Below, one piece after another: positions 1-64,000 of a stretch of DNA of 64,000 nucleotides. The notes under the pieces were generated by a model. That model was not told the origin of the DNA and did not search any database. It worked only from the letters and a program-made list of their open reading frames with translations. Origin of the DNA: Aquimarina agarilytica ZC1 (GTDB lineage Bacteria; Bacteroidota; Bacteroidia; Flavobacteriales; Flavobacteriaceae). Position 1 is the stretch's first letter; each line of letters begins with the position of its first letter. The stretch spans positions 174,969 through 238,968 of the forward strand of contig NZ_JH621246.1 of NCBI RefSeq assembly GCF_000255455.1, read 5' to 3'. The position numbers were made by a program, and so were the translations under genes.

Positions 1-3000
1 TTCTTATTCCTAGTATTGGGACTTTCGGCTTATTTTGGTATGCCGAGAGAAAATTTTCCTGAAATTATCGACACTAAAATTTTTGTTAGTTCGGTATATC
101 CTGGAAATACTGCTGAGGATATTGAAAAATTGATTACTGACCCGCTCGAAGATCGTTTAAAAAACGTGAGTAATGTGGTAAAAATGAAATCCACATCGCA
201 ACAGGATTACGGTATTGTTGAAATTGAATTCGATGAAGGTGTTACCATTGAACAAGCCAAACAAAAAGTAAAAGACGAAGTTGATCAAGAAACCTCAAAG
301 GAAGATTGGCCTACCTTTAATGGTGCTAAGGTGAAACCTACCGTTTTCAACTTAAGTATTTCCGAGGAAACTCCTATTCTTAACATTAATATTTTAGGAG
401 ATTATCCTGTTGAAAAATTAAAAGAATACGGTGAATATTTAGAGGATCATATTGAAGACCTGCCAGAAATTAAACAGGTAGATATTCGAGGTGCACAAGA
501 AAAAGAGGTGGAAATTGCTGTAGATATTTATAAAATGATGGCGGCCAAGGTGAGTTTCGACGATGTATTAAATGCTATTAGAAATGGAAATGTAACCATA
601 TCGGCTGGTAATATTATAAGCAGTGGCCAACAACGAACCATGCGTATTTTAGGTGAAATTCAAGACCCGAAAGAATTAGAAAATTTTGTAGTAAAAACAC
701 AAAATGGTTCTGTGTATTTAAAAAACATTGCTACTGTTGATTTCAGAGAAGAAGATGCCACTACTTATGCCAGAGAATATGGAAAAAGTGTGGTGATGCT
801 CGATATCAAAAAACGTTCGGGTAAAAACATGGTCGAAGCCGCTGAAAAAGTGCAAAAAATTGTTGCCGATGCCAAAGAAAACGTATTTCCATCTAACTTA
901 AAAGTTAGTATTACAAACGATCAATCATCAAAAACAATCAATCAAGTAGATGACTTGGTAAACAATATTATTTTCGGAATTATCCTAGTTGTTGGTGTAT
1001 TAATGTTCTTTTTAGGTTTCCGAAATGCCTTATTTGTGGGCTTTGCCATTCCCATGTCCATGTTTATGTCATTCATGATTTTAAACATGTTAGGCTATAC
1101 CATGAATACCATGATCCTTTTTGGATTAATAATGGGACTTGGTATGTTAGTCGATAACGGAATTGTTGTAGTTGAAAATGTATTCCGTTTAATGGAAGAA
1201 GAGGGGATGACACGTATTCAAGCAGCTAAAAAAGGAATTGGTGAAATTGCTTTCCCTATTATAATCTCTACCTTAACCACGGTAGCTGCCTTTGTTCCTT
1301 TGGGGATGTGGCCAGGAGTTATGGGACAATTTATGATTTATTTCCCTGTTACACTTTCCGTAGTATTAGGCTCTTCCTTATTTGTTGCCATTTTTATCAA
1401 TTCCATGTTGGTATCTGCCTTTATGGAAACTGGGGAGCGCGAAATAAAATTAAAAAACCTCATCATTTTAACGCTAATTTTAGTTTCTCTGGGGAGCCTT
1501 ATGCTCATTATTGGCGGCCCTATTGGTGGCTTAGGTAGCTTACTTATTTTTACTGCCATTATGTTTTGGCTGTACAAATACATTATTAAAAAACTAGCCA
1601 ATGGGTTTCAAAATGTAGTATTGGTTTGGCTCGAAAATTCATATAAAAAATTCGTCTCCTTCGCGCTAAGCAAATGGTGGCCTATTGTATTTACTGTAGG
1701 TACTTTTGGGTTGTTATTTTTTGCCTTTGGTGCTTTTGGAAATTCGATTGCAACCAAACGGACAAAAATTGAATTTTTTCCAGACAATACCCCTAATCAA
1801 ATTTTTGTGTATATCGAGTACCCTCAAGGAACCGATATTGAAAAAACCAATCAAATTACGCGGAGTATTGAAAAACGAGTTTCTAAAATTATCAATAGTT
1901 CCGAGTACTTACTTGATGGTGAAAATGTATTGGTGGAGTCTGTAGTTTCTCAAGTTGGACAAGGAGCCGGAAACCCACAAACCGATGGAGGTTCCTCTGC
2001 CGAAATGCCTCATAAAGGAAAAATAACAGCATCCATGCGCGAATACAAATTCCGAAATGGAAAAGATTCTGAACTACTACGGGCTAAAATCCAAACTGCT
2101 TTAAAAGGTATTTATCCTGGAGTTTCTATTTCTGTAGAAAAAGAAGCTGTAGGCCCGCCTGCTGGACCACCTATTAACATTGAAATTGCAGGTAATGATT
2201 ACAATCAATTAATACAAACTGCCGAAAAAATGCGTCAGTTTATTAATACCAAAAACATAGCTGGTATTGAAGAATTAAAAATTGATGTAAATAAAGACAA
2301 ACCTGCCATGCAAGTTATTGTCGATCGTAAAAAAGCTGGGGAATTAGGTGTAAGTAATGGATTAATTGGTACTCAATTGCGAAGGTCTATTTTTGGAGAA
2401 AAAGCAGGAGTCTACAAATTAGATGGCGAAAATTACGACATCAACGTCCGTTTCAATAAAGATAATCGCTATAGTACTAGTGCATTGTTTAATCAGAATA
2501 TCACATTTAGAGATCCCGCTACCGGACGCTTAAAAGAAATTCCAGTTGCTGCTTTTGCTACTCAAAAAAATGCCTCTTCCTATAGCGCCATTAAACACAA
2601 AAACGCCAGACGTGTAGTTACCGTATACTCTAGCTTAAAACCTGGATTTACCGATGCTGGCGCTATTGTAAGTCAAATAGAGGATGAAATGAGAGATTTC
2701 CCTAAAGTTAAAGGAGTTACTTTTGATTTCACTGGTCAAATTGAAGAGCAAAACAAACAACAAAGCTTTTTAATGGGTGCCTTTTTTGCTGGATTAGGTT
2801 TAATCTTTTTTATTCTGATTTTCCAATTTAGCTCTATTTCAAAACCTACGATTATAATGATTGCTATCTTTTTAAGTTTTATTGGTGTATTCGGAGGTTT
2901 AGTAATTACCGGAGCTCCTTTTGTTATTATGATGACCATGATGGGAATTATTTCCTTGGCAGGAATTGTGGTAAACAATGGAGTAGTACTCTTGGATTAT

Positions 3001-3423
3001 ACCCAATTACTCATAGACCGAAAAACAGTGGCAAAAAATTTAGAAATCGGTACACTTTTACCTAAAAATGATGTAAAAGAAGCTATTATTGAAGGCGGAC
3101 GCGCTCGTTTGCGCCCCGTAATTTTAACCGCCATTACTACCGTACTTGGTTTGATTCCATTGGCTACCGGATTTAATATTGATTTCTTTTCTCTTTTTGC
3201 CACTGGTGATCCTAAAATTTATTTTGGAGGAGACAATGTTATCTTTTGGGGACCTTTAGCCAAAACAGTAATCTACGGGCTAATTGTAGCTACTTTTTTA
3301 ACTTTAGTTATTGTTCCTGTATTATTTTATTTGGTACATCGCTTTAAACTGAAATTAAAAAGTTGGTTTGGTAAAAAAACTGTAATTGACGAAAACCTAA
3401 TTGCAGCGAATACAAACCTGTAA
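1..3423 (+). CDS. RND-family efflux transporter permease subunit (5' end outside window)
   Basis: Inner-membrane permease of a resistance-nodulation-division pump, which exports substrates using the proton gradient together with a membrane-fusion protein and an outer-membrane channel. The reading frame is open from base 1, so the true start lies upstream; the TTG at 16 is internal to the first transmembrane helix. About 1,140 residues are visible, close to the full family length. The protein has the usual duplicated plan: porter loop, helices around visible residues 315-460, a second porter region, then helices near 920-1100. The TM4 signature reads G-M-L-V-D-N-G-I-V-V-V-E, with Asp near visible residue 385 and Asn where AcrB has a second Asp. 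Substrate cannot be inferred. A terminator follows the stop. Confidence 0.93.
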   Translation, partial: FLFLVLGLSAYFGMPRENFPEIIDTKIFVSSVYPGNTAEDIEKLITDPLEDRLKNVSNVVKMKSTSQQDYGIVEIEFDEGVTIEQAKQKVKDEVDQETSKEDWPTFNGAKVKPTVFNLSISEETPILNINILGDYPVEKLKEYGEYLEDHIEDLPEIKQVDIRGAQEKEVEIAVDIYKMMAAKVSFDDVLNAIRNGNVTISAGNIISSGQQRTMRILGEIQDPKELENFVVKTQNGSVYLKNIATVDFREEDATTYAREYGKSVVMLDIKKRSGKNMVEAAEKVQKIVADAKENVFPSNLKVSITNDQSSKTINQVDDLVNNIIFGIILVVGVLMFFLGFRNALFVGFAIPMSMFMSFMILNMLGYTMNTMILFGLIMGLGMLVDNGIVVVENVFRLMEEEGMTRIQAAKKGIGEIAFPIIISTLTTVAAFVPLGMWPGVMGQFMIYFPVTLSVVLGSSLFVAIFINSMLVSAFMETGEREIKLKNLIILTLILVSLGSLMLIIGGPIGGLGSLLIFTAIMFWLYKYIIKKLANGFQNVVLVWLENSYKKFVSFALSKWWPIVFTVGTFGLLFFAFGAFGNSIATKRTKIEFFPDNTPNQIFVYIEYPQGTDIEKTNQITRSIEKRVSKIINSSEYLLDGENVLVESVVSQVGQGAGNPQTDGGSSAEMPHKGKITASMREYKFRNGKDSELLRAKIQTALKGIYPGVSISVEKEAVGPPAGPPINIEIAGNDYNQLIQTAEKMRQFINTKNIAGIEELKIDVNKDKPAMQVIVDRKKAGELGVSNGLIGTQLRRSIFGEKAGVYKLDGENYDINVRFNKDNRYSTSALFNQNITFRDPATGRLKEIPVAAFATQKNASSYSAIKHKNARRVVTVYSSLKPGFTDAGAIVSQIEDEMRDFPKVKGVTFDFTGQIEEQNKQQSFLMGAFFAGLGLIFFILIFQFSSISKPTIIMIAIFLSFIGVFGGLVITGAPFVIMMTMMGIISLAGIVVNNGVVLLDYTQLLIDRKTVAKNLEIGTLLPKNDVKEAIIEGGRARLRPVILTAITTVLGLIPLATGFNIDFFSLFATGDPKIYFGGDNVIFWGPLAKTVIYGLIVATFLTLVIVPVLFYLVHRFKLKLKSWFGKKTVIDENLIAANTNL

Positions 3424-3448
3424 TCCTATTTAAACTAAAAGCAACACT

Positions 3449-3487
3449 CCACTGTTAAACTAATTTAATAGTGGGGTTTTACTTTTA
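3449..3487 (+). terminator. Rho-independent terminator of the RND permease gene
   Basis: An 11-bp stem (3449-3459 with 3464-3474, one G-U pair) encloses a CTAA loop. It is followed by GG and T-rich sequence, 26 bases after the stop codon. Confidence 0.75.
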
Positions 3488-3717
3488 TTATACACTAATA
3501 AAACAATTCATTAACCTCGGTTTTAACACATAACTACGGTTACAAAAACATAAAGCACAGTAACAAAACAACTTAACACTTCTCTCGTTATTAAATTAAT
3601 TCAATTTATATGACATTCAAAAACATGGATTTAGTAACACATTCCTAATATTAACTTATTAAAACCACAAAACTAGTTACTTAAATTGTATATCTTAATT
3701 GTTAACCAACTCGATTC

Positions 3718-6438
3718 ATGATTACAAAAAAAATTAGCCTGTCATTTATTAGCTTATTACTCTACTCTGGGTTCATTCAAGCTCAGGATACTTCAAACTC
3801 GGTATTTATTAACGAACTACAAATTAACACCTCTGGTCTGGATTGGGAATTTATAGAACTACAAGGAATTCCTGGTACTGACTTATCATCATTTAGTATT
3901 TTAAGTATTGAAAGTGACAGTGGCAATAGTGCAGGAACTATTGACCAAGTAATTAGCCTTAATGGTCAAAGCATACCCGAAGACGGTTTTTGGGTAGCTA
4001 TGAGTCCTGCTGCTGCAAGTGAATATGGAGTAACTGGCGATATGACTATTGATAATAATAGCTTTGAAAACAGTACTACTAGCTTTTTATTAGTCAGTGA
4101 TTTTACAGGTCTTATTAATGACGACCTTGACAATGACAATGATGGAGTGCTTGATATTACTCCATGGAATAGTATTTTGGATAGTATTACTCTAAAAGAT
4201 AATGGAGCAAACGATGTTGCCTATTCAAATACTGTACTTGGCCCATCTGGAAACTTTTTGCCATCTGGAGCTTTTAGGAATCCAGATGCACCTAACGGAA
4301 ATTTTAGCACTACTTTTTTAAATTTTGCATTATCCGATGGAACACCCGGAAAAAGCAATACAGGCACCCCCACAGATCCCTCAACTCCAATAGGAACTAT
4401 CCCTATAACTGCAATTCACAATATTCAGGGCAATGGAAGTAGCAGCCCTATGGAAAATAAAGTGGTCACTATTGAAGGGATTGTGGTTGGTGATTTTCAA
4501 GAAAATACCGTGAATGGTTTTTATGTACAAGAGGAAGATACAGATGCCGATACGAATGAAAACACTTCTGAAGGAATTTTTATTTTTTCTAGAAACAGCG
4601 ATGTAAAGGTCTCTGTTGGAGACAAAGTAAAAGTTATTGGAAAAGTCAGTGAATTTTTTGAGCAAACGCAATTAAATGAAATTTCATCAATCGAAATTTT
4701 AGGTAAATCGGATGCCCTACCTACTATTACCACTGTAAAATTACCTGTCGCAAGCCCCACTTTTCTAGAACGTTATGAGGGTATGTATGTTAGCTTTACT
4801 CAAGACTTATTTGTAACTAATACCTTTCTTTTAGGAAGAGGAAATGAATTAACCTTATCAAGCGGATCATTTTTATTACAGCCTACTCAAATTGCTTTTC
4901 CGGGTATCGAAGCGACAAAACAATTAGAAGCAAATCAACTCAATCAAATTATTATTGATGATGCTAACCGAAGTAATAATTTAAGTCCCGTTATTTTCCC
5001 AGCCCCACAGCTTACATTTGACAATGAAATTAGAGCTGGATACAAAACCTCGGATGTTAAAGGAATTTTAACTTATAATGATGCTGGTTTTGAACTTGGA
5101 GGAAATTCCACCGCTGCTTACCGTGTATATGTTACCGAAATCCCTAATTTCAATTCGGCTACCAATCCGCGTACATCAAAACCTTCCGATGTGGGAGGCT
5201 CTTTAAAAGTAGCTAGCTTTAATGTATTAAACTATTTTAATGGTGATGGCTTAGGCGGTGGATTCCCATCATCGCGAGGCGCGGATACGCCTGCTAATTT
5301 TAAAAGACAGCGTGATAAAATTATTAGTGCTATTGCTGCAATTGATGCCGATATTGTTGGTTTAATTGAAATTGAAAATGACGGTTATGGAAACGAAAGT
5401 GCTATACAAGATTTAGTCAATGGCTTAAATGACAAAATAGGATCTAATGACTATAGCATTGTGAATCCTGGTGTTGCCCAAATTGGTACCGATGAAATTA
5501 CTACAGGTTTCATCTACAAAAACACCACAGTTAGCTTACAAGGAGCTGCGGCTATTTTAGATGCGAGTATAAATCCAAAATTTAACGATAGAAAAAACAG
5601 GCCTTCATTAGCACAAACTTTTAAAGAGTTGGCCACCGATGGTTTAGTTACCATATCGGTAAATCATTTAAAATCAAAGGGATCTAATTGTGATGCCGAA
5701 GGTGATCCGAATACAGGTGATGGACAAGGAAATTGTAATTTAACGCGCAAAGCGGCAGCACAAGCCATAGCCGATTGGCTTGCCACTGATCCAACTTCTA
5801 GCGGAAGCGATAATTTTGTAATTATTGGAGATTTAAATGCTTATGCAAAAGAAGACCCTATTGTTGCCCTTGAAAATGCTGGCTACACCAACTTAGTGAG
5901 TACTACTTTTGGAAATGAAAGACACGGGTATCAATTTGGATCTCAATTTGGTACGCTCGATTACGCCATGGCCAATGATGCTTTATTACCCAATATTACA
6001 GGAGCTGATATCTGGAATATCAATGCCGATGAACCTGTATCATTTGATTACACCACACGCTTTAAATCTGAAGATCAACTCACCTCATTTTACAGCGACT
6101 CCCCTTTCCGTTCGTCTGATCATGATCCTGTAATTTTTGGTCTTGATTTAAGTGACAATACGTTATCAACTCCAAAAAACACTGCTAGTAACATAGCCAA
6201 TGTTAGATTATTCCCTAATCCAATGAGTAGCGAATTAAATATAGTTTCTAATACTTTTAGTGGACCAACTGAAATTCATATGTACAACCTTGCTGGAAAA
6301 AAACTACTATCACAAAGTGTTGACTTTAAAAATACTACAACTAACCAGCTTAACGTATCTGAGTTAGCATCGGGTGTTTACTTGCTTTTAATTACAAACA
6401 CTACACAATCGCACTACCAATTAATTACAAAGCAATAA
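3718..6438 (+). CDS. Secreted ExeM/NucH-like endonuclease/exonuclease/phosphatase with T9SS sorting domain
   Basis: Probably an extracellular nuclease or phosphodiesterase. A signal peptide of about 22 residues ends in IQAQ. Residues ~28-75 resemble a lamin-tail domain (FINELQ..., WEFIELQG), and ~225-400 an OB-like region common in ExeM-type nucleases. The endonuclease/exonuclease/phosphatase domain starts near residue 495 (KVASFNVLNYF). It has the metal/catalytic motifs IEIEND near 550, IIGDLN at 702-707 and SDHDP at 800-804. The last ~75 residues (LFPNPMSSELNI...) form a type A T9SS sorting domain, so the protein is expected to be exported through the type IX system and released or attached at the surface. 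An Asp-rich stretch near 135-145 may bind calcium. It has its own terminator and no obvious operon partner. Substrate (DNA, RNA or phospholipid) is not determined. Confidence 0.85.
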   Translation: MITKKISLSFISLLLYSGFIQAQDTSNSVFINELQINTSGLDWEFIELQGIPGTDLSSFSILSIESDSGNSAGTIDQVISLNGQSIPEDGFWVAMSPAAASEYGVTGDMTIDNNSFENSTTSFLLVSDFTGLINDDLDNDNDGVLDITPWNSILDSITLKDNGANDVAYSNTVLGPSGNFLPSGAFRNPDAPNGNFSTTFLNFALSDGTPGKSNTGTPTDPSTPIGTIPITAIHNIQGNGSSSPMENKVVTIEGIVVGDFQENTVNGFYVQEEDTDADTNENTSEGIFIFSRNSDVKVSVGDKVKVIGKVSEFFEQTQLNEISSIEILGKSDALPTITTVKLPVASPTFLERYEGMYVSFTQDLFVTNTFLLGRGNELTLSSGSFLLQPTQIAFPGIEATKQLEANQLNQIIIDDANRSNNLSPVIFPAPQLTFDNEIRAGYKTSDVKGILTYNDAGFELGGNSTAAYRVYVTEIPNFNSATNPRTSKPSDVGGSLKVASFNVLNYFNGDGLGGGFPSSRGADTPANFKRQRDKIISAIAAIDADIVGLIEIENDGYGNESAIQDLVNGLNDKIGSNDYSIVNPGVAQIGTDEITTGFIYKNTTVSLQGAAAILDASINPKFNDRKNRPSLAQTFKELATDGLVTISVNHLKSKGSNCDAEGDPNTGDGQGNCNLTRKAAAQAIADWLATDPTSSGSDNFVIIGDLNAYAKEDPIVALENAGYTNLVSTTFGNERHGYQFGSQFGTLDYAMANDALLPNITGADIWNINADEPVSFDYTTRFKSEDQLTSFYSDSPFRSSDHDPVIFGLDLSDNTLSTPKNTASNIANVRLFPNPMSSELNIVSNTFSGPTEIHMYNLAGKKLLSQSVDFKNTTTNQLNVSELASGVYLLLITNTTQSHYQLITKQ

Positions 6439-6453
6439 AATACATTTTTTTTA

Positions 6454-6487
6454 AAACCTCGTTAGACTTTTAGTTTAACGAGGTTTT
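6454..6487 (+). terminator. Rho-independent terminator
   Basis: AAACCTCGTTA at 6454-6464 pairs with TAACGAGGTTT at 6476-6486, just downstream of the nuclease gene. Confidence 0.75.
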
Positions 6488-6840
6488 ACATATTGCATCA
6501 TTTATCGTTTAAAATTACAGTAACTAATTATAGTATTCTTGTTCTAAATTTTTAAATGGCAACAGTTACTTTTTCTTTCAAAAAACCAATCCACAACACA
6601 CCTCCTTTTTTGTAATTACCTAACTCAAAACACTTCAACCAATTACTACTAATTTCTGCACCTAAACTTAGATTTTTTCTCATATTTAAAGCCTAATGTT
6701 TTTTCCTTACATTAATTATTCTGTAAGAAAAAAGAGTTTTTAGTAAGTTATTAGAAATTAAAGCGACCTTCATTTTAATTATTTACATTTTTTTAACTGA
6801 AACTCACACAAATAGATTACTAACTTTTAAAATCATAAAA
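6488..6840. other. Intergenic, no gene seen
   Basis: About 350 AT-rich bases. The only structure noticed is an imperfect inverted repeat at about 6698-6733 (TTTTTTCCTTACA with TGTAAGAAAAAA, one bulged base). It could be an operator or a small hairpin ahead of the next gene. Confidence 0.4.
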
Positions 6841-7731
6841 ATGAAAACATTAAACATTTTAACCAGCCGTAATGTAAAATTATTGGCAAGTCTTTTTGTA
6901 GGCTCACTAATGAGCTTTAACGCATTCGCATCAACAAATGAAGTTGCAATTGACGAAAATATTGCCGCTGTAAACAACTTTAATCCAGACAGACAATACA
7001 CCATAAGAAATGTAGGGAATGATCAATTGGCTTCTACTGCATTTAATTCAAGATTTATTTTTAGTAGTCTTGTATACGCAAACAATCCAGTTATTGGAGA
7101 AGGGCAAGGTTTTCAAGTAAGAACGGCTCCAACAAGACCTCAAAGAATTTTGGATTTTCAAAAATGGCGCTTTGTAAACCTTGGAAACAATATTGTACAA
7201 ATTATAAATATTCGTTCTGGAAGAGCTGTGGATGTTGCCAATGCTAATGCAACACCAACACAACAATCAATAAATGCTATTGACCGTGGTCAACAATGGA
7301 GAGTTAGCAGAGTAGGTAGAGGCGTAAGCTTTAGAAATGTACTTACAAACAGAGTATTATCGGCTAGCGGTAATGATCTTGTACAAGCAAATGCTTCTAG
7401 ATTTAACAGAAACCAACAATGGAATGTTAGTATCACAGAATCATCTGCTCCTGCTGAGTTAGATGCAGTAGTTTTAAATCTAAGTTTTTCACCAAATCCT
7501 GCTAACAACGTTTTAAATGTTGTGGTTGATAGTCCTGTTAATGATGCTAATGCATTTATTCAAATTAGACAAAGAGGATTCCAAAATATTAGAAATTTCC
7601 CAATCAACTTAAGAAGAGGAAGAAATGAATTGACTATTGATGTAAGCTACTTACCAGTTGAATTCCATACAATAGCACTTAATACACAAGGAGCAGTTAG
7701 AAAAGCATTTACTTTTGCTGTAGCTCGATAA
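6841..7731 (+). CDS. Secreted ricin-type beta-trefoil protein with T9SS-like C-terminal domain
   Basis: Small exported protein of 296 residues. The signal peptide ends near AFAS (residue ~31). Residues ~45-200 carry three weak beta-trefoil repeats with the Q-x-W signature: QKWRF, QQWRV and QQWNV. This is the ricin-lectin fold used for sugar binding. Residues ~215-296 begin LSFSPNPANNVLNV and match a type A T9SS sorting domain, though the final strands (VEFHTIALNTQG) are less typical. No catalytic domain is visible, so it may be a carbohydrate-binding or surface adhesion protein. The gene stands alone and is followed by a terminator. The fold assignment rests on the QxW pattern only. Confidence 0.7.
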   Translation: MKTLNILTSRNVKLLASLFVGSLMSFNAFASTNEVAIDENIAAVNNFNPDRQYTIRNVGNDQLASTAFNSRFIFSSLVYANNPVIGEGQGFQVRTAPTRPQRILDFQKWRFVNLGNNIVQIINIRSGRAVDVANANATPTQQSINAIDRGQQWRVSRVGRGVSFRNVLTNRVLSASGNDLVQANASRFNRNQQWNVSITESSAPAELDAVVLNLSFSPNPANNVLNVVVDSPVNDANAFIQIRQRGFQNIRNFPINLRRGRNELTIDVSYLPVEFHTIALNTQGAVRKAFTFAVAR

Positions 7732-7742
7732 CAATTAAATTG

Positions 7743-7774
7743 TAAAACCCTTAACTCAATTACTAAGGGTTTTA
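7743..7774 (+). terminator. Rho-independent terminator
   Basis: TAAAACCCTTA at 7743-7753 pairs perfectly with TAAGGGTTTTA at 7764-7774, 11 bases after the stop of the beta-trefoil gene. Confidence 0.75.
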
Positions 7775-7815
7775 TCCCTGTGAGAAAGAAAATAAAAAAT
7801 GTAGTATTGATAATT

Positions 7816-7849
7816 AAATCCAAGATTTATTAAAATCTTGGATTTTTTT
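7816..7849 (+). terminator. Second, orphan terminator-like hairpin
   Basis: A perfect 13-bp stem (7816-7828 with 7833-7845) with an ATTA loop runs into T-rich sequence. It lies 41 bases after another terminator with no gene between. It may be a back-up terminator or the end of a short RNA. Confidence 0.65.
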
Positions 7850-7942
7850 ATGCTCCTAAGTTTGTACAAGATTACCTGTAGTAAATATTTTAAGAATAGA
7901 AAAGAGTATGCATTTCAATAAAACTGTTGTACTTAATTTAGT

Positions 7943-7950
7943 TAAATTTG
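7943..7950 (+). promoter_or_regulatory. Putative -7 box of aspS promoter
   Basis: TAAATTTG matches the Bacteroidota -7 consensus TAnnTTTG and lies 19 bases before the aspS start codon. No clear TTTG -33 box was found at the expected spacing. Confidence 0.45.
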
Positions 7951-7969
7951 CTGCATAATTTATTCTTTT

Positions 7970-9730
7970 ATGTACAGAAGTCACACTTGCGGAAATTTAA
8001 CTTCCGCCGATATTAATAAAACAGTCACTCTTTCTGGTTGGGTTCAAAAAACTAGAGATAAAGGTTTCATGATTTGGGTCGATTTAAGAGATCGTTATGG
8101 GATTACACAATTAATTTTTGACACCGAACGTACTCCAGCAGCAGTTATTGAATTGGCAAAAACCCTAGGGCGCGAATTTGTAATTCAAGTTACAGGAACA
8201 GTTATTGAGCGTGAATCCAAAAACCCTAACTTACCCACTGGTGACATAGAGGTATTGGTTACTGACTTGCAATTATTAAATGCTTCAAAATTACCTCCAT
8301 TTACTATTGAAGATGACACAGATGGTGGCGAGGATATCCGAATGAAATATCGCTACCTAGATATTCGTCGTAACCCAGTTAAGAATAGCTTAATTTTTAG
8401 GAGTAAAGTAGCTAATGAGGTTCGTAATTATTTAGCAGAACAAGAATTTATTGAGGTAGAAACACCTTATTTAATAAAATCAACTCCCGAAGGAGCGCGT
8501 GATTTTGTAGTGCCTTCGCGTATGAATGAAGGGGAGTTTTACGCCCTACCACAATCACCACAAACTTTTAAGCAATTGCTTATGGTAGGTGGAATGGATA
8601 AATATTTTCAAATTGTAAAATGTTTCCGTGACGAGGATTTACGTGCCGATCGCCAGCCCGAATTTACTCAAATTGACTGTGAAATGGCTTTTGTTGAGCA
8701 AGAAGACATTTTAAACATATTTGAAGGTCTAACAAAACACCTATTAAAAAAATTACACAATTTTGATATTGAAAACTTTCCACGTATGACCTTTGATCAT
8801 GCCATGAAAACTTATGGTAATGACAAACCAGATATTCGTTTTGGAATGGAATTTGGCGAATTAAATACGGTAGCACAACATAAGGATTTCAAGGTATTTA
8901 ATAGCGCCGAATTAGTCGTTGGTATTGCTGTCCCTGGAGGTGCCAGTTATACACGTAAAGAAATTGACAAATTAATTGATTGGGTAAAGCGCCCACAAGT
9001 TGGTGCTTTGGGAATGGTGTATGTAAAATGTAACGAAGATAGCACATTCAAATCATCAGTTGATAAATTTTATGATCAAGATGATTTAGCCAAATGGGCT
9101 GAAGCTACTGGTGCCAAAGCTGGTGATTTAATTTGTGTACTTTCTGGCAACACTAATAAAGTACGTGCACAACTTAGCGCTTTACGTATGGAATTAGCAG
9201 AACGTTTAGGCTTACGTAAAACTAATGAATTTGCTCCATTATGGGTTATTGACTTCCCATTATTGGAATTGGATGAAGAAACAGGTCACTACCATGCCAT
9301 GCATCACCCGTTTACCTCTCCTAAACCTGGTCAACTAGAGTTATTGGACACTGATCCTGGAGCTGTAAAAGCCAATGCTTATGATTTAGTATTGAATGGT
9401 AATGAAATTGGAGGTGGTTCCATTCGTATACACGATAAGGAAACACAAGCTATTATGTTTAAACATTTAGGCTTTACGCCAGAAGAAGCCGAAGCGCAAT
9501 TTGGCTTTTTAATGGATGCTTTCCAATACGGTGCACCTCCACATGGTGGCTTAGCCTTTGGACTAGATAGGTTAGTTGCTATACTAGGTGGACAAGAAAC
9601 GATTCGTGATTTTATTGCCTTCCCTAAAAATAACAGTGGCCGAGATGTTATGATTGATGCCCCTGCTGCTTTGGATAAAGAACAATTAAATGAATTGAGT
9701 ATTGCTTTGAATATTCAAGAGAAAGCATAA
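7970..9730 (+). CDS. aspS: Aspartate--tRNA ligase
   Basis: Charges tRNA-Asp with aspartate in the cytoplasm. Its 586 residues match the bacterial-type enzyme. The N-terminal OB-fold anticodon-binding domain (RSHTCGNL..., LSGWVQ) covers ~1-110. The class II catalytic core follows, with motif 2 [18 protein letters not shown] near 219-236 and motif 3 AFGLDRL near 528. The bacterial GAD insertion domain lies between them (~290-410). The C-terminal signature [11 protein letters not shown] is present. The start MYRSHTCG is the usual N-terminus and follows a good -7 box. A small exported-protein gene follows after only 6 bases and is probably cotranscribed. Confidence 0.97.
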
Positions 9731-9736
9731 GCTACT

Positions 9737-10333
9737 ATGGAAAAACTAATCTTAGTCTTTCTTTTTCTTACTTCCTCAATTGGGTGTGCTCAATTTAATA
9801 GTGATATCCTTTATTTTATTGATGGAGATTCTATTGAGGGATTTGTAGAAATTAAAAAGAATAAGATCAAATTTAGTTTGTCTAAAGAAGCGCCCGCTGA
9901 AACTTGGGATTATTTAAGTGTTGAAAAAGTTAAAATTTGCAGTTTTAACCACTGTAATTCTTTTGAATATGTTCAATTAAAAAAAGGGGCTAAACCCATT
10001 TTAATTGAATTAAAAGAAAAAATTGGAGGCATTTCCTATTACCAGAGAGAAAAACGTATTTTGAAACCAATTGATACTGATTCAAATTCGGATTTTGTGA
10101 ATATCGCCGACTTAACTAATGTGGATATTAAAATAATTGAGTATTTAAAAAAAGAAGGCCAATTATACCCAACTTGTGTTGACTGTGGTGTTCTTAAAAA
10201 TTGGAAACGCTTTATGCTTAAGTATTTTTCGGATTGTGAATTTATTCAAAACGAAATTAAAGCCGATAATTTAAAGGAACACCAAATCATTGAAATTCTC
10301 GATTTTTATAACGACACTGATTTTTGTCCTTAA
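9737..10333 (+). CDS. Small exported protein of unknown function downstream of aspS
   Basis: I do not recognise a family. The 198-residue product starts with a hydrophobic signal peptide (MEKLILVFLFLTSSIGCAQ). The Cys near residue 17 could be a lipoprotein cysteine, but the AQ that follows also fits a signal peptidase I site. The first part (DGDSIEGFVEIKKNKIKFSL) resembles the short beta-rich repeats seen in flavobacterial exported proteins with a 'DG..IEG.V' motif. Further on are a CVDC pair (~147-150) and a charged helical C-terminus. The start is 6 bases after the aspS stop, so it is likely translated from the aspS transcript. No link to tRNA charging is implied. Confidence 0.6.
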   Translation: MEKLILVFLFLTSSIGCAQFNSDILYFIDGDSIEGFVEIKKNKIKFSLSKEAPAETWDYLSVEKVKICSFNHCNSFEYVQLKKGAKPILIELKEKIGGISYYQREKRILKPIDTDSNSDFVNIADLTNVDIKIIEYLKKEGQLYPTCVDCGVLKNWKRFMLKYFSDCEFIQNEIKADNLKEHQIIEILDFYNDTDFCP

Positions 10334-10386
10334 CGCAATTCGGTTAACACTTATATTATTCATAACATACTTCTAAATCACATATT

Positions 10387-10430
10387 AAAAAGAGCCTTAT
10401 AAACTAATTAAAGTGCATAAGGCTCTTTGT
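10387..10430. terminator. Bidirectional terminator between convergent genes
   Basis: AAAGAGCCTTAT at 10389-10400 pairs perfectly with ATAAGGCTCTTT at 10417-10428. It has A/T tracts on both sides and separates the plus-strand aspS unit from the minus-strand metalloprotease. Confidence 0.75.
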
Positions 10431-10448
10431 TTTCAATATTACTATTTT

Positions 10449-11357
10449 TTAACGCTTATATAAACTTCTTAAGGCTTTTTTATCTTCTCCTGTAAGGTTA
10501 TACTTTCCTCTATAACATGTAGTCATTATAGAATTTTTAAAATTACCGTCTTTTGAAGTCCCTGGTATGTGCCAAGGAAAACCATCTATCGCATTTTGAT
10601 CTCTTCTAGCCCTATTGCCTTTTGGACAACTAGAACCTGTTCTAAAATCAGAATGTACAATTCCTACTGAATGCATTATTTCATGCAGTAAAGTACCTCT
10701 AAATGTATTATTCCCAATATTTTTTCTAATTTGAATTCTTTTCTGAGGATTTCCATTTTTTGGACGATAAGCTGTTCCTAAAAACTCAAGTCCTCTAACT
10801 GCTTTAACTAACAATTGATTTCGACCATTCACGGCTTCTGGTTCAAAAAAGTCTCTCCCATTAAGTCTTATTTTTTTTGACTTTAGTTTCCTTGCTTTAA
10901 ATTTTATTTTTAAATTCAAGCTATTAATACTGTTAATTGCCTGCTTTAAAATATTAAATTGTTTGTTGCTAAAATTTTCTGCAACTAATTCCAGATTGCG
11001 CACTCCTTTTTTAGGAGTCGAAAGTATTCCTCGAAACCTATAAGCCTTTGCTTCAATTTCATCTGTTGGCGGATTTTCAATTTCGGAAAGATGATCTTCC
11101 GGTATAATCAGATCGCCATCAATCCATGCTTTAGTGATGCTTCCATCTGGATTTTTTTGGTCATAACTTTCTACCGTATTGGGATTAACCCCAATAGCCC
11201 ACATTTTTTTTGCTGTAACTGCATCAATTCCATTACTCGCTGTTATTTCAGACTCCTCTGACGAATTTCCTGCTGCATTTTCTACTGCTTCTTTTTGACA
11301 TGATAATAAAACAGCACTAATTAATACACTCGTTGTGATTAACTTTAAATTTTTCAT
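10449..11357 (-). CDS. Lipoprotein zinc metalloprotease, M57/HEIGH-like
   Basis: Probable outer-surface or periplasmic zinc protease of 302 residues. The signal sequence ends in a lipobox with Cys20 (AVLLSCQ). The catalytic motif HEIMHSVGIVHSD (residues ~223-235) is the metzincin HExxHxxGxxH with an Asp after the third ligand. A likely Met-turn, S-I-M-T-T-C, lies downstream. The layout resembles the M57-type proteases common in Bacteroidota. The N-terminal 80 residues (VTAKKMWAIGVNPNTVESYD...) match the preceding segment often seen in that group. The C-terminal Cys pair (SSCPKG and TTCYRG) may form a disulfide. Substrate is unknown. No operon partner is evident; the gene ends at a bidirectional terminator. 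Confidence 0.8.
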   Translation of the reverse strand: MKNLKLITTSVLISAVLLSCQKEAVENAAGNSSEESEITASNGIDAVTAKKMWAIGVNPNTVESYDQKNPDGSITKAWIDGDLIIPEDHLSEIENPPTDEIEAKAYRFRGILSTPKKGVRNLELVAENFSNKQFNILKQAINSINSLNLKIKFKARKLKSKKIRLNGRDFFEPEAVNGRNQLLVKAVRGLEFLGTAYRPKNGNPQKRIQIRKNIGNNTFRGTLLHEIMHSVGIVHSDFRTGSSCPKGNRARRDQNAIDGFPWHIPGTSKDGNFKNSIMTTCYRGKYNLTGEDKKALRSLYKR

Positions 11358-11591
11358 AATTATTTTTTTTAGCTATTTCCTTATTCCCCCTTTTCAAAAC
11401 ATAAAAAATCCTAGTTATAGCAAAATCAAACCATATGAATAAAAACTAGAATACAATACGCTTTGTTAAAAACAAGCAATAAAGAAACACCTCGTTAGTG
11501 TCTATAAAACATGTTAAATTAGATTTACCCTAGTCTAAAAAATTGTGTGCTATTTTTATTAAGATATCATTTGTACTATTTTAAATCTCAA

Positions 11592-11635
11592 AAAAAACTC
11601 CTGTAGGATTTAAATAAATCCTACAGGAGTTTTTT
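11592..11635. terminator. Perfect 20-bp orphan hairpin with A/T flanks
   Basis: Bases 11592-11611 pair perfectly with 11616-11635 around an AAAT loop; the core is CTCCTGTAGGATTT. It has terminator shape in both directions. The gene to its right already has its own terminator about 190 bases away, so this one has no assigned gene. Confidence 0.6.
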
Positions 11636-11819
11636 GATAACTGCATAAAAAGCAAACAACTAATTCAGACTGACCCGTTTTATTAATATTGCACTCTAAA
11701 TTAAGCTTTACAGTCCGTAGAAGTAAAAAAAATGAATGACTATTCAAAATACTTTAACTATGAAATTAACCTTATTACATAACCTCCCTAACTTTTTATA
11801 CTTAGGATAACTTCTTACA

Positions 11820-11858
11820 TAAAAAAATAAGGCAACAAATTAAATTTGCTACCTTATT
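11820..11858 (-). terminator. Terminator of the GH50 agarase gene
   Basis: The imperfect inverted repeat 11826-11841/11843-11858 pairs fully, using G-U pairs, only when read as minus-strand RNA. On the plus strand it has two A-C mismatches. A run of U follows on the minus strand, so its direction is set by the sequence. Confidence 0.7.
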
Positions 11859-11913
11859 GTTCTTACTTATTGTAATATTTGTGTGAAATTGTCACATTTT
11901 TTTAAACCAAACT

Positions 11914-14280
11914 TTATTCTTGTTTCGCTTTTGTTTCTAATTCTTTACCAAACCTACGAGTGTATAGTCCCGAATTAATTTCTTTGGCTTTTTTAATCAT
12001 AGGTGGATAAGGAATATCTGTAGTGGATACAAATCCTACATTGTAATTTTCACCATCATGCGCCCTACCTGTTAAAGGTGAATCCAGGTATTGAAACCAA
12101 TGACAACCTACTAAGTAAGGATTATCAATCACAGAATTTGCATAGTCTTCCCACATTAGTGCTCTATCATTTTGATCCTTTGCATGTATTAAACCAGAAT
12201 GCAACAATCCAGAATCGGGTGCTCCCATATGGTATTCACCAATTAAGGTTGGCATATCCACTTCTTCCAAAAACTCCCAATATTTTTTCCCAATACCTTC
12301 CTTATAATAATTGTAACTAAATACATCAACAAATTTAGCGGCAGACTTACGTACTTCGGGCGTTACACCCCAAACAGCAAAACGACAACCTAAATACATA
12401 TGATTGGGCATTTTCTTTTCTAAGGCATCATGTACCACTTGGAAATACTTTGTAGCAAAAGCTTCTAACAATACTGAAAAATCAGCAATCATTTTTTCTC
12501 CAAAAACTTTTCCTTTTTTATAATCAACTCCTTTTTCTAAAGCTTCCCATGATTCGATATTTGTTTCCCAAGCCGTATTTAAACTAGCAATAGTTTTATG
12601 TTTTTTACGCAATATTTTCATAAACTCCTGCTTTAGGTAGCTATTTTTATCTTTTGATAAACCATCCAACACTAAACCATAATGTGTTCGGTGTGAACTT
12701 GGCGACCCCCAGCTTCTTTCATTATCAACAAACACTCCAATACACCATGGGTTGTTTTTAACTTCTTTAGATACTACATCAATAGACTTTTTTGCTCTTC
12801 GTTCAAATTCCGGATCAAAAGGGTCTGGCATTGGTCCCCAATAATCTACACCAGAATATACTTTTTGGAAATCTCCTATAATCCAACCATTAGCAAAATA
12901 AGGCAAATTATTTCTATCATAAAATGCTGGATCTATCCAATTTCCAAAAGAAGTGAACCCCCAATTACGCATTCTATTCTCAGTTACCTCCAACCATTTA
13001 TCATTAAAAGAATTCGGATACTGCTCTCCGTATCTTCGTTCCAAATTAGCGCGATAAAAACTAAATGTTTCCCCATGCTTCACTGGTCCAAAATGAGACT
13101 CTCTCCTATAGCTATAATGATTAGCTAAAGGATCATCATAGGATGGCAAACCAATAAACATATCATTACGTAATTTATTAGAAACAAACCCAGTTTTTCG
13201 AATAGCATTAGGTATAGCTACAATCCCCTTAGAATCCTCGGGTGTTACATCCTCTGGATCTCGGTGTTTAATACTATCATCGGTATAATCAATTCCTGTA
13301 AATGTAGTAGAGTTTGCCATACGCACATTTGCCAATCCTATGGAAAAAAATAGGTTTCCTTCTGGATCGACTAACGCCCATTTTCCATTTACTTTTTCTT
13401 TACGGAAAAAACCTGTAGCTTTTAATTTTGGCCCATTTTTCCATCCTCCATATTGACTTCGGTCTGGCATTAAGGTGTATTCTGCCAAAGACTTCAACTC
13501 TTCATCCGCAATACGCTTTAGCTCCTCATCTGAAGATACTTTAATAGGAAAGTCCATTTTTGCATTTTGACCATATTTATCCACAATTCCTTTTAAAAAA
13601 TTTGGATCACGATCAGGGCTTTCCATAATGCGAATATTATCTAAAAGTATCTTTTTATCATGTAATCCTTGTTCTTTATAAATTTCTATTGAAGCTACCT
13701 TAGTATAACTAGTTTTATACAACAGTCCACTAACTTTCATTTGTATGGCATCAGTTTTCCAAGCTTTAGGAGTATCTCGAAGTCCACTAGCCACATCTTG
13801 CTCTTGTACTGTAAATTCAAGGTAATACGATTTTAAGGCATCGGGATGAATATTTACTATTTTTCTAATCGTATTCCCCTTTTCATTAGCCATTCGAACA
13901 GCAATAAAAGTCGATTTACCTCCTAAACTTTTCGCATCAAAAACCAAACTATATTTTTTATTTGGATCTAATGTTAGTGAATCATTGGGTTTTATTTTTA
14001 TGCCCGAAATTTTTTCATCCTTATAAAAACTAAGCTCCATTGCTTTACTAGCTCCATTGGGTACTATAGTATATTCGGATTTTACTTTTTCAATGCCATT
14101 TCCTGTAGCTGCGGATTCAAAATCATAAAGCATAACTTCTGAATTTGATTCCCAAACCTTGGCTATTTCTTGCTTAGGGGCTTCTTTTTTACCTGAACAA
14201 AAAGTAAATAAATTGACTCCAACCAATGCTATTGAGTAGCCAATAAAAATACTTCTCTTTCTCAACTTGTTTGCTTTCAT
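11914..14280 (-). CDS. GH50 beta-agarase, probable surface lipoprotein
   Basis: Glycoside hydrolase family 50 enzyme, expected to cleave beta-1,4 bonds of agarose or neoagaro-oligosaccharides. The 788-residue protein begins with a membrane anchor/signal and Cys28 (LFTFCSG), an imperfect lipobox. Residues ~45-220 form a beta-sandwich carbohydrate-binding-like domain (VMLYDFES..., LLDNIRIME). The GH50 catalytic domain follows (YGGWKNGPKLKATGFFR, WALVDPEGNLFF). The expected acid/base Glu is in FVDNERSWG (~521) and the nucleophile Glu in LIGEYHMGAP (~682). The family-typical end HWFQYLDSPLTGR is intact. Family members are mostly exo-acting, releasing neoagarobiose; that is inference here. No SusC/D genes or sulfatases adjoin it. 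The gene stands alone with its own terminator. Confidence 0.9.
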   Translation of the reverse strand: MKANKLRKRSIFIGYSIALVGVNLFTFCSGKKEAPKQEIAKVWESNSEVMLYDFESAATGNGIEKVKSEYTIVPNGASKAMELSFYKDEKISGIKIKPNDSLTLDPNKKYSLVFDAKSLGGKSTFIAVRMANEKGNTIRKIVNIHPDALKSYYLEFTVQEQDVASGLRDTPKAWKTDAIQMKVSGLLYKTSYTKVASIEIYKEQGLHDKKILLDNIRIMESPDRDPNFLKGIVDKYGQNAKMDFPIKVSSDEELKRIADEELKSLAEYTLMPDRSQYGGWKNGPKLKATGFFRKEKVNGKWALVDPEGNLFFSIGLANVRMANSTTFTGIDYTDDSIKHRDPEDVTPEDSKGIVAIPNAIRKTGFVSNKLRNDMFIGLPSYDDPLANHYSYRRESHFGPVKHGETFSFYRANLERRYGEQYPNSFNDKWLEVTENRMRNWGFTSFGNWIDPAFYDRNNLPYFANGWIIGDFQKVYSGVDYWGPMPDPFDPEFERRAKKSIDVVSKEVKNNPWCIGVFVDNERSWGSPSSHRTHYGLVLDGLSKDKNSYLKQEFMKILRKKHKTIASLNTAWETNIESWEALEKGVDYKKGKVFGEKMIADFSVLLEAFATKYFQVVHDALEKKMPNHMYLGCRFAVWGVTPEVRKSAAKFVDVFSYNYYKEGIGKKYWEFLEEVDMPTLIGEYHMGAPDSGLLHSGLIHAKDQNDRALMWEDYANSVIDNPYLVGCHWFQYLDSPLTGRAHDGENYNVGFVSTTDIPYPPMIKKAKEINSGLYTRRFGKELETKAKQE

Positions 14281-14582
14281 AATTTTTTAAAAAAATTTAT
14301 ATAATTACAATAGTTCCCTAATAAAACAAGGAAACAACTAAAATAACGAAGGAGCTAATTTAAAAGGAATAAAACAACTTATAATTATTTATTTTCTTAA
14401 TTATTTTATAATAACTAAATAATTTAAATATTTTTTACCGACAACATTAAAGTATTTTACAAAAAAGACTAAATTTATTAATGCGCCATTGAGAAATGGC
14501 AACATTAACTAATACGATTTACTGATAAGAATTTCGCATAAAATCGTATAATTAAACAACGAATAGTACCTATCGCCTCAAC
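14281..14582. other. Intergenic, short repeats only
   Basis: About 300 AT-rich bases. It contains a small hairpin GCCATT-GAGA-AATGGC (about 14484-14499) and ATACGATTTACTGATAAG at 14512-14529, an 18-mer found again at 43837-43854. ATACGATTT at 14512-14520 also pairs with AAATCGTAT at 14541-14549, which may serve as a weak terminator for the acetyltransferase gene. Confidence 0.4.
14512..14529. repeat. Copy 1 of an exact 18-bp intergenic repeat
   Basis: ATACGATTTACTGATAAG is identical to 43837-43854. Both copies lie in the same orientation, 15-71 bases beyond the stop of a minus-strand gene. Confidence 0.6.
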
Positions 14583-15233
14583 TTAATTCATTCTCAAAAA
14601 ATACAAAGGAAAATCTTTGGTTTTAATTTCTTTAAACACCTCAAAACCAAAACGCTTGTACATTTTTAAATTTTCATCGGTAGTGGTTTCAATAATCACA
14701 GGCAATTCATTATCCGAATAATAATCAATCAATTGCTTAATTAAGCGCACTCCTATTCCAAAACCACGTACTTCATTTTTGGCCCCCATAATTACAGGAT
14801 GAATATAGGGATCCTTAATATGATGCTTTTTTAATGTAGCTTGCCTTTTTAACACCTTATATACCCCACCTAAACCAATACATTTAAATGCTAACTTTAC
14901 CTGCCATAATATATAATTTAGTGTCAATTTTTGTTTGTGCGGATACTTCAATAAAATACACGCATTTTTATTATCCGATAATAACACTTCGCCAAAAGCC
15001 ATACAATCATCAAATAAATATTCCATGAGCACTCTAATGCGTTCACTACGCTTAGCATCTTGTTTAACAATAAAATTGATTGAATTAGGGTCATGAATAG
15101 GCTCAAAAGCAGAATGTAGAATAGCTACTATATGTTTTTTATCTGAATATGTCGCTTTGATCATTGGGGCAAATCTTGCTTTATTAATTTTTAAAATGTT
15201 GTTTTGACTCTTTTTCACTAAAAAATCAAACAC
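14583..15233 (-). CDS. GNAT-family N-acetyltransferase
   Basis: Predicted acetyl-CoA-dependent acyltransferase of 216 residues. The GNAT fold is supported by the acetyl-CoA-binding segment R-G-F-G-I-G (V-R-G-F-G-I-G-V-R-L-I) near residues 158-168. The C-terminal IETTTDENLKMYKRFGFEV block is typical of the last strands and helix of the fold. An alternative start at Met24 (MIKATYSDKKHI) would give the more usual GNAT N-terminus, so the first 23 residues may not be translated. Acceptor substrate is unknown. The gene is divergent from the ClC gene downstream of it in the window and stands alone. Confidence 0.75.
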   Translation of the reverse strand: MFDFLVKKSQNNILKINKARFAPMIKATYSDKKHIVAILHSAFEPIHDPNSINFIVKQDAKRSERIRVLMEYLFDDCMAFGEVLLSDNKNACILLKYPHKQKLTLNYILWQVKLAFKCIGLGGVYKVLKRQATLKKHHIKDPYIHPVIMGAKNEVRGFGIGVRLIKQLIDYYSDNELPVIIETTTDENLKMYKRFGFEVFKEIKTKDFPLYFLRMN

Positions 15234-15352
15234 GCCTCAAAAAAAGCTTCAATTATACAGCTTTTCTTTAAAAAAATAACATTCTAACACCTGTTTGTAT
15301 GAAAATACAACAAAAAACTAAGGCCTTTCGGTGAAACCAGCTACAATTACTT

Positions 15353-15360
15353 TAAATTTG
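15353..15360 (+). promoter_or_regulatory. Putative -7 box of the ClC gene
   Basis: TAAATTTG matches TAnnTTTG, 29 bases upstream of the start codon. A TTCG at 15327-15330 is a weak candidate -33 element. Confidence 0.45.
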
Positions 15361-15389
15361 CGCTATTCTTTACAAGAATAAACTAATTT

Positions 15390-17168
15390 ATGGCGAAAAA
15401 AAAGTACATCACCAGATTCTTAAAATGGAGGTATCGTCATATATCAGATAAAAATTTAATCTTTATTTTAAGTATTCTTGTTGGTTTTTTAGCGGGCTTG
15501 GTATCGGTGTTTCTTAAAAATTTTACGCACTTTATACATTCATTTGTTGAACGTGATGATTTATTTTTAGGGCAATCAGTTTATTTTATTTTACCTATTG
15601 CTGGACTACTCATTGTATTTGCATTAAACAAATACGTATTCAATAGATTCCCTAGGCATTCTGTACCAACAATTTTACATGCGCTTTCGCGAAGAAATGG
15701 TATTATTAAACGAGTGAAAATTTGGTACCCTCTAATTATAGCACCAATTACCGTAGGTTTTGGTGGTTCTGTTGGTTTATTAGGTCCCGCCATTTTATCG
15801 GGTGCTACCATAAGTTCCAATTTAAGCACCCTATTCCATATTGACAGTAAAACACGCACCCTACTTTTTGGATGTACCGCTGCCGCGGCTATTGCAGCCG
15901 TTTTTAACTCGCCCATTGCCGGAATTATTTTTGCTGTAGAAGTATTAAGCTTAGACCTTACTTTGACTTCATTACTCCCACTTTTACTGGCGTCACTTTC
16001 GGGAGTACTAACCTCCTATTTATTTTTAGGTGATCAAGTATTATTTCGTTTCAACGTTTCCGAAACTTTTAAAATCGTAGACCTCCCTTTTTACATTTTA
16101 TTAGGCATAGGTACCGCCTTTGCTTCGGTATACTTTACAAAAATGTACTTTGGTATTTTTAAGTTATTCAATAAACTAAGCAATAAATTTCACCGATTTA
16201 TGATTAGCGTAACCGCAATAGGAATACTCCTGTATTTTATCCCTCCTTTATATGGTGAAGGTTTTAGTTTTATTAATAATTTACTGACCAATAACCATCT
16301 AGCTGCCCTAGGTAAAACACCTTTTGACAATCATATTACTAGTGTTTGGGTGGTTATCGCCTTACTTTTTGGCATCACCGTTTTTAAAGCCATTGCCATG
16401 ACCTCAACATTAGCAGCTGGTGGCGCTGGCGGAATTATAATTCCCACCTTGGTTATGGGAAGCGCCTTAGGCACTATAGTTGCCAAACTTATAAATCATT
16501 TAGGGATTGGCTTTCATGTTTCCGAAAGCAACTTTACCCTAGTAGGCATGGCTGGTCTTATTGCAGGAGTACTGCATGCCCCACTTACCGCAATTTTCTT
16601 AATAGCAGAAATTAGTGGGGGTTATGAACTTTTTGTTCCCTTAATGGTCACCGTAACTATATCATTTATTATTACCAAACGTTTTATTGAGCATTCTATT
16701 TACACACAAGAACTTGCCGAAAAAGGACAACTCATCACTCATAATAAAGATGAAATGGTATTGTTGTTAATGAAATTAGATCCTATTATTGAAACTAACT
16801 TTATATGCATTAAACCCGACGAAACCTTAGGGGATTTGGTACACAATGCCGTGGCAAAATCAACCCGAAATATTTTCCCCGTTGTGGATAATGAAACTAA
16901 ATTATTAGGAATGGTACTATTGGACGATATCCGAAATATTATGTTTGATCAAAGTTACTACGATAATACCACGGTTCAAATGCTTATGAAACAAGTGCCC
17001 GAAATTATCACATACGAAACCGACAACATGAAATCTGTAATGAAAAAATTTCAAGATACTGGCGCCTGGAATTTACCCGTAATTAAAGAGGGTATGTATT
17101 ACGGTTTTATCTCAAAATCCAAATTATTAACCGCTTATCGCCGAAAGTTGATTAGTTTTACAAGGTAA
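15390..17168 (+). CDS. ClC-family chloride channel/transporter with CBS domains, gating Glu replaced by Leu
   Basis: Integral membrane ClC protein of 592 residues with about 10-12 hydrophobic helices (~20-440) and a cytoplasmic CBS pair (~455-590). Filter-region motifs are present: RHSVPTIL near 89-96 and GGAGGIIIPTLVMG near 346-359. The segment equivalent to G-x-E-G-P, the external gating glutamate (E148 of E. coli ClC-ec1), reads G-S-V-G-L-L-G-P, with Leu131 encoded by TTA at 15780-15782. The inner proton-glutamate region reads F-A-V-E-V, with Val185 at the position of E203. Known ClCs without the gating Glu behave as channels or uncoupled transporters, so an uncoupled anion conductance is inferred. 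The CBS pair probably senses nucleotides. A small membrane-protein gene follows after 12 bases. Confidence 0.88.
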   Translation: MAKKKYITRFLKWRYRHISDKNLIFILSILVGFLAGLVSVFLKNFTHFIHSFVERDDLFLGQSVYFILPIAGLLIVFALNKYVFNRFPRHSVPTILHALSRRNGIIKRVKIWYPLIIAPITVGFGGSVGLLGPAILSGATISSNLSTLFHIDSKTRTLLFGCTAAAAIAAVFNSPIAGIIFAVEVLSLDLTLTSLLPLLLASLSGVLTSYLFLGDQVLFRFNVSETFKIVDLPFYILLGIGTAFASVYFTKMYFGIFKLFNKLSNKFHRFMISVTAIGILLYFIPPLYGEGFSFINNLLTNNHLAALGKTPFDNHITSVWVVIALLFGITVFKAIAMTSTLAAGGAGGIIIPTLVMGSALGTIVAKLINHLGIGFHVSESNFTLVGMAGLIAGVLHAPLTAIFLIAEISGGYELFVPLMVTVTISFIITKRFIEHSIYTQELAEKGQLITHNKDEMVLLLMKLDPIIETNFICIKPDETLGDLVHNAVAKSTRNIFPVVDNETKLLGMVLLDDIRNIMFDQSYYDNTTVQMLMKQVPEIITYETDNMKSVMKKFQDTGAWNLPVIKEGMYYGFISKSKLLTAYRRKLISFTR

Positions 17169-17180
17169 TAGTTTAAAATA

Positions 17181-17438
17181 ATGAAATACATAGTTCGCAT
17201 ATTAGTTACAGCTGAAATTATTGGATTAATTACAGGTTCTTATTTACTTAATACGGGTAATGAAGTATTAGGTAATAAAGTTATTGGATTTAGTGCGCTA
17301 GGCCTGGCTTTTATTGTTATGCCAGCATTTATTATTTATCGATTTAGTAAAAGTGATAAGAGTAAATCTATTTTTTCGCCTACAGAACAAAATGAAGAAT
17401 TAGAAGATGTAATTAAAGGAAACAAGACTATCGATTAA
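17181..17438 (+). CDS. Small two-helix membrane protein
   Basis: Unknown 85-residue protein with two predicted transmembrane helices (~6-23 and ~35-53) joined by a short loop, and a polar, acidic C-terminal tail. It starts 12 bases after the ClC gene and is very likely cotranslated from the same mRNA. Such small proteins often sit beside transporters in flavobacteria, but nothing in the sequence shows that it binds the channel. Confidence 0.65.
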   Translation: MKYIVRILVTAEIIGLITGSYLLNTGNEVLGNKVIGFSALGLAFIVMPAFIIYRFSKSDKSKSIFSPTEQNEELEDVIKGNKTID

Positions 17439-17445
17439 TTTTGCG

Positions 17446-17583
17446 ATGATGGACGTGGCGGCGCGATTATTACTTTTAACAGTCCCAAAGCCAGTAGCGA
17501 TGGTATTCTTAAATCAAAAAGTGTATGTAGCTCAAGTATCATTTCGGGGACAAAACATCAAAAAAACTTTTGCTTTACGTTAA
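17446..17583 (+). other. Short GC-richer ORF of 45 codons, possible gene remnant
   Basis: An ATG-ATG start at 17446 opens a 45-codon frame ending at 17583. The first 30 bases (gacgtggcggcgcg) are clearly richer in G+C than the surroundings. The predicted peptide (…VPKPVAMVFLNQKVYV…) has no recognised family. It may be a leftover of a deleted gene rather than an active one. It lies 7 bases after the small membrane protein and before a terminator. Confidence 0.2.
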
Positions 17584-17597
17584 TTTAAGAAAACTAA

Positions 17598-17631
17598 AAA
17601 AGCATCATAAAAAATAACTTATGATGCTTTT
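17598..17631. terminator. Bidirectional terminator
   Basis: AAAAGCATCATAA at 17598-17610 pairs with TTATGATGCTTTT at 17619-17631. It separates the ClC unit (+) from the FG-GAP gene (-). Confidence 0.75.
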
Positions 17632-17653
17632 ATTTATAGTTCAATTACTACGA

Positions 17654-20600
17654 TCATTCTTTTACCAAACTAAATATTTTTTTTGAAGATTCGTTTTCCA
17701 ATGTAACAGTTACAATATAAAAACCACTAGGTAATGATGCTATTGAAATAGGTGTAGCTCCTTTGACCTTTGTAGATAATAAGTTTATCCCACTCAAATT
17801 ACTTATGCTAACTAAACTAGTTAAGTTATCAATTCCTGAAAAGCTAATATATGAAGAAGCTGGATTAGGAAACATCGTGATCTCTTTATTGTCCACATCA
17901 AGACTAGCTACCGATAAAGTCGTAGCTACAATAGTTATTGGAGATACTGAAACCGTTTTTTGTTCCCCTTTACTATTTGTGAATTGCGCTAGTAAAAAAT
18001 AAAATTCATTATTAGTTAAATCCGCACTAGGAGTTAACCCACTTAAAGGAATCGCTACCGATGACACCCCAGATTCGGTTCCTATAACTCCCTGATCGGT
18101 CACTACAATATCACTTATAACATTAAAGTCTTTATCTAAATGACGTAAAAAATAACGTACTCCTTGATCTGGAGTAGCCACTATGGTATTGCCCGTACCA
18201 GCATGATAATTAACTGACACATCCATATTTCCATTTACACTATAAGCGGTATTCGTATATATATCACGATCATCAAATGTAATACTTGCCGCAGTAAACC
18301 TCGCCACGGTAATAGTAGCTTCATCTTTAATTAATGAATCTGATGTTAATGCCGCAGTAATAATAGCGGTACCATCGGCTATTGCACTTACCAATCCATT
18401 TGTATTTACAGTTGCTACGGCTTCATCACTACTTGTCCAAGTCAATGCTTTGTCATCTGCATCGGCTGGTAATACCATAGCATTTAGTGTACTCGTATTT
18501 CCTTCAACAACAGTAACAGCTTCCACATCCAATACAACCTCATTAGCACTAATTGGAACAAAAGCCACTACATTTACTGTGGCAGTGCCAACAACACTAG
18601 TATCAAGCGTACTTGTTGCATTAATAGTCGTAGTACCCCCTTCTAAAATACCTGTTACTATACCATTTTGATCTACTGTAGCTACCGTTTCATCATCAGA
18701 TGACCATATCACATCTCTATTTGCAAATATAGGAGTAACGCTTAAATCGGCTATACTTGTTGCTCCTGCCCTTACCTCAATTACATTTGGCGTAACTTCG
18801 ATACTAGTAGGATTTATCTCATCGGTATTAAAAATTTGGTTTACTGCTTCATTAGTAAATGTAGCCTCTTCTCCATTTCGCCAGCGTACAGTTATAGTAT
18901 CAATTGTTGTCGCATTTCCCAATCCAAAATGTACTATATTTAGTAAACTTTGTGAAAACACAGCTCCGCCAGAAGCGACTCTTTTGTACTGTGTCCCATT
19001 GGTTGTCGTAACGCTAACCTCAGCCGATATAGGATCTATATTTGATACTGGAGAATACCCCACCTTAACTGTAGCAAAATTTCCACTATTCGTATTTTCA
19101 TTTCGATACAAATACCAGCTTCCAAATTCATCATCTCCATTTAAAATATCTACATCACCATCATTATCAAAATCGAAGGCTTGTCCCATATCTCCATGAG
19201 AAATTGTACCTCTACTATTTGCATCATGATTAGTAGACACTTCAAAACCGTTTCCGGTATTTAACAAAAGATAGTCTGATCTTCTACTTCTTATATAGGC
19301 ATATCTATGTACCAATAGATCTTGCAAACCATCATTATTAAAATCACCTGTAATAGCTCCAGTATGTGTACCTCCTTTTGGGATATTCCAAGCTTCGGAA
19401 ACATCTACCAACCCACCTCCGGTTGAAATGTCGTTTCTTAATAAAACATCTTGTATATTTCTATTACCTAAAGCTGGAGTTGTTCCAACAAGTTCGGCTA
19501 CTCCCGCTAACGAAAAAGTAAGATTGAAAAATATATCTCCATTTCTTACGGTTTCAAATTTCCAATTATCATTTCCTAAATAACCAATGTAAATACCATT
19601 TTCGGTACGATCCACATCATCTGGAAAACCAGCTGCATTGGATTGACTAATTACTAACTGTCTTCCCGGATCGTCTGCTGCTAAAACATCATTTTCAATG
19701 GTTTCAACAGTATTTCTAGCTTTAGCACTTCCTAAAAAAATTGGATATTCCCCCGCAAATCCACCTTTACGCAATACATCAAAATCATAAAAACGCAAAT
19801 CTCCATCGGCTTTAAAATCTATGGTTAATGTACCATCACTCCCCGAAGTTCGAGCATCTAAAATGGTAGTTTCTGGTTCAAAATCTAAAGAATTTCGATC
19901 GGCAATAGCGAATACGCCTAAACCTCCGGCAATGTATAAATCAAGATCGCCATCATTATCAATATCTAAATGTGTTGCTGCAAGGTTATTAAATCTATTG
20001 CGAATTTGACCTACAAATGGACTTGAAGCTGGTAACCAGTCTGCGGACATATCCGTAAATGAATAATCCCCGTTTCCTTTCCAAACTGTTAAAGGACCTA
20101 TCATTAGTACATCGTCAATATGATCATTGTTTAAATCAGTAATCAACACTCTTTCTGCAGTAGCGTCTTCCAAACCTGGTACTGCTATAGGTGTAAATCT
20201 TGGTGATGCCTGGTCGCCATTATTTACATAAAATACATGACGCGTCGTATTAGGGTCTAAAGGTGTCGCATTAAAAAAGGCTAAATCTAAATCACCATCT
20301 AAATCAAAATCTACCCACCTAGGTGAACGTCCTCTTCCCAGTAAAGTAACCCCAATTTCCTCCGCAGAACTTTCTGTATAACTACCCTTGTTATTTGTAT
20401 AAATAATTGGCGGAGTTGGATTTGCTCCATTTCCTCCTCCATTTGCTATAGCAATATCTAAATCTCCGTCATTATCATAATCTGCCGCTGCAGATCCGTG
20501 TAAATCATGTAATATAAACTGAGACAATTCCTGACTTCTTGTTACCGTTCCATCTCCATTATTCAAATACAGCACATTAGGTGCAAATTCATGTGCATTG

Positions 20601-21496
20601 TGATTATTTAATATAAAATCATAATCCCCATCATTATCAACATCTGCTATTGATGGCCCTCCATATTTAATACTATCTGGCTCATTCAAACCTGTATCAT
20701 TATTGGCATTAACAAATGTCGGAAAATCAATTGCTACTGTATCTTCAATAGTAATACTGTTTAATGTAACATCATTACTTCTTACAAAAATATCAATAGA
20801 AGTATTTCCACTAGCAGGAAAGTTTACAATGAAATTGAGACTTTGCGGAATTCCCGAAGTGATATCAACATGATCAATTAAAATGCTATTCCCAACGGAC
20901 ATTCCAAAATTGGCATAGGGTCCATCTGCATCTACTTCAATAGTTACCTTTTTTAACAAACTCCCCGAAACAGCATAATCCAATGTAAAAGGAGTCATTA
21001 TTCCTATTGCAACTGGAGCATTTAATAACCCGGAATCTCCTCCTGAATTTCCGTCTGTATCTGGATCATCCACCAAAAAATCAGACTGAATCTGACTAAG
21101 TGTTACGGCGGGTGTCTCATCTGTGGTTAGTTGCGTAAACCAAGTAGCTGTTTCTTCATCTGTAAGCACACCTCCTCCAAAAAATCCCCAACCCAATTGT
21201 GTAATATTGAATTCCATAGTCTCGGCTGTAGCTGTAAAAGGATTTCTTGCAAAACCAGCAAACTGTCCGTTTGTTGAATTTCTTAACTGATTAAATAATC
21301 TATAATTTTCACCGACTACTAAGTCTGTAAGTCGAACTACAAAATCAGTAGTTGATACTATTTGACTTGGTGGCATTGTAGTTCCTATAGCATCTGAATC
21401 TACAGTAGTTGGCACTGAAGTATGCATTGCTACTTGAGCCGCACTTATCATACAGTTGAGTGTGGTCAATAATAAAATAATTTTTTTCATATACAT
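17654..21496 (-). CDS. Large secreted FG-GAP/VCBS, UnbV/ASPIC and Ig-like (BIG2) protein with T9SS sorting domain
   Basis: Secreted or surface protein of 1,280 residues. The signal peptide is MKKIILLLTTL...SAAQ; Met3 is an equally likely start. After a ~260-residue N-terminal region come several FG-GAP repeats (about 279-800) with DxDxDGxxD loops such as DVDNDGDYD and DYDNDGDLD, expected to bind calcium in a beta-propeller. An ASPIC/UnbV-like segment (VRWRNGEEATF) lies near 820-892. Two BIG2 Ig-like domains follow (~899-1062, with WSSDDETVATV and WTSSDEAVATV). After a ~120-residue beta-rich region the last ~75 residues (MFPNPASSYISFSG) form a T9SS type A domain. The pattern suggests adhesion or binding rather than catalysis. 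The gene is single. Confidence 0.85.
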   Translation of the reverse strand: MYMKKIILLLTTLNCMISAAQVAMHTSVPTTVDSDAIGTTMPPSQIVSTTDFVVRLTDLVVGENYRLFNQLRNSTNGQFAGFARNPFTATAETMEFNITQLGWGFFGGGVLTDEETATWFTQLTTDETPAVTLSQIQSDFLVDDPDTDGNSGGDSGLLNAPVAIGIMTPFTLDYAVSGSLLKKVTIEVDADGPYANFGMSVGNSILIDHVDITSGIPQSLNFIVNFPASGNTSIDIFVRSNDVTLNSITIEDTVAIDFPTFVNANNDTGLNEPDSIKYGGPSIADVDNDGDYDFILNNHNAHEFAPNVLYLNNGDGTVTRSQELSQFILHDLHGSAAADYDNDGDLDIAIANGGGNGANPTPPIIYTNNKGSYTESSAEEIGVTLLGRGRSPRWVDFDLDGDLDLAFFNATPLDPNTTRHVFYVNNGDQASPRFTPIAVPGLEDATAERVLITDLNNDHIDDVLMIGPLTVWKGNGDYSFTDMSADWLPASSPFVGQIRNRFNNLAATHLDIDNDGDLDLYIAGGLGVFAIADRNSLDFEPETTILDARTSGSDGTLTIDFKADGDLRFYDFDVLRKGGFAGEYPIFLGSAKARNTVETIENDVLAADDPGRQLVISQSNAAGFPDDVDRTENGIYIGYLGNDNWKFETVRNGDIFFNLTFSLAGVAELVGTTPALGNRNIQDVLLRNDISTGGGLVDVSEAWNIPKGGTHTGAITGDFNNDGLQDLLVHRYAYIRSRRSDYLLLNTGNGFEVSTNHDANSRGTISHGDMGQAFDFDNDGDVDILNGDDEFGSWYLYRNENTNSGNFATVKVGYSPVSNIDPISAEVSVTTTNGTQYKRVASGGAVFSQSLLNIVHFGLGNATTIDTITVRWRNGEEATFTNEAVNQIFNTDEINPTSIEVTPNVIEVRAGATSIADLSVTPIFANRDVIWSSDDETVATVDQNGIVTGILEGGTTTINATSTLDTSVVGTATVNVVAFVPISANEVVLDVEAVTVVEGNTSTLNAMVLPADADDKALTWTSSDEAVATVNTNGLVSAIADGTAIITAALTSDSLIKDEATITVARFTAASITFDDRDIYTNTAYSVNGNMDVSVNYHAGTGNTIVATPDQGVRYFLRHLDKDFNVISDIVVTDQGVIGTESGVSSVAIPLSGLTPSADLTNNEFYFLLAQFTNSKGEQKTVSVSPITIVATTLSVASLDVDNKEITMFPNPASSYISFSGIDNLTSLVSISNLSGINLLSTKVKGATPISIASLPSGFYIVTVTLENESSKKIFSLVKE

Positions 21497-21745
21497 ATTT
21501 AGCTTTGGGTAAAAGTATATTACTAAATCGTTTTCGCATTGTACAAAATACTTTATTTTTAATACAAATGTTTAATATTATACTATTGCTATTTTAACAA
21601 AATGAAAGTAACTCTCTAAATATAAGAATAATACTACTTTAAACAAGAAAAATTAAAAAAAAAATTAATTTCATCTATATTTTATAGCTTAACATCAAAT
21701 AATTAACGATTTAAACTCCCAAGTTAAATTATAAAGAGCCTAAAA
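21497..21745. other. Intergenic, nothing clear
   Basis: About 250 AT-rich bases upstream of the FG-GAP gene. TAAAAGTA at about 21511-21518 (TACTTTTA on the minus strand) is a 7/8 match to a -7 box for that gene. No ORF was seen. Confidence 0.35.
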
Positions 21746-21777
21746 AAAAGTCATCAATTTACAAATTGATGACTTTT
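21746..21777 (-). terminator. Terminator of nhaB
   Basis: A 14-bp perfect stem, AAAAGTCATCAATT (21746-21759) with its complement at 21764-21777, around a four-base loop. It lies 30 bases beyond the nhaB stop. Confidence 0.75.
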
Positions 21778-21806
21778 ATATAGTTATTGTTTTTTTTCTA
21801 AATCAA

Positions 21807-23303
21807 TTACAATATATAAAGTACACCCAATATACCTACACCTCCTAAAACAATAGTGTATGGCAATGCCATTTTAACCATTTTACCATAGGACAACCCA
21901 ATTAATGGTGCAAGAGCTGAAGTTAATAAGAATAAGAACGCTGCTTGTCCATTTGGTGTAGCAACACTTGGTAAATTTGTCCCAGTATTAATAGCAATAG
22001 CTAATTTTTCAAACTGTTCTCTACCAATAACACCATTATCAAAAGCTTGTTTTACTTCACCTATATAAACAGTTGCCACAAATACATTATCACTAATCAT
22101 TGATAATATTCCGTTGGCTAAATAAAACATTGAAGGTTGTTGAGAAGGCTCCAAAGTTAATGCCCAATCAATAATTGGCTTAAACAAATGTTGATCATGG
22201 ATCATGGCAACTACTACAAAAAATACGACTAATAGCCCTGTAAATGGAAGTGCTTCTTCAAAAGCTTTTCCTAATTGATGTTCTTCGATAATTCCTGTAA
22301 AAGCAGTCTGGAAAATAATAAGTGCTAGCCCAATAAATCCTACTGGAGCCACATGCGTTGCCAGACCAATAATTAACAATATGGCAGCTACAGCTTGAAC
22401 TTTTAATGCAAATTTTTGATTTGGTGTTCTTTTTTTATCTTCTTCAACCGTATAATTCTCAATAATTCTTCGTGCTACATCTGGTAGTTGATCTCCAAAA
22501 CCAAAGCTTTTAGTCACCTCCAAAATAATAGTTGTTAAAATACCGCAAAACAGAACAGGAACGGTAATAGGCGCCATTCTTAAAAAGAATTCAATAAAAT
22601 CCCATCCCATTTTTTCACCAATCAATAAGTTTTGAGGCTCACCTACAAGTGTACATACACCTCCAAGAGCTGTACCAACAACCCCGTGCATAATCAAGCT
22701 TCGTAAAAACCCTCTAAATTGTTCTAAAGTTTCACCACTTAACTCCTTACGATCTACTACTCCATCCTCATCGTAGTCCGAATCTACTTTTGAATGTATT
22801 TTATGATATACCCCATAAAAACCTACAGCAACACTAATTAATACTGCCGTTACTGTTAACGCATCTAAAAATGCTGAAAGTACCGCTGATAAAAACACAA
22901 ATAGCACTGACAATACAATTTTGGAACGTATTTTAGTAAACACTTTACTAAATATGTACATCAATAACGGTTTCATAAAATAAATACCCGCCACCATAAA
23001 CACCAATAACAATACGACTTCTAAATTTTGAGCCACTTCATGGTACGCATTATGTGGTGTAGTCAAATTCAATACCAAAATCTGTATAGCTAATAAACCT
23101 CCTGATTGTAGTGGATAGCAATTTAATGCCATTGCAAGTGTAAAAATAAATTCGCCAATAAAAAGCCAAGACACTATTACATGAGCTGTATGCACATCCA
23201 TAAACATAGGAAGCATAAAATACAATACCATATTAAGTATTAAAAAGCCAAGCATGGTAAACTTAAACCACTTTGGGCTATTACCTAGGAAATTTTGTAA
23301 CAT
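21807..23303 (-). CDS. nhaB: Na+/H+ antiporter NhaB
   Basis: Inner-membrane sodium/proton antiporter that exports Na+ in exchange for H+, as expected of a marine bacterium. The 498 residues align end to end with the E. coli NhaB pattern: [10 protein letters not shown] at the N-terminus, [39 protein letters not shown], and [23 protein letters not shown]. About 10-12 hydrophobic helices are visible. The later [19 protein letters not shown] block is a family signature. An EF-hand-like acidic loop, D-S-D-Y-D-E-D-G, lies in the cytoplasmic loop near 173-180. It is single, with a good -7 box just upstream and its own terminator. Confidence 0.95.
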
Positions 23304-23326
23304 CAGTTTTTATTTAAGTTAGATCA

Positions 23327-23334
23327 CAAATATA
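23327..23334 (-). promoter_or_regulatory. Putative -7 box of nhaB
   Basis: On the minus strand this reads TATATTTG, matching TAnnTTTG, 23 bases before the nhaB start codon. The predicted leader is about 17 bases. Confidence 0.5.
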
Positions 23335-23424
23335 TGGAGGCTGTTACTATAAAAAAATAGCTGATGTATATTTATCATTTTTATAATATAAATTATCCAT
23401 TTAAATACACTCCGAAATACTAGA

Positions 23425-24495
23425 TTATGGTTTAAAAATGTTCCCCGATGAATGATCTCTTTTTGCTCCCGTCACACTAGCTAACACATTTACTTTATTT
23501 GTCAACTTTAATACCCCCAACAAGCCAAAAATTAAAGCCTCTTTATATTCTACCAACTGAGGATTCGGTATCACAATATTGGCCGATGTATATTTTTTTA
23601 TCTGGTTTACTAAAAAGGTATTGTACACTCCACCACCGGTGATCAATACTTTTGTTTCACTTGCGTTAGAAGCTATATCGAGTGATTTTCCAACACATTG
23701 AGCAATATGTTCCGTAAACGTACGCAATACATCCTGCGGTGCTAAATGATGCGATTCTAGTAAAGGAAAAACTATAGTATTCACCCATTCAATACCCAAT
23801 GATTTTGGAGGTGCTATTTCATAAAAAGGTAATTGATTTAAAGCTTTCAATAAGCTTTCATGCACTTTTCCAGATTTTGCCAAATTCCCTTCGGCATCAT
23901 AAGCTTGACCTAATTTTAAGGCATAAGCATTAAGTACCACATTTACAGGGCAAATATCATAAGCGATCATTTTTCCTTTTTTCTCAAAAGAAATATTTGC
24001 AAAACCACCAAAATTGATACAATAATCATAATCAGCAAACAGTAACTTATCCCCAATAGGTACCAACGGAGCCCCTTGCCCACCAAGTGCCACATCTGCA
24101 ACTCTAAAATCACAAACTACTTTTTTTTGTAATAGTATTACCAATTCTGGCAAATTTCCTATCTGTAGTGTAAATCCATGATGAGGTTGATGTAAAATGG
24201 TATGACCATGACTACAAATCGCATCTATTTCTGTTACGTTATATTCATTAATAAACTGATCAATCACCGATGCCAAATACAAGGTATACTCCCTATTAAG
24301 TACCTCCAATTCCTTAGAAGTTAAACTCGCCGCTCCGCGTAATCGATCCTCCCAGGATTTGGAATACCCATAAGTTTTACAAACTCCTAACTCAAAATGC
24401 CAATTATTAGTAGTTTCCGAAAAAGTAATTTCGGCCACATCAATACCATCCAATGAGGTTCCCGACATTACTCCTATAACATGCATTGCTTTCAT
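23425..24495 (-). CDS. anmK: Anhydro-N-acetylmuramic acid kinase
   Basis: Phosphorylates 1,6-anhydro-N-acetylmuramate to MurNAc-6-phosphate while opening the anhydro ring, recycling cell-wall sugars. At 356 residues it is close to the usual ~370. The ATP-binding N-terminus GVMSGTSLDGIDVAE (residues 8-22) is diagnostic. Further family blocks are CSHGHTI, GDFRVADVALGGQGAPLVP-type sequence, and ITGGGVYN near 285. An alternative start at Met4 (MHVIGVMSG) is possible. The gene is divergent from the acyl-CoA dehydrogenase gene, with 88 bases between them that include an 18-bp palindrome. No murQ was seen nearby. Confidence 0.93.
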   Translation of the reverse strand: MKAMHVIGVMSGTSLDGIDVAEITFSETTNNWHFELGVCKTYGYSKSWEDRLRGAASLTSKELEVLNREYTLYLASVIDQFINEYNVTEIDAICSHGHTILHQPHHGFTLQIGNLPELVILLQKKVVCDFRVADVALGGQGAPLVPIGDKLLFADYDYCINFGGFANISFEKKGKMIAYDICPVNVVLNAYALKLGQAYDAEGNLAKSGKVHESLLKALNQLPFYEIAPPKSLGIEWVNTIVFPLLESHHLAPQDVLRTFTEHIAQCVGKSLDIASNASETKVLITGGGVYNTFLVNQIKKYTSANIVIPNPQLVEYKEALIFGLLGVLKLTNKVNVLASVTGAKRDHSSGNIFKP

Positions 24496-24550
24496 TTTTT
24501 AAAAATACATTTTTGAAACAACTTTTCCGTAACTTTAGAATTATTCATAT

Positions 24551-24568
24551 ATTATGCATGCATAATAA
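24551..24568. promoter_or_regulatory. Perfect 18-bp palindrome, candidate operator
   Basis: TATTATGCATGCATAATA is its own reverse complement. It lies 15 bases before the acyl-CoA dehydrogenase start and 55 bases from the anmK start, where a dimeric repressor could act. A 7/8 -7 box, TAACTTTA, lies just upstream (about 24530-24537). Confidence 0.45.
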
Positions 24569-24583
24569 AAAATAGTACTTCCT

Positions 24584-25726
24584 ATGAATTTCGAATTAAC
24601 AGAAGAACATCTAATGATACGTGATGCAGCCCGAAATTTTGCTCAACAAGAACTTGAGGCTGATGTTATTGAAAGAGATACACAACAAATTTTTCCTACA
24701 GCACAAGTTAAAAAAATGGGCGAATTAGGCTTTATGGGAATGATGAATGATCCCAAGTATGGCGGTGGCGGAATGGATACCCTGTCCTATGTAATTGCCT
24801 TAGAAGAACTTTCTAAAATTGACGCCTCGGCTTCGGTCATTATGTCCGTTAACAATTCACTGGTTTGCTGGGGTCTAGATGAATATGGCACACATGAACA
24901 AAAAGAAAAATACTTAACACCACTTGTAACTGGTGAAAAGCTGGGTGCTTTTGCACTTTCTGAACCCGAAGCTGGTAGTGATGCTACTTCACAAAAAACA
25001 ACTGCCATTGAAAAAGAAGATCATTACCTTTTAAATGGGACCAAAAATTGGATTACTAATGGCGGTAGTGCCGATTATTATTTGGTTATTGCACAAACCC
25101 ATCCAGATTTGAAGCATAAAGGCATTAATGTATTTATTGTAGAAAAAGGTTGGGAAGGCTTTGAAATTGGCCCAAAAGAAGACAAACTTGGTATTCGAAG
25201 TAGTGACACCCACTCACTTATTTTTAACGATGTCAAAGTTCCTAAGGAGAACCGCATTGCGGAGGATGGTTTTGGATTTAAATTTGCCATGAAAACCCTT
25301 TCGGGAGGAAGAATCGGAATTGCTGCACAAGCACTCGGCATTGCACAAGGTGCATATGAAAAAGCCCTTGCGTATTCCAAAATTAGAAAAGCCTTTGGTA
25401 CAGAAATATGTAACCACCAAGCCATTGCTTTTAAATTAGCCGATATGTATACCCAAATCGAAGGAGCTCGTATGTTAGTGTACAAATCTGCCATAGATAA
25501 GGACAACGAATTGGATTATGACTTATCAAGTGCTGTTGCAAAATTAGTCGCCTCCCAAGCTGCAATGGATGTAACCATCGAAGCCGTACAAATACACGGA
25601 GGTAACGGGTATGTAAAAGAATACCATGTAGAACGTTTAATGCGAGATGCTAAAATCACACAGATTTACGAAGGTACTAGCGAAATACAAAAAATTGTAA
25701 TTTCAAGAAAAATTCTTAATGATTAA
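24584..25726 (+). CDS. Acyl-CoA dehydrogenase (short/branched-chain type)
   Basis: FAD enzyme that oxidises acyl-CoA to enoyl-CoA and passes electrons to ETF, in fatty or branched-chain acid breakdown. At 380 residues it matches the soluble ACAD family. The first signature, GAFALSEPEAGSDA, is near 126-139. The second is the C-terminal QIHGGNGYVKEYHVERLMRD near 330-350, followed by IYEGTSEIQ with the expected catalytic Glu at ~364. The start MNFELTEEHLMIRDAAR is typical of butyryl/isovaleryl-like members. Chain-length preference cannot be read from the sequence. A palindrome ahead of the start suggests repressor control, but no TetR/FadR gene is nearby. Confidence 0.94.
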   Translation: MNFELTEEHLMIRDAARNFAQQELEADVIERDTQQIFPTAQVKKMGELGFMGMMNDPKYGGGGMDTLSYVIALEELSKIDASASVIMSVNNSLVCWGLDEYGTHEQKEKYLTPLVTGEKLGAFALSEPEAGSDATSQKTTAIEKEDHYLLNGTKNWITNGGSADYYLVIAQTHPDLKHKGINVFIVEKGWEGFEIGPKEDKLGIRSSDTHSLIFNDVKVPKENRIAEDGFGFKFAMKTLSGGRIGIAAQALGIAQGAYEKALAYSKIRKAFGTEICNHQAIAFKLADMYTQIEGARMLVYKSAIDKDNELDYDLSSAVAKLVASQAAMDVTIEAVQIHGGNGYVKEYHVERLMRDAKITQIYEGTSEIQKIVISRKILND

Positions 25727-25740
25727 ATATTTAAAAAAAT

Positions 25741-25792
25741 AATAAGCCACTTTTAAAATATGGAAATCGCTTTATTGCCTCAGTGGCTTATT
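25741..25792 (+). terminator. Hairpin after acyl-CoA dehydrogenase, overlapping the next ORF's first ATG
   Basis: AATAAGCCAC at 25741-25750 pairs with GTGGCTTATT at 25783-25792 around a 32-base loop. It looks like a terminator for the upstream gene. Because the loop contains the ATG at 25760, the downstream protein more likely starts at 25817. Confidence 0.5.
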
Positions 25793-25816
25793 AAACATAT
25801 TTCTAGAAATAGAAAC

Positions 25817-26191
25817 ATGCAAAATGACTGGAACATTTTAATCAGCACAATACTCCTTCTTTTACTATTTATAATTTTAAAAAGTGAGCTCATTTCTCTT
25901 TTAAATAACATTCCTCATTTTTGCCTTTTTGACAAACTAATAGGAATGCAATGTCCTTTTTGTGGTACTACTCGGGCTTTTTGTGCTATTTCTGAAGGCT
26001 CATTTAATCAAGCCATTACTTTTAACACCTCCAGTATTATTCTTTTTATTTATTTTTTTATTCAAATACCCTTACGAATTGCCTCATTAACCCAACAATC
26101 ATCAAATATTCTTTACCATAAATTATCTACATATTTTGGGAGAGGTATTTTAATATTTATTTTATTAAATTGGATTTTCAATTTAAACTAA
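25817..26191 (+). CDS. DUF2752 membrane protein
   Basis: Small membrane protein of 124 residues with a DUF2752 signature: M-Q-C-P-F-C-G-T-T-R-A-F (two Cys and a TR pair), followed by F-N-Q-A-I-T-F-N. Hydrophobic helices flank the motif (~8-25 and ~78-95) with another at the C-terminus. An upstream in-frame ATG at 25760 would add 19 residues but sits inside a terminator-like hairpin, so I prefer Met at 25817. The biochemical role of DUF2752 is unknown. It is followed after 15 bases by a small zinc-ribbon protein gene and then a YfiT-like gene, which together look like one operon. Confidence 0.8.
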   Translation: MQNDWNILISTILLLLLFIILKSELISLLNNIPHFCLFDKLIGMQCPFCGTTRAFCAISEGSFNQAITFNTSSIILFIYFFIQIPLRIASLTQQSSNILYHKLSTYFGRGILIFILLNWIFNLN

Positions 26192-26206
26192 CTTAAAAAT
26201 AAAACT

Positions 26207-26374
26207 ATGGCACAATTATCTTGTCCTAAATGTGAAAATCTAACAAAAAGAGGAGGCTTCAGAGCTTGGCAAATTATTGTGGCTATTTGCTTTTTCCCAG
26301 TAGGCCTTTTAGCTCTTTTAGCGGACAGAAGCCCAACACAATGTAATAAATGTGGTCATACTTGGCAAGCCTAA
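26207..26374 (+). CDS. 55-residue LITAF/BRI3-like membrane zinc-ribbon protein
   Basis: Short gene easily missed by length cut-offs. The protein has a CPKC pair (Cys6, Cys9), a hydrophobic stretch (~21-39, W-Q-I-I-V-A-I-C-F-F-P-V-G-L-L), then a CNKCGH pair (Cys46, Cys49). Two Cys pairs separated by a membrane-inserting helix are the hallmark of LITAF/BRI3-like monotopic zinc ribbons, and I infer the same fold. ATG is 15 bases after the DUF2752 stop, and the stop is 14 bases before the YfiT-like start, supporting one transcript. Function is unknown; membrane-surface zinc binding is the best guess. Confidence 0.7.
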   Translation: MAQLSCPKCENLTKRGGFRAWQIIVAICFFPVGLLALLADRSPTQCNKCGHTWQA

Positions 26375-26388
26375 TAAAAAACTTAATT

Positions 26389-26937
26389 ATGACTTCAGAC
26401 GAACTACACCAACTCAAATTCCCTGTTGGGGAATTTACTGCTCCTGCGTACATGCCTTCTAGCTTAATAGCTACTTGGATTGATGTGATTGCAGAATTTC
26501 CAACCGCAGTTAAAGAAGTAACACAGCATTTAAACAGCACCCAAAAAAACTGGAAATACAGACCCGATGGTTGGTGTATAAAACAAGTGGTTCATCATTG
26601 TGCCGACAGCCATATGAATGCTTTTATTCGGTTCAAATTAAGCCTTACCGAAGACACACCAAAAATTAGACCCTATTTTGAAGACAAATGGGCACTGCTC
26701 ATCGACTCACAAGACGATCATTTAGAAAATTCCATCTTACTCCTCACGGGACTTCATAATAAATGGGTACAATTACTTAAAAGTCTCCAACATTCCGATT
26801 ATGAAAAACAATTTATGCATCCCGAACATGGCACTCATTTTAGATTAGATGAAACCATAGGCACCTATGCTTGGCATTGCCAACACCATTTAGCGCATAT
26901 AAAATTGGCTTTAGAAGCGGAAGGGAAATATGATTAA
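26389..26937 (+). CDS. YfiT/DinB-superfamily metal-dependent protein
   Basis: Cytoplasmic four-helix-bundle protein of the DinB/YfiT group, 182 residues from the ATG at 26389 (a frame 13 codons longer overlaps the previous gene). The N-terminus LKFPVGEF is typical of YfiT-like proteins. Candidate metal ligands are in VVHHCADSH (near 63-71) and the late W-H-C-Q-H-H-L-A-H-I (~165-174), giving the three-His site seen in the family. Family members include bacillithiol or mycothiol S-transferases, so a thiol-dependent detoxification role is possible but unproven. Third gene of the DUF2752 cluster. Confidence 0.82.
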   Translation: MTSDELHQLKFPVGEFTAPAYMPSSLIATWIDVIAEFPTAVKEVTQHLNSTQKNWKYRPDGWCIKQVVHHCADSHMNAFIRFKLSLTEDTPKIRPYFEDKWALLIDSQDDHLENSILLLTGLHNKWVQLLKSLQHSDYEKQFMHPEHGTHFRLDETIGTYAWHCQHHLAHIKLALEAEGKYD

Positions 26938-26941
26938 CACA

Positions 26942-27424
26942 CTACAACGGCACCGCCGTTGTATGTTTAATTTCGCCCATTACAAAAGTACTATGCGCAC
27001 TCCCTACATTATTGACTGAACCTAAACCATTTAGCACAAAATCTTGGTAATGCTTCATATCTTTTACTAGAATTTTTAGTAAAAAATCATAGTCTCCCGA
27101 AATGTTATAGCATTCCGTTACCTCTTTTATTGCTTTTATATCCTGTACAAAAGCATTCCCAATTTCTTTGGTGTGTTGCGAGAGTTTAATGTTGCAAAAC
27201 ACCGTTAAACCCTTATCTAATTTATCGGCATCTAAAATAGCTACATATTGTTTTATATATCCCGATTGTTCTAACCTTTTTACCCGTTCAAAAACGGGTG
27301 TCGATGATAAATTCACCTTATTTGCTAGCTCTTTTGTAGTCAAATTTGAGTTGTGCTGTAATAATTTTAACAATTTAACATCAATTGCATCAACCTCTTT
27401 TGTAGAAAATTTTTCTTTCATCAC
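26942..27424 (-). CDS. Lrp/AsnC-family transcriptional regulator
   Basis: DNA-binding regulator of 160 residues with the standard plan. An N-terminal winged helix-turn-helix (DAIDVKLLKLLQHNSNLTTKELANKVNLSSTP, ~10-45) is followed by a C-terminal ligand-binding RAM domain (~70-150, with EVTECYNISGDYDFLLK). It lies divergent from metE with about 230 bases between the starts. Lrp-type proteins often control a divergent amino-acid gene, so metE is the most likely target, with an amino acid such as methionine or leucine as effector. That is inference from position only. It converges with the YfiT-like gene with only 4 bases between stops. Confidence 0.9.
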   Translation of the reverse strand: MMKEKFSTKEVDAIDVKLLKLLQHNSNLTTKELANKVNLSSTPVFERVKRLEQSGYIKQYVAILDADKLDKGLTVFCNIKLSQHTKEIGNAFVQDIKAIKEVTECYNISGDYDFLLKILVKDMKHYQDFVLNGLGSVNNVGSAHSTFVMGEIKHTTAVPL

Positions 27425-27651
27425 TATGTCTTATCATTTTAAAAAGATAGTATACCTATAAAAATAATCATAAATAGTTATTTAATCCATAATTATTCCG
27501 AATAATAGATAATATAATTTTCATTCTCAACTTTGCAAAGGATAAAGCACCTGGAAACAAGCTACGAGCTATCTCAACAAAATTGAACGTTAATTTCAAG
27601 CTAAGCCTAGGAGGAATAAACCCTTTGGTGACGCCAATAAAAACCAGCAAC
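27425..27651 (+). promoter_or_regulatory. metE leader and divergent Lrp/metE promoter region
   Basis: A 227-bp divergent region. TAATTTTC at 27515-27522 is a 7/8 match to a -7 box and would give a 120-base metE leader. The leader carries two copies of CAAGCTA, short hairpins (TCAA-TTGA) and a GGAGG at about 27610-27614. A long structured leader suggests a riboswitch, possibly SAM-responsive, but I could not match a known class by eye. Confidence 0.35.
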
Positions 27652-29970
27652 ATGAAAACAAATATCTTAGGCTTTCCAAGAATTGGAGGACACAGAGAAT
27701 TAAAAAAATCCCTTGAAAAATACTGGAAAAAAAACAGTTCTTACAATGAGCTACAACAAACAGCTAAACTAATAAGGCAAGAAAACTGGAAATTTCAACA
27801 AGAACTAGGCGTTGATTTAATTCCATCAAATGACTTTTCATATTATGACCAAGTTTTAGATGCCTCTTTGGCCTATGGTTGTATCCCGGAGCGGTATACC
27901 GAATTAAAAAATAATGGCACCACTTCTGATTTATATTTTGCTATGGCACGAGGTATTCAGACCGACAAGTATGACATTACCGCTATGGAAATGACTAAAT
28001 GGTTTGACACAAACTATCATTACATTGTACCCGAATTTTCAAAAGACCAAAATTTTGAATTATTTTCCAGTAAAGCTGTTGACGAATTTAAAGAAGCTAA
28101 AGCACTAGGGATTCTAACTAAACCTGTATTAATCTCGCCAGTTACTTATCTTTTAATTGGAAAAGAAAAAGAAGCAGGTTTTGATCGTATTGACTTATTA
28201 GATAAGCTACTCCCCGTTTTTTTTCAGCAATTAGTACAACTAGTTGTTGCTGGAGCAGAATACATTCAATTAGACGAACCTTGTTTGTCACTGGACTTAA
28301 ACGCTAAAGAAAAAGCTGCGATTACAAAGACTTATAAAAAAATAGCAGCCGAATTTCCAAGCTTAAAAATCATACTAACTAATTATTTTGGCTGCTATGG
28401 TGATCATTTAGCTACAGCATTACAACTACCTGTTCATGCACTCCATATTGACTTATCACGTTGTCCGGAGCAATTAGACACAATTTTAAATGCTAAATTT
28501 TATAACCAAAAGCAGATTCTTTCTCTTGGAATTGTTGACGGACGCAATATTTGGAAAAATGATTTTGAAGTTTCATTAATTCAATTAGGAAAAGTCTTAA
28601 AAAAACTTCCAAAAGAAAATATCTGGATTTCAACCTCATGCTCATTATTACACAGTCCTATTGATCTCAATTTAGAAACAAATGAACAAACTCTTCCAAA
28701 AGAGGTGAAACAATGGTTAGCTTTCGCGAAACAAAAAGTGAAAGAAGTCTGTCTTTTAAAAAAGCTATTAAATGGCGATGTATCCGATGCATTACTTGAA
28801 AAAGTAGCGGCTAATAAACTAGCCAATCAAAACCGAAAGACTTCAACACTTATACACCACAATCCCACTAAAAAAAGAGTCGCTCAACTTACCAAAAATG
28901 ATAGCCAACGTGCTGCTACATTTACATCGCGACAACTAGTACAACAAAAAGCACTTAATTTACCATTATTCCCAACTACAACCATAGGCTCGTTTCCACA
29001 AACAAAGGAAGTACGCAAATGGCGTTCACAATTTAAGAAGAATGAAATTTCACAAGCTGTATATGATCAATATATTGCAGATGAAACCGAAGAAACTATT
29101 CGTTTTCAAGAATCGACAGGAATCGATGTATTAGTTCATGGGGAATTTGAACGTAATGATATGGTTGAATATTTTGGCGAAAAGTTGGAAGGTTTTGCGT
29201 TTTCAAGCTATGGCTGGGTACAAAGTTATGGGAGCCGATGTGTAAAACCCCCAATTATTTATGGTGATGTATATCGTTCTGCACCTATGACTGTAAAATG
29301 GTCCACGTATGCCCAATCGCTTACTCAAAAACCTGTAAAAGGAATGCTAACAGGTCCTGTTACCATTTTGCAATGGTCATTTGTACGTAACGATCAACCA
29401 CGTGCTACTACTTGTCAGCAAATTGCATTTGCCATTAGGGATGAGGTGGTTGACTTAGAAAAAGCAGGCTTACAAATTATTCAAATAGACGAACCCGCTA
29501 TTCGAGAAGGCTTACCGCTCAGAAAAGCCGCATGGGAGACTTATTTAAATTGGGCTATTGAAAGCTTTAGAATTTCGGCAAGTGGTGTTAAAAATGACAC
29601 TCAAATTCACACACACATGTGTTATTCCGAATTTAATGACATTATTGAACATATTGCCGCTATGGATGCCGATGTAATTACTATTGAAACATCTAGGTCC
29701 AAAATGGAATTGCTAGATGCTTTTGTCAATTTTAAATATCCTAATGAAATTGGTCCTGGTGTATATGATATTCACTCGCCTAGAGTTCCTGGAACCGATG
29801 AAATAGCACACCTATTAACCAAAGCAAACGATGTACTCCCTACTCGTAATATTTGGGTAAATCCAGATTGTGGTTTAAAAACAAGAGATTGGCCCGAAAC
29901 CAAATCAGCACTAATCAACTTAGTCAATGCAGCCAAAAAAATGAGAGCAAAAGTTAGTGTTGAAGCTTAA
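27652..29970 (+). CDS. metE: Cobalamin-independent methionine synthase
   Basis: Transfers a methyl group from 5-methyltetrahydropteroyl-glutamate to homocysteine, the last step of methionine synthesis, without B12. At 772 residues it matches the full two-barrel enzyme. The N-terminal half starts with MKTNILGFPRIGG. The catalytic C-terminal half contains FPTTTIGSFPQTKEVR and the zinc ligands His655 and Cys657 (HTHMC), Glu679 and Cys740 (NPDCGLKTR). The start is the ATG at 27652, where homologues begin; an in-frame GTG at 27628 and an earlier frame opening at 27583 are less likely. It is divergent from an Lrp-type regulator and has a long leader, suggesting feedback control. A strong terminator follows. 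Confidence 0.96.
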   Translation: MKTNILGFPRIGGHRELKKSLEKYWKKNSSYNELQQTAKLIRQENWKFQQELGVDLIPSNDFSYYDQVLDASLAYGCIPERYTELKNNGTTSDLYFAMARGIQTDKYDITAMEMTKWFDTNYHYIVPEFSKDQNFELFSSKAVDEFKEAKALGILTKPVLISPVTYLLIGKEKEAGFDRIDLLDKLLPVFFQQLVQLVVAGAEYIQLDEPCLSLDLNAKEKAAITKTYKKIAAEFPSLKIILTNYFGCYGDHLATALQLPVHALHIDLSRCPEQLDTILNAKFYNQKQILSLGIVDGRNIWKNDFEVSLIQLGKVLKKLPKENIWISTSCSLLHSPIDLNLETNEQTLPKEVKQWLAFAKQKVKEVCLLKKLLNGDVSDALLEKVAANKLANQNRKTSTLIHHNPTKKRVAQLTKNDSQRAATFTSRQLVQQKALNLPLFPTTTIGSFPQTKEVRKWRSQFKKNEISQAVYDQYIADETEETIRFQESTGIDVLVHGEFERNDMVEYFGEKLEGFAFSSYGWVQSYGSRCVKPPIIYGDVYRSAPMTVKWSTYAQSLTQKPVKGMLTGPVTILQWSFVRNDQPRATTCQQIAFAIRDEVVDLEKAGLQIIQIDEPAIREGLPLRKAAWETYLNWAIESFRISASGVKNDTQIHTHMCYSEFNDIIEHIAAMDADVITIETSRSKMELLDAFVNFKYPNEIGPGVYDIHSPRVPGTDEIAHLLTKANDVLPTRNIWVNPDCGLKTRDWPETKSALINLVNAAKKMRAKVSVEA

Positions 29971-29976
29971 TCTTTT

Positions 29977-30010
29977 AGTTGACAGTTCTCGGTTGTGAGT
30001 TGTCAGTTCT
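29977..30010 (+). repeat. Degenerate GTTGTGAG/GTTGTCAG repeat
   Basis: Just after metE, a stretch of near-copies: GTTGACAGTTC, GGTTGTGAG, TTGTCAGTTC. It looks like a few units of a short degenerate tandem repeat. Confidence 0.35.
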
Positions 30011-30028
30011 TTACTCCTTAAATTATTT

Positions 30029-30076
30029 TTATAAGAAAACCCCTGAAAACTTTCGTTTTCAGGGGTTTTCTTATAA
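30029..30076. terminator. Strong bidirectional terminator between metE and the coiled-coil gene
   Basis: A perfect 22-bp stem (30029-30050 with 30055-30076) around a TTTC loop; the core is AAAACCCCTGAAAAC. It serves convergent genes on both strands. Confidence 0.85.
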
Positions 30077-30092
30077 GTATGAAATCTATTTA

Positions 30093-30869
30093 CTAAAACT
30101 TAGCAAACATTTTTCTCATTTTTTCACCTTCTTCAGTAGCTAATTCTAAATCAACTAAAATACGACCACTGTGCTCATCAGTAATAATTTTTCTGCGTGA
30201 AGCAATTTCTGCTTGTACTTGTGGTGGAATAGTAAAATACGAACCTCCAGAAGCACCTCTTTCTACAGGTACCACAGCTAAACCATTTTTAACATTGGTA
30301 CGAATTCGCTTGTAAGCCGAAACTAAACGATCTTCGATTTTCTTTTCAAAATCTTCAGACTTTTTCAATAAAGCTTGTTCCTCTTTTTGAGTTTCAGCCA
30401 TAATATCGTCTAATTCTGATTTTTTATGCTCTAAATGCGTTGAACGATCTGAAATACGTTGCGTTGTTTGCGCAATTACTTCTTTCTTTTGAACGATCTG
30501 CGCTTTAAATTCCTTGATATGCTTTTCAGATAATTCAATTTCTAGTTCTTGAAATTCAATTTCCTTACTCAAAGAGTTAAATTCACGATTGTTACGTACG
30601 TTTTTCTGTTGTTCTTGGTACTTAGTAATCAATTGTTTTGACTCATCAATAGCAATCTTTTTTGCTTTAATAGAATCATCAACTGTACTTAGATCGCTTT
30701 TTAACTTTTCCAATCTAGTTTGCAAACCTGCTACTTCATCCTGTAGATCTTCAACCTCCAAAGGAAGCTCCCCACGGATAGCCGTAATTTCATCAATTCT
30801 TGAATCAATAAGTTGCAAGTCGTATAATGCTCTTAGCTTTTCTTCAACAGTAACTTCTTTCTTAGCCAT
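30093..30869 (-). CDS. Coiled-coil 'zinc ribbon' protein lacking zinc-binding cysteines
   Basis: Cytoplasmic protein of 258 residues, mostly a long antiparallel coiled coil (~15-185), with a C-terminal domain homologous to the C4-type zinc ribbon of the CT398/HP0958 group. In that group the C-terminal part carries four Cys as two CxxC pairs. Here the corresponding segment reads R-G-A-S-G-G-S-Y-F-T-I-P-P-Q and T-D-E-H-S-G-R-I-L-V-D, with all four Cys replaced. The protein has no zinc site but keeps the fold signature. It starts only 3 bases after the Nif3-like gene upstream, so the two form an operon, as in many Bacteroidota. Role unknown; homologues have been linked to protein or flagellar assembly and RNA binding. 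Confidence 0.8.
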   Translation of the reverse strand: MAKKEVTVEEKLRALYDLQLIDSRIDEITAIRGELPLEVEDLQDEVAGLQTRLEKLKSDLSTVDDSIKAKKIAIDESKQLITKYQEQQKNVRNNREFNSLSKEIEFQELEIELSEKHIKEFKAQIVQKKEVIAQTTQRISDRSTHLEHKKSELDDIMAETQKEEQALLKKSEDFEKKIEDRLVSAYKRIRTNVKNGLAVVPVERGASGGSYFTIPPQVQAEIASRRKIITDEHSGRILVDLELATEEGEKMRKMFAKF

Positions 30870-30872
30870 ATA

Positions 30873-31988
30873 TTAAAAATACTTAATAGGATTGGTGTTT
30901 GTATCCGATAATATGATATTGCCTGAATTATAGGCAGGTGCAAAATTACTGATTTTTTCCGTAAGAATCGATACAATTAAGTTTTTTGTGTACTGTTCCG
31001 ACTCATAATGTCCAATATCGGCTACTATCAGCTTGGCTTCGGCCTGATAAAACTCATGATACTTAATATCTGCCGTAATAAACAGGTCAGCACCAGCGGA
31101 TTTAGCATTCCCTATTGCAAAGGCTCCACTACCGCCTAGCACCGCTATTTTTTTTATCGGTTTTCCTAAAAAAGCACTGTGTCGAATCCCTTTGGCATTA
31201 AAGCGTTCTTTTACTAATTGTAACGCCGCTGTTTCCGAAAGTGCTTCGGGTAACTCCCCTAGCATACCCATGCCTATTTTTTGATTCACGTTTTCTAAAG
31301 TAGTAATCTCATACGCTACTTCTTCATACGGGTGCGAAGTTAACATCGCATTTACTACCTGCCCTTGTAAGTGCGCTGCAAAAGTGACTTGTAATTGCAC
31401 TTCAGGTGCTTCAATAAATGCTCCTTTTTCGCCTACAGTGGGGTTTGAATCTATTCCTCCTTTATAACTCCCGGTGCCCTCAACATAAAAACCACAGTCT
31501 TCGTAATTTCCAATACTTCCTGCCCCTACATTAAATAATGACCTTCTAACTTCTTCAAAATTTGTTTTTGGCACATATACATTCAACTTTTTTATGGTTT
31601 CCTTTTTAGGAATTAAAATACGCTGATTTGTCAAACCTAACTTATCACAAATTTGTCGATTTACTCCTTGCCAATGATTATCCAATGCCGTATGCATCGC
31701 ATAAATAGCTATATTATGTTGTATAGCTTTGATCACCACACGTTCTACATAATCCTTGCCTGTAATTTTTTTTAAGCCCTTAAATACAATGGGGTGAAAA
31801 CTAACAATTAAATTACACTGTTTCGCTATCGCCTCATCAATCACACTTTCTAGGGTATCCAAAGTAACCAGTACATTTGTTATTTTTTGTTGTGCATCCC
31901 CAACCAAAAGACCTACATTATCAAAGCCTTCGGCATAATGCACAGGTATTTCTTGCTCAAATAATTGTATAAGCTGCTTTACTTTCAT
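30873..31988 (-). CDS. Nif3-like dinuclear metal-centre protein (YbgI/YqfO)
   Basis: Hexameric metal-binding protein of the NIF3 superfamily, also annotated as GTP cyclohydrolase I type 2. About 371 residues, the length of the YqfO-type form with an inserted PII-like domain (~130-235, with GSYKGG and HPYEEVAYEI). Metal-ligand regions include IVSFHPIVF near 62-71 and the late GADLFITADIKYHEF plus ADIGHYESE. I place the start at MKVKQLIQLFEQ, three codons inside the longest frame, because homologues begin there. Cotranscribed with the coiled-coil gene (3-base gap). Enzyme activity is not settled for this family. Confidence 0.88.
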   Translation of the reverse strand: MKVKQLIQLFEQEIPVHYAEGFDNVGLLVGDAQQKITNVLVTLDTLESVIDEAIAKQCNLIVSFHPIVFKGLKKITGKDYVERVVIKAIQHNIAIYAMHTALDNHWQGVNRQICDKLGLTNQRILIPKKETIKKLNVYVPKTNFEEVRRSLFNVGAGSIGNYEDCGFYVEGTGSYKGGIDSNPTVGEKGAFIEAPEVQLQVTFAAHLQGQVVNAMLTSHPYEEVAYEITTLENVNQKIGMGMLGELPEALSETAALQLVKERFNAKGIRHSAFLGKPIKKIAVLGGSGAFAIGNAKSAGADLFITADIKYHEFYQAEAKLIVADIGHYESEQYTKNLIVSILTEKISNFAPAYNSGNIILSDTNTNPIKYF

Positions 31989-32052
31989 TTTTTTCAATTC
32001 CTTGCTAAAATCAAATTTCCATTAAATCCATTTCAAAAACAAAAATCAGCTG

Positions 32053-32346
32053 CTATTTAAGCTTTTTAATTGGATTTTGGTAAGTATTAAATACTGAATA
32101 AACGATGATGTCATTGTTTATCTTCTCATAAACTATAACGTATGGAAATCGTTTTAATGGCAACTCCCTAAAAACAGGTTTTCTTTTAATTTCAAAGTCA
32201 GGATTACCTGTAATTAAAGTCTCAAAATATCCTCCTATATAATCTAAAAACTCTTCTCCTAATCCATCCTGTTTCGATTCATACCAGTAAATTGCATCTT
32301 CAATTTCAAGCTGAGCTTCTTGCTCAATTATTAAATTAAAAGCCAT
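32053..32346 (-). CDS. ParE/RelE-type toxin
   Basis: Toxin component of a type II toxin-antitoxin pair, 97 residues. The RelE/ParE fold is supported by EAQLEIEDAIYWYESKQDGLGEEFLDYI near the N-terminus and the last strands L-P-L-K-R-F-P-Y-V-I-V-Y-E (~69-81), then a hydrophobic end V-Y-S-V-F-N-T. The Y-E-S-K-Q-x-G-L-G-E-E-F pattern is nearer to ParE-like than to ribosome-dependent RelE. The start overlaps the 3' end of the upstream antitoxin gene by 11 bases, a usual arrangement. Target (gyrase or ribosome) is not known. Confidence 0.85.
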   Translation of the reverse strand: MAFNLIIEQEAQLEIEDAIYWYESKQDGLGEEFLDYIGGYFETLITGNPDFEIKRKPVFRELPLKRFPYVIVYEKINNDIIVYSVFNTYQNPIKKLK

Positions 32347-32581
32347 ATTTGTCCTTCATCCCCTTCTTAACCTCTTCCCAAGACTTCCCTTTGGATTCAC
32401 CTGACAAATGTTTTCTTCTTCTTTCTTCTACGATTTTATAATGTTCCTCTGGTATTAATGAAGACGAGTCAAAAGTGTTCATAGAATCAAACACCCCCTC
32501 TAAGGTTACTAATTTAGTATCGTCTTGTATTAAACGATTAAAACGATCAATCAAATTATTTCTTAATTCTATAGTTCCCAT
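32336..32581 (-). CDS. Antitoxin of the ParE-type pair
   Basis: An 81-residue protein immediately upstream of the toxin, overlapping it by 11 bases. Residues 1-45 are probably helical, and the C-terminus (EERRRKHLSGESKGKSWEEV) is basic and polar, like tails that wrap ParE-type toxins. Met at 32581 (MGTIELRNNLIDRFNRL) fits addiction-module antitoxins better than the longer frame at 32602. No clear DNA-binding fold was recognised, so autoregulation is assumed from the family, not seen. Confidence 0.72.
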   Translation of the reverse strand: MGTIELRNNLIDRFNRLIQDDTKLVTLEGVFDSMNTFDSSSLIPEEHYKIVEERRRKHLSGESKGKSWEEVKKGMKDKYGF

Positions 32582-32602
32582 ATAATAACCTCTTGTATAC
32601 AA

Positions 32603-33031
32603 ATATAATCAATTCAAAAGCTATTCCATAGTATCAATTAATTAATGAAAGTTACCTAGTATAGGCAAACAAGCCTAACGCTACTTCTCGTTTATAACTA
32701 GTCCTTATATGACTTGAAACAACAACAGCTACTCTTTTTTATTGAATAGCTCTGCTTGAATTACTGCATTTCACTCTCTTTATTAGCACCCCGTCACAGA
32801 CGGTCGTCAACTCGAACGTGGATTAGTAAGGAATAAAATCTAAAGACTTGCTATAAACTTTTTTTAAAATAATCGATCAACTACACTTGGTAATAAGAAT
32901 CGATGCACGTTATCGATTAATTTTTATAAACATTAAAAGAAGCTGCATTAAAAAGCAAATTAATTTACCTTTAATCAAACACTAGCTGAATACAGGTAGT
33001 TGCTACATTAGTATCAATTTAAATTAGAATT
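32603..33031. other. Intergenic with a GC-rich hairpin and ATCGAT sites
   Basis: About 430 bases with no ORF I can support. CCGTC-ACA-GACGG at 32791-32803 is a 5-bp GC hairpin in a patch that is richer in G+C than its surroundings (up to about 32820). Three ATCGAT motifs lie between about 32870 and 32920. The patch might be leftover sequence from a lost gene or mobile element. Confidence 0.3.
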
Positions 33032-33427
33032 ATGAGATTATTTTTAAAATTTGCTTTAATCACATTAATGTTTTTTGCTGGTTCAACAACAACTCTACTA
33101 GCTCAACAAACAAAAACTACAACAACTAAAGCAAAAACTAAAAAAAACACTCCAACTAAAAAAAACACAAAAAAAGTAAGTTCATCAACTAAGACTTCCA
33201 AGAAAAAAGTTAGTTCAAAGAATACAGCTACAACAAAAAAGAAAAGTAGCACTACAACTAAAAAAACTACTCCAACCAAAAAAGCAGCAACTACTAAAAA
33301 GGTTTACAATAAATCTAAAGACAAAGCGATTGGTAAAGACTCCAAAGGAAGAACAATTTATCAAGGACCTAGAGGCGGTAAATATTACATAAATTCCAAA
33401 GGAAATAAATCGTATTTAAAGAAGTAA
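33032..33427 (+). CDS. Exported Lys/Thr-rich basic protein with PBCV-type basic adaptor motif
   Basis: A 131-residue protein with a signal peptide ending TLLAQQ (~26), a long Lys/Thr/Ser low-complexity region (~27-100), and a C-terminal motif I-Y-Q-G-P-R-G-G-K-Y-Y-I-N (~108-120) plus G-N-K-S-Y. This resembles the PBCV-specific basic adaptor domain first described in large viruses and also seen in bacteria. The middle region is histone H1-like in composition, but the signal peptide suggests export. A highly basic exported protein could bind anionic polysaccharide, LPS or DNA at the surface. This is speculation; only the composition and the motif are seen. Single gene between the toxin-antitoxin pair and lpxK. 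Confidence 0.65.
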   Translation: MRLFLKFALITLMFFAGSTTTLLAQQTKTTTTKAKTKKNTPTKKNTKKVSSSTKTSKKKVSSKNTATTKKKSSTTTKKTTPTKKAATTKKVYNKSKDKAIGKDSKGRTIYQGPRGGKYYINSKGNKSYLKK

Positions 33428-33569
33428 TTCTTTTACAAATGATTTAGATATATTCATATTATTCTAAATCGAGGCATTTTTAACGGATATAAAAAAACCA
33501 AAACATTCTTGAAAGCTAAATTAGCTATAATCATTTTACAACATCATTGAATTATGTACTTTCGTACTC

Positions 33570-34580
33570 ATGAAGTTTTCGAGGAAGTTTTTATGGCCTT
33601 TTGTTCCCTTTTATTATTTGGGCAGCTTGACTATTAAAAAATTATATGACTGGGGTATTTACAAAAGCCGGTCTTATGATTTTCCGGTAATATGTGTTGG
33701 CAATTTAAGCGTTGGAGGCACAGGAAAATCCCCTTTTGTGAGCTACTTGATTGAATTGCTCCAAAAAGACAAACAACTTGCTACTTTGAGTCGCGGCTAT
33801 AAACGTAGTACCACTGGTTTTCATATAGCTACTGCTAATAGTACGGCGCTAGAAATTGGTGACGAGCCTTTACAATTTAAAGTTACCCACCCAAAAACCA
33901 TAGTTGCGGTTGATGCCGACCGAAAAAACGGCATTCACCAACTGCGCACTCAAAAAACACCTCCCGAAATTATTATTTTGGATGATGCTTTTCAGCACCG
34001 AAAAGTACAAGCAGGATTTCAAATTTTACTTACCGCTTACTATAATAGATATACCAACGATTGCATGCTACCTGCCGGAGATTTACGTGAACCCACTTCG
34101 GCAGCTGCCAGAGCTACAATAATTATTGTAACCAAATGTCCTTTGGATTTAAGCGATACGGCTCAACAAAAAATTATTGAACAGTTACAGCCTTTAGCCC
34201 ATCAAAAAGTATATTTTACAGGAATCGCTTACGCAGAAGACATTTATGCAGCCAACACAAAAATCAAATTAACTGCTTTTTTACAGGACTCCTTTTGCTT
34301 GGTTACCGGTATTGCCGAACCTGCTCCCTTGGTTTCGCATTTAAAAAATTTAGGTGCAAAATTTACGCATTTGAATTTTCCAGATCACCATGTATTTTCG
34401 CAAAAAGAATTAGATAAAATTAGTACACACAAACGCATTTTAACCACTCAAAAAGATTTTATGCGCTTACAACACGTAACTGCTTTAAAAAATAAACTCT
34501 TTTACCTTCCTATAAGCATTCATTTTTTAAATGCTGAAAAAGATTTTATACGACAAGTTTATGATTTTACATCGGATTAG
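33570..34580 (+). CDS. lpxK: Tetraacyldisaccharide 4'-kinase
   Basis: Phosphorylates the 4' position of the lipid A disaccharide at the inner membrane, late in lipid A synthesis. At 336 residues it is within the usual range. An N-terminal membrane-associated helix is followed by the Walker A motif VGNLSVGGTGKSPFV (~43-57). Family blocks LSRGYKR (~74-80), IGDEPLQ and ILDDAFQHR (~134-142) are clear. The start follows a putative -7 box by only a few bases, so a nearly leaderless mRNA is possible. It converges with the histidine kinase gene, and no terminator was seen in the 29-base gap. Confidence 0.95.
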   Translation: MKFSRKFLWPFVPFYYLGSLTIKKLYDWGIYKSRSYDFPVICVGNLSVGGTGKSPFVSYLIELLQKDKQLATLSRGYKRSTTGFHIATANSTALEIGDEPLQFKVTHPKTIVAVDADRKNGIHQLRTQKTPPEIIILDDAFQHRKVQAGFQILLTAYYNRYTNDCMLPAGDLREPTSAAARATIIIVTKCPLDLSDTAQQKIIEQLQPLAHQKVYFTGIAYAEDIYAANTKIKLTAFLQDSFCLVTGIAEPAPLVSHLKNLGAKFTHLNFPDHHVFSQKELDKISTHKRILTTQKDFMRLQHVTALKNKLFYLPISIHFLNAEKDFIRQVYDFTSD

Positions 34581-34609
34581 CTTCGCTGCCAAAGTGCTCC
34601 TCTAAAAAA

Positions 34610-36109
34610 TTACGAATCCATGGCATATTCGCCTCGAAATGCTTTTTGGAGTTTTAAGAAAAATTCTTCGGTTTTGTATGGTTTTGGTATTACATCGGTA
34701 ATTCCATTAGCATAAAATTCATCCATATGATCGGCAAGCGTTACTGCCGTAAGTGCTATAACTGGTGTTCGCATATCAAATTTTCGAATACGTTTAGTCG
34801 CTTCAACCCCACTAATACCAGGCATGTGAATATCCATTAAAATCAAATCATAACTAAAATTCTCTGCCTTTTCAACAGCAATTTCACCATTATCTGCCAC
34901 CTCACAAACGATCTTATTTTTCTCTAAAATTTTTCGTGTAATTAACTGATTAATTTTATTATCCTCTACAATCAATACTTTTTTCCCTTCCATCTCCTCA
35001 AAATTCACTTTAGCCAATACCTTTTTCTTTACCGATACCTCAGTTTCTTCGAACAATCCAAATTCCAATTCAAAGAAAAATTTAGAACCCTTACCCACAG
35101 TACTATTCAACTGTATTTCACTTCCTAATAAGGATAATAAATTTTTAACAATGGAGAGTCCTAAGCCTGTTCCTCCATATTTTCTGTTTATTTCTAAAGA
35201 TTCTTGATTAAAATTTTCAAAAATATCATACTTTTTTTTCTCCGAAATCCCTACTCCATTATCCTCTACCTCAAAATATAATAAAATCTTATGAGCGTCA
35301 ATATCCTTAGCTTTCAATACATGAATATTGATTTCTCCCGATTTAGTAAACTTTATAGCATTCCCTATTAAGTTTATTAATATTTGAGAAATTTTAAGCG
35401 GATCACCTTTAAGTGTTTTAGGAATATTGGAGTCAAAATTCAAATTCAACACATTACCACGATCTTCTGCTGCTTTGTTCAAAGCAATCAACACATCCGA
35501 AATCCGCTTTTTTAAATTAAATGAAGTCACTTCAACCTCCACCTTATTAGCTTCAAGCTTATTTAAATCCAGAATATTATTAATTAATGATAATAAATAC
35601 TCCCCCGAAAAGCGCAATGAATTCAAGTGTTCTTTTTGATTTTCTGTGGGGTTTTCTTCCAGAAGTAAATGTGTTAAGCCCGTAACCGCATACAAAGGTG
35701 TCCTTAATTCATGCGTAATTGTTGACAAAAACTGTGCTTTTACCGCGCTTGCTTTTTCGGCGCGCTCTTTTTCGGCAAGCAACTCTGCATTTTTTTGTTT
35801 TAGCAATTTATTTGCTCTCGCTCTTAGCTTATTATTTTTATATAATGCTAGTGTTAGTAAAGTTAAAATAGTAATTAAGGCAATACTTAACACGGTGGTT
35901 ATCTTCCCTAATTTTAAGTTTTTTACATCTTCAATCTCCGAATTTTTATCCTCTATTTTTTGAGTAAGTTCAGCTTCGGTATACAGTAAAGAATTTGGTA
36001 CTTCGGTCAACATACTTACCGAGCTTGCCGATAGTAAACTAACATTTAAAACACATGAAAAAAGTAGGACTAGTAACGTTCGCACCATCAAAATATTGCT
36101 TATCTCCAA
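34610..36109 (-). CDS. Hybrid histidine kinase without a recognisable sensor domain
   Basis: Membrane hybrid sensor kinase of 499 residues. It has an N-terminal signal/TM segment (~8-28), a short ~40-residue outside region, a TM (~69-90) and a coiled-coil linker. Then come HisKA with F-L-S-T-I-T-H-E-L-R-T-P-L (phosphorylated His ~133) and HATPase_c with N-x-x-G-N-A-I-K-F, V-E-D-N-G-V-G-I and G-G-T-G-L-G-L-S motifs (~235-355). A receiver domain follows (~375-495, phospho-Asp ~426 in L-M-D-I-H-M-P-G). The outside part is too short for a known ligand domain, so it may sense a partner protein or the membrane. Its start is 9 bases after the gap stop, so it is likely cotranscribed with lipA-gap. 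No response regulator adjoins it. Confidence 0.88.
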   Translation of the reverse strand: MEISNILMVRTLLVLLFSCVLNVSLLSASSVSMLTEVPNSLLYTEAELTQKIEDKNSEIEDVKNLKLGKITTVLSIALITILTLLTLALYKNNKLRARANKLLKQKNAELLAEKERAEKASAVKAQFLSTITHELRTPLYAVTGLTHLLLEENPTENQKEHLNSLRFSGEYLLSLINNILDLNKLEANKVEVEVTSFNLKKRISDVLIALNKAAEDRGNVLNLNFDSNIPKTLKGDPLKISQILINLIGNAIKFTKSGEINIHVLKAKDIDAHKILLYFEVEDNGVGISEKKKYDIFENFNQESLEINRKYGGTGLGLSIVKNLLSLLGSEIQLNSTVGKGSKFFFELEFGLFEETEVSVKKKVLAKVNFEEMEGKKVLIVEDNKINQLITRKILEKNKIVCEVADNGEIAVEKAENFSYDLILMDIHMPGISGVEATKRIRKFDMRTPVIALTAVTLADHMDEFYANGITDVIPKPYKTEEFFLKLQKAFRGEYAMDS

Positions 36110-36118
36110 TAAATATAC

Positions 36119-37117
36119 TTAAATCACAGCGATTTTCTTAATTAATTCAATTAATCTTGAAGAATATCCAATTTCATTATCATACCAACCTATAACTTTT
36201 ACCATTTTCCCAATCACCGAAGTCATTCCCGAATCAAAAATACATGAATGCGTATTTCCTTGAATATCCACAGAAACAATGGGATCTTGCGTATAGGCCA
36301 ACACCCCTTTATACGTGGTGTTTGCCGCATGCTCAAAAGCTTGATTTATTTGTTCTATTGATGTTTCCGAAACCACATTAAATGTAATATCTGTTAATGA
36401 TCCATTAGGCACAGGAACACGAATACCACAACCCCCTAAGGCCGTTGTTAATTCTGGAAAAATCCGAGTCAAAGCCTTTGCCGCCCCTGTAGTTGTAGGT
36501 ATAATAGATTGTCCTGCGGCACGTGCTCTACGCAAATCACGATGCGGTTGATCATGTAAACTTTGATCACTGGTATAACTATGCACCGTAGTAATATACG
36601 CCTGCTCAATACCACACAACTCATTGATTATTTTAATCATTGGTGCAGCATTATTTGTGGTGCAGGATGCATTAGATATTATCACATCGTTCTCATCAAT
36701 AATAGCATCATTTACGCCCAATACAATAGTTTTTATACTATGATCCTCTGGAGGCGCACTCACAATTACCTTTTTTGCACCGGCGGCAAGATGGCCTTTC
36801 GCCTTTTCATAACTCTTGAACTTACCTGTTGATTCCACTACAATATCAACTCCATTCCAATCGCACTCTGATGGATGATCAAATGATGAGAAAGCTATTT
36901 GAGTTCCATTGACAATAATATGATTTTCATTACAGCCAACAACACCCGAAAATAAGCCATGAATACTATCATATTTTAACAAATGACTTAATGTTCGTGT
37001 ATCCGACAAATCATTAATAGCTACAACTTCAATATCCGAATCCTTTTCCAATAACCTAAATAGGCTACGACCAATTCGACCGAAGCCATTTATTGCTACT
37101 CTAATAGGCTTAGACAT
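36119..37117 (-). CDS. gap: Glyceraldehyde-3-phosphate dehydrogenase, type I
   Basis: NAD-dependent glycolytic enzyme converting glyceraldehyde-3-phosphate to 1,3-bisphosphoglycerate. At 332 residues it is full length. The NAD-binding N-terminus is INGFGRIGRSLFR. The active-site block is SNASCTTN (catalytic Cys ~150), followed by the phosphate-binding TTGAAKA and the C-terminal GWYDNEIGYSSR. It lies between lipA (12-base gap) and a hybrid histidine kinase (9-base gap), all on the minus strand. The lipA-gap-kinase order is odd for gap, which usually sits alone or with glycolytic genes. Many flavobacteria have more than one gap gene; which role this one has is unknown. Confidence 0.95.
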   Translation of the reverse strand: MSKPIRVAINGFGRIGRSLFRLLEKDSDIEVVAINDLSDTRTLSHLLKYDSIHGLFSGVVGCNENHIIVNGTQIAFSSFDHPSECDWNGVDIVVESTGKFKSYEKAKGHLAAGAKKVIVSAPPEDHSIKTIVLGVNDAIIDENDVIISNASCTTNNAAPMIKIINELCGIEQAYITTVHSYTSDQSLHDQPHRDLRRARAAGQSIIPTTTGAAKALTRIFPELTTALGGCGIRVPVPNGSLTDITFNVVSETSIEQINQAFEHAANTTYKGVLAYTQDPIVSVDIQGNTHSCIFDSGMTSVIGKMVKVIGWYDNEIGYSSRLIELIKKIAVI

Positions 37118-37129
37118 AAATGTAAGTTG

Positions 37130-38005
37130 TTATGTTAAATGTTTTTGTGCTTTGTATGAAGAACGTACGAGTGCACTACTCTCTACATGACGAAATCCCA
37201 TTTCCAAACCAAGCTTTTCATATTTTTCGAATTGCTCTGGCAAAATAAATTGTTTTACTGGCAAATGTTTTTTGCTAGGTTGTAAATACTGTCCAATGGT
37301 AAGCACATCCAAATTTACAGCTCGTAAATCTTCCATAGTTTGAATCACTTCGGCTTCCGTTTCACCCAAACCTAACATAATACCACTTTTAGTTCTGTGA
37401 ATCCCTTCCGCTTTTAAATAACGTAACACCTCTAAACTTTGTTCATATTTAGCTTGGATACGCACCTCGCGCGTTAGCCTTTGAACAGTTTCCATATTAT
37501 GCGAAACCACCTCTGGAGCTTCGGTTATAATTCTATCAATATTTTTCTTTTTACCCATAAAATCCGGAATCAACGTTTCTAAAGTCGTTGTTGGATTCAT
37601 ACGTCGAATGGCTTGAATAGTTTCGGCCCAAATTATAGAACCTCCATCGGCCAAATCATCTCGGTCAACCGAAGTTATTACAGCATGTTTAATGTTCATA
37701 ATTTTTATGGATCGCGCTACTTTTTCAGGCTCTGCCCAATCCACCGTATCTGGTCTACCTGTTTTTACCCCACAAAAACCACATGATCGTGTGCAAGTAT
37801 TCCCTAAAATCATAAAAGTTGCTGTTCCTTCACTCCAACATTCACCCATATTTGGGCAACTACCCGAAGTACATATGGTATGTAAATTATATTTATCCAC
37901 TAAACCTCGGAGTTCCGTATATTTTTTTCCTGTCGGAAGTTTTACACGTAACCATTTCGGTTTAGGAGTTCTTTTGGTTTTTACCGCTGGAGCTTCAATA
38001 CTCAT
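37130..38005 (-). CDS. lipA: Lipoyl synthase
   Basis: Radical-SAM enzyme that inserts two sulfurs into octanoyl groups on the E2 and H proteins to make lipoamide. At 291 residues it is within the normal range. The auxiliary cluster Cys motif is CTSGSCPNMGECW (~45-57) and the radical-SAM motif is CTRSCGFC (~71-78). Late LPSKKHLPV-like sequence and SSALVRSSY at the C-terminus are typical. It is the first gene of a lipA-gap-histidine kinase run, with a good -7 box just upstream. Spacing to gap is 12 bases. Confidence 0.96.
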   Translation of the reverse strand: MSIEAPAVKTKRTPKPKWLRVKLPTGKKYTELRGLVDKYNLHTICTSGSCPNMGECWSEGTATFMILGNTCTRSCGFCGVKTGRPDTVDWAEPEKVARSIKIMNIKHAVITSVDRDDLADGGSIIWAETIQAIRRMNPTTTLETLIPDFMGKKKNIDRIITEAPEVVSHNMETVQRLTREVRIQAKYEQSLEVLRYLKAEGIHRTKSGIMLGLGETEAEVIQTMEDLRAVNLDVLTIGQYLQPSKKHLPVKQFILPEQFEKYEKLGLEMGFRHVESSALVRSSYKAQKHLT

Positions 38006-38020
38006 AAAAAATATTTTTTA

Positions 38021-38028
38021 CAAAATTA
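38021..38028 (-). promoter_or_regulatory. Putative -7 box of the lipA-gap-kinase unit
   Basis: On the minus strand it reads TAATTTTG, a TAnnTTTG match, 15 bases before the lipA ATG. Expected leader is about 10 bases. Confidence 0.5.
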
Positions 38029-38089
38029 CGAATCTAATTTATAATGTAGCGCCCTGTTAAAAGAAGTTAACACCTGTTTGGGTATTTTT

Positions 38090-38268
38090 TTATCCGCTAC
38101 CGATCACAAACAAATACCAAACACCAAAAGCTATTAAAAAACCGACACCCATAGCCACCCTGTTCCAAAAGTAGCCCCCGCTTTTGTAGCTTGCACTAAA
38201 TGTGAAACACCTATAGCAGCCCCAGCAAAAATCAGTCCTGGACCTAATTTTTTTAATGAAGAAAACAT
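38090..38268 (-). pseudogene. Remnant of an Nramp-type metal transporter gene
   Basis: A 44-codon frame begins at 38268 and reads M-F-S-S-L-K-K-L-G-P-G-L-I-F-A-G-A-A-I-G, then V-S-H-L-V-Q-A-T-K-A-G-A-T-F-G. This is the characteristic first helix of Nramp-family divalent-metal transporters. It stops at 38134. In another frame, bases down to 38090 encode a hydrophobic helix ending F-G-V-W-Y-L-F-V-I-G-S-G and a stop, which looks like a transporter C-terminus. The simplest reading is an internal deletion that joined the first ~40 codons to the last ~20, with a frameshift. The start is 4 bases after the sigma-factor gene, so the intact gene was once last in that operon. The tail's Nramp origin is not certain. 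Confidence 0.6.
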
Positions 38269-38272
38269 CGTT

Positions 38273-38914
38273 TTATTTTTTAGCTGCATTTAAACTTGTT
38301 AAAAGCAATTTTTTTGCACGTAATAATTTCACCTTAATATTATTCATAGGCTCATTTAACTCCTCGGTCATTTCCTTGTAACTCATTTCCTGAAAATAAC
38401 GCAACTGAATCATTTCTTGATAATGAGGCTTTAACTGCTTAATATGCAGTAATAATTCCGCTAAATTTTGCTTGGTAATCAATTGATCTTCGGGAGTAGG
38501 CGCATGATCCAACACCGTATTAGCCATACTATTCTCCTGTGCTTGGGTAGCAATTTGCCATTTATTTTTTTGCTTTCTTATTTGATCAATATGGGCATTT
38601 TTTGAAATAGCTAACAACCAACTCCTAAAACTGTATTCCGGATTAAAGCTATCAATTTTATCAAAAGCACTTGAAAAACTTTTTATAGTAATCTCCTCGG
38701 CTTCAAAATCATTTTGGGTTCTTCTTAATTGAAATTGATATACATCATTCCAAAAAGTATCTAGCAAAAAACTAAATGAAGCTTGCATTCCTTGCTTTGC
38801 ATTTTCGATATGAGAGAGTAATTGCTCGCTATTGATCCCCAAGATTGTGCCTACTTTGAAAAAAGATTCTTTATAAATATAGGTATTTGTAGACAAACAC
38901 TTAACAACTCCCAC
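38273..38914 (-). CDS. ECF-type RNA polymerase sigma-70 factor
   Basis: Alternative sigma factor directing RNA polymerase to a stress or envelope regulon. At up to 213 residues it has region 2 (FEAEEITIKSFSSAFDKI, FRSWLLAISKNAHIDQIRK; ~55-115) and region 4 (LKPHYQEMIQLRYFQEMSYKEMTEELNEP, ~160-190). The annotated ATG lies 64 bases inside the preceding glycosyltransferase gene. A TTG at 38842 (…G-I-N-S-E-Q-L-L) just after that gene's stop is a plausible alternative, giving ~189 residues. No anti-sigma gene is adjacent. It follows a small membrane protein and a glycosyltransferase in one operon. Confidence 0.88.
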   Translation of the reverse strand: MGVVKCLSTNTYIYKESFFKVGTILGINSEQLLSHIENAKQGMQASFSFLLDTFWNDVYQFQLRRTQNDFEAEEITIKSFSSAFDKIDSFNPEYSFRSWLLAISKNAHIDQIRKQKNKWQIATQAQENSMANTVLDHAPTPEDQLITKQNLAELLLHIKQLKPHYQEMIQLRYFQEMSYKEMTEELNEPMNNIKVKLLRAKKLLLTSLNAAKK

Positions 38915-39918
38915 AAAGGAAATAAATAAAACACCTCTTTTTCCGAAAATTTAAATGCTGCTTTTCCTATCACTAAGCCCACTATTACAAAACGAAGACC
39001 TATAAGCATATAAATTAAAGGTTCGTGAAATAAAACCCCACTAATAATAGCTAATATCCAAAACAACAGTTGCGAAAAATACAATAAGCCTAATGTAAAT
39101 TTAGCTGTAGATGTATAGTGTTTTAACTGATTACTACGTTCGACAATCCATTCTTTTAAACTGGAATCCACTCTAATTGCCATAGTTGGCGATGTCGCCA
39201 AGGCCACATTTTTAGTGGTTACCGCCTGTCTAACAAACAAATCCTCGGCGCCAGTTTGCTCACTCATGTGGGTTGAAAATCCATTGTTTTCAAAAAATAA
39301 ATCCGAAGTATAGCCTAAGTTATTTTCCCAAGCTACATAGGGTTTATACATGGATGCCCAACCAAAATTACACAAATTGGTAATCAATCTACTGTATCGA
39401 AGTATCTTATTGGCAACACCCTTGGTCTTCTTAAAATTCACATAGCCCAAAACGAATTGTTTGTCTACACTGTATAATTTAGACATTTCATTAATCCATT
39501 CTGGTGATGTAATTTCCACATTTGGAGTGGTAAAAAGTAAATTCTTATACTTTGCCTTTTTAATCCCTAAGGTCAGGGCATATTTTTTGCTTCCCCAAAA
39601 GGCTTCATTATTTTTAACGTCTACTATAGTTACATGGCTATTATCTTTAGCATAAGCCTCCAACAGCTCTAACGTATTATCATACGAAGCATTATTTATT
39701 AAAACAAGTTCATAATTAGGGTGCGATTGTTTTTTAATTTGTGTTAGAAAATTCTCAAGCAGTTCTTCTTGGTTTTTTACGCAGACCAATACAGACACCT
39801 CATTAACTAATGAAGCACCTTGCTGATGTTTAGAAAACACAAACTTAGAAAACACAAGGTAATAGACTATATTTACAACACAGACTACTCCTAAAGAAAT
39901 CAAAAAATACTGATACAT
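38851..39918 (-). CDS. Membrane-bound family 2 glycosyltransferase
   Basis: Glycosyltransferase of 355 residues, probably processive or lipid-linked and facing the cytoplasm at the inner membrane. An N-terminal TM (~5-27) precedes a GT-A fold: E-V-S-V-L-V-C-V-K-N-Q-E near 41-52, VLINNASYDNT near 72-82, then an A-E-D-L-F-V-R-Q motif (~227-234), the likely catalytic/acceptor region. Two or three C-terminal helices (~275-350) anchor it. The usual DxD is not obvious, so the donor sugar is unknown. It overlaps the ECF sigma gene and follows a small Cys-rich membrane-protein gene after 9 bases. Confidence 0.85.
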   Translation of the reverse strand: MYQYFLISLGVVCVVNIVYYLVFSKFVFSKHQQGASLVNEVSVLVCVKNQEELLENFLTQIKKQSHPNYELVLINNASYDNTLELLEAYAKDNSHVTIVDVKNNEAFWGSKKYALTLGIKKAKYKNLLFTTPNVEITSPEWINEMSKLYSVDKQFVLGYVNFKKTKGVANKILRYSRLITNLCNFGWASMYKPYVAWENNLGYTSDLFFENNGFSTHMSEQTGAEDLFVRQAVTTKNVALATSPTMAIRVDSSLKEWIVERSNQLKHYTSTAKFTLGLLYFSQLLFWILAIISGVLFHEPLIYMLIGLRFVIVGLVIGKAAFKFSEKEVFYLFPLWELLSVCLQIPIFIKNLFSK

Positions 39919-39927
39919 AAATGAGTC

Positions 39928-40131
39928 TTATGAATGTTGAGGCTCACTACAGTTTTCATATTGATCTGGGGTTTTCCCACACAAAGAACAAGATTCCCCA
40001 TCTTTATTTAAAAAAGGACTTTGACTTGCACATGTTCCTGCAAATTTTCCATCTTTTTTTGCCCAAATTTTAATTGCAATTCCAGCAAAAGCAATTCCTA
40101 ACAAACCAATGGTAATGAATAACAGTTTCAT
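39928..40131 (-). CDS. Small Cys-rich membrane protein
   Basis: A 67-residue protein of a type frequent in flavobacteria. It has an N-terminal TM (~4-24) and a short outside part with GTCASQSPFLNKDGESC and C-S-L-C-G-K-T-P, that is, Cys33, Cys47, Cys50 and Cys60. These could bind metal or form disulfides. No function is known. First gene of the glycosyltransferase-sigma operon, with a perfect -7 box just upstream. Confidence 0.65.
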   Translation of the reverse strand: MKLLFITIGLLGIAFAGIAIKIWAKKDGKFAGTCASQSPFLNKDGESCSLCGKTPDQYENCSEPQHS

Positions 40132-40153
40132 AATAAAGAAAATTATAAGACTA

Positions 40154-40161
40154 CAAATTTA
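40154..40161 (-). promoter_or_regulatory. Putative -7 box of the small protein-GT-sigma operon
   Basis: Minus-strand TAAATTTG matches TAnnTTTG, 22 bases before the start codon at 40131. Confidence 0.45.
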
Positions 40162-40554
40162 CAAATTCAAAATGACGAAAGCCGTATTCACGCTTTTTTC
40201 TTTTTCAAATACTTTTCTATGTATGCTTAAAAAAATCCATTCACCCATGAGCTACCTCATAAACTAACGTAAACTATATTTTTTAACTTAACCTTAGCAA
40301 TTCTGCACTAAAATTAAGAAAACACCAATATTTAACACACATTACAGACTTTTAGTTAAATTCTAACGCAAAATTCAAATTTAATCCATTAGTAAAAATT
40401 CAAAAAAATGCTATTTTTATCATATAAAACAAAATCCTGCTCGCTAAAAAAACAGTATTTTTCGACTAAGTATACCTATAGGATGTGAATCTATTTTAAA
40501 TAAAATAGTTTGCAGGAAAAAACCATTTTGAATCCACATAATGATGAAAACTTG

Positions 40555-40562
40555 TATTTTTG
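40555..40562 (+). promoter_or_regulatory. Putative -7 box of the orphan small RNA
   Basis: TATTTTTG fits TAnnTTTG. A TTTG at 40527-40530 could be the -33 element, but its 24-base spacing is longer than the 17-20 seen for the tRNA and proS promoters here. Confidence 0.4.
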
Positions 40563-40567
40563 ATACA

Positions 40568-40690
40568 GCTCAAACGTACAGTAATTTTTTTTAATTACAG
40601 AAAAAAAATAACAACTGCTCAAAGCAATCTCAACAAAGCTTGCTAAATCAACCAACCATGTCACTAATTAATTGTGACATGGTTTTTTTT
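40568..40690 (+). ncRNA. Candidate small non-coding RNA of about 120 nt
   Basis: A -7 box at 40555-40562 and a strong terminator at 40654-40690 bracket about 120 bases with no plausible ORF (only a 17-codon frame crosses the start). A second hairpin, GTAATT/AATTAC, lies at 40581-40598. The terminator can only work on the plus strand, because only there is a T-tract present. No upstream plus-strand gene needs it: the previous plus-strand gene ends at 34580. Confidence 0.5.
40654..40690 (+). terminator. Strong plus-strand terminator of the candidate small RNA
   Basis: AACCATGTCAC (40654-40664) pairs perfectly with GTGACATGGTT (40674-40684) around a 9-base loop, followed by a T8-type tract. Confidence 0.85.
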
Positions 40691-40742
40691 ATAAAAACTC
40701 TAAACAATCAATATTTTTGACGCTTCCTAAAACCGTAATCCC

Positions 40743-40902
40743 GGATTATGCATTAAAACTTGGTAGTGAATATTGAAAGCACAATAAATAAAGAATTTTC
40801 TTGATTTCAACATAGCACCATTATGTTTAAATCAAAAAATACAGCGAAGTGTTTGATTTTGTAGAGATTTCAATACAGAATAGATTTTTTAATGCATAAT
40901 CA
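40743..40902. repeat. MITE-like nested inverted-repeat element
   Basis: Outer arms GATTATGCATTAAAA (40744-40758) and its exact complement at 40887-40901 enclose inner arms TATTGAAA (40771-40778 with 40868-40875). A central hairpin of 14 bp with one mismatch (40801-40814 with 40822-40835) lies inside these. The layout, about 160 bp with 15-bp terminal inverted repeats and no coding capacity, fits a miniature inverted-repeat transposable element or a large structured RNA. No transposase is in the window. Confidence 0.55.
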
Positions 40903-41112
40903 AGGTTAAAACAAGATTTTAACACGTAAAATAAATCTAAACAACAATACTTTTAAAACCACTTCCTTTTAAATGTTTTTTTTCTTCGCTCAAAAACACA
41001 AAAATTAATAAAAAACCCTACACCATATTCCTTTGAGAGAAATAACGCTATTCAATTTAACAAAATCAACTTTTACTTATTTTTATTTCTTACAACAAAC
41101 AACTTAAAAAAA

Positions 41113-43758
41113 ATGAAAACAACTAAAAATTTAATGAGTCTCATAATCGCTTTTTCGTTTATGTGCATCTCTTTAAACGCTCAAATTTTTACATTAAATG
41201 GAGGCTATCAATCATTCCCAGCTCAAGAAGCCGGAACACCTGGCTCAACCAATGGAAATGTGCTTGTCCGTAAAGCACCTAGACCTACCGGAAATGTCAA
41301 TCGGTTAAAACAACTACTGAATTCAGCAACTATTCCCGATGTTGTTATTCAATCAAGACTTACCGAAGGCCCATTAGCAGGTTATATTGCTCAAATGCCC
41401 GCTGTAATTTCCACAGCAAACGAGCTTAATAACCGCCCCAATACGGCTAATGCTGCCAATGCGATTATTATTAACAATACAGCTAGTCTAAATGCTAACA
41501 GAGACAGAATTAGAAATGATCAAAATGCAACGTTTATTTTTAGAGGAAATGTAAACGTAAATGAACCTATAGTAGTAGGTTCTAACAAAACCTTTTGGAT
41601 TGATGGAGTCGTTACCTATACTGGTCCTAAAAGACCTTTAGCTAACACCGATGCACTTAGTCCTATTCCTATTATTAGAGATGGTATTTTTAGAATAGTA
41701 AGAGAAAGAAACGTAAGTATCCGAGGAACCAAAAGAGGCTTGGTAGATTGTAAATCCGAACTTCCTTTTGCATATACTTTAAATTCAAGAGAAATTACTA
41801 TTGTAGACAATGAAGTAATTAACGGATTTAATACTGTTTTTATTCACCAAACAAGAGATGTTACCATTGAAAATAACTTTTTTTACAACAATGTAAGAAG
41901 AGCTATGCACCTTATTGCCGTTAATGGTTTTTCGGTAAAAAATAATTTATGTTATGCTAGTCATTTGGACGGTATTGATGTAGATGCGTTTTGTCAAAAT
42001 GGAACTGTTGACCTTAACGTAGTACTTGGAGCTACTTTTAGATTTATGCTTTGGACAGAAATTGATGCTCATGACAATGTAATGAACAATAATGTAGCTA
42101 TCCACTTACCAGGTAGAAGAAGCAGAGGAAGAGGAGGAATGCAAGAAAATGGTACCGAAAACTCTAGAAGAGGTGTAGGCAACTTTCGTGGAAGCCGAAA
42201 TAATGACTGGATAAATAATCACGTATTTTACCCTGACACTTTTAGAGATGGAATTGTAATGCGTAGAGATCGTTTTATACAACACGGTACTATTAAGTTT
42301 GAAAATAACTATGTATGGTCTGAAGAAGGCAATGGACAAAGACACAATCCTAAGCCTCAAAACAATAATACTACTGATGTTCGCTTTTTAACTCTTAATA
42401 CTCCTGCTGCTGGAACAAGACCTAGACCTACAAATCTTTTTCCAAATGGCGGACCAGAAGTTCTTATAAATAGTTCTCCAGCTAATTTAACTGGCGCTCA
42501 AATAAGAGTTACTCCTGGCCTATTTGGCGGAAACGCTACACCAGCTCCAAACCCAACCCCGGATCCAACACCAACTCCAACACCAACACCAACTCCTGCA
42601 CCGCCAACAAATGGAGGGAATACAAATTTAGCTGTAGGCAAAACAGCATCTCAGTCAAGTAATTACCAAAACAATAATGACTTTAATGCTCAAAGAGCTG
42701 TTGATGGAAATACAAATATATTTACGCATACCAATAATGATGCTAATGCTTGGTGGGAAATTGATTTAGGAAGTGTATCACAGATTACTACTATTCAAGT
42801 ATTCAACAGAGCGGATTGTTGTCAAAACAGATTGCAAGGATTTCATGTATTAGTATCAAATAACGCTTTTACTTCCAAAAATTTAAACCAAACAATTAAT
42901 CAGTCTGGGGTAGGTAACTTTTTTACTGCTGGAGAAGCTGCAAGTCCAACAAATATTACTATAAACAGAAGCGGACGTTATGTAAGAGTACAATTAGCAG
43001 GAACAAACTTTTTACATATTGGTGAAGTTCGTATTAATGGTTCGGCCAATACCGGCGGCGGTAATAATGGAGGAACTAATAATCCAACATTTGTTTTAAC
43101 CAAACGAAATGCATCTGGTTTTTCTATTGATGGCAACAACGGAGGAGCTAATCAACAAAACGTGTATTTGTGGAGTAGAAATACAGGAAATATTAACCAA
43201 CAATGGGAAGAAATTGATAGAGGAAATGGTTTTTATAGCTACAGAAAAAAGGACACTAATTTTTGCCTAGATGGAGGTAATGGTGGCGCTAATGGGCAAA
43301 ATGTAAAATTATTTACTTGTGGAGCGAATAACCAAAATCAACATTGGCGAAAAGTGACTATAAATGGAAGTTTCCGATTAGAAAAACGTAATGCACCAGG
43401 TTTTTCAATTGATGGTGGTAATGGTGGAGCTAGAGAGCAAAATGTATACTTGTGGGCTAGTAGTAACACCAACCAAAATCAGCAATGGAGTTTTACAAGT
43501 GTATCAGGAGCTAAATTGCTAGACAATAACCAGCCTGAGATTACTTTTTACCCAAATCCAGCGCAACATACCGTATTTCTAGATAACATAGAAGAATTTA
43601 ATACTGTTACTATTTACGATATGCAAGGAGCAAAAGTATTAAGTAAATCACTAAATACAAACGACATAGATATAAGCAAACTAACTAACGGAGCATATAT
43701 ACTAGAGTTTAAAGGTGATACTTTTAAAAGAATAGAACGAATTGTTATTCATCACTAG
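41113..43758 (+). CDS. Secreted beta-helix CAZyme candidate with fucolectin-like and ricin-like domains, T9SS sorting
   Basis: Multidomain secreted protein of 881 residues. The signal peptide ends at LNAQ (~24). Residues ~70-470 look like a right-handed parallel beta-helix (repeats such as VRERNVSIRGTKRG, LNSREITIVDNEVINGF, TRDVTIENNFFYNN), the fold of many polysaccharide lyases and hydrolases. A PT-rich linker (~477-500) leads to an F5/8 or fucolectin (CBM47-like) domain (NLAVGKTASQSS, WWEIDLGSV; ~506-645). A ricin-type beta-trefoil follows with three S-I-D-G/C-L-D-G-x-N-G-G-A repeats and Q-x-W motifs (~658-800). The last ~70 residues (ITFYPNPAQH) are a T9SS domain. The binding domains suggest a fucose-containing or sulfated algal glycan. 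No catalytic residues or known family could be assigned. Confidence 0.8.
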   Translation: MKTTKNLMSLIIAFSFMCISLNAQIFTLNGGYQSFPAQEAGTPGSTNGNVLVRKAPRPTGNVNRLKQLLNSATIPDVVIQSRLTEGPLAGYIAQMPAVISTANELNNRPNTANAANAIIINNTASLNANRDRIRNDQNATFIFRGNVNVNEPIVVGSNKTFWIDGVVTYTGPKRPLANTDALSPIPIIRDGIFRIVRERNVSIRGTKRGLVDCKSELPFAYTLNSREITIVDNEVINGFNTVFIHQTRDVTIENNFFYNNVRRAMHLIAVNGFSVKNNLCYASHLDGIDVDAFCQNGTVDLNVVLGATFRFMLWTEIDAHDNVMNNNVAIHLPGRRSRGRGGMQENGTENSRRGVGNFRGSRNNDWINNHVFYPDTFRDGIVMRRDRFIQHGTIKFENNYVWSEEGNGQRHNPKPQNNNTTDVRFLTLNTPAAGTRPRPTNLFPNGGPEVLINSSPANLTGAQIRVTPGLFGGNATPAPNPTPDPTPTPTPTPTPAPPTNGGNTNLAVGKTASQSSNYQNNNDFNAQRAVDGNTNIFTHTNNDANAWWEIDLGSVSQITTIQVFNRADCCQNRLQGFHVLVSNNAFTSKNLNQTINQSGVGNFFTAGEAASPTNITINRSGRYVRVQLAGTNFLHIGEVRINGSANTGGGNNGGTNNPTFVLTKRNASGFSIDGNNGGANQQNVYLWSRNTGNINQQWEEIDRGNGFYSYRKKDTNFCLDGGNGGANGQNVKLFTCGANNQNQHWRKVTINGSFRLEKRNAPGFSIDGGNGGAREQNVYLWASSNTNQNQQWSFTSVSGAKLLDNNQPEITFYPNPAQHTVFLDNIEEFNTVTIYDMQGAKVLSKSLNTNDIDISKLTNGAYILEFKGDTFKRIERIVIHH
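42538..42612 (+). repeat. Thr/Pro-coding linker repeat
   Basis: Repeated CCAACACCAACT-type codons encode the T-P linker between the beta-helix and the fucolectin-like domain. Such tracts may vary in length between strains. Confidence 0.6.
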
Positions 43759-43774
43759 AAGTAGATTATAATTT

Positions 43775-43818
43775 CAACAAAAAAGAGACTGTTCAAAAGG
43801 GCAGTCTCTTTTTTGTTG
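43775..43818. terminator. Bidirectional terminator
   Basis: A perfect 17-bp stem (43775-43791 with 43802-43818; core AAAAAAGAGACTG) between the plus-strand T9SS gene and minus-strand murB. Confidence 0.8.
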
Positions 43819-43836
43819 TATTTAAAAATTTTGATT

Positions 43837-43854
43837 ATACGATTTACTGATAAG
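43837..43854. repeat. Copy 2 of the 18-bp intergenic repeat
   Basis: Identical to 14512-14529, here 15-32 bases beyond the murB stop. Confidence 0.6.
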
Positions 43855-43868
43855 CAAAATCACCACCC

Positions 43869-44879
43869 TTAAAAAACATTTACTTCTGCCTCCAAGTCAA
43901 TTCCATACAGAGATTTTATTTTTTTTTGAATCAACTTTGCTAATTCCCATATTTCTGCTCCAGATGCTTTCCCTGTTTTATTAATTAAAACTAACGCTTG
44001 TCTATCATGTACTCCCGCATTTTTATATACATAACCTTTAAATCCTGCTTGATCAATCAGCCAACCAGCAGGCACTTTTACCAGATTATCCGAAACAGGA
44101 TAATGAGGAGCATTAGGGAATTTTTTAAGTAACTCTGAATATTGATTTTTTGGTATAATTGGGTTTTTAAAAAAACTACCACTATTTCCTAACACATTGG
44201 GATCTGGAAGTTTGCTTTTTCTAATAGCAATTACAGCCTGAGCCACATCTTTTAAAGTAGGCGTTACCACATTTTTTTTCGCTAACTGATCTTCAATAGC
44301 TCCATAACTCGTATTCAACCTATGGTTTTTTATTGTCAATTTAAAAGTAACCTCCGTAATAATATATTGATCTTTTACTTCTTTTTTAAATATAGAATTT
44401 CGGTATCCAAATTGACAATCTTCTTTTACAAATAAGCGTTCTTGAAATGTTTCTCTATGAATAGCTTTACAACTCACAAAACAATCCTTAAGCTCCACTC
44501 CATAAGCCCCTATATTTTGTATAGGTGCACTCCCTACACAACCTGGAATCAAAGATAAATTTTCCAGCCCTCCTAAATTTTCCTGAATACAAAACTGCAC
44601 AAATTCATGCCAATTTTCACCCGCTTTAGCAGTAACCAAAGCATAATCATCAAAACGCTTCACCACAATACCCAAAGTATTTATATGAACCACCAAAGCA
44701 TCAATCGCTTTGGTCAATAACATATTACTCCCCCCACTTATTACAAACAATGGAGCTGTATTTTCTTTTAAAAGTTGCAATAAATCCTTTTCATTATTAA
44801 TGCTTACAAATTGTGTTGCTTTCACATCAATACCAAAAGTATTGTACTTTTTTAACGATACATTTTGTTGAATATTCAT
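43869..44879 (-). CDS. murB: UDP-N-acetylenolpyruvoylglucosamine reductase
   Basis: FAD- and NADPH-dependent enzyme that makes UDP-MurNAc, the second committed step of peptidoglycan synthesis. At 336 residues it is near the length of E. coli MurB and, like it, appears to be the longer type I form. FAD-binding sequence VISGGSNMLLT is at ~46-56. The active-site block G-N-S-G-S-F-F-K-N-P (~230-239) holds the catalytic Ser. A late Glu near the C-terminus is expected. Upstream (29 bases) is an aminotransferase gene, with which it may be cotranscribed. Confidence 0.95.
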   Translation of the reverse strand: MNIQQNVSLKKYNTFGIDVKATQFVSINNEKDLLQLLKENTAPLFVISGGSNMLLTKAIDALVVHINTLGIVVKRFDDYALVTAKAGENWHEFVQFCIQENLGGLENLSLIPGCVGSAPIQNIGAYGVELKDCFVSCKAIHRETFQERLFVKEDCQFGYRNSIFKKEVKDQYIITEVTFKLTIKNHRLNTSYGAIEDQLAKKNVVTPTLKDVAQAVIAIRKSKLPDPNVLGNSGSFFKNPIIPKNQYSELLKKFPNAPHYPVSDNLVKVPAGWLIDQAGFKGYVYKNAGVHDRQALVLINKTGKASGAEIWELAKLIQKKIKSLYGIDLEAEVNVF

Positions 44880-44907
44880 TATTTAAATATAATAGACCAA
44901 GTTGACA

Positions 44908-46101
44908 TCACCTAGCAAGATACTCTTTTAACGCCAATCCTAAAATTTCAGTAGCACGTTTTAAATCTTCTTTTTTTAGCACGTAAGCAATTCGTATTTG
45001 ATTACGCCCTGCGTTTAAACTCGAATAAAAACCTGCCGCAGGCGCCACCATAATTGTTTGATTTTGATCAGCAAAAGACTCCAACATCCATCGCGCAAAA
45101 TCTTCCGAATCATCGATTGGCAATTCAACTATACAGTAAAATGCACCTCGCGGCACAGATACTTTAATATTTGGTATCTGTTGCAATCCATTCACCAACA
45201 CATCTCTCCTAGATTTATACTCGGCCACTACCGCCTCATAATAAGAATCGGGCACATTCAAAGCAGCCTCACTTGCAATTTGCGCATAAGTAGGCGGACT
45301 TAATCTTGCTTGTGCAAATTTCATTGCCGTAGCAATCACTTTTTTATTCTTACTTACCATACAACCAATACGTGCTCCACACATACTGTATCGCTTAGAA
45401 ACCGAATCCACTACTATTGCATGATCTTTTAAATCTGCTTCCTGAAGAATAGAATAATGCTCCGTATCGTCATATACAAACTCCCGATATACTTCATCTG
45501 AAATTAAAAACAAATCATATTTTAATGCTAGAGCTGCCAGTTGTTTAATTTCCTCCTTACTATACAAATAACCCGTTGGATTCCCAGGGTTACATATAAG
45601 TATAGCCTTTGTTTTTTTAGTAATCAATTTTTCAAAATCTGCAATAGGCGGCAATGCAAAATCATCTTCTATTTTTGATATTACAGGTACTACAGTTACG
45701 GTTGATTGTGTAGAAAAGCTGTAATAATTTGCATAAAAAGGCTCCGGAACAATAATCTCATCACCTGGATCGGTGATACTTCCCATAGTAAATATAAGTG
45801 CTTCACTGCCTCCTGTAGTTATCAAAATATCTTTTTTAGCAACATGAATGTCATGCTTAGCATAATATGTCGCTAATTTCTCGCGTAAACTAGGATTTCC
45901 TGCCGAATGACTATAGGCTATGATATCTAATGTATTATTCTTTACAGCTTGTAAAGCTACATCAGGTGTTTTTACATCGGGTTGACCTATATTTAAATAG
46001 AAAATCTCCCTCCCTAACTCCGTTGCTTTTTCGGCATACGGCACCAACTTACGAATTGGAGACTCGGGCATTGCTTTTCCTTTACTTGATATTTTAGGCA
46101 T
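44908..46101 (-). CDS. PLP-dependent class I aminotransferase (aspartate aminotransferase-like)
   Basis: Transfers amino groups between an amino acid and a 2-oxo acid using PLP in the cytoplasm. At 397 residues it is full length. Fold-type I signatures are present: A-Y-S-H-S-A-G-N-P-S-L-R (~61-72), C-N-P-G-N-P-T-G (~168-175), and V-D-S-V-S-K-R-Y-S-M-C-G-A-R-I-G with the Schiff-base Lys near 234. The start MPKISSKGKAMPESPIRKL is typical of flavobacterial aspartate aminotransferases. Exact specificity (aspartate or aromatic) cannot be fixed. A terminator separates it from the upstream rpsT. Confidence 0.92.
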   Translation of the reverse strand: MPKISSKGKAMPESPIRKLVPYAEKATELGREIFYLNIGQPDVKTPDVALQAVKNNTLDIIAYSHSAGNPSLREKLATYYAKHDIHVAKKDILITTGGSEALIFTMGSITDPGDEIIVPEPFYANYYSFSTQSTVTVVPVISKIEDDFALPPIADFEKLITKKTKAILICNPGNPTGYLYSKEEIKQLAALALKYDLFLISDEVYREFVYDDTEHYSILQEADLKDHAIVVDSVSKRYSMCGARIGCMVSKNKKVIATAMKFAQARLSPPTYAQIASEAALNVPDSYYEAVVAEYKSRRDVLVNGLQQIPNIKVSVPRGAFYCIVELPIDDSEDFARWMLESFADQNQTIMVAPAAGFYSSLNAGRNQIRIAYVLKKEDLKRATEILGLALKEYLAR

Positions 46102-46170
46102 TACTACAAATATTAAGATGTATAATTTTAATCAAACTACCCACAAAGTTTATGGCAGTTAGTTTAATCC

Positions 46171-46207
46171 AAAAAAAAGCCTCACTAAACAAGTGAGGCT
46201 TTTTTTT
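46171..46207 (-). terminator. Terminator of rpsT
   Basis: A perfect 16-bp stem AAAAAAAAGCCTCACT (46171-46186) with its complement at 46192-46207, loop AAACA. Its position fits the minus-strand rpsT unit. Confidence 0.85.
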
Positions 46208-46229
46208 GTAATTTCAAAGAGAATTCGAA

Positions 46230-46478
46230 CTATAGTGCCGACACGTGCTTAGTCAATTTTGACTTCACGTTGGCCGCCTTATTCTTATGAATAATGTTGT
46301 TTTTAGCTAACTTATCAAGCATTCCGATAACTGAAGGAAGTAATGTTGTAGCTTCTTCTTTATCTGCTTCACGTAATTTTTTGATCGCATTACGTGTAGT
46401 TTTATGCTGATACTTGTTACGTAAACGCTTAGCTTCGTTACTTCTTATTCTTTTTAATGCTGACTTGTGATTTGCCAT
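46230..46478 (-). CDS. rpsT: 30S ribosomal protein S20
   Basis: Small-subunit protein that binds 16S rRNA early in assembly. Its 82 residues are basic and helical, with the diagnostic N-terminus MANHKSALKRIRSNEAKRLRN. It lies 31 bases after the nearer tRNA-Glu gene on the same strand. The tRNA-Glu promoters may therefore also drive rpsT, since no separate -7 box was seen in the gap. Ends at a strong terminator. Confidence 0.97.
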   Translation of the reverse strand: MANHKSALKRIRSNEAKRLRNKYQHKTTRNAIKKLREADKEEATTLLPSVIGMLDKLAKNNIIHKNKAANVKSKLTKHVSAL

Positions 46479-46509
46479 TTTTTCTCTTCTTTTAATTTCT
46501 TTAAAATTG

Positions 46510-46581
46510 TAGTCCGTAGGGGAATCGAACCCCTCTTACCAGGATGAAAACCTGGCGTCCTAACCGATAGACGAACGGACC
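46510..46581 (-). tRNA. tRNA-Glu (TTC), copy nearer rpsT
   Basis: Minus-strand cloverleaf of 72 nt. The acceptor stem GGTCCGT pairs with ACGGACT (G1-U72 wobble) and the discriminator base is A. The anticodon loop TTTTCAT gives anticodon TTC. The T arm contains GGTTCGATTCC. The CCA end is not encoded. Identical in sequence to the other copy. Confidence 0.95.
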
Positions 46582-46599
46582 ATTGTTTATTATAGTTTG

Positions 46600-46630
46600 C
46601 AAAAGTATATTAATTTTTATACTTCCACAA
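46600..46630 (-). promoter_or_regulatory. Promoter of tRNA-Glu copy 1
   Basis: Minus strand: TTG (complement of 46628-46630), 20 bases, then TACTTTTG (46600-46607). This is a very good match to the Bacteroidota promoter, and it ends 18 bases before the tRNA. Confidence 0.7.
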
Positions 46631-46648
46631 GCATATTATAAAAAATTG

Positions 46649-46720
46649 TAGTCCGTAGGGGAATCGAACCCCTCTTACCAGGATGAAAACCTGGCGTCCT
46701 AACCGATAGACGAACGGACC
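46649..46720 (-). tRNA. tRNA-Glu (TTC), upstream copy
   Basis: Same 72-nt cloverleaf and TTC anticodon as the copy at 46510-46581. The two genes are tandem duplicates separated by 67 bases. Confidence 0.95.
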
Positions 46721-46739
46721 ATTAGCTTATTAGCGGATG

Positions 46740-46770
46740 CAAAAGTACACTATTTTTTTAGTTACCCAAA
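46740..46770 (-). promoter_or_regulatory. Promoter of tRNA-Glu copy 2
   Basis: Minus strand: TTTG (complement of 46767-46770), 19 bases, then TACTTTTG (46740-46747). This is the best promoter in the window. Confidence 0.75.
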
Positions 46771-46855
46771 AATCTGTTAGATTTTTTTTAAAAAAAATTA
46801 CAATTAAAACAATCCCACTAAATACAGACCTATTAAAAATAGATCAAAACCTAAG

Positions 46856-46896
46856 ATAAACACAAGCAACACCTACTCCTAGCTACTTGTGTTTAT
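46856..46896 (-). terminator. Weak terminator-like hairpin after proS
   Basis: ATAAACACAAG (46856-46866) pairs with its complement at 46886-46896 around a 19-base loop, 2 bases beyond the proS stop. There is little U-tract on the minus strand. Confidence 0.45.
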
Positions 46897-46898
46897 TT

Positions 46899-48377
46899 TT
46901 AATATGCTTTTGCAAAAAGCACACGCTCCGATGATGGTTCACCGGTATACACGCACTTCCCTGGAGCCTTATCCCCTTCAAAAGGAATACAACGAATGGT
47001 TGCTTTTGTTAATTCTTTAATTTTTTCTTCTGTTTCAGAAGTACCATCCCAGTGTGCCGAAATAAAACCTCCTTTATTTTCCAATACCTCTTTAAATTCT
47101 TCAAAAGAATTCACTTCAGTGATATGCGTATCTCTATAATTTAATGCCTTTTCATATAAGCTTTCTTGAATCTCAGTTAACAAATCCGAAATATGACCAG
47201 CTAAATTCTCGTTAGGAACAGTAGTTTTAGTTAAATTATCTCTTCGAGCTAACTCTACTTGACCATTTGCTAAATCTTTTGGTCCTATAGCAATTCGCAA
47301 AGGCACTCCTTGCAATTCGTATTGAGCAAATTTAGCCCCAGGTCGATGTGTATCCCTGTTGTCAAATTTTACAGTAATGTTTTTAGCTCTCAAGTCTTTA
47401 ACAATAGTATTCGCTACTTCAGAAATTTCAGCCAACTGCTCTTCTCCTTTATATATAGGTACAATAACTACTTGAATTGGCGCTAAATTTGGAGGCAAAA
47501 CTAAGCCTTGATCATCACTATGCGTCATAATCAACGCCCCCATTAAACGTGTAGACACCCCCCATGAAGTGGCCCAAACATGATCCTGCTTTCCTTCCTT
47601 ACTCGTAAATTTTACATCAAATGCTTTGGCAAAATTTTGTCCTAAAAAGTGAGATGTTCCCGCTTGTAAGGCTTTACCATCCTGCATTAAAGCTTCGATA
47701 CAATAGGTATCATCTGCTCCTGCAAAACGTTCCGATGCTGTTTTTCGCCCCTGTATAACAGGGATAGCCATAAAATCTTGTACAAAATTGGCATAAATCT
47801 CATTCATTTGAGTTGTTTCAGCAATAGCTTCCGCTTTGGTTGCATGTGCTGTGTGTCCTTCTTGCCATAAAAATTCTGCGGTACGCAAAAACAAACGCGT
47901 ACGCATTTCCCAACGCACCACATTAGCCCATTGATTTACTAATATTGGTAAATCCCTGTAGGATTGAATCCAACCTTTATAGGTATTCCAAATAATAGCC
48001 TCGGATGTTGGGCGCACTATTAACTCCTCCTCTAATTTAGCATCGGGATCAGCTATCAATTTTGAGGCATCATTAGGATCTGTTTTTAATCTGTAATGCG
48101 TAACTACCGCACATTCCTTTGCAAAACCTTCCGCGTTTTTTTCTTCGGCCTCAAACAAACTTTTAGGAACAAATAAAGGAAAATAGGCATTTTGATGCCC
48201 TGTTTCTTTAAATTTTTTATCCAGTTCGGCTTGCATTTTTTCCCAAATTGCATAGCCATATGGCTTGATCACCATACAACCTCTTACTGCCGAATTTTCT
48301 GCCAAGTCCGCCTTGACAACCAATTCATTATACCATTTCGAATAATCTTCCGAACGTTTTGTTAAACCCTTAGCCAT
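46899..48377 (-). CDS. proS: Proline--tRNA ligase (archaeal/eukaryotic-type ProS)
   Basis: Charges tRNA-Pro with proline. The 492-residue enzyme is the short archaeal-like form without the bacterial editing insertion, as is usual in Bacteroidota. Recognisable blocks are [33 protein letters not shown] (~34-46), the class II core V-R-P-T-S-E (~120) and Q-E-G-H-T-A-H (~170), and the C-terminal zinc/anchor end with terminal ...F-A-K-A-Y. The promoter and a 15-base hairpin (48391-48405) precede it, divergent from the lipoprotein gene. Confidence 0.96.
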
Positions 48378-48390
48378 AATATATATTTTG

Positions 48391-48405
48391 GCACAACTAT
48401 TGTGC
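48391..48405 (-). promoter_or_regulatory. Small hairpin in the proS leader
   Basis: GCACAA-CTA-TTGTGC, a 6-bp hairpin between the proS promoter and its start codon. It may be structural or regulatory. Confidence 0.35.
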
Positions 48406-48431
48406 TATATTTTTAAAATTTGTAGTTAGCA

Positions 48432-48459
48432 CAAAACTAACTAAATTTAGATTGTTCAA
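48432..48459 (-). promoter_or_regulatory. Promoter of proS
   Basis: Minus strand: TTG (complement of 48457-48459), 17 bases, then TAGTTTTG (48432-48439), matching TTG-N17-TAnnTTTG. The plus strand overlaps with TAAATTTA (48442-48449), a 7/8 -7 box for the divergent lipoprotein gene. Confidence 0.6.
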
Positions 48460-48477
48460 CAATTAAAACATATAGAT

Positions 48478-49473
48478 ATGCGAACTCATAAAATTTCAAT
48501 TCAAAATACTGGGAAAATCTTGTTTTTCGCACTACTGTCTATATTTACATCTGCCTGCGGTACATACCAAGCCGTAACTTATGATGATGATGGGATTTAT
48601 TCAAGTAGACAAAACAAGCCTGTCCAAACTACCACAACAAACACCTCACCTCAAAATGCTCCCGCTACCAACAATAGTAATGTAGAGGAAGGCTTCTTTT
48701 CAAAAAAACTTAAAGAGTATGAGCAACTCAATAACGAAAACGTTGTTTTTACTGATGTAGAAAATTATTCTAGCGAAAGCTATACCGAAAATTACAACAA
48801 CCCCAATAATACGCAAAACCGAGAAGTACGTCCTGGATGGGGTGGCAATTATACTCAAGGATCAAACACTAATGTTTATTTAAATTCTGGTTGGGGATTT
48901 AACAACTTCCAACCTTTTTGGAATCCTGGATTCAGAAATTTTTATGGCAATAGATTTGGTTACGGTCCATTTTTTAATAATTTCTACCATCCATTTGGCG
49001 GTTTTTATAATGGCTTTTATGGCGGAGGTTTTTACGGTAATGGATTTTACGGAGGTGGATTCTACAATGGTTTTTACGGATACAATCGCCCATATGCTTA
49101 CAATTATTACCGAAGTCGTCGCAATACCAGAACATATAGACCTAGAGCTACCAGAAGTTCAAGTATAAACTCTAGATCATACAATGCTCGTAATTCGAAC
49201 ACTCGAACCTACACCCCAAGATCACAAAGTACCAATAGGACATATACACCAAGAAGTAGCAGCAGCTCTTCCAAAAGAACATACAGCCCACGTAGTAGTA
49301 GCTCCAATAGAACTTACACCCCCCGTAGTAGTTCATCTAACAGAACATATACTCCAAGAAGCAGTAGCTCATCTAGCCGTAGCTATAGTCCTCGAAGCAG
49401 TAGCTCATCGAGCAGAAGTTACACACCTAGATCAAGCGGAAGATCAAGTGGAGGAAGTTACAGAAGACGATAA
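48478..49473 (+). CDS. Repeat-rich lipoprotein (Gly/Tyr and Arg-Ser-Tyr repeats)
   Basis: Surface or periplasmic lipoprotein of 331 residues. The signal ends at S-A-C (Cys27, lipobox FTSACG). After a polar spacer (~30-115) comes a Gly/Phe/Tyr-rich region (~140-205, e.g. GFYGGGFYGNGF). A C-terminal region follows (~210-331) of about ten degenerate R-[ST]-Y-[ST]-P-R-S-S-S-S units with net positive charge. It resembles a flavobacterial lipoprotein type that may bind surfaces or acidic polysaccharide; this is inference from composition. The FadL-like porin gene starts only 14 bases after the stop, so the two are an operon. Confidence 0.75.
   Translation: MRTHKISIQNTGKILFFALLSIFTSACGTYQAVTYDDDGIYSSRQNKPVQTTTTNTSPQNAPATNNSNVEEGFFSKKLKEYEQLNNENVVFTDVENYSSESYTENYNNPNNTQNREVRPGWGGNYTQGSNTNVYLNSGWGFNNFQPFWNPGFRNFYGNRFGYGPFFNNFYHPFGGFYNGFYGGGFYGNGFYGGGFYNGFYGYNRPYAYNYYRSRRNTRTYRPRATRSSSINSRSYNARNSNTRTYTPRSQSTNRTYTPRSSSSSSKRTYSPRSSSSNRTYTPRSSSSNRTYTPRSSSSSSRSYSPRSSSSSSRSYTPRSSGRSSGGSYRRR
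49195..49455 (+). repeat. Tandem repeat coding for Arg-Tyr-Thr-Pro-Arg-Ser units
   Basis: Near-identical 33-36-base units with CGTAGTAGT/AGAAGCAGT runs. Such tracts are prone to slippage and copy-number change. They are coding, not CRISPR. Confidence 0.7.
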
Positions 49474-49487
49474 AAAACACCTATTAT

Positions 49488-51062
49488 ATGAAAAAGTTTC
49501 TATTTACAACACTTGGTATATTAGTACTAAGCGCAACAAGTCTGGCCCAAACCACATCGGAAGTTTTTGATTTTGCTAACACCAACAACCTTGGAACAGC
49601 AAGATACAATGGACTTAGTGGAGCTTTTGGCGCCTTGGGCGGAGACCTTACTGGTGTAGCAGAAAACCCCGCCGGAGGAGCCGTTTTTACTAATTCCTAT
49701 GGGTCGGTAACTTTATCACAAGGCGGCAGTAATTTTAATAGCACTTATTTTAATACCACTACCGAAGCTTCTGATGCTAATTTTAATTTTAATCAAATTG
49801 GTGGTATTCTGATTTTAAAAAACACTTCTGGTTCCAAATCCATCAATAAAATAAGTTTAGGAATCCTATACAATAGAGACAATAACTATAATAGAGAATA
49901 TGCCATACAAGGCAATTCCAGTATTGGTAATATTGGCGACTATTTTGCAGGTCAAGCTGACGGATATGATATTCAAGACATAAGTCAAAGACAATTAGTT
50001 AATGATAACGGAGTCCCATTGGTAGATGAGGATGGAAATGAAATCTTAGAAGATTTCCTTGATGCCTATATAGATATAGGAGAACTTCCTGGCTTGGAAG
50101 CCAGAGGTCAACAAGCTTTTCTCGCGACTACTTCCAACATAATTTCACCAGACACAAATAACAATCGCCTTTATAACTCCGAAATAGTAGGAAGCAACAA
50201 CTCCCAACAAATAAGTACCATAACAAGTGGAGGAAGCAGTAAAGTAAGTATTAATCTAGCTTTTGAAATTGATGAGAAAATTTACTTAGGTGGTAATTTA
50301 AACTTCCATAATTATGACCTTAGAAAAAACACCCTAATTAGTGAGGTTAACAACAACACAACCGACAATATCAGCGAAGTATTTTTTGAAACCCGCTCGC
50401 GCACCTTTGGAAACGGTTTTTCACTAAACTTAGGAGGAATTGCCAAAATAGGAGACCAATTAAGACTTGGGCTAAGCTACCAAACACCCACTTGGAGTGT
50501 TTTACAAAATGAGCTTGACCAAAACTTAACCACATTTTTAAGAGATCAAGGTCCAGAAAACCCCAGAAATGTAGATCCGGGCTTGGTATTTAGTTACCCA
50601 GAATATGACATAAGAACTCCTGGAGAAGTATCGGCTAGTATTGCTTATGTTTTTGGAAAAGATGGATTATTGAGCGCTCAATATTCTCGTAAAGATTTCT
50701 CTAATATCAAATACGATGATAATGCTTTTGATTTCGACATTCTGAACAATCGAATTAAGAATACTTTCCAGGCCGTGAATAGCTTAAAAATCGGTGGTGA
50801 ATATCGTTATGAAAAATGGCGCTTTAGAGGTGGGCTTAGCTACGTTACTAGCCCTTACAAAAATGATCGTATTGCCGGAGACACCCAAGGTTTTTCACTT
50901 GGTACTGGATATGATTGGGGAAAATGGAAATTAGATATTGGTTACAATCATTTTGAAATTGACAGTAATGAAGTTCCTTTTGAGAATGACCTATACAATA
51001 ACGCAGCTGCAATAAACAGAAAAGGTGACGCCGTTTCGGTAACGCTAGGTGTTAATTTTTAA
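49488..51062 (+). CDS. OmpP1/FadL-family outer-membrane protein
   Basis: Outer-membrane beta-barrel of 524 residues. The signal peptide ends SLAQ (~21). The start of the mature protein (FANTNNLGTARYNGLSGAFGALGGDLTGVAENPAGGAVF) is a classical FadL/OmpP1-type plug and first strand in Bacteroidota. Late strands alternate polar and hydrophobic residues, and the C-terminus (SVTLGVNF) ends in an aromatic. Family members import hydrophobic compounds such as long-chain fatty acids; the substrate here is unknown. Operon with the upstream lipoprotein. Confidence 0.86.
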   Translation: MKKFLFTTLGILVLSATSLAQTTSEVFDFANTNNLGTARYNGLSGAFGALGGDLTGVAENPAGGAVFTNSYGSVTLSQGGSNFNSTYFNTTTEASDANFNFNQIGGILILKNTSGSKSINKISLGILYNRDNNYNREYAIQGNSSIGNIGDYFAGQADGYDIQDISQRQLVNDNGVPLVDEDGNEILEDFLDAYIDIGELPGLEARGQQAFLATTSNIISPDTNNNRLYNSEIVGSNNSQQISTITSGGSSKVSINLAFEIDEKIYLGGNLNFHNYDLRKNTLISEVNNNTTDNISEVFFETRSRTFGNGFSLNLGGIAKIGDQLRLGLSYQTPTWSVLQNELDQNLTTFLRDQGPENPRNVDPGLVFSYPEYDIRTPGEVSASIAYVFGKDGLLSAQYSRKDFSNIKYDDNAFDFDILNNRIKNTFQAVNSLKIGGEYRYEKWRFRGGLSYVTSPYKNDRIAGDTQGFSLGTGYDWGKWKLDIGYNHFEIDSNEVPFENDLYNNAAAINRKGDAVSVTLGVNF

Positions 51063-51168
51063 AATAACAAAGCACCATTTTTAACACCGAAATAAACTTC
51101 AAATAGGTTCTAATCTATTTCGATTAAAAAATCAAAAAACAATGCCCTAAAAATAGAGTTGAAAGCTG

Positions 51169-51176
51169 TATATTTG
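51169..51176 (+). promoter_or_regulatory. Putative -7 box of folE
   Basis: TATATTTG matches TAnnTTTG, 45 bases before the folE ATG. No clear -33 box was seen. Confidence 0.45.
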
Positions 51177-51221
51177 TGGGCTAAAATTAATTGAGCTTTT
51201 CAGTTAACGAATATCTTACTA

Positions 51222-51899
51222 ATGAAAGAAAATCAAGATTCGGAATCAGCTGACTTTATTGGAGATAACCATGTAAGCACCAATGCCACTACTCCATTAA
51301 GAGAAGACGCGTTTGAATTGAGTGATAGCGAAAAAATCGCTTTAATTAAGGAGGATGTAAGAAACATTATGAATACTCTTGGGCTTGACCTTAATGACGA
51401 CAGTCTAAAAGGCACCCCAAATAGAGTCGCTAAAATGTTTGTCAAAGAAATTTTTGGTGGTTTATCCCCAAAAAAGAAACCCAAAGCTTCTGTTTTTGAT
51501 AACAATTACAAGTATGGCGAAATGTTAGTTGAAAAAAACATTACCCTATACTCTACTTGCGAACACCACTTATTACCTATTGTTGGTAGAGCACATGTTG
51601 CTTACATATCTAATGGTACCGTGGTTGGCTTATCCAAAATGAATCGTATTGTTGATCATTATGCTAAACGCCCCCAAGTACAAGAGCGTTTAACTATGCA
51701 AATTGTACAAGAACTGCAAAATGTACTTGGCACCGAAGATGTAGCATGTGTAATTGACGCCAAACACCTTTGCGTAAACTCTCGTGGTATTCGCGATATT
51801 GAAAGTAGCACCGTAACAAGTGAATTTGGCGGTAAGTTTAAAGATCCTGCTATTAAGCGCGAATTTCTAGATTACATTCAACTTGACACTAAGTTTTAA
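51222..51899 (+). CDS. folE: GTP cyclohydrolase I
   Basis: Converts GTP to 7,8-dihydroneopterin triphosphate, the first step of folate synthesis. At 225 residues it is full length, with the core (~60-225) holding the zinc site in STCEHHL (~111-117) and the Cys in HLCVNSRGI (~182-190). GLSKMNRIV (~137-145) and Q-E-R-L-T are typical. The first ~40 residues are acidic and poorly conserved. A 17-bp terminator follows. Confidence 0.96.
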   Translation: MKENQDSESADFIGDNHVSTNATTPLREDAFELSDSEKIALIKEDVRNIMNTLGLDLNDDSLKGTPNRVAKMFVKEIFGGLSPKKKPKASVFDNNYKYGEMLVEKNITLYSTCEHHLLPIVGRAHVAYISNGTVVGLSKMNRIVDHYAKRPQVQERLTMQIVQELQNVLGTEDVACVIDAKHLCVNSRGIRDIESSTVTSEFGGKFKDPAIKREFLDYIQLDTKF

Positions 51900-51935
51900 A
51901 CAAAAAATCTTGAAGTAAACTTACTTCGTCAACAT

Positions 51936-51975
51936 AAAAAAAGAGCTTATCCCAATGGATAAGCTCTTTTTTTTT
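51936..51975 (+). terminator. Terminator of folE
   Basis: A perfect 17-bp stem (51936-51952 with 51957-51973; core GAGCTTATCC) with a CAAT loop and T-tract. Confidence 0.85.
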
Positions 51976-52293
51976 ATGGAATCCGTCAAACCTAAAAACA
52001 CTTCAAAATCTGTATTTATATAATTTATACCATTACCTATATGAATTTCTTACACAGTAATTTCAAATGGTAAATGGTATAAAACTTCACTAATAATATT
52101 TCCACTTATAAAACCCCAACATGCCCCAAGATCATAATAAACTTGGCACCTCAATTACAATTTATTTGACAAAAACCATTAACAGAAACCAACTACAAAA
52201 GTTAAAATTCTGAAAAAACAATCACTCTAAGGGTAGGGTCATACAAATTATACTCGTATTTATTATAACACTCATACACAAATCAATTATATC
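51976..52293. other. Intergenic, no gene seen
   Basis: About 320 AT-rich bases ahead of the T9SS metalloprotease gene, with no ORF or clear promoter. Confidence 0.35.
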
Positions 52294-54636
52294 ATGAAAC
52301 AAAACTGCAATTACACGTTAAAATATACCGCATATGGCATTATTTTATTGTCTGGATTAACCCTAAATGCGCAAAGTATTCATCAAAATTTCACAAAAAC
52401 AGGCCAACAAAATTTACCAAGCACAAAGAAAACTTGCGCTTTAATTCACAAAAACCACAAAAATCTCCTATCCAGCAACAGCATTCCAAAAACTATAAAC
52501 GAAAAGGAAATCGCTGGAGCCAATTCCAATAACATTAAAGCCAACGCGGAATTCATTCCTAATTTTGGCACCAATAGCCACCAACAATCTCACATCACTA
52601 TAAATGGAAAAACCAACTCCAAAGATCCAAAGGTTATTGAACTTAATGAAAAAGAAGACCCAAAAAAAGGAAATGATTCTTTTGATACTGCCACAATTTT
52701 AAGTTCAGAAAACCGAAACACTTTTTTTGAAATAACTGCCGAAATTGGTGATGGGCCACACGGAATAAATGGCACCAAAAAAGGAGATTTTGACACCTAT
52801 AAATTTAGCGCAAAAAAGGATCAAAATGTAAACCTATTTTTTGCCTCTATTGACATTAAAAGCGAATTATTCCTTACCACAATAGTCTTAAATTCTAAAA
52901 ACGAATTAGTAGCAGACGGACAAGATATAAATGGCACAGGAAAGTCACTTAGCTTTACCTCGGAAAATGATGAGGAATATAGAATTTTAATATTTGACAC
53001 TGACACTGGAGTTAAAGATGGAAGAATCACTTTTAATTTAGATTTAAAACCTGAAGACAGACTAGGCCTATCCACCCAAGATAAATACGAAATATTTGTT
53101 GGTATAAGTGATACAGACATTGACTACTATACATTAAATCTAGAAAAAGGAGATATTTTTGACCTTAGGGTTTTTAATGGCACCACCATTAATGCCGAGC
53201 TATTTTTGCCGGACAACTCCCTAGCCATAAACAATAACACTATTGGATCACCTACAGATTTTGCGATTGACGAAGAGAAACTTAGCACTATACCGTCTAT
53301 CGGGTTATCATACACGGCACCCATTAGCGGCCTATATACAATAAAACTTGCACACACAGGCGCAGCTGAAAAATATGAAGCAGTCTTAACAACTAGTAAG
53401 GCTGGATACCTTACTAAGAATATTGGAAAAAGACAATTATTCTATATAGACTTTACCGGAGAAACTATAGGCTCTCTAAACTTTAAATCAACTAAATTTA
53501 CACCGTTAAATGCCGAACTGGAAGAAAAAGCAATTACACTTGATAAAATTGACGATTATTTTGAAAATTGGGAAATAGAAAACACTTCAAAAAACAGAAC
53601 AAATTTAACGTACAAAATAGTTGAAGGCATAAAAAATAATTTTAAAAAATTAGAAGGCCTCAATAAAGATTATGAAATCTACTTTATAAGTGATTATGGA
53701 AATCCACTACTTGGAAAATACATCCCAAAACTATTACACAAATACAATATTCCACATAGTACTTTATTTATAGGAGGAGACAACACCGTTGATCCAGAAA
53801 TTGGTTCCGGTGTGCTTGGAGTAGCTAATTCAGTTGACATAGGTAATTTTGACATAAACGACAATGCTATTGTTTTTTTAAATGAAATAAGTGAAAAAAT
53901 AAAACCCGACGCAACTGAGTTTGAAATACTAGATAGCGCCAGCTACAACAAAATAAAACTAGCTGACGGAGCTAGTAAAGAAGACTTAATTGCAACTGGT
54001 GTATCCTACCTAGCCTCACACGAAATAGGCCACATTGTTGGCTTAGAGCACACCGATCCAGATAATGAGACAAGAACAATTATGGATAGTAATTCTTTTG
54101 CTCATGTATCCCTTGGATTAGAAAATGCAGACACCCCATTTTCAAAAGAAACAAGTAAGGGTCTTATTTTTAAAGCAGACACCTATGCATCCAACGAAAT
54201 ATTAGGAGGAGAAAACCTTACCGATTTTTTTGCTGCTGTAAATTTAGGCTACAAGTCAAAATACGGATTCAAAGGCATTGATGACACTAATACCACATTT
54301 GATAATGAAATAAAACAACTTGAAGACAATGTATTAGCGGTACTAAATGACACTACAGAGGATTTTGAAACAATCACCAACAAATGGCCTAATCCACTAC
54401 CTTATAATCAATCATCCATATTGGAATTACCTCAACTTTCAAATGAAAAAACCAGTATCACTATTTTTAATTTAGACGGAAAACGCATAGCCGATATAAC
54501 TAAGCTTAATTCGATTATTGAAGAAAACAATTCGCTATCATTTACACCAGCGGATTACCACTTAAATACCGGCACTTATATTTGTAAAATAAGCACCGAC
54601 ACCACTACATTTAATCGCAAAATAGTTATTGAGTAG
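52294..54636 (+). CDS. Secreted zinc metalloprotease with PPC-like domains and T9SS-type tail
   Basis: Secreted protease of 780 residues. The signal peptide ends LNAQ (~27). Two bacterial pre-peptidase C-terminal-like domains lie near 125-250 (FDTATIL, GDFDTYKFSAKKDQNVNLFF) and 255-370 (DIDYYTLNLEKGDIFDLRV). A metzincin-like catalytic domain (~380-640) has HEIGHIVGLEHTD (~577-589), a full HExxHxxGxxH zinc motif, and a possible Met-turn T-I-M-D-S-N (~600). The last ~85 residues (KWPNPLPYNQSSILELPQL...) look like a T9SS sorting domain, somewhat divergent at its first strand. It may release nutrients from protein. Stands alone. Confidence 0.8.
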   Translation: MKQNCNYTLKYTAYGIILLSGLTLNAQSIHQNFTKTGQQNLPSTKKTCALIHKNHKNLLSSNSIPKTINEKEIAGANSNNIKANAEFIPNFGTNSHQQSHITINGKTNSKDPKVIELNEKEDPKKGNDSFDTATILSSENRNTFFEITAEIGDGPHGINGTKKGDFDTYKFSAKKDQNVNLFFASIDIKSELFLTTIVLNSKNELVADGQDINGTGKSLSFTSENDEEYRILIFDTDTGVKDGRITFNLDLKPEDRLGLSTQDKYEIFVGISDTDIDYYTLNLEKGDIFDLRVFNGTTINAELFLPDNSLAINNNTIGSPTDFAIDEEKLSTIPSIGLSYTAPISGLYTIKLAHTGAAEKYEAVLTTSKAGYLTKNIGKRQLFYIDFTGETIGSLNFKSTKFTPLNAELEEKAITLDKIDDYFENWEIENTSKNRTNLTYKIVEGIKNNFKKLEGLNKDYEIYFISDYGNPLLGKYIPKLLHKYNIPHSTLFIGGDNTVDPEIGSGVLGVANSVDIGNFDINDNAIVFLNEISEKIKPDATEFEILDSASYNKIKLADGASKEDLIATGVSYLASHEIGHIVGLEHTDPDNETRTIMDSNSFAHVSLGLENADTPFSKETSKGLIFKADTYASNEILGGENLTDFFAAVNLGYKSKYGFKGIDDTNTTFDNEIKQLEDNVLAVLNDTTEDFETITNKWPNPLPYNQSSILELPQLSNEKTSITIFNLDGKRIADITKLNSIIEENNSLSFTPADYHLNTGTYICKISTDTTTFNRKIVIE

Positions 54637-54682
54637 CTACTCATATAACTTATCACTAACTAACTTAATCATCACTAACTGC

Positions 54683-54716
54683 AGCAGCTTAAATTAAATA
54701 TTTAAGCTGCTTTTTT
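54683..54716 (+). terminator. Terminator of the T9SS metalloprotease gene
   Basis: AGCAGCTTAAA (54683-54693) pairs with TTTAAGCTGCT (54701-54711), then T6. Confidence 0.8.
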
Positions 54717-54763
54717 ATTAGAATAAACCAACCTCAAATTAACTGTTAAACCTCACATATAGG

Positions 54764-54799
54764 CATAAAAAATCCCGCCTATGGCAGGATTTTTTTATT
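54764..54799 (-). terminator. Terminator of the exb operon
   Basis: The inverted repeat AAAAATCC(C)GCC/GGC(A)GGATTTTT pairs fully only as minus-strand RNA (a G-U pair replaces an A-C mismatch) and has a U-tract there. It closes the minus-strand ExbB/ExbD operon. Confidence 0.75.
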
Positions 54800-54816
54800 G
54801 TTATGTGACTAAAAAC

Positions 54817-55299
54817 TTATTTCACGTTTCTAGTAGCATCACCCGCTTTGGTAGAATAGTTAATTTTTAACTGATTCACTTCACGTAATTGCTCTTTAAC
54901 ATCACCTATAAGTCCCATATTGGTATTTTTGTCAACTTTTAAAGCTGCCATTAACTTCCCTATTTGATCCTCTGGCGTATTTGCTCTTGTTTCCTGTACA
55001 AAAGATTGCACCTCTTTTATATTTGAAACAAATTTATCATTCAACTGTACTTTTGCTTCTGTACCAAACTTACGATATTCTTTACCAGGCTTACCCGCGT
55101 AAATATACATTACCAAACTACGGTTTTCAAGCTTTTCCACTTGATCTGCATAAGGCAACACATTTTCTATCATTAAGGTACTATCACGCATTACAGTAGC
55201 CACCATAAAAAAGAACAAAAGCATGAATACAATATCAGGCAATGAAGCTGTCGAAATAGCGGGAAGTTCTTTTTTCCCTCCTTTATTAAACTTTGACAT
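54817..55299 (-). CDS. exbD: ExbD/TolR-family protein (last gene of the operon)
   Basis: Periplasm-facing subunit of a TonB-energising complex, 160 residues. It has one N-terminal TM (~20-40) with the conserved proton-path Asp in L-P-D-I-V-F-M-L-L-F-F-F-M-V (Asp ~22). The periplasmic domain (~45-160) is the usual ExbD type in the first part, then a longer tail ending …ATRNVK. Start MSKFNKGGKKELPAISTASL is typical. It lies 23 bases after a second exbD. Two ExbD paralogues in tandem are common in Bacteroidota. Confidence 0.92.
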   Translation of the reverse strand: MSKFNKGGKKELPAISTASLPDIVFMLLFFFMVATVMRDSTLMIENVLPYADQVEKLENRSLVMYIYAGKPGKEYRKFGTEAKVQLNDKFVSNIKEVQSFVQETRANTPEDQIGKLMAALKVDKNTNMGLIGDVKEQLREVNQLKINYSTKAGDATRNVK

Positions 55300-55322
55300 T
55301 TCTTATCTTTTTTAAATGGTTA

Positions 55323-55937
55323 TTACTCTTTTGCTTCTGCTTCAGATAATTTTTCTGGAAACAACTTTTTCACAGCATCTTTCTTCTCTTCAAAATCTTT
55401 TTCCTCATCAGAATCCTTCTTTGCATCTTTTAGGCCTTGAAGAATATCTTTATAAGTCATCCCATACAAACGCTTTGCTTCACGCTCACGTAAAAATGCA
55501 TAAGCTGCCATCAATTCATTTTGAATGGCTATGTAAGTTCCATAATTAGTTTCACGGCTATTTTGCAACGAAATTACCGCCTTACTTGGGTTATCCGATG
55601 ATTCTGGATTTTTCTTACCACGACAGTAATTACACTTATTATTAGCCTCTGTACCACCACCATTATCTAAAAATTCAATGGCAGCTTGACGTAAATCCTT
55701 TAACTCCATGTTTTGATCCTCCACCAATAATTGATTGTCTTTGTTTACAATAACGTTAAACAAATTCTTTTCCTTTATTTTTGGGGCAGTAATATCATCT
55801 GGAAGTTTCGGAGGCAATTTCCTATTAATTCCTGTATCCGACGCAATTGTCGTTGTTACTAGGAAGAAAATAAGAAGCAAGAATGCAATATCGGCCATAG
55901 ACCCTGCATTAACCTCTGGTGCTGCTCTTTTTGCCAT
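55323..55937 (-). CDS. exbD: ExbD/TolR-family protein (first exbD)
   Basis: Second ExbD subunit, 204 residues, longer than usual. TM (~14-34) carries the Asp in M-A-D-I-A-F-L-L-L-I-F-F-L-V (~16). The periplasmic part includes an insert with a C-N-Y-C-R-G-K-K motif (~102-109), a possible disulfide or metal site, and a highly charged C-terminal tail (~160-204) of Lys/Glu/Asp. The start M-A-K-R-A-A-P-E-V-N-A-G follows the upstream membrane-protein gene by 2 bases. It is expected to work with the ExbB in this operon. Confidence 0.92.
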   Translation of the reverse strand: MAKRAAPEVNAGSMADIAFLLLIFFLVTTTIASDTGINRKLPPKLPDDITAPKIKEKNLFNVIVNKDNQLLVEDQNMELKDLRQAAIEFLDNGGGTEANNKCNYCRGKKNPESSDNPSKAVISLQNSRETNYGTYIAIQNELMAAYAFLREREAKRLYGMTYKDILQGLKDAKKDSDEEKDFEEKKDAVKKLFPEKLSEAEAKE

Positions 55938-55939
55938 AA

Positions 55940-56413
55940 TTAGTTACTTATTGATTTTTTGATTCCTGCTACAAGCATTGCACCTACAGCTACTGCTGCA
56001 AAAATGTAAAATGCAATAATACCTGCTTCAACCCAACGTGTAGTACCTTCTGTGATTACTACACCATCTCTAGTAATTACTTCTTTCCCTTTTGATAAAG
56101 CAAAACTAACACCAACTACGACCAAAAAGGCACCAGCTCCTATTAGTGTTTTTACTAAACTTGATGGATTTTTTACTAAACCTCCAATAATTGTTATTAA
56201 TGTTACCAACAATAACACTCCAATAACAACTAAGGCTAAATTGTAAAGTGGCGACACCAATGCTGTTGATTGCGCCAAAGGAAGTTCTCTTGCTTCTGTA
56301 GCACCAGCTTCAGTCATTAAGTCCGAAAAGCCACCATTCATTATATACAATAGCACACCTGACAATAAACCTACTGCAAGCACTACGTATGATATGATTT
56401 TTGAAATTTTCAT
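55940..56413 (-). CDS. Four-helix membrane protein between exbB and exbD
   Basis: Protein of 157 residues with three or four predicted helices (~5-24, ~48-71, ~80-100, ~130-148). The ATG at 56413 (MKISKIISYVVLAVGLL) is preferred; the longer frame adds only MCKTKKQ. Not a recognised ExbB or ExbD. It sits between the MotA/TolQ-type gene and the two exbD genes with a 2-base gap downstream, so it is probably a component or assembly helper of the complex. Similar genes occupy this slot in other flavobacteria, but no function is known. Confidence 0.75.
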   Translation of the reverse strand: MKISKIISYVVLAVGLLSGVLLYIMNGGFSDLMTEAGATEARELPLAQSTALVSPLYNLALVVIGVLLLVTLITIIGGLVKNPSSLVKTLIGAGAFLVVVGVSFALSKGKEVITRDGVVITEGTTRWVEAGIIAFYIFAAVAVGAMLVAGIKKSISN

Positions 56414-56516
56414 TTGTTTCTTTGTTTTACACACTACCGAAATACGATAATGCTTTTATTAATAATCAGTTTCAAAAAGGATGATTTACAACCATCCTTT
56501 TTTAAAATAATATTGA

Positions 56517-57296
56517 TTATTTCTTTTTGTTAGCAACAAGAATATCAATTAATGAAATTGAAGCATCCTCCATATCATTTACGATAGAATCAATTTTTGC
56601 AACAATATAGTTGTAAAAAATTTGAAGAATAATTGCTACAACTAATCCAAATACCGTAGTTAAAAGTGCTACTTTAATACCACCTGCTACTAATGCTGGA
56701 TCCATATCTCCTGCTTGCTCAATTTTATCAAATGCCTGTATCATACCAATTACCGTACCCATGAAACCAAGCATTGGTGCCAAAGCGATAAATAATGATA
56801 ACCATGATACGTTTTTCTCTAACTGTCCCATTTGTACACCACCGTAAGCAACTACTGCTTTTTCAGCAGCATCAATACTTTCGTCAGCTCTATCCAAACC
56901 TTGGTAGTAAATAGATGCAACAGGTCCTTTTGTATTTCTACAAACTTCCTTAGCCGCTTCTACACCACCACTTGCAAGTGCATCTTCAACACTTTTTTGT
57001 AATTTTTTTGAATTAGAAGTAGATAAGTTTAAGTAAATAATTCTTTCAATAGCAATTGCTAAACCTAAAATTAAACAAATCAATACAATTCCCATAAATT
57101 CAGGACCCCCTTCGATGAAACGCTTTTTCAATCCTTGGTGAAATGATTCCTTAACTACTGGCCCAGCTGTGTCATCCTGTAGTGATGATACTGCTTCAGT
57201 TGTTGTAGCAGCTACTTCTACTGCCGTGTTTGCATTTGCAACGTTACCAATCATCATTGCTCCTGCGATGGCTAAAATTGAAAAGATTTTTTTCAT
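56517..57296 (-). CDS. exbB: MotA/TolQ/ExbB proton-channel family protein
   Basis: Proton-channel subunit that harvests proton-motive force to drive TonB-dependent transport. At 259 residues it has an N-terminal signal-like sequence, then the first main TM (~70-90), a cytoplasmic loop (E-S-I-D-A-A-E-K-A-V near 136-145) and two late TMs (~165-185 and ~205-225) with the typical L-F-I-A-L-A-P-M-L-G-F-M-G-T-V-I-G-M (~167-184). The start is 9 residues before the expected signal core; MKKIFSILAIAGAMM is consistent. First gene of the operon, preceded by a promoter-like sequence. Confidence 0.92.
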   Translation of the reverse strand: MKKIFSILAIAGAMMIGNVANANTAVEVAATTTEAVSSLQDDTAGPVVKESFHQGLKKRFIEGGPEFMGIVLICLILGLAIAIERIIYLNLSTSNSKKLQKSVEDALASGGVEAAKEVCRNTKGPVASIYYQGLDRADESIDAAEKAVVAYGGVQMGQLEKNVSWLSLFIALAPMLGFMGTVIGMIQAFDKIEQAGDMDPALVAGGIKVALLTTVFGLVVAIILQIFYNYIVAKIDSIVNDMEDASISLIDILVANKKK

Positions 57297-57379
57297 TAGT
57301 TCAAGTCTTAAGTTTACTAGTATTATTTAAGTTTTTAAAATCTGTGATAAATTAGGGGTAATACCCAATAAATTTTGTT

Positions 57380-57409
57380 TAAAGATATGTTTTTAAATGA
57401 CAAATCAAA
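57380..57409 (-). promoter_or_regulatory. Promoter of the exb operon
   Basis: Minus strand: TTTTG (complement of 57406-57409 plus flank), 18 bases, then TATCTTTA (57380-57387), a 7/8 match. Confidence 0.45.
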
Positions 57410-57478
57410 AAAAACACATACAATCACTTTAGCAAATAAATAAAAAAATGACGGTTTTATAAAATAGAAAACACTTTT

Positions 57479-58501
57479 TTAATGCATCTCCCCCCTTAAA
57501 TTAGCTTCAAATTCTATTTTAAAGTCATTTCTCTGCTTATTTTGCCCTAACAAATACATTGCTTTTGTTATAGCCGCCTCGGTCGTCATGTCTTTAGCAC
57601 TAATGATTCCCAAGGATTTCAACTGTTCACTTCCTTGGTAAATCCCTTGCTTAACTACCCCCGAAACACACTGGGAACAATTAATTATATTTTTTCCTTT
57701 TTTTTGCAATTCTTTCAATAAAAGCGCCAGCCAATTGGCATTAAAAATGGTTCCTGAGCCATAAGTTTCCATAATTAACACCTCAAAATCGACAGATGCA
57801 CACAATTGCTCAAACATTTTAGTCGTTATACCTGGATGTATTTTTACTAACAAAACTTTATCATTTAATGCCTCCGAAAATTTTGTGACCCTATTTAAAT
57901 TCGGCTTCAAAAGCATAGGTTCATTAATTTTAAGGCTTACGCCAGAAGTAACTAATGCTGGAAAATTAGGAGACATAAATGCTTTAAAACGGTCCGAACT
58001 TACTTTAGTACTTCGATTCCCTCTAAACAATTGACTATCAAAATACACCCCAACTTCGCTTACACTAGGCACTCCATTTTCCTGCAATAGGGCAATTTGA
58101 ATGGCTGTCAACACATTTTCCAAGGCATCGGTTCTAATATCACCAACTGGCAGTTGCGAACCGGTAAAAATAATAGGTTTTCTTAAATTTGAAAACATAA
58201 AGCTCAAGGCAGAAGCCGTATACGACATGGTATCCGTCCCATGCAATACCACAAAGCCATCATACTGCATAAATTTACTATAAATAAGATTTCCTAAAAA
58301 CTGCCAATCACTAGGATTCATATCCGCGGAATCCTTAGGCTCCGGAACACTTACAGTATCGATTTGAGCTTGAACTGATTTTAATTGAGGTATTTGCACT
58401 AAAAGATGATCAAAATCAAAAGCTTTTAACGCACCAGTAGCACTATCCTTGACCATTCCTATAGTTCCGCCTGTGTAAACTAGTAGTATTTTTTGCTGCA
58501 T
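57479..58501 (-). CDS. ansA: L-asparaginase, type I
   Basis: Cytoplasmic asparaginase (AnsA type) hydrolysing L-asparagine to aspartate and ammonia. At 340 residues it is near the E. coli AnsA length, with no signal peptide. The two threonine-containing signatures are V-Y-T-G-G-T-I-G-M (~8-16) and L-H-G-T-D-T-M-S-Y-T-A-S-A-L (~86-99), which include both catalytic Thr residues. The C-terminal region (S-Q-C-V-S-G-V-V-K-Q-G-I-Y) is typical. It lies apart from the exb operon and TatD with no evident cotranscription. Confidence 0.93.
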   Translation of the reverse strand: MQQKILLVYTGGTIGMVKDSATGALKAFDFDHLLVQIPQLKSVQAQIDTVSVPEPKDSADMNPSDWQFLGNLIYSKFMQYDGFVVLHGTDTMSYTASALSFMFSNLRKPIIFTGSQLPVGDIRTDALENVLTAIQIALLQENGVPSVSEVGVYFDSQLFRGNRSTKVSSDRFKAFMSPNFPALVTSGVSLKINEPMLLKPNLNRVTKFSEALNDKVLLVKIHPGITTKMFEQLCASVDFEVLIMETYGSGTIFNANWLALLLKELQKKGKNIINCSQCVSGVVKQGIYQGSEQLKSLGIISAKDMTTEAAITKAMYLLGQNKQRNDFKIEFEANLRGEMH

Positions 58502-58579
58502 TCAATAGTTTAAATTATTCAAAGAAAGCTTCAAATTAGTAAAAAATAAAATAACAGCCCCTATTCCCTATCACTAAGA

Positions 58580-59347
58580 CTACATTCCGTACACTTCTTT
58601 TGAATTTTGGGTAGTTAACGCTGCTATTTTCTCTACAGGTAATTGATAAATATCGGCTATTTTTTCGGCTATATTATAAATATAAGAAGACTCATTTCGT
58701 TTACCCCGAAAGGGAGTTGGTGCTAAATAAGGCGCATCGGTTTCCAACACGATATGCGCTATATCTATCTTATTCAAAAATTGATCAATTTTTCCGTTTT
58801 TAAATGTTGACACCCCACCTATCCCTAATTTCATTCCACAATTTATAGCCTGCAAGGCCTGCTCATAGGTTCCTGTAAAACAGTGAAAAATTCCATGCAA
58901 ATCTTCTCCTCTATGCTTTTCTAAAATTTCAAAAGTTTCATTAAACGCATCCCTACAATGAATATTAATAGGCAACTGATGCTTTTTTGCTAAGGCTATC
59001 TGCTTTTCAAAGGCATTTTTTTGTTCATTTATATACGTTTTATCCCAATACAAATCCATACCAATTTCGCCCACTGCGCAAAACTGATGCTTTTCTAATT
59101 GCTCCTCTACATGAGCCAATTCTGCTAAATAATTTTCTTTTACATGTGTTGGGTGCAACCCCATCATTAAAAACACATTATTTGGAAAAGCTTGCTGTAC
59201 CTCAAATAAATCTTTTGTAGTTTCTGAATCTACAGAAGGAACAAACAAACGAGAAACGCCTTTATCAATGGCGCGTTGAATCATTAAATTTCTATCTTCG
59301 GCGAAAGCCTCACTATTTAAATGGGTATGTGTATCGGTTAAAATCAT
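58580..59347 (-). CDS. TatD-family metal-dependent hydrolase
   Basis: TIM-barrel metal-dependent deoxyribonuclease of the TatD family, 255 residues. The N-terminal T-D-T-H-T-H-L (residues 4-10) supplies two His ligands. Further motifs are A-V-G-E-I-G-M-D (~92-99), I-N-I-H-C-R-D-A (~126-133), G-I-F-H-C-F-T-G-T (~153-161) and E-T-D-A-P-Y-L-A-P (~201-209), covering the family active site. Role is probably 3'-5' DNA processing or repair. Confidence 0.95.
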   Translation of the reverse strand: MILTDTHTHLNSEAFAEDRNLMIQRAIDKGVSRLFVPSVDSETTKDLFEVQQAFPNNVFLMMGLHPTHVKENYLAELAHVEEQLEKHQFCAVGEIGMDLYWDKTYINEQKNAFEKQIALAKKHQLPINIHCRDAFNETFEILEKHRGEDLHGIFHCFTGTYEQALQAINCGMKLGIGGVSTFKNGKIDQFLNKIDIAHIVLETDAPYLAPTPFRGKRNESSYIYNIAEKIADIYQLPVEKIAALTTQNSKEVYGM

Positions 59348-59395
59348 GCGCCAAAAATAATGATTTTTGAGGCACTAAAATCTAGAATATTTTAG

Positions 59396-59734
59396 TTAAA
59401 TATCTACCTTAAAGTAGGTTTTTATTATGGTCTTAATTATTTCTTCTTCGCGATTTGTCAATGCTGTTGACGAATGATTACACTGGAATAGTTGTCTTAA
59501 CTCATTGTACAAGCTTGTGATTTTTTCAATAGAGATATCGTTTTTACTTATATACTTCCTTATTTTTCTACGACTTACCATACTCCTATCTTCGAGTATT
59601 TGATCCAAATGTGCTTCAAATTTTAACTCACCAACACTATCAATGATTAATTGACGCTTTTGATTTCCCTGAACATTTTCAGAAAAGCTAAAATACAAAA
59701 GGAAATAAGTTTTAAAATCTAAATAGCTCCACAT
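59396..59734 (-). CDS. Protein of unknown function
   Basis: A 112-residue protein, largely helical and charged after the first 20 residues (Y-F-L-L-Y-F-S-F-S), with a region E-D-R-S-M-V-S-R-R-K-I-R-K-Y-I-S (~49-64) that is strongly basic. No domain was recognised. The final part N-R-E-E-E-I-I-K-T-I is typical of a helix. Placed between tatD and tadA; whether it is cotranscribed with either is not clear. Confidence 0.4.
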   Translation of the reverse strand: MWSYLDFKTYFLLYFSFSENVQGNQKRQLIIDSVGELKFEAHLDQILEDRSMVSRRKIRKYISKNDISIEKITSLYNELRQLFQCNHSSTALTNREEEIIKTIIKTYFKVDI

Positions 59735-59895
59735 AAAAAAACATGTTTACTATCATAACCTAAACAATTCATAATAATTACAAACACTAAGCTAGGTTTA
59801 CGAGTAGCAGTAAAAAACTACATAAAAATAAATATTTTATTGAAAATCAACACTTTAAAACATGAAAATAACACTTTAGCGAATAAATTTTATTG

Positions 59896-59931
59896 AAAAC
59901 AACTCAAAAATCCACTATAATCTTGAGTGTT
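59896..59931 (-). terminator. Weak terminator-like hairpin after tadA
   Basis: AACTCAA and TTGAGTGTTT-type arms (59901-59907 with about 59923-59932) pair with a bulge. It is imperfect and partly overlaps the tadA stop, so low confidence. Confidence 0.3.
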
Positions 59932-60381
59932 TTAATTTAAATTTCGCTTTTCAACAAAGAAACGCTTTAACAAATGTTCACATTCATCTGCCAATATCCC
60001 CCCAATAAATTCGGTTTTAGGATGTAATGTTGTTCCCATTACTTTACAACCACGCTTAAAGTCCGATGCTCCGTAAACAATTTTTGAAATTTGACTCCAA
60101 TACAAAGCTCCAGCACACATTTGGCAAGGCTCCAAGGTTACATAAAGTGTACAATCACGCAAATATTTCCCGCCTAAAAAATTAGCTGCCGCTGTAATAG
60201 CTTGCATTTCGGCATGTGCAGTTACATCGTTCAATAATTCTGTTAAATTGTGTGCACGTGCTATTATGCGATCTTTTATCACAATAACTGCCCCAACTGG
60301 AACCTCATCTTTTTCAAAAGCAGCTTCGGCCTCTTGCAAGGCTTTTTTCATATAGTACACATCATCAAAAACGGATTCCAT
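59932..60381 (-). CDS. tadA: tRNA(adenine-34) deaminase
   Basis: Zinc-dependent deaminase that makes inosine at the wobble position of tRNA-Arg(ACG). At 149 residues from the ATG at 60381 (M-E-S-V-F-D-D-V-Y-Y-M-K-K-A-L) it is the usual length. The catalytic HAE motif is H-A-E-M-Q-A-I and the second zinc motif is E-P-C-Q-M-C-A-G. The upstream ATG at 60399 overlaps the -7 box, so it is not the start. This sequence alone cannot rule out a related nucleoside deaminase. Confidence 0.9.
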   Translation of the reverse strand: MESVFDDVYYMKKALQEAEAAFEKDEVPVGAVIVIKDRIIARAHNLTELLNDVTAHAEMQAITAAANFLGGKYLRDCTLYVTLEPCQMCAGALYWSQISKIVYGASDFKRGCKVMGTTLHPKTEFIGGILADECEHLLKRFFVEKRNLN

Positions 60382-60396
60382 AGCAAAGTATTTACT

Positions 60397-60404
60397 CAAA
60401 TGTA
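60397..60404 (-). promoter_or_regulatory. Putative -7 box of tadA
   Basis: Minus strand TACATTTG matches TAnnTTTG, 15 bases before the ATG at 60381. It overlaps the longer frame's first codon, which fixes the start. Confidence 0.55.
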
Positions 60405-60497
60405 ATTAAAAATAACTTGTTAAAACATGCGGACTATTCCCATCATAAAATCCCATATATAAATTGATCACATTCCATTTTATAATTCTAATCGTAT

Positions 60498-60505
60498 TAT
60501 TTTTG
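60498..60505 (+). promoter_or_regulatory. Putative -7 box of dxs, next to its start codon
   Basis: TATTTTTG matches TAnnTTTG and is only 4 bases before the dxs ATG. If it is real, transcription would begin at or beside the start codon. Confidence 0.35.
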
Positions 60506-60509
60506 CAGT

Positions 60510-62276
60510 ATGCAAAAACTTTTAAATTCAATAAACTCCCCCGATGATTTGCGTAAACTTAACAAAACGCAACTCCCACAATTAGCTCAGGAATTGCGTG
60601 AGTTTATCATTACTATTGTTGCCACAAAAGAAGGACACTTAGGCGCTAGCTTAGGAGTTGTCGAATTAAGTATTGCATTACACTATTGCTATAACACACC
60701 AATAGATAACATTGTTTGGGACGTAGGTCATCAGGCGTATCCGCATAAAATTTTAACAGGTCGAAAAGCCGTTTTTGACACCAACAGACAACTTAATGGC
60801 ATTAGTGGCTTTCCTAAACGAAGTGAAAGTAAGTATGATGCTTTTGGCACAGGACATTCATCCACTTCCATTTCTGCCGTGTTAGGTATGGCTTTGGCTG
60901 CTAAAATAAAACATGAACACAACCAACAGCATATTGCCGTTATTGGTGATGCTTCCATTGCTAGTGGAATGGCTTTTGAAGCATTAAATCATGCTGGTGT
61001 TGCTCAAGCAAATCTTACCGTAATTTTAAATGACAATGCCATTGGTATTGATCCAAGTGTTGGAGCATTAAAAAACTACTTAACCAAAGCCAAAAAAGGC
61101 ATTTTTAACAGACAACCAAATATTATCGAAGCCTTAAACTTTGAATATATTGGTCCCATTGATGGCCATAATATAGACGAAGTTATTCTTCATTTAGAAC
61201 AACTTAAAAAAATAACAGGACCTAAACTATTACATATAGTCACCACCAAAGGAAAAGGATTAAAAAAAGCCGAAGAAGATCAAGTACGCTATCACGCTCC
61301 CGGAAAATTTGACGCCAAAACAGGAGAACTCGCTCCAAAAATAGCCACTCCTTCTGCTCCTAAATTTCCTGAAGTATTGGGAACAAGCTTGATTGAATTA
61401 GCTTCTAAAAACAAAAAAATTATAACACTCACCCCGGCTATGCCTACTGGTAGTGGTTTAAATAAGCTAATGCAACAATTCCCAGAACGTAGCTTTGACG
61501 TGGGTATTGCCGAACAACATGCGGTTACACTTGCCGCCGGTATGGCCACACAGGGTCTTATCCCTTTTTGTGTTATTTATTCTACTTTTTTGCAACGGGC
61601 TTATGACCAAGTGATTCACGATGTAGCCCTACAAAATTTACCTGTAGTTTTTTGTATTGATCGCGCTGGCCTTGTTGGTCATGACGGTGCCACACATCAT
61701 GGTGTTTTTGATATGGCTTATTTGCGTTGTATCCCCAACTTAATTATAGCCGTTCCTGCCGATGAAGTCGCCTTTAGAAATTTACTTTATACTGCTTCGT
61801 TAGGAATGCAACACCCCATAGCTATTCGCTATCCAAGAGGAAAAGGCATTCATTTAGATTGGAAACAGCCTTTTAAAAAAGTAAGTATCGGGGTAGGAAA
61901 ACAACTATCCAAAGGAAACAAACTTGCTATTTTAAGCATCGGAAAAATGACACAATTCGCACGTAAAGCTATAGCTCGATCAACTCATGAAGTAGCTCAT
62001 TTTGATATGGGCTTTGTAAAACCATTGGATACTAAACTTCTCACGCAAGTGTTTAACAGCTACAGCAAAATTATAACTATTGAAGATGGAGTAATTACTG
62101 GTGGTTTTGGATCGGCTGTGTTAGAGGAAGCTCAAGCACAAAATTACAAAGGAACCATTAAACTCATGGGTGTTCCCGATCAATTTATTGATCATGGCAC
62201 CACCGAAGAACTGTACCAAATTTGCAATTTAGATGTTGACGCTATTATTCAAGAAATTCATCGTAGTTTAAACTAA
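60510..62276 (+). CDS. dxs: 1-deoxy-D-xylulose-5-phosphate synthase
   Basis: First enzyme of the MEP isoprenoid pathway; condenses pyruvate and glyceraldehyde-3-phosphate using thiamine diphosphate. At 588 residues it is the shorter Bacteroidota form. Blocks include GHLGASLGVVELSIALHY (~44-61), W-D-V-G-H-Q-A-Y-P-H-K-I (~71-82), the thiamine-binding GDASIASG-type sequence (~147-154) and later A-E-Q-H-A-V-T (~332-338). The typical N-terminal MQKLLNSINSPDDLRKL supports the start. Transcribed toward the GH16 gene with 150 bases between. Confidence 0.96.
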   Translation: MQKLLNSINSPDDLRKLNKTQLPQLAQELREFIITIVATKEGHLGASLGVVELSIALHYCYNTPIDNIVWDVGHQAYPHKILTGRKAVFDTNRQLNGISGFPKRSESKYDAFGTGHSSTSISAVLGMALAAKIKHEHNQQHIAVIGDASIASGMAFEALNHAGVAQANLTVILNDNAIGIDPSVGALKNYLTKAKKGIFNRQPNIIEALNFEYIGPIDGHNIDEVILHLEQLKKITGPKLLHIVTTKGKGLKKAEEDQVRYHAPGKFDAKTGELAPKIATPSAPKFPEVLGTSLIELASKNKKIITLTPAMPTGSGLNKLMQQFPERSFDVGIAEQHAVTLAAGMATQGLIPFCVIYSTFLQRAYDQVIHDVALQNLPVVFCIDRAGLVGHDGATHHGVFDMAYLRCIPNLIIAVPADEVAFRNLLYTASLGMQHPIAIRYPRGKGIHLDWKQPFKKVSIGVGKQLSKGNKLAILSIGKMTQFARKAIARSTHEVAHFDMGFVKPLDTKLLTQVFNSYSKIITIEDGVITGGFGSAVLEEAQAQNYKGTIKLMGVPDQFIDHGTTEELYQICNLDVDAIIQEIHRSLN

Positions 62277-62426
62277 CCAAAATATACTTTTCAAGTCTTG
62301 TAAAAACAAGCAACTATATTTACTTGCTTAACACACTATAATTAGGGTTTATCTGTAATATTTAGCACACAAATCCAATATTTTTACTACTTTGCTAGGC
62401 AATAATCAAACAAATAAAATGCTCCA

Positions 62427-63299
62427 ATGAACAACTTATCTTTTTTTAAAAAAGCCAGTCTTTTGATAGCGACTTTAACCACACTTAGCACTTTTGCTCA
62501 ACCCACTCCTCCCAAAGGTGAATCCTGGAAAATGCTTACTACATTAAGTGACGAATTTGATACTTGGGATGACACCAAATGGAGAAAAGTACTTTGGGAC
62601 TACCCGGCACCTAACAAAATGAAGGACGAAAATGCTGGAGTTTCCAATGGTAAATTATGGATTAAAGCAAGTATCGCTTCTGATACCGATACAGAAAGGT
62701 GGTTTGAAACCTCAAGAATATATTCAAAAGCACAAATTTCATATCCAATGTATATTGAATGTAGTATGAAAACAGCTCATATTTCTGCATATAACACCTT
62801 TTGGCTGAATAATGGAAATGCCGAGGGTAGAGATGAAATTGATATTTGCGAAAACATGTCTAATCCTATTAACAAAGAAGACGCCGACTTAGCTTATGTA
62901 AGACAATCACAATATTTTATTGTTGAAAATAGTGAAGCCGAAAGAAGTAAAGAAGTGTTTCCTGAGATTGAGGATAACCATACTAGAATTGCCGATTTTG
63001 ACAATCGAAAATTATCCAACAACAACCCCGCTAAAGGCAAAAAATGGAACGAAGACTACCAGACTTTTGGCTTATATTGGAAAGATGCCTACACTATGAT
63101 TTATTATATTAATGGTGAAAAATCGGGTGTTGATATTTCAAAAACCCCTTTTACCAGAAAATTAGATGTGATATGGGATTTATGGACTCAAAATCACGAT
63201 GGTGGCCTAGAAACAAAAGAACGTATGCAATCGTTTACCGAAGAAGAAAGAACCATGTATATTGATTATGTGCACACCTATACTTATGCTAAAAAGTAA
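62427..63299 (+). CDS. GH16 endo-beta-glycanase (agarase/porphyranase-like)
   Basis: Secreted glycoside hydrolase of 290 residues. The signal peptide ends STFAQ (~25). The GH16 fold is supported by W-K-M-L-T-T-L-S-D-E-F-D (~34-45) and the catalytic motif E-I-D-I-C-E with Glu137 (nucleophile), Asp139 and Glu142 (acid/base). The N-terminal pattern resembles beta-agarases and beta-porphyranases of marine Bacteroidota; it has no T9SS tail, so it is periplasmic, released or membrane-attached by other means. Which substrate (agarose, porphyran or carrageenan) cannot be settled by eye. Together with the GH50 lipoprotein it suggests red-alga polysaccharide use. Confidence 0.9.
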   Translation: MNNLSFFKKASLLIATLTTLSTFAQPTPPKGESWKMLTTLSDEFDTWDDTKWRKVLWDYPAPNKMKDENAGVSNGKLWIKASIASDTDTERWFETSRIYSKAQISYPMYIECSMKTAHISAYNTFWLNNGNAEGRDEIDICENMSNPINKEDADLAYVRQSQYFIVENSEAERSKEVFPEIEDNHTRIADFDNRKLSNNNPAKGKKWNEDYQTFGLYWKDAYTMIYYINGEKSGVDISKTPFTRKLDVIWDLWTQNHDGGLETKERMQSFTEEERTMYIDYVHTYTYAKK

Positions 63300-63335
63300 T
63301 TATAGCTTGCTTGTTTAAAATATAATTGTAAACTA

Positions 63336-64000
63336 ATGCCAAATACTATAAAAAAAACCGACACAGAAATCACTTCATTTGAAACTGAGGTTAAGGCTTT
63401 AATTGATACACAACGAAAGTTCTTTTATAGTAATGCCACAAAACCTGTTTCTTTTAGAATTGCTCAATTAAAAAAATTAAAACAACTCCTTAAAGACAAT
63501 GAAGCTCAACTCCATAAAGCCATTTATGCCGATTTAAGAAAGTCTGAGTTTGACAATTTAACTACAGAATTATTACCCCTTTACAGTGAAATTGATTATG
63601 CTGTAAAAAACTTAAAAAAGTGGGCAACTCCAAAACGTGTAAAAACTACTATTTTAAATTTTCCTTCTAAAAGTTATATTGTTGCAGAACCACTCGGAGT
63701 TTCGTTAATTATTGGCGCATGGAATTTTCCTTACAATATTGCACTAATCCCCATAGTGGGTGCTATAGCTGCTGGAAATACTAGTATTTTAAAACCTAGC
63801 GAAATGGCTCCTGCAACGAGTGCTATTATGGCTGAGCTCATTAACAAAAACTTCCCATCGAACTATCTAAAAGTTTTACAAGGGGGTATTCCCGAAACTA
63901 CAGCGATACTAAAACAGCGTTTTGATAAAATTTTCTTTACGGGAAGTCCGCAAGTTGGAAAAATTGTAAATCAAGCTGCCGCCCCACACCTCACCAATGT
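63336..64000 (+). CDS. Aldehyde dehydrogenase family protein (3' end outside window)
   Basis: NAD(P)-dependent aldehyde dehydrogenase; only the first 221 codons are in the window. The start M-P-N-T-I-K-K-T-D is at 63336. The N-terminal cofactor-binding part shows the ALDH signature E-P-L-G-V-S-L-I-I-G-A-W-N-F-P-Y-N (~110-126), A-A-G-N-T-S-I-L-K-P-S-E (~139-150) and F-F-T-G-S-P-Q-V-G-K (~200-209). The catalytic Cys and Glu lie beyond the window end. The spacing pattern resembles fatty-aldehyde dehydrogenases of the ALDH3 type. 36 bases separate it from the GH16 stop. Confidence 0.9.
   Translation, partial: MPNTIKKTDTEITSFETEVKALIDTQRKFFYSNATKPVSFRIAQLKKLKQLLKDNEAQLHKAIYADLRKSEFDNLTTELLPLYSEIDYAVKNLKKWATPKRVKTTILNFPSKSYIVAEPLGVSLIIGAWNFPYNIALIPIVGAIAAGNTSILKPSEMAPATSAIMAELINKNFPSNYLKVLQGGIPETTAILKQRFDKIFFTGSPQVGKIVNQAAAPHLTN

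Follow-up and report, generated by a model that had tools for sequence, protein, structure and literature searches.

The locus lies in contig 1 of a 4.25-Mb Aquimarina genome (G000), within the 64,000-nucleotide stretch that was analysed as a whole and is called the window below. It occupies part of a 980-bp intergenic region, which is bordered on the left by a 67-aa open reading frame on the minus strand (39928-40131), found in 50 of the 56 genomes of the first draw and without a Pfam match at E ≤ 0.001. The right border is a plus-strand gene (41113-43758) for a T9SS-sorted protein that contains F5/8 type C and ricin-B lectin domains and whose role as a polysaccharide enzyme is putative. The first ~500 residues of this protein have no Pfam match, yet they are 94–95% identical in two other Aquimarina genomes, G005 and G082, and matches to them occur in 9 of 66 Aquimarina genomes. 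The preliminary description had set the locus between a sigma-factor operon and a T9SS enzyme: the immediate left neighbour, however, is the 67-aa frame, a glycosyltransferase and the sigma factor lying beyond it. The intergenic region also holds a copy of a dispersed, MITE-like repeat of ~160 bp (40743-40901) with inverted ends GGATTATGCATTAAAA and TTTTTTAATGCATAATC, which has at least 41 further matches in the same genome, with fragments of a single copy counted separately in some cases, and ~180 bp (about 40221-40400) without counterpart in G082 and G005, possibly another insertion. The features of the locus are as follows; G082, G005 and G057 are the other Aquimarina genomes in which it was found.

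40430-40554, plus strand: conserved upstream footprint, alignable in G082 and G005 about as well as the RNA, not recognisable in G057
40491-40508, no strand assigned: palindrome CTATTTTAAATAAAATAG, a possible operator judged from its sequence, imperfectly retained in G082 and G005
40555-40562, plus strand: TAnnTTTG box TATTTTTG, putative -7 box; TATTTTTG in G082 and TACTTTTG in G005
40568-40690, plus strand: putative small RNA (sRNA) of ~123 nt, its 5' end placed from the box and its 3' end from the terminator
40581-40598, plus strand: A/T-rich inverted repeat GTAATT-tttttt-AATTAC, a weak hairpin, present in G082 and replaced in G005 and G057
40607-40623, plus strand: conserved unpaired core AATAACAACTGCTCAAA, the proposed pairing region; 12 of its first 15 columns are invariant in four species
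40623-40644, plus strand: weak middle helix, AGCAA (40623-40627) with TTGCT (40640-40644), 90% of cells paired
40654-40690, plus strand: intrinsic terminator with an 11-pair stem, a loop of 9 and a T run, found by the strict scan; two-sided changes in 3 of its 11 pairs, pairing in 97.7% of cells

The preliminary description had proposed a box, a terminator and a second inverted repeat at this locus, and all were recovered where it had placed them: the TAnnTTTG box is TATTTTTG, exactly at 40555-40562, the terminator reads AACCATGTCAC-taattaatt-GTGACATGGTT at 40654-40684 followed by TTTTTTAT, and the inverted repeat GTAATTttttttAATTAC spans 40581-40598. The ~120 nt between box and terminator are indeed without a gene, and no reading frame is conserved there. 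A coding function was considered and rejected: the short frame that opens at ATG 40541 is reduced to ATG-TAA in G005, and indels occur within the core.

TAnnTTTG is described as the sigma-A -7 box of Flavobacterium psychrophilum (PMC9723704). As the plus strand of the window carries 44 such motifs, the box alone is weak evidence, and its weight comes from its retention in G082 and G005; in G057, TAAATTTG stands in its place, somewhat further upstream of the core. No TTG was found 17–23 nt upstream of the box, where a -33 box would normally lie; a TTTTG ends 24 nt upstream. In G082 and G005, the block that precedes the box (40430-40554) is about as conserved as the RNA; it may therefore be an extended promoter or regulatory region or, less likely, belong to the 5' part of a longer RNA, and the palindrome within it (40491-40508) is a possible candidate operator.

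The ownership of the terminator was addressed by a strict scan of the plus strand (stem of at least 9, at least 4 G-C pairs and at least 6 T of 8), which returned nine rows corresponding to eight distinct terminators in the window, compared to none in each of five 64-kb first-order Markov sequences. The hairpin at 40654-40684 was absent from the output of the standard terminator scan; its loop of 9 is above the limit of 8 of that scan. By inspection, five of the eight come directly after a plus-strand open reading frame, and for those at 11597 and 46176 the 3' end of a minus-strand open reading frame or tRNA is 284 and 307 nt away. The terminator at 40654 is the only one of the eight towards which no gene or tRNA end points within ~310 nt, in agreement with the earlier claim that it has no other owner. 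The gap without plus-strand genes upstream is large, as had been noted, but it is slightly shorter than the >6 kb given: 5.99 kb separate the locus from the nearest plus-strand open reading frame of at least 130 aa, which ends at 34580, and the shorter plus-strand frames in between overlap genes of the opposite strand. The terminator had also been called one-directional, which is true in the window and in G057, whereas in G082 and G005 the T run on the opposite strand is at least as good.

We then compared the locus with 66 Aquimarina genomes. The segment 40450-40700 has matches in G082 (84%), G005 (76%) and G057 (83% over 52 nt). A covariance model, R1, was built from the four carriers (88 positions, 16 pairs) and scored them at 110.1 (G082), 109 (G000), 96.2 (G005) and 83.8 bits (G057); as the carriers match the model by construction, the informative part is the gap to the other hits, the next match in the 66 genomes reaching 44.5 bits. 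Conservation in close relatives, the absence of which had been named beforehand as refuting the proposal of an sRNA, was thus found: 4 of the 66 genomes carry the unit. In all four, it has the divergent 67-aa gene on one side and the gene for the T9SS-sorted protein on the other. Along the intergenic region, identity to G082 and G005 is confined to three islands: 40131-40190, which adjoins the 67-aa gene, ~40430-40700, and 40971-41112, which precedes the exported-protein gene. Between the islands, most 30-nt steps have an identity of 0 to 0.5, and the sRNA island is flanked by DNA that cannot be aligned. In G057 the upstream block is lost and the 5' part is different.

When 397 Flavobacteriaceae genomes were drawn, G000 alone matched R1 at E ≤ 1e-5, in a search whose stricter filters may miss weak matches; evidently, this even draw did not include the other three carriers, since they scored far better than the cut-off in the genus search. 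At E ≤ 0.5, R1 matches were obtained in at least 59 of the 66 Aquimarina genomes. Nine of the weak loci (L164-L172), read by eye, are terminator-like and show no core, except for the one in G061 (3 mismatches in 20). No other copy above 42.8 bits was detected in G000, the 42.8-bit match being the opposite strand of the hairpin itself. Stretches of the form AATAACAACT-nn-TCAAA, which resemble the core, occur close before terminators in G000 (C18:31985, L220) and G061 (C16, L165), possibly by chance.

Folding of 40568-40694 gave z = -4.42 against 200 shuffles. The terminator pairing is kept among the carriers: one pair is broken in one species, and in G057 both bases have been exchanged in 3 of the 11 pairs (one U-A to C-G, two C-G to U-A), which are the compensatory changes that the preliminary description had asked for in relatives. 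Of the five pairs of the weak middle helix, one shows a two-sided change and two are each disrupted in a single species. In the four-sequence alignment as a whole, two-sided changes affect 4 of 16 pairs, a number that falls to 0 or 1 once the partners are shifted by 1–3 columns. The covariation score was reached by 5 of 500 shuffles, and every two-sided change comes from G057 alone; covariation from four sequences is therefore good, not overwhelming. The second hairpin fared less well: the repeat at 40581-40598 is real, but its bases are paired differently in the fold predicted for the entire RNA, and the predicted folds of G005 and G057 place other hairpins in the equivalent stretch. The core is fixed. 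In AATAACAACTGCTCA, 12 of 15 columns are invariant in the four species versus 15 of 32 across the remaining linker, and AATAACAACnnnTCA is unchanged in the most distant carrier, G057, despite its three replaced terminator pairs.

Comparison of these sequences thus delimits a unit with defined ends, conserved in a clade and with a terminator whose pairing is maintained. On this basis, we propose that 40568-40690 is probably (at about 0.78) the gene for a stand-alone, non-coding sRNA of ~120 nt, confined, among the genomes searched, to one small clade of Aquimarina and most likely acting antisense. The earlier proposal of a new sRNA gene is therefore supported: the unit is present in three related species at the same site, with two-sided changes in its terminator, it is non-coding, and it has no Rfam match. 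At the gathering score no Rfam family matched the locus, the best sub-threshold score being that of PyrR (27.6 bits versus 54). The 6S-Flavo RNA (RF01685) was rejected as a candidate, as it has no match at the locus and the genome has its own copy elsewhere (G000:C5:87977-88085, 96.3 bits). In the mechanism that we favour, transcription of the sRNA would start from its own sigma-A type promoter and would be ended by the intrinsic terminator, the hairpin of which would protect the 3' end. The unpaired A-rich core, AAUAACAACUGCUCAAA (40607-40623), would pair with a partner RNA, antisense regulation being the most likely mode of action; the low degree of structure, together with the fixed unpaired core and the terminator, suggests the anatomy of an antisense sRNA.

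Since the gene at 41113 is on the same strand and lies next downstream in every carrier, the unit might instead be a leader (attenuator) of this gene, with transcription starting at the box and either stopping at the terminator or reading through it. However, the distance between terminator and start codon varies from ~250 to ~590 nt and the DNA in between is not conserved, the dispersed repeat being located there in the window. The enzyme gene is moreover preceded by a conserved island of its own (40971-41112), and the flanks of its close homologues in G077, G085 and the second copy of G057 contain no R1 match, all of which makes a leader very unlikely. We consider as the least probable reading that the locus is only a terminator, or the 3' remnant of a lost gene, and that no functional RNA is made. 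The TAA at 40609-40611, within the core, could be read as the end of a former gene, and the two terminator-proximal stretches in G061:C16 and G000:C18 have a similar AATAACAACT sequence. Yet no frame ends at this TAA, because an in-frame stop lies eight codons ahead of it, and a remnant would need neither the stronger conservation of the core relative to the remaining linker nor the retention of the upstream block.

To look for partners of the proposed sRNA, sites complementary to a 16-mer of the core were searched with up to 2 mismatches, using the reversed sequence as control. There was no excess over the control in G000 (10 versus 12), G082 (13 versus 12) and G057 (9 versus 10); in G005, where the core itself departs from the pattern, 17 sites were found versus 6. 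One site, with the same letters in all four genomes, falls in the linker of a second, undescribed RNA-like element, RNA2, which lies outside the window (G000:C1:146110-146257; L200:1405-1552). RNA2 combines a TATTTTTG box with a hairpin whose loop is CCTGAGCAA, a linker that does not vary and a strong terminator (CCAGGCAG/CTGCCTGG followed by a T run). It is present in 12 of the 66 Aquimarina genomes, including all four sRNA carriers. Its hairpin covaries; across the RNA, 7 of 28 consensus pairs have two-sided changes, and all 12 copies share 35 identical nt, AGTTTAGTTTTTTGATTAGTTGTTATTCCAGGCAG. An Rfam search with the G000 copy gave chance-level scores only.

RNA2 is the best partner lead, and the sRNA could bind it as a decoy, or sponge, a special form of the sRNA reading that we regard as unlikely. 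In its favour, (i) the core pairs with the linker over 16, 14, 14 and 16 of 17 nt in G000 (with one G-U), G082, G005 and G057, respectively, (ii) only 3, 1, 5 and 1 of 300 mononucleotide shuffles pair as well, (iii) every one of the four carriers has RNA2, and (iv) the linker is unpaired in the consensus fold of RNA2. However, the site came from the search, so that these shuffle figures are after the fact, and the local scan of core versus linker was chosen after the result of whole-length folding, which strings loops together. Whole-length duplex folding gave no signal (88, 574, 304 and 67 of 1000 dinucleotide shuffles as good), and the pairing of RNA2 is surpassed by 3 of 44 gene starts of the window and equalled by 4 to 6 of 60 random 130-nt segments. 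The linker is also equally invariant in the eight genomes that have RNA2 and, at the sensitivity of the R1 search over the 66 genomes, lack the sRNA; its invariance therefore does not depend on the sRNA. These points make the decoy reading a lead only.

Of the three partners compared in the four species, RNA2 alone keeps its pairing, with an energy that is not exceptional. For the start region of the enzyme gene, 12, 7, 6 and 31 of 40 shuffles were as good and no site was kept; for that of the sigma factor, the value was -15.8 in the window, and the best site was different and weaker in the other three species. Among the genes of the window, 9737-10333 scored best for pairing (-18.5 with the window copy).

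The eight genomes with RNA2 and without the sRNA were also inspected at the corresponding site. The 67-aa gene is present in seven of them and was not found in G069, which is 69% complete. All seven have an open frame of 90 codons or more with one of its ends 74–152 nt from the start of the 67-aa gene, and no core together with a terminator was found at the site. G020 has one weak 7-pair hairpin within the open frame near the 67-aa gene, and G077 and G073 have isolated core matches with 3 mismatches, more than 590 nt from it. The position is shared by the sRNA and the exported-protein gene in the four carriers only. A circuit of two RNAs, in which RNA2 would be a regulator in part of Aquimarina and the sRNA would have arisen in one clade, next to the gene of an exported protein, as its decoy, is conceivable but unlikely. 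RNA2, better conserved and likewise without an Rfam match, may be a more useful lead than the sRNA. For its part, the sRNA is clearly delimited, has a fixed core and occurs in just 4 of 66 Aquimarina genomes, so that it might offer an example of an sRNA gene of recent origin.

To our knowledge, few small RNAs have been characterised in Flavobacteriaceae. A literature search returned nothing on Aquimarina sRNAs, judged by titles and the beginning of abstracts, and nothing joining sponge RNA, sRNA and Bacteroidetes. Sponge RNAs, which bind other small RNAs, are known from other bacteria; the likeness here would be the complementarity of the sRNA core to the unpaired linker of a candidate small RNA, RNA2, with a pairing energy that is not exceptional. 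The 6S-Flavo RNA is also a flavobacterial small RNA, of similar length, but is encoded elsewhere in the genome. Two other systems were compared by their descriptions. GibS of Bacteroides thetaiotaomicron is described as an intergenic sRNA of ~145 nt with tested targets and pairing through its 5' end (PMC7366714). As far as that description goes, both would be intergenic sRNAs of Bacteroidota with little structure, a conserved single-stranded pairing region, an intrinsic terminator and a conserved promoter (putative in Aquimarina), whereas the core of the Aquimarina sRNA lies in the middle of the RNA and GibS pairs via its 5' end with targets that have been tested. Rfp18 of F. psychrophilum, as outlined in PMC9723704, is a flavobacterial intergenic RNA in a species whose sigma-A promoters carry TAnnTTTG; it is strongly structured and genus-wide, in contrast to the Aquimarina sRNA, which is little structured and found in one clade. 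With no claim to membership of a family, the Aquimarina sRNA would thus resemble in kind both GibS and the independent transcripts of F. psychrophilum.
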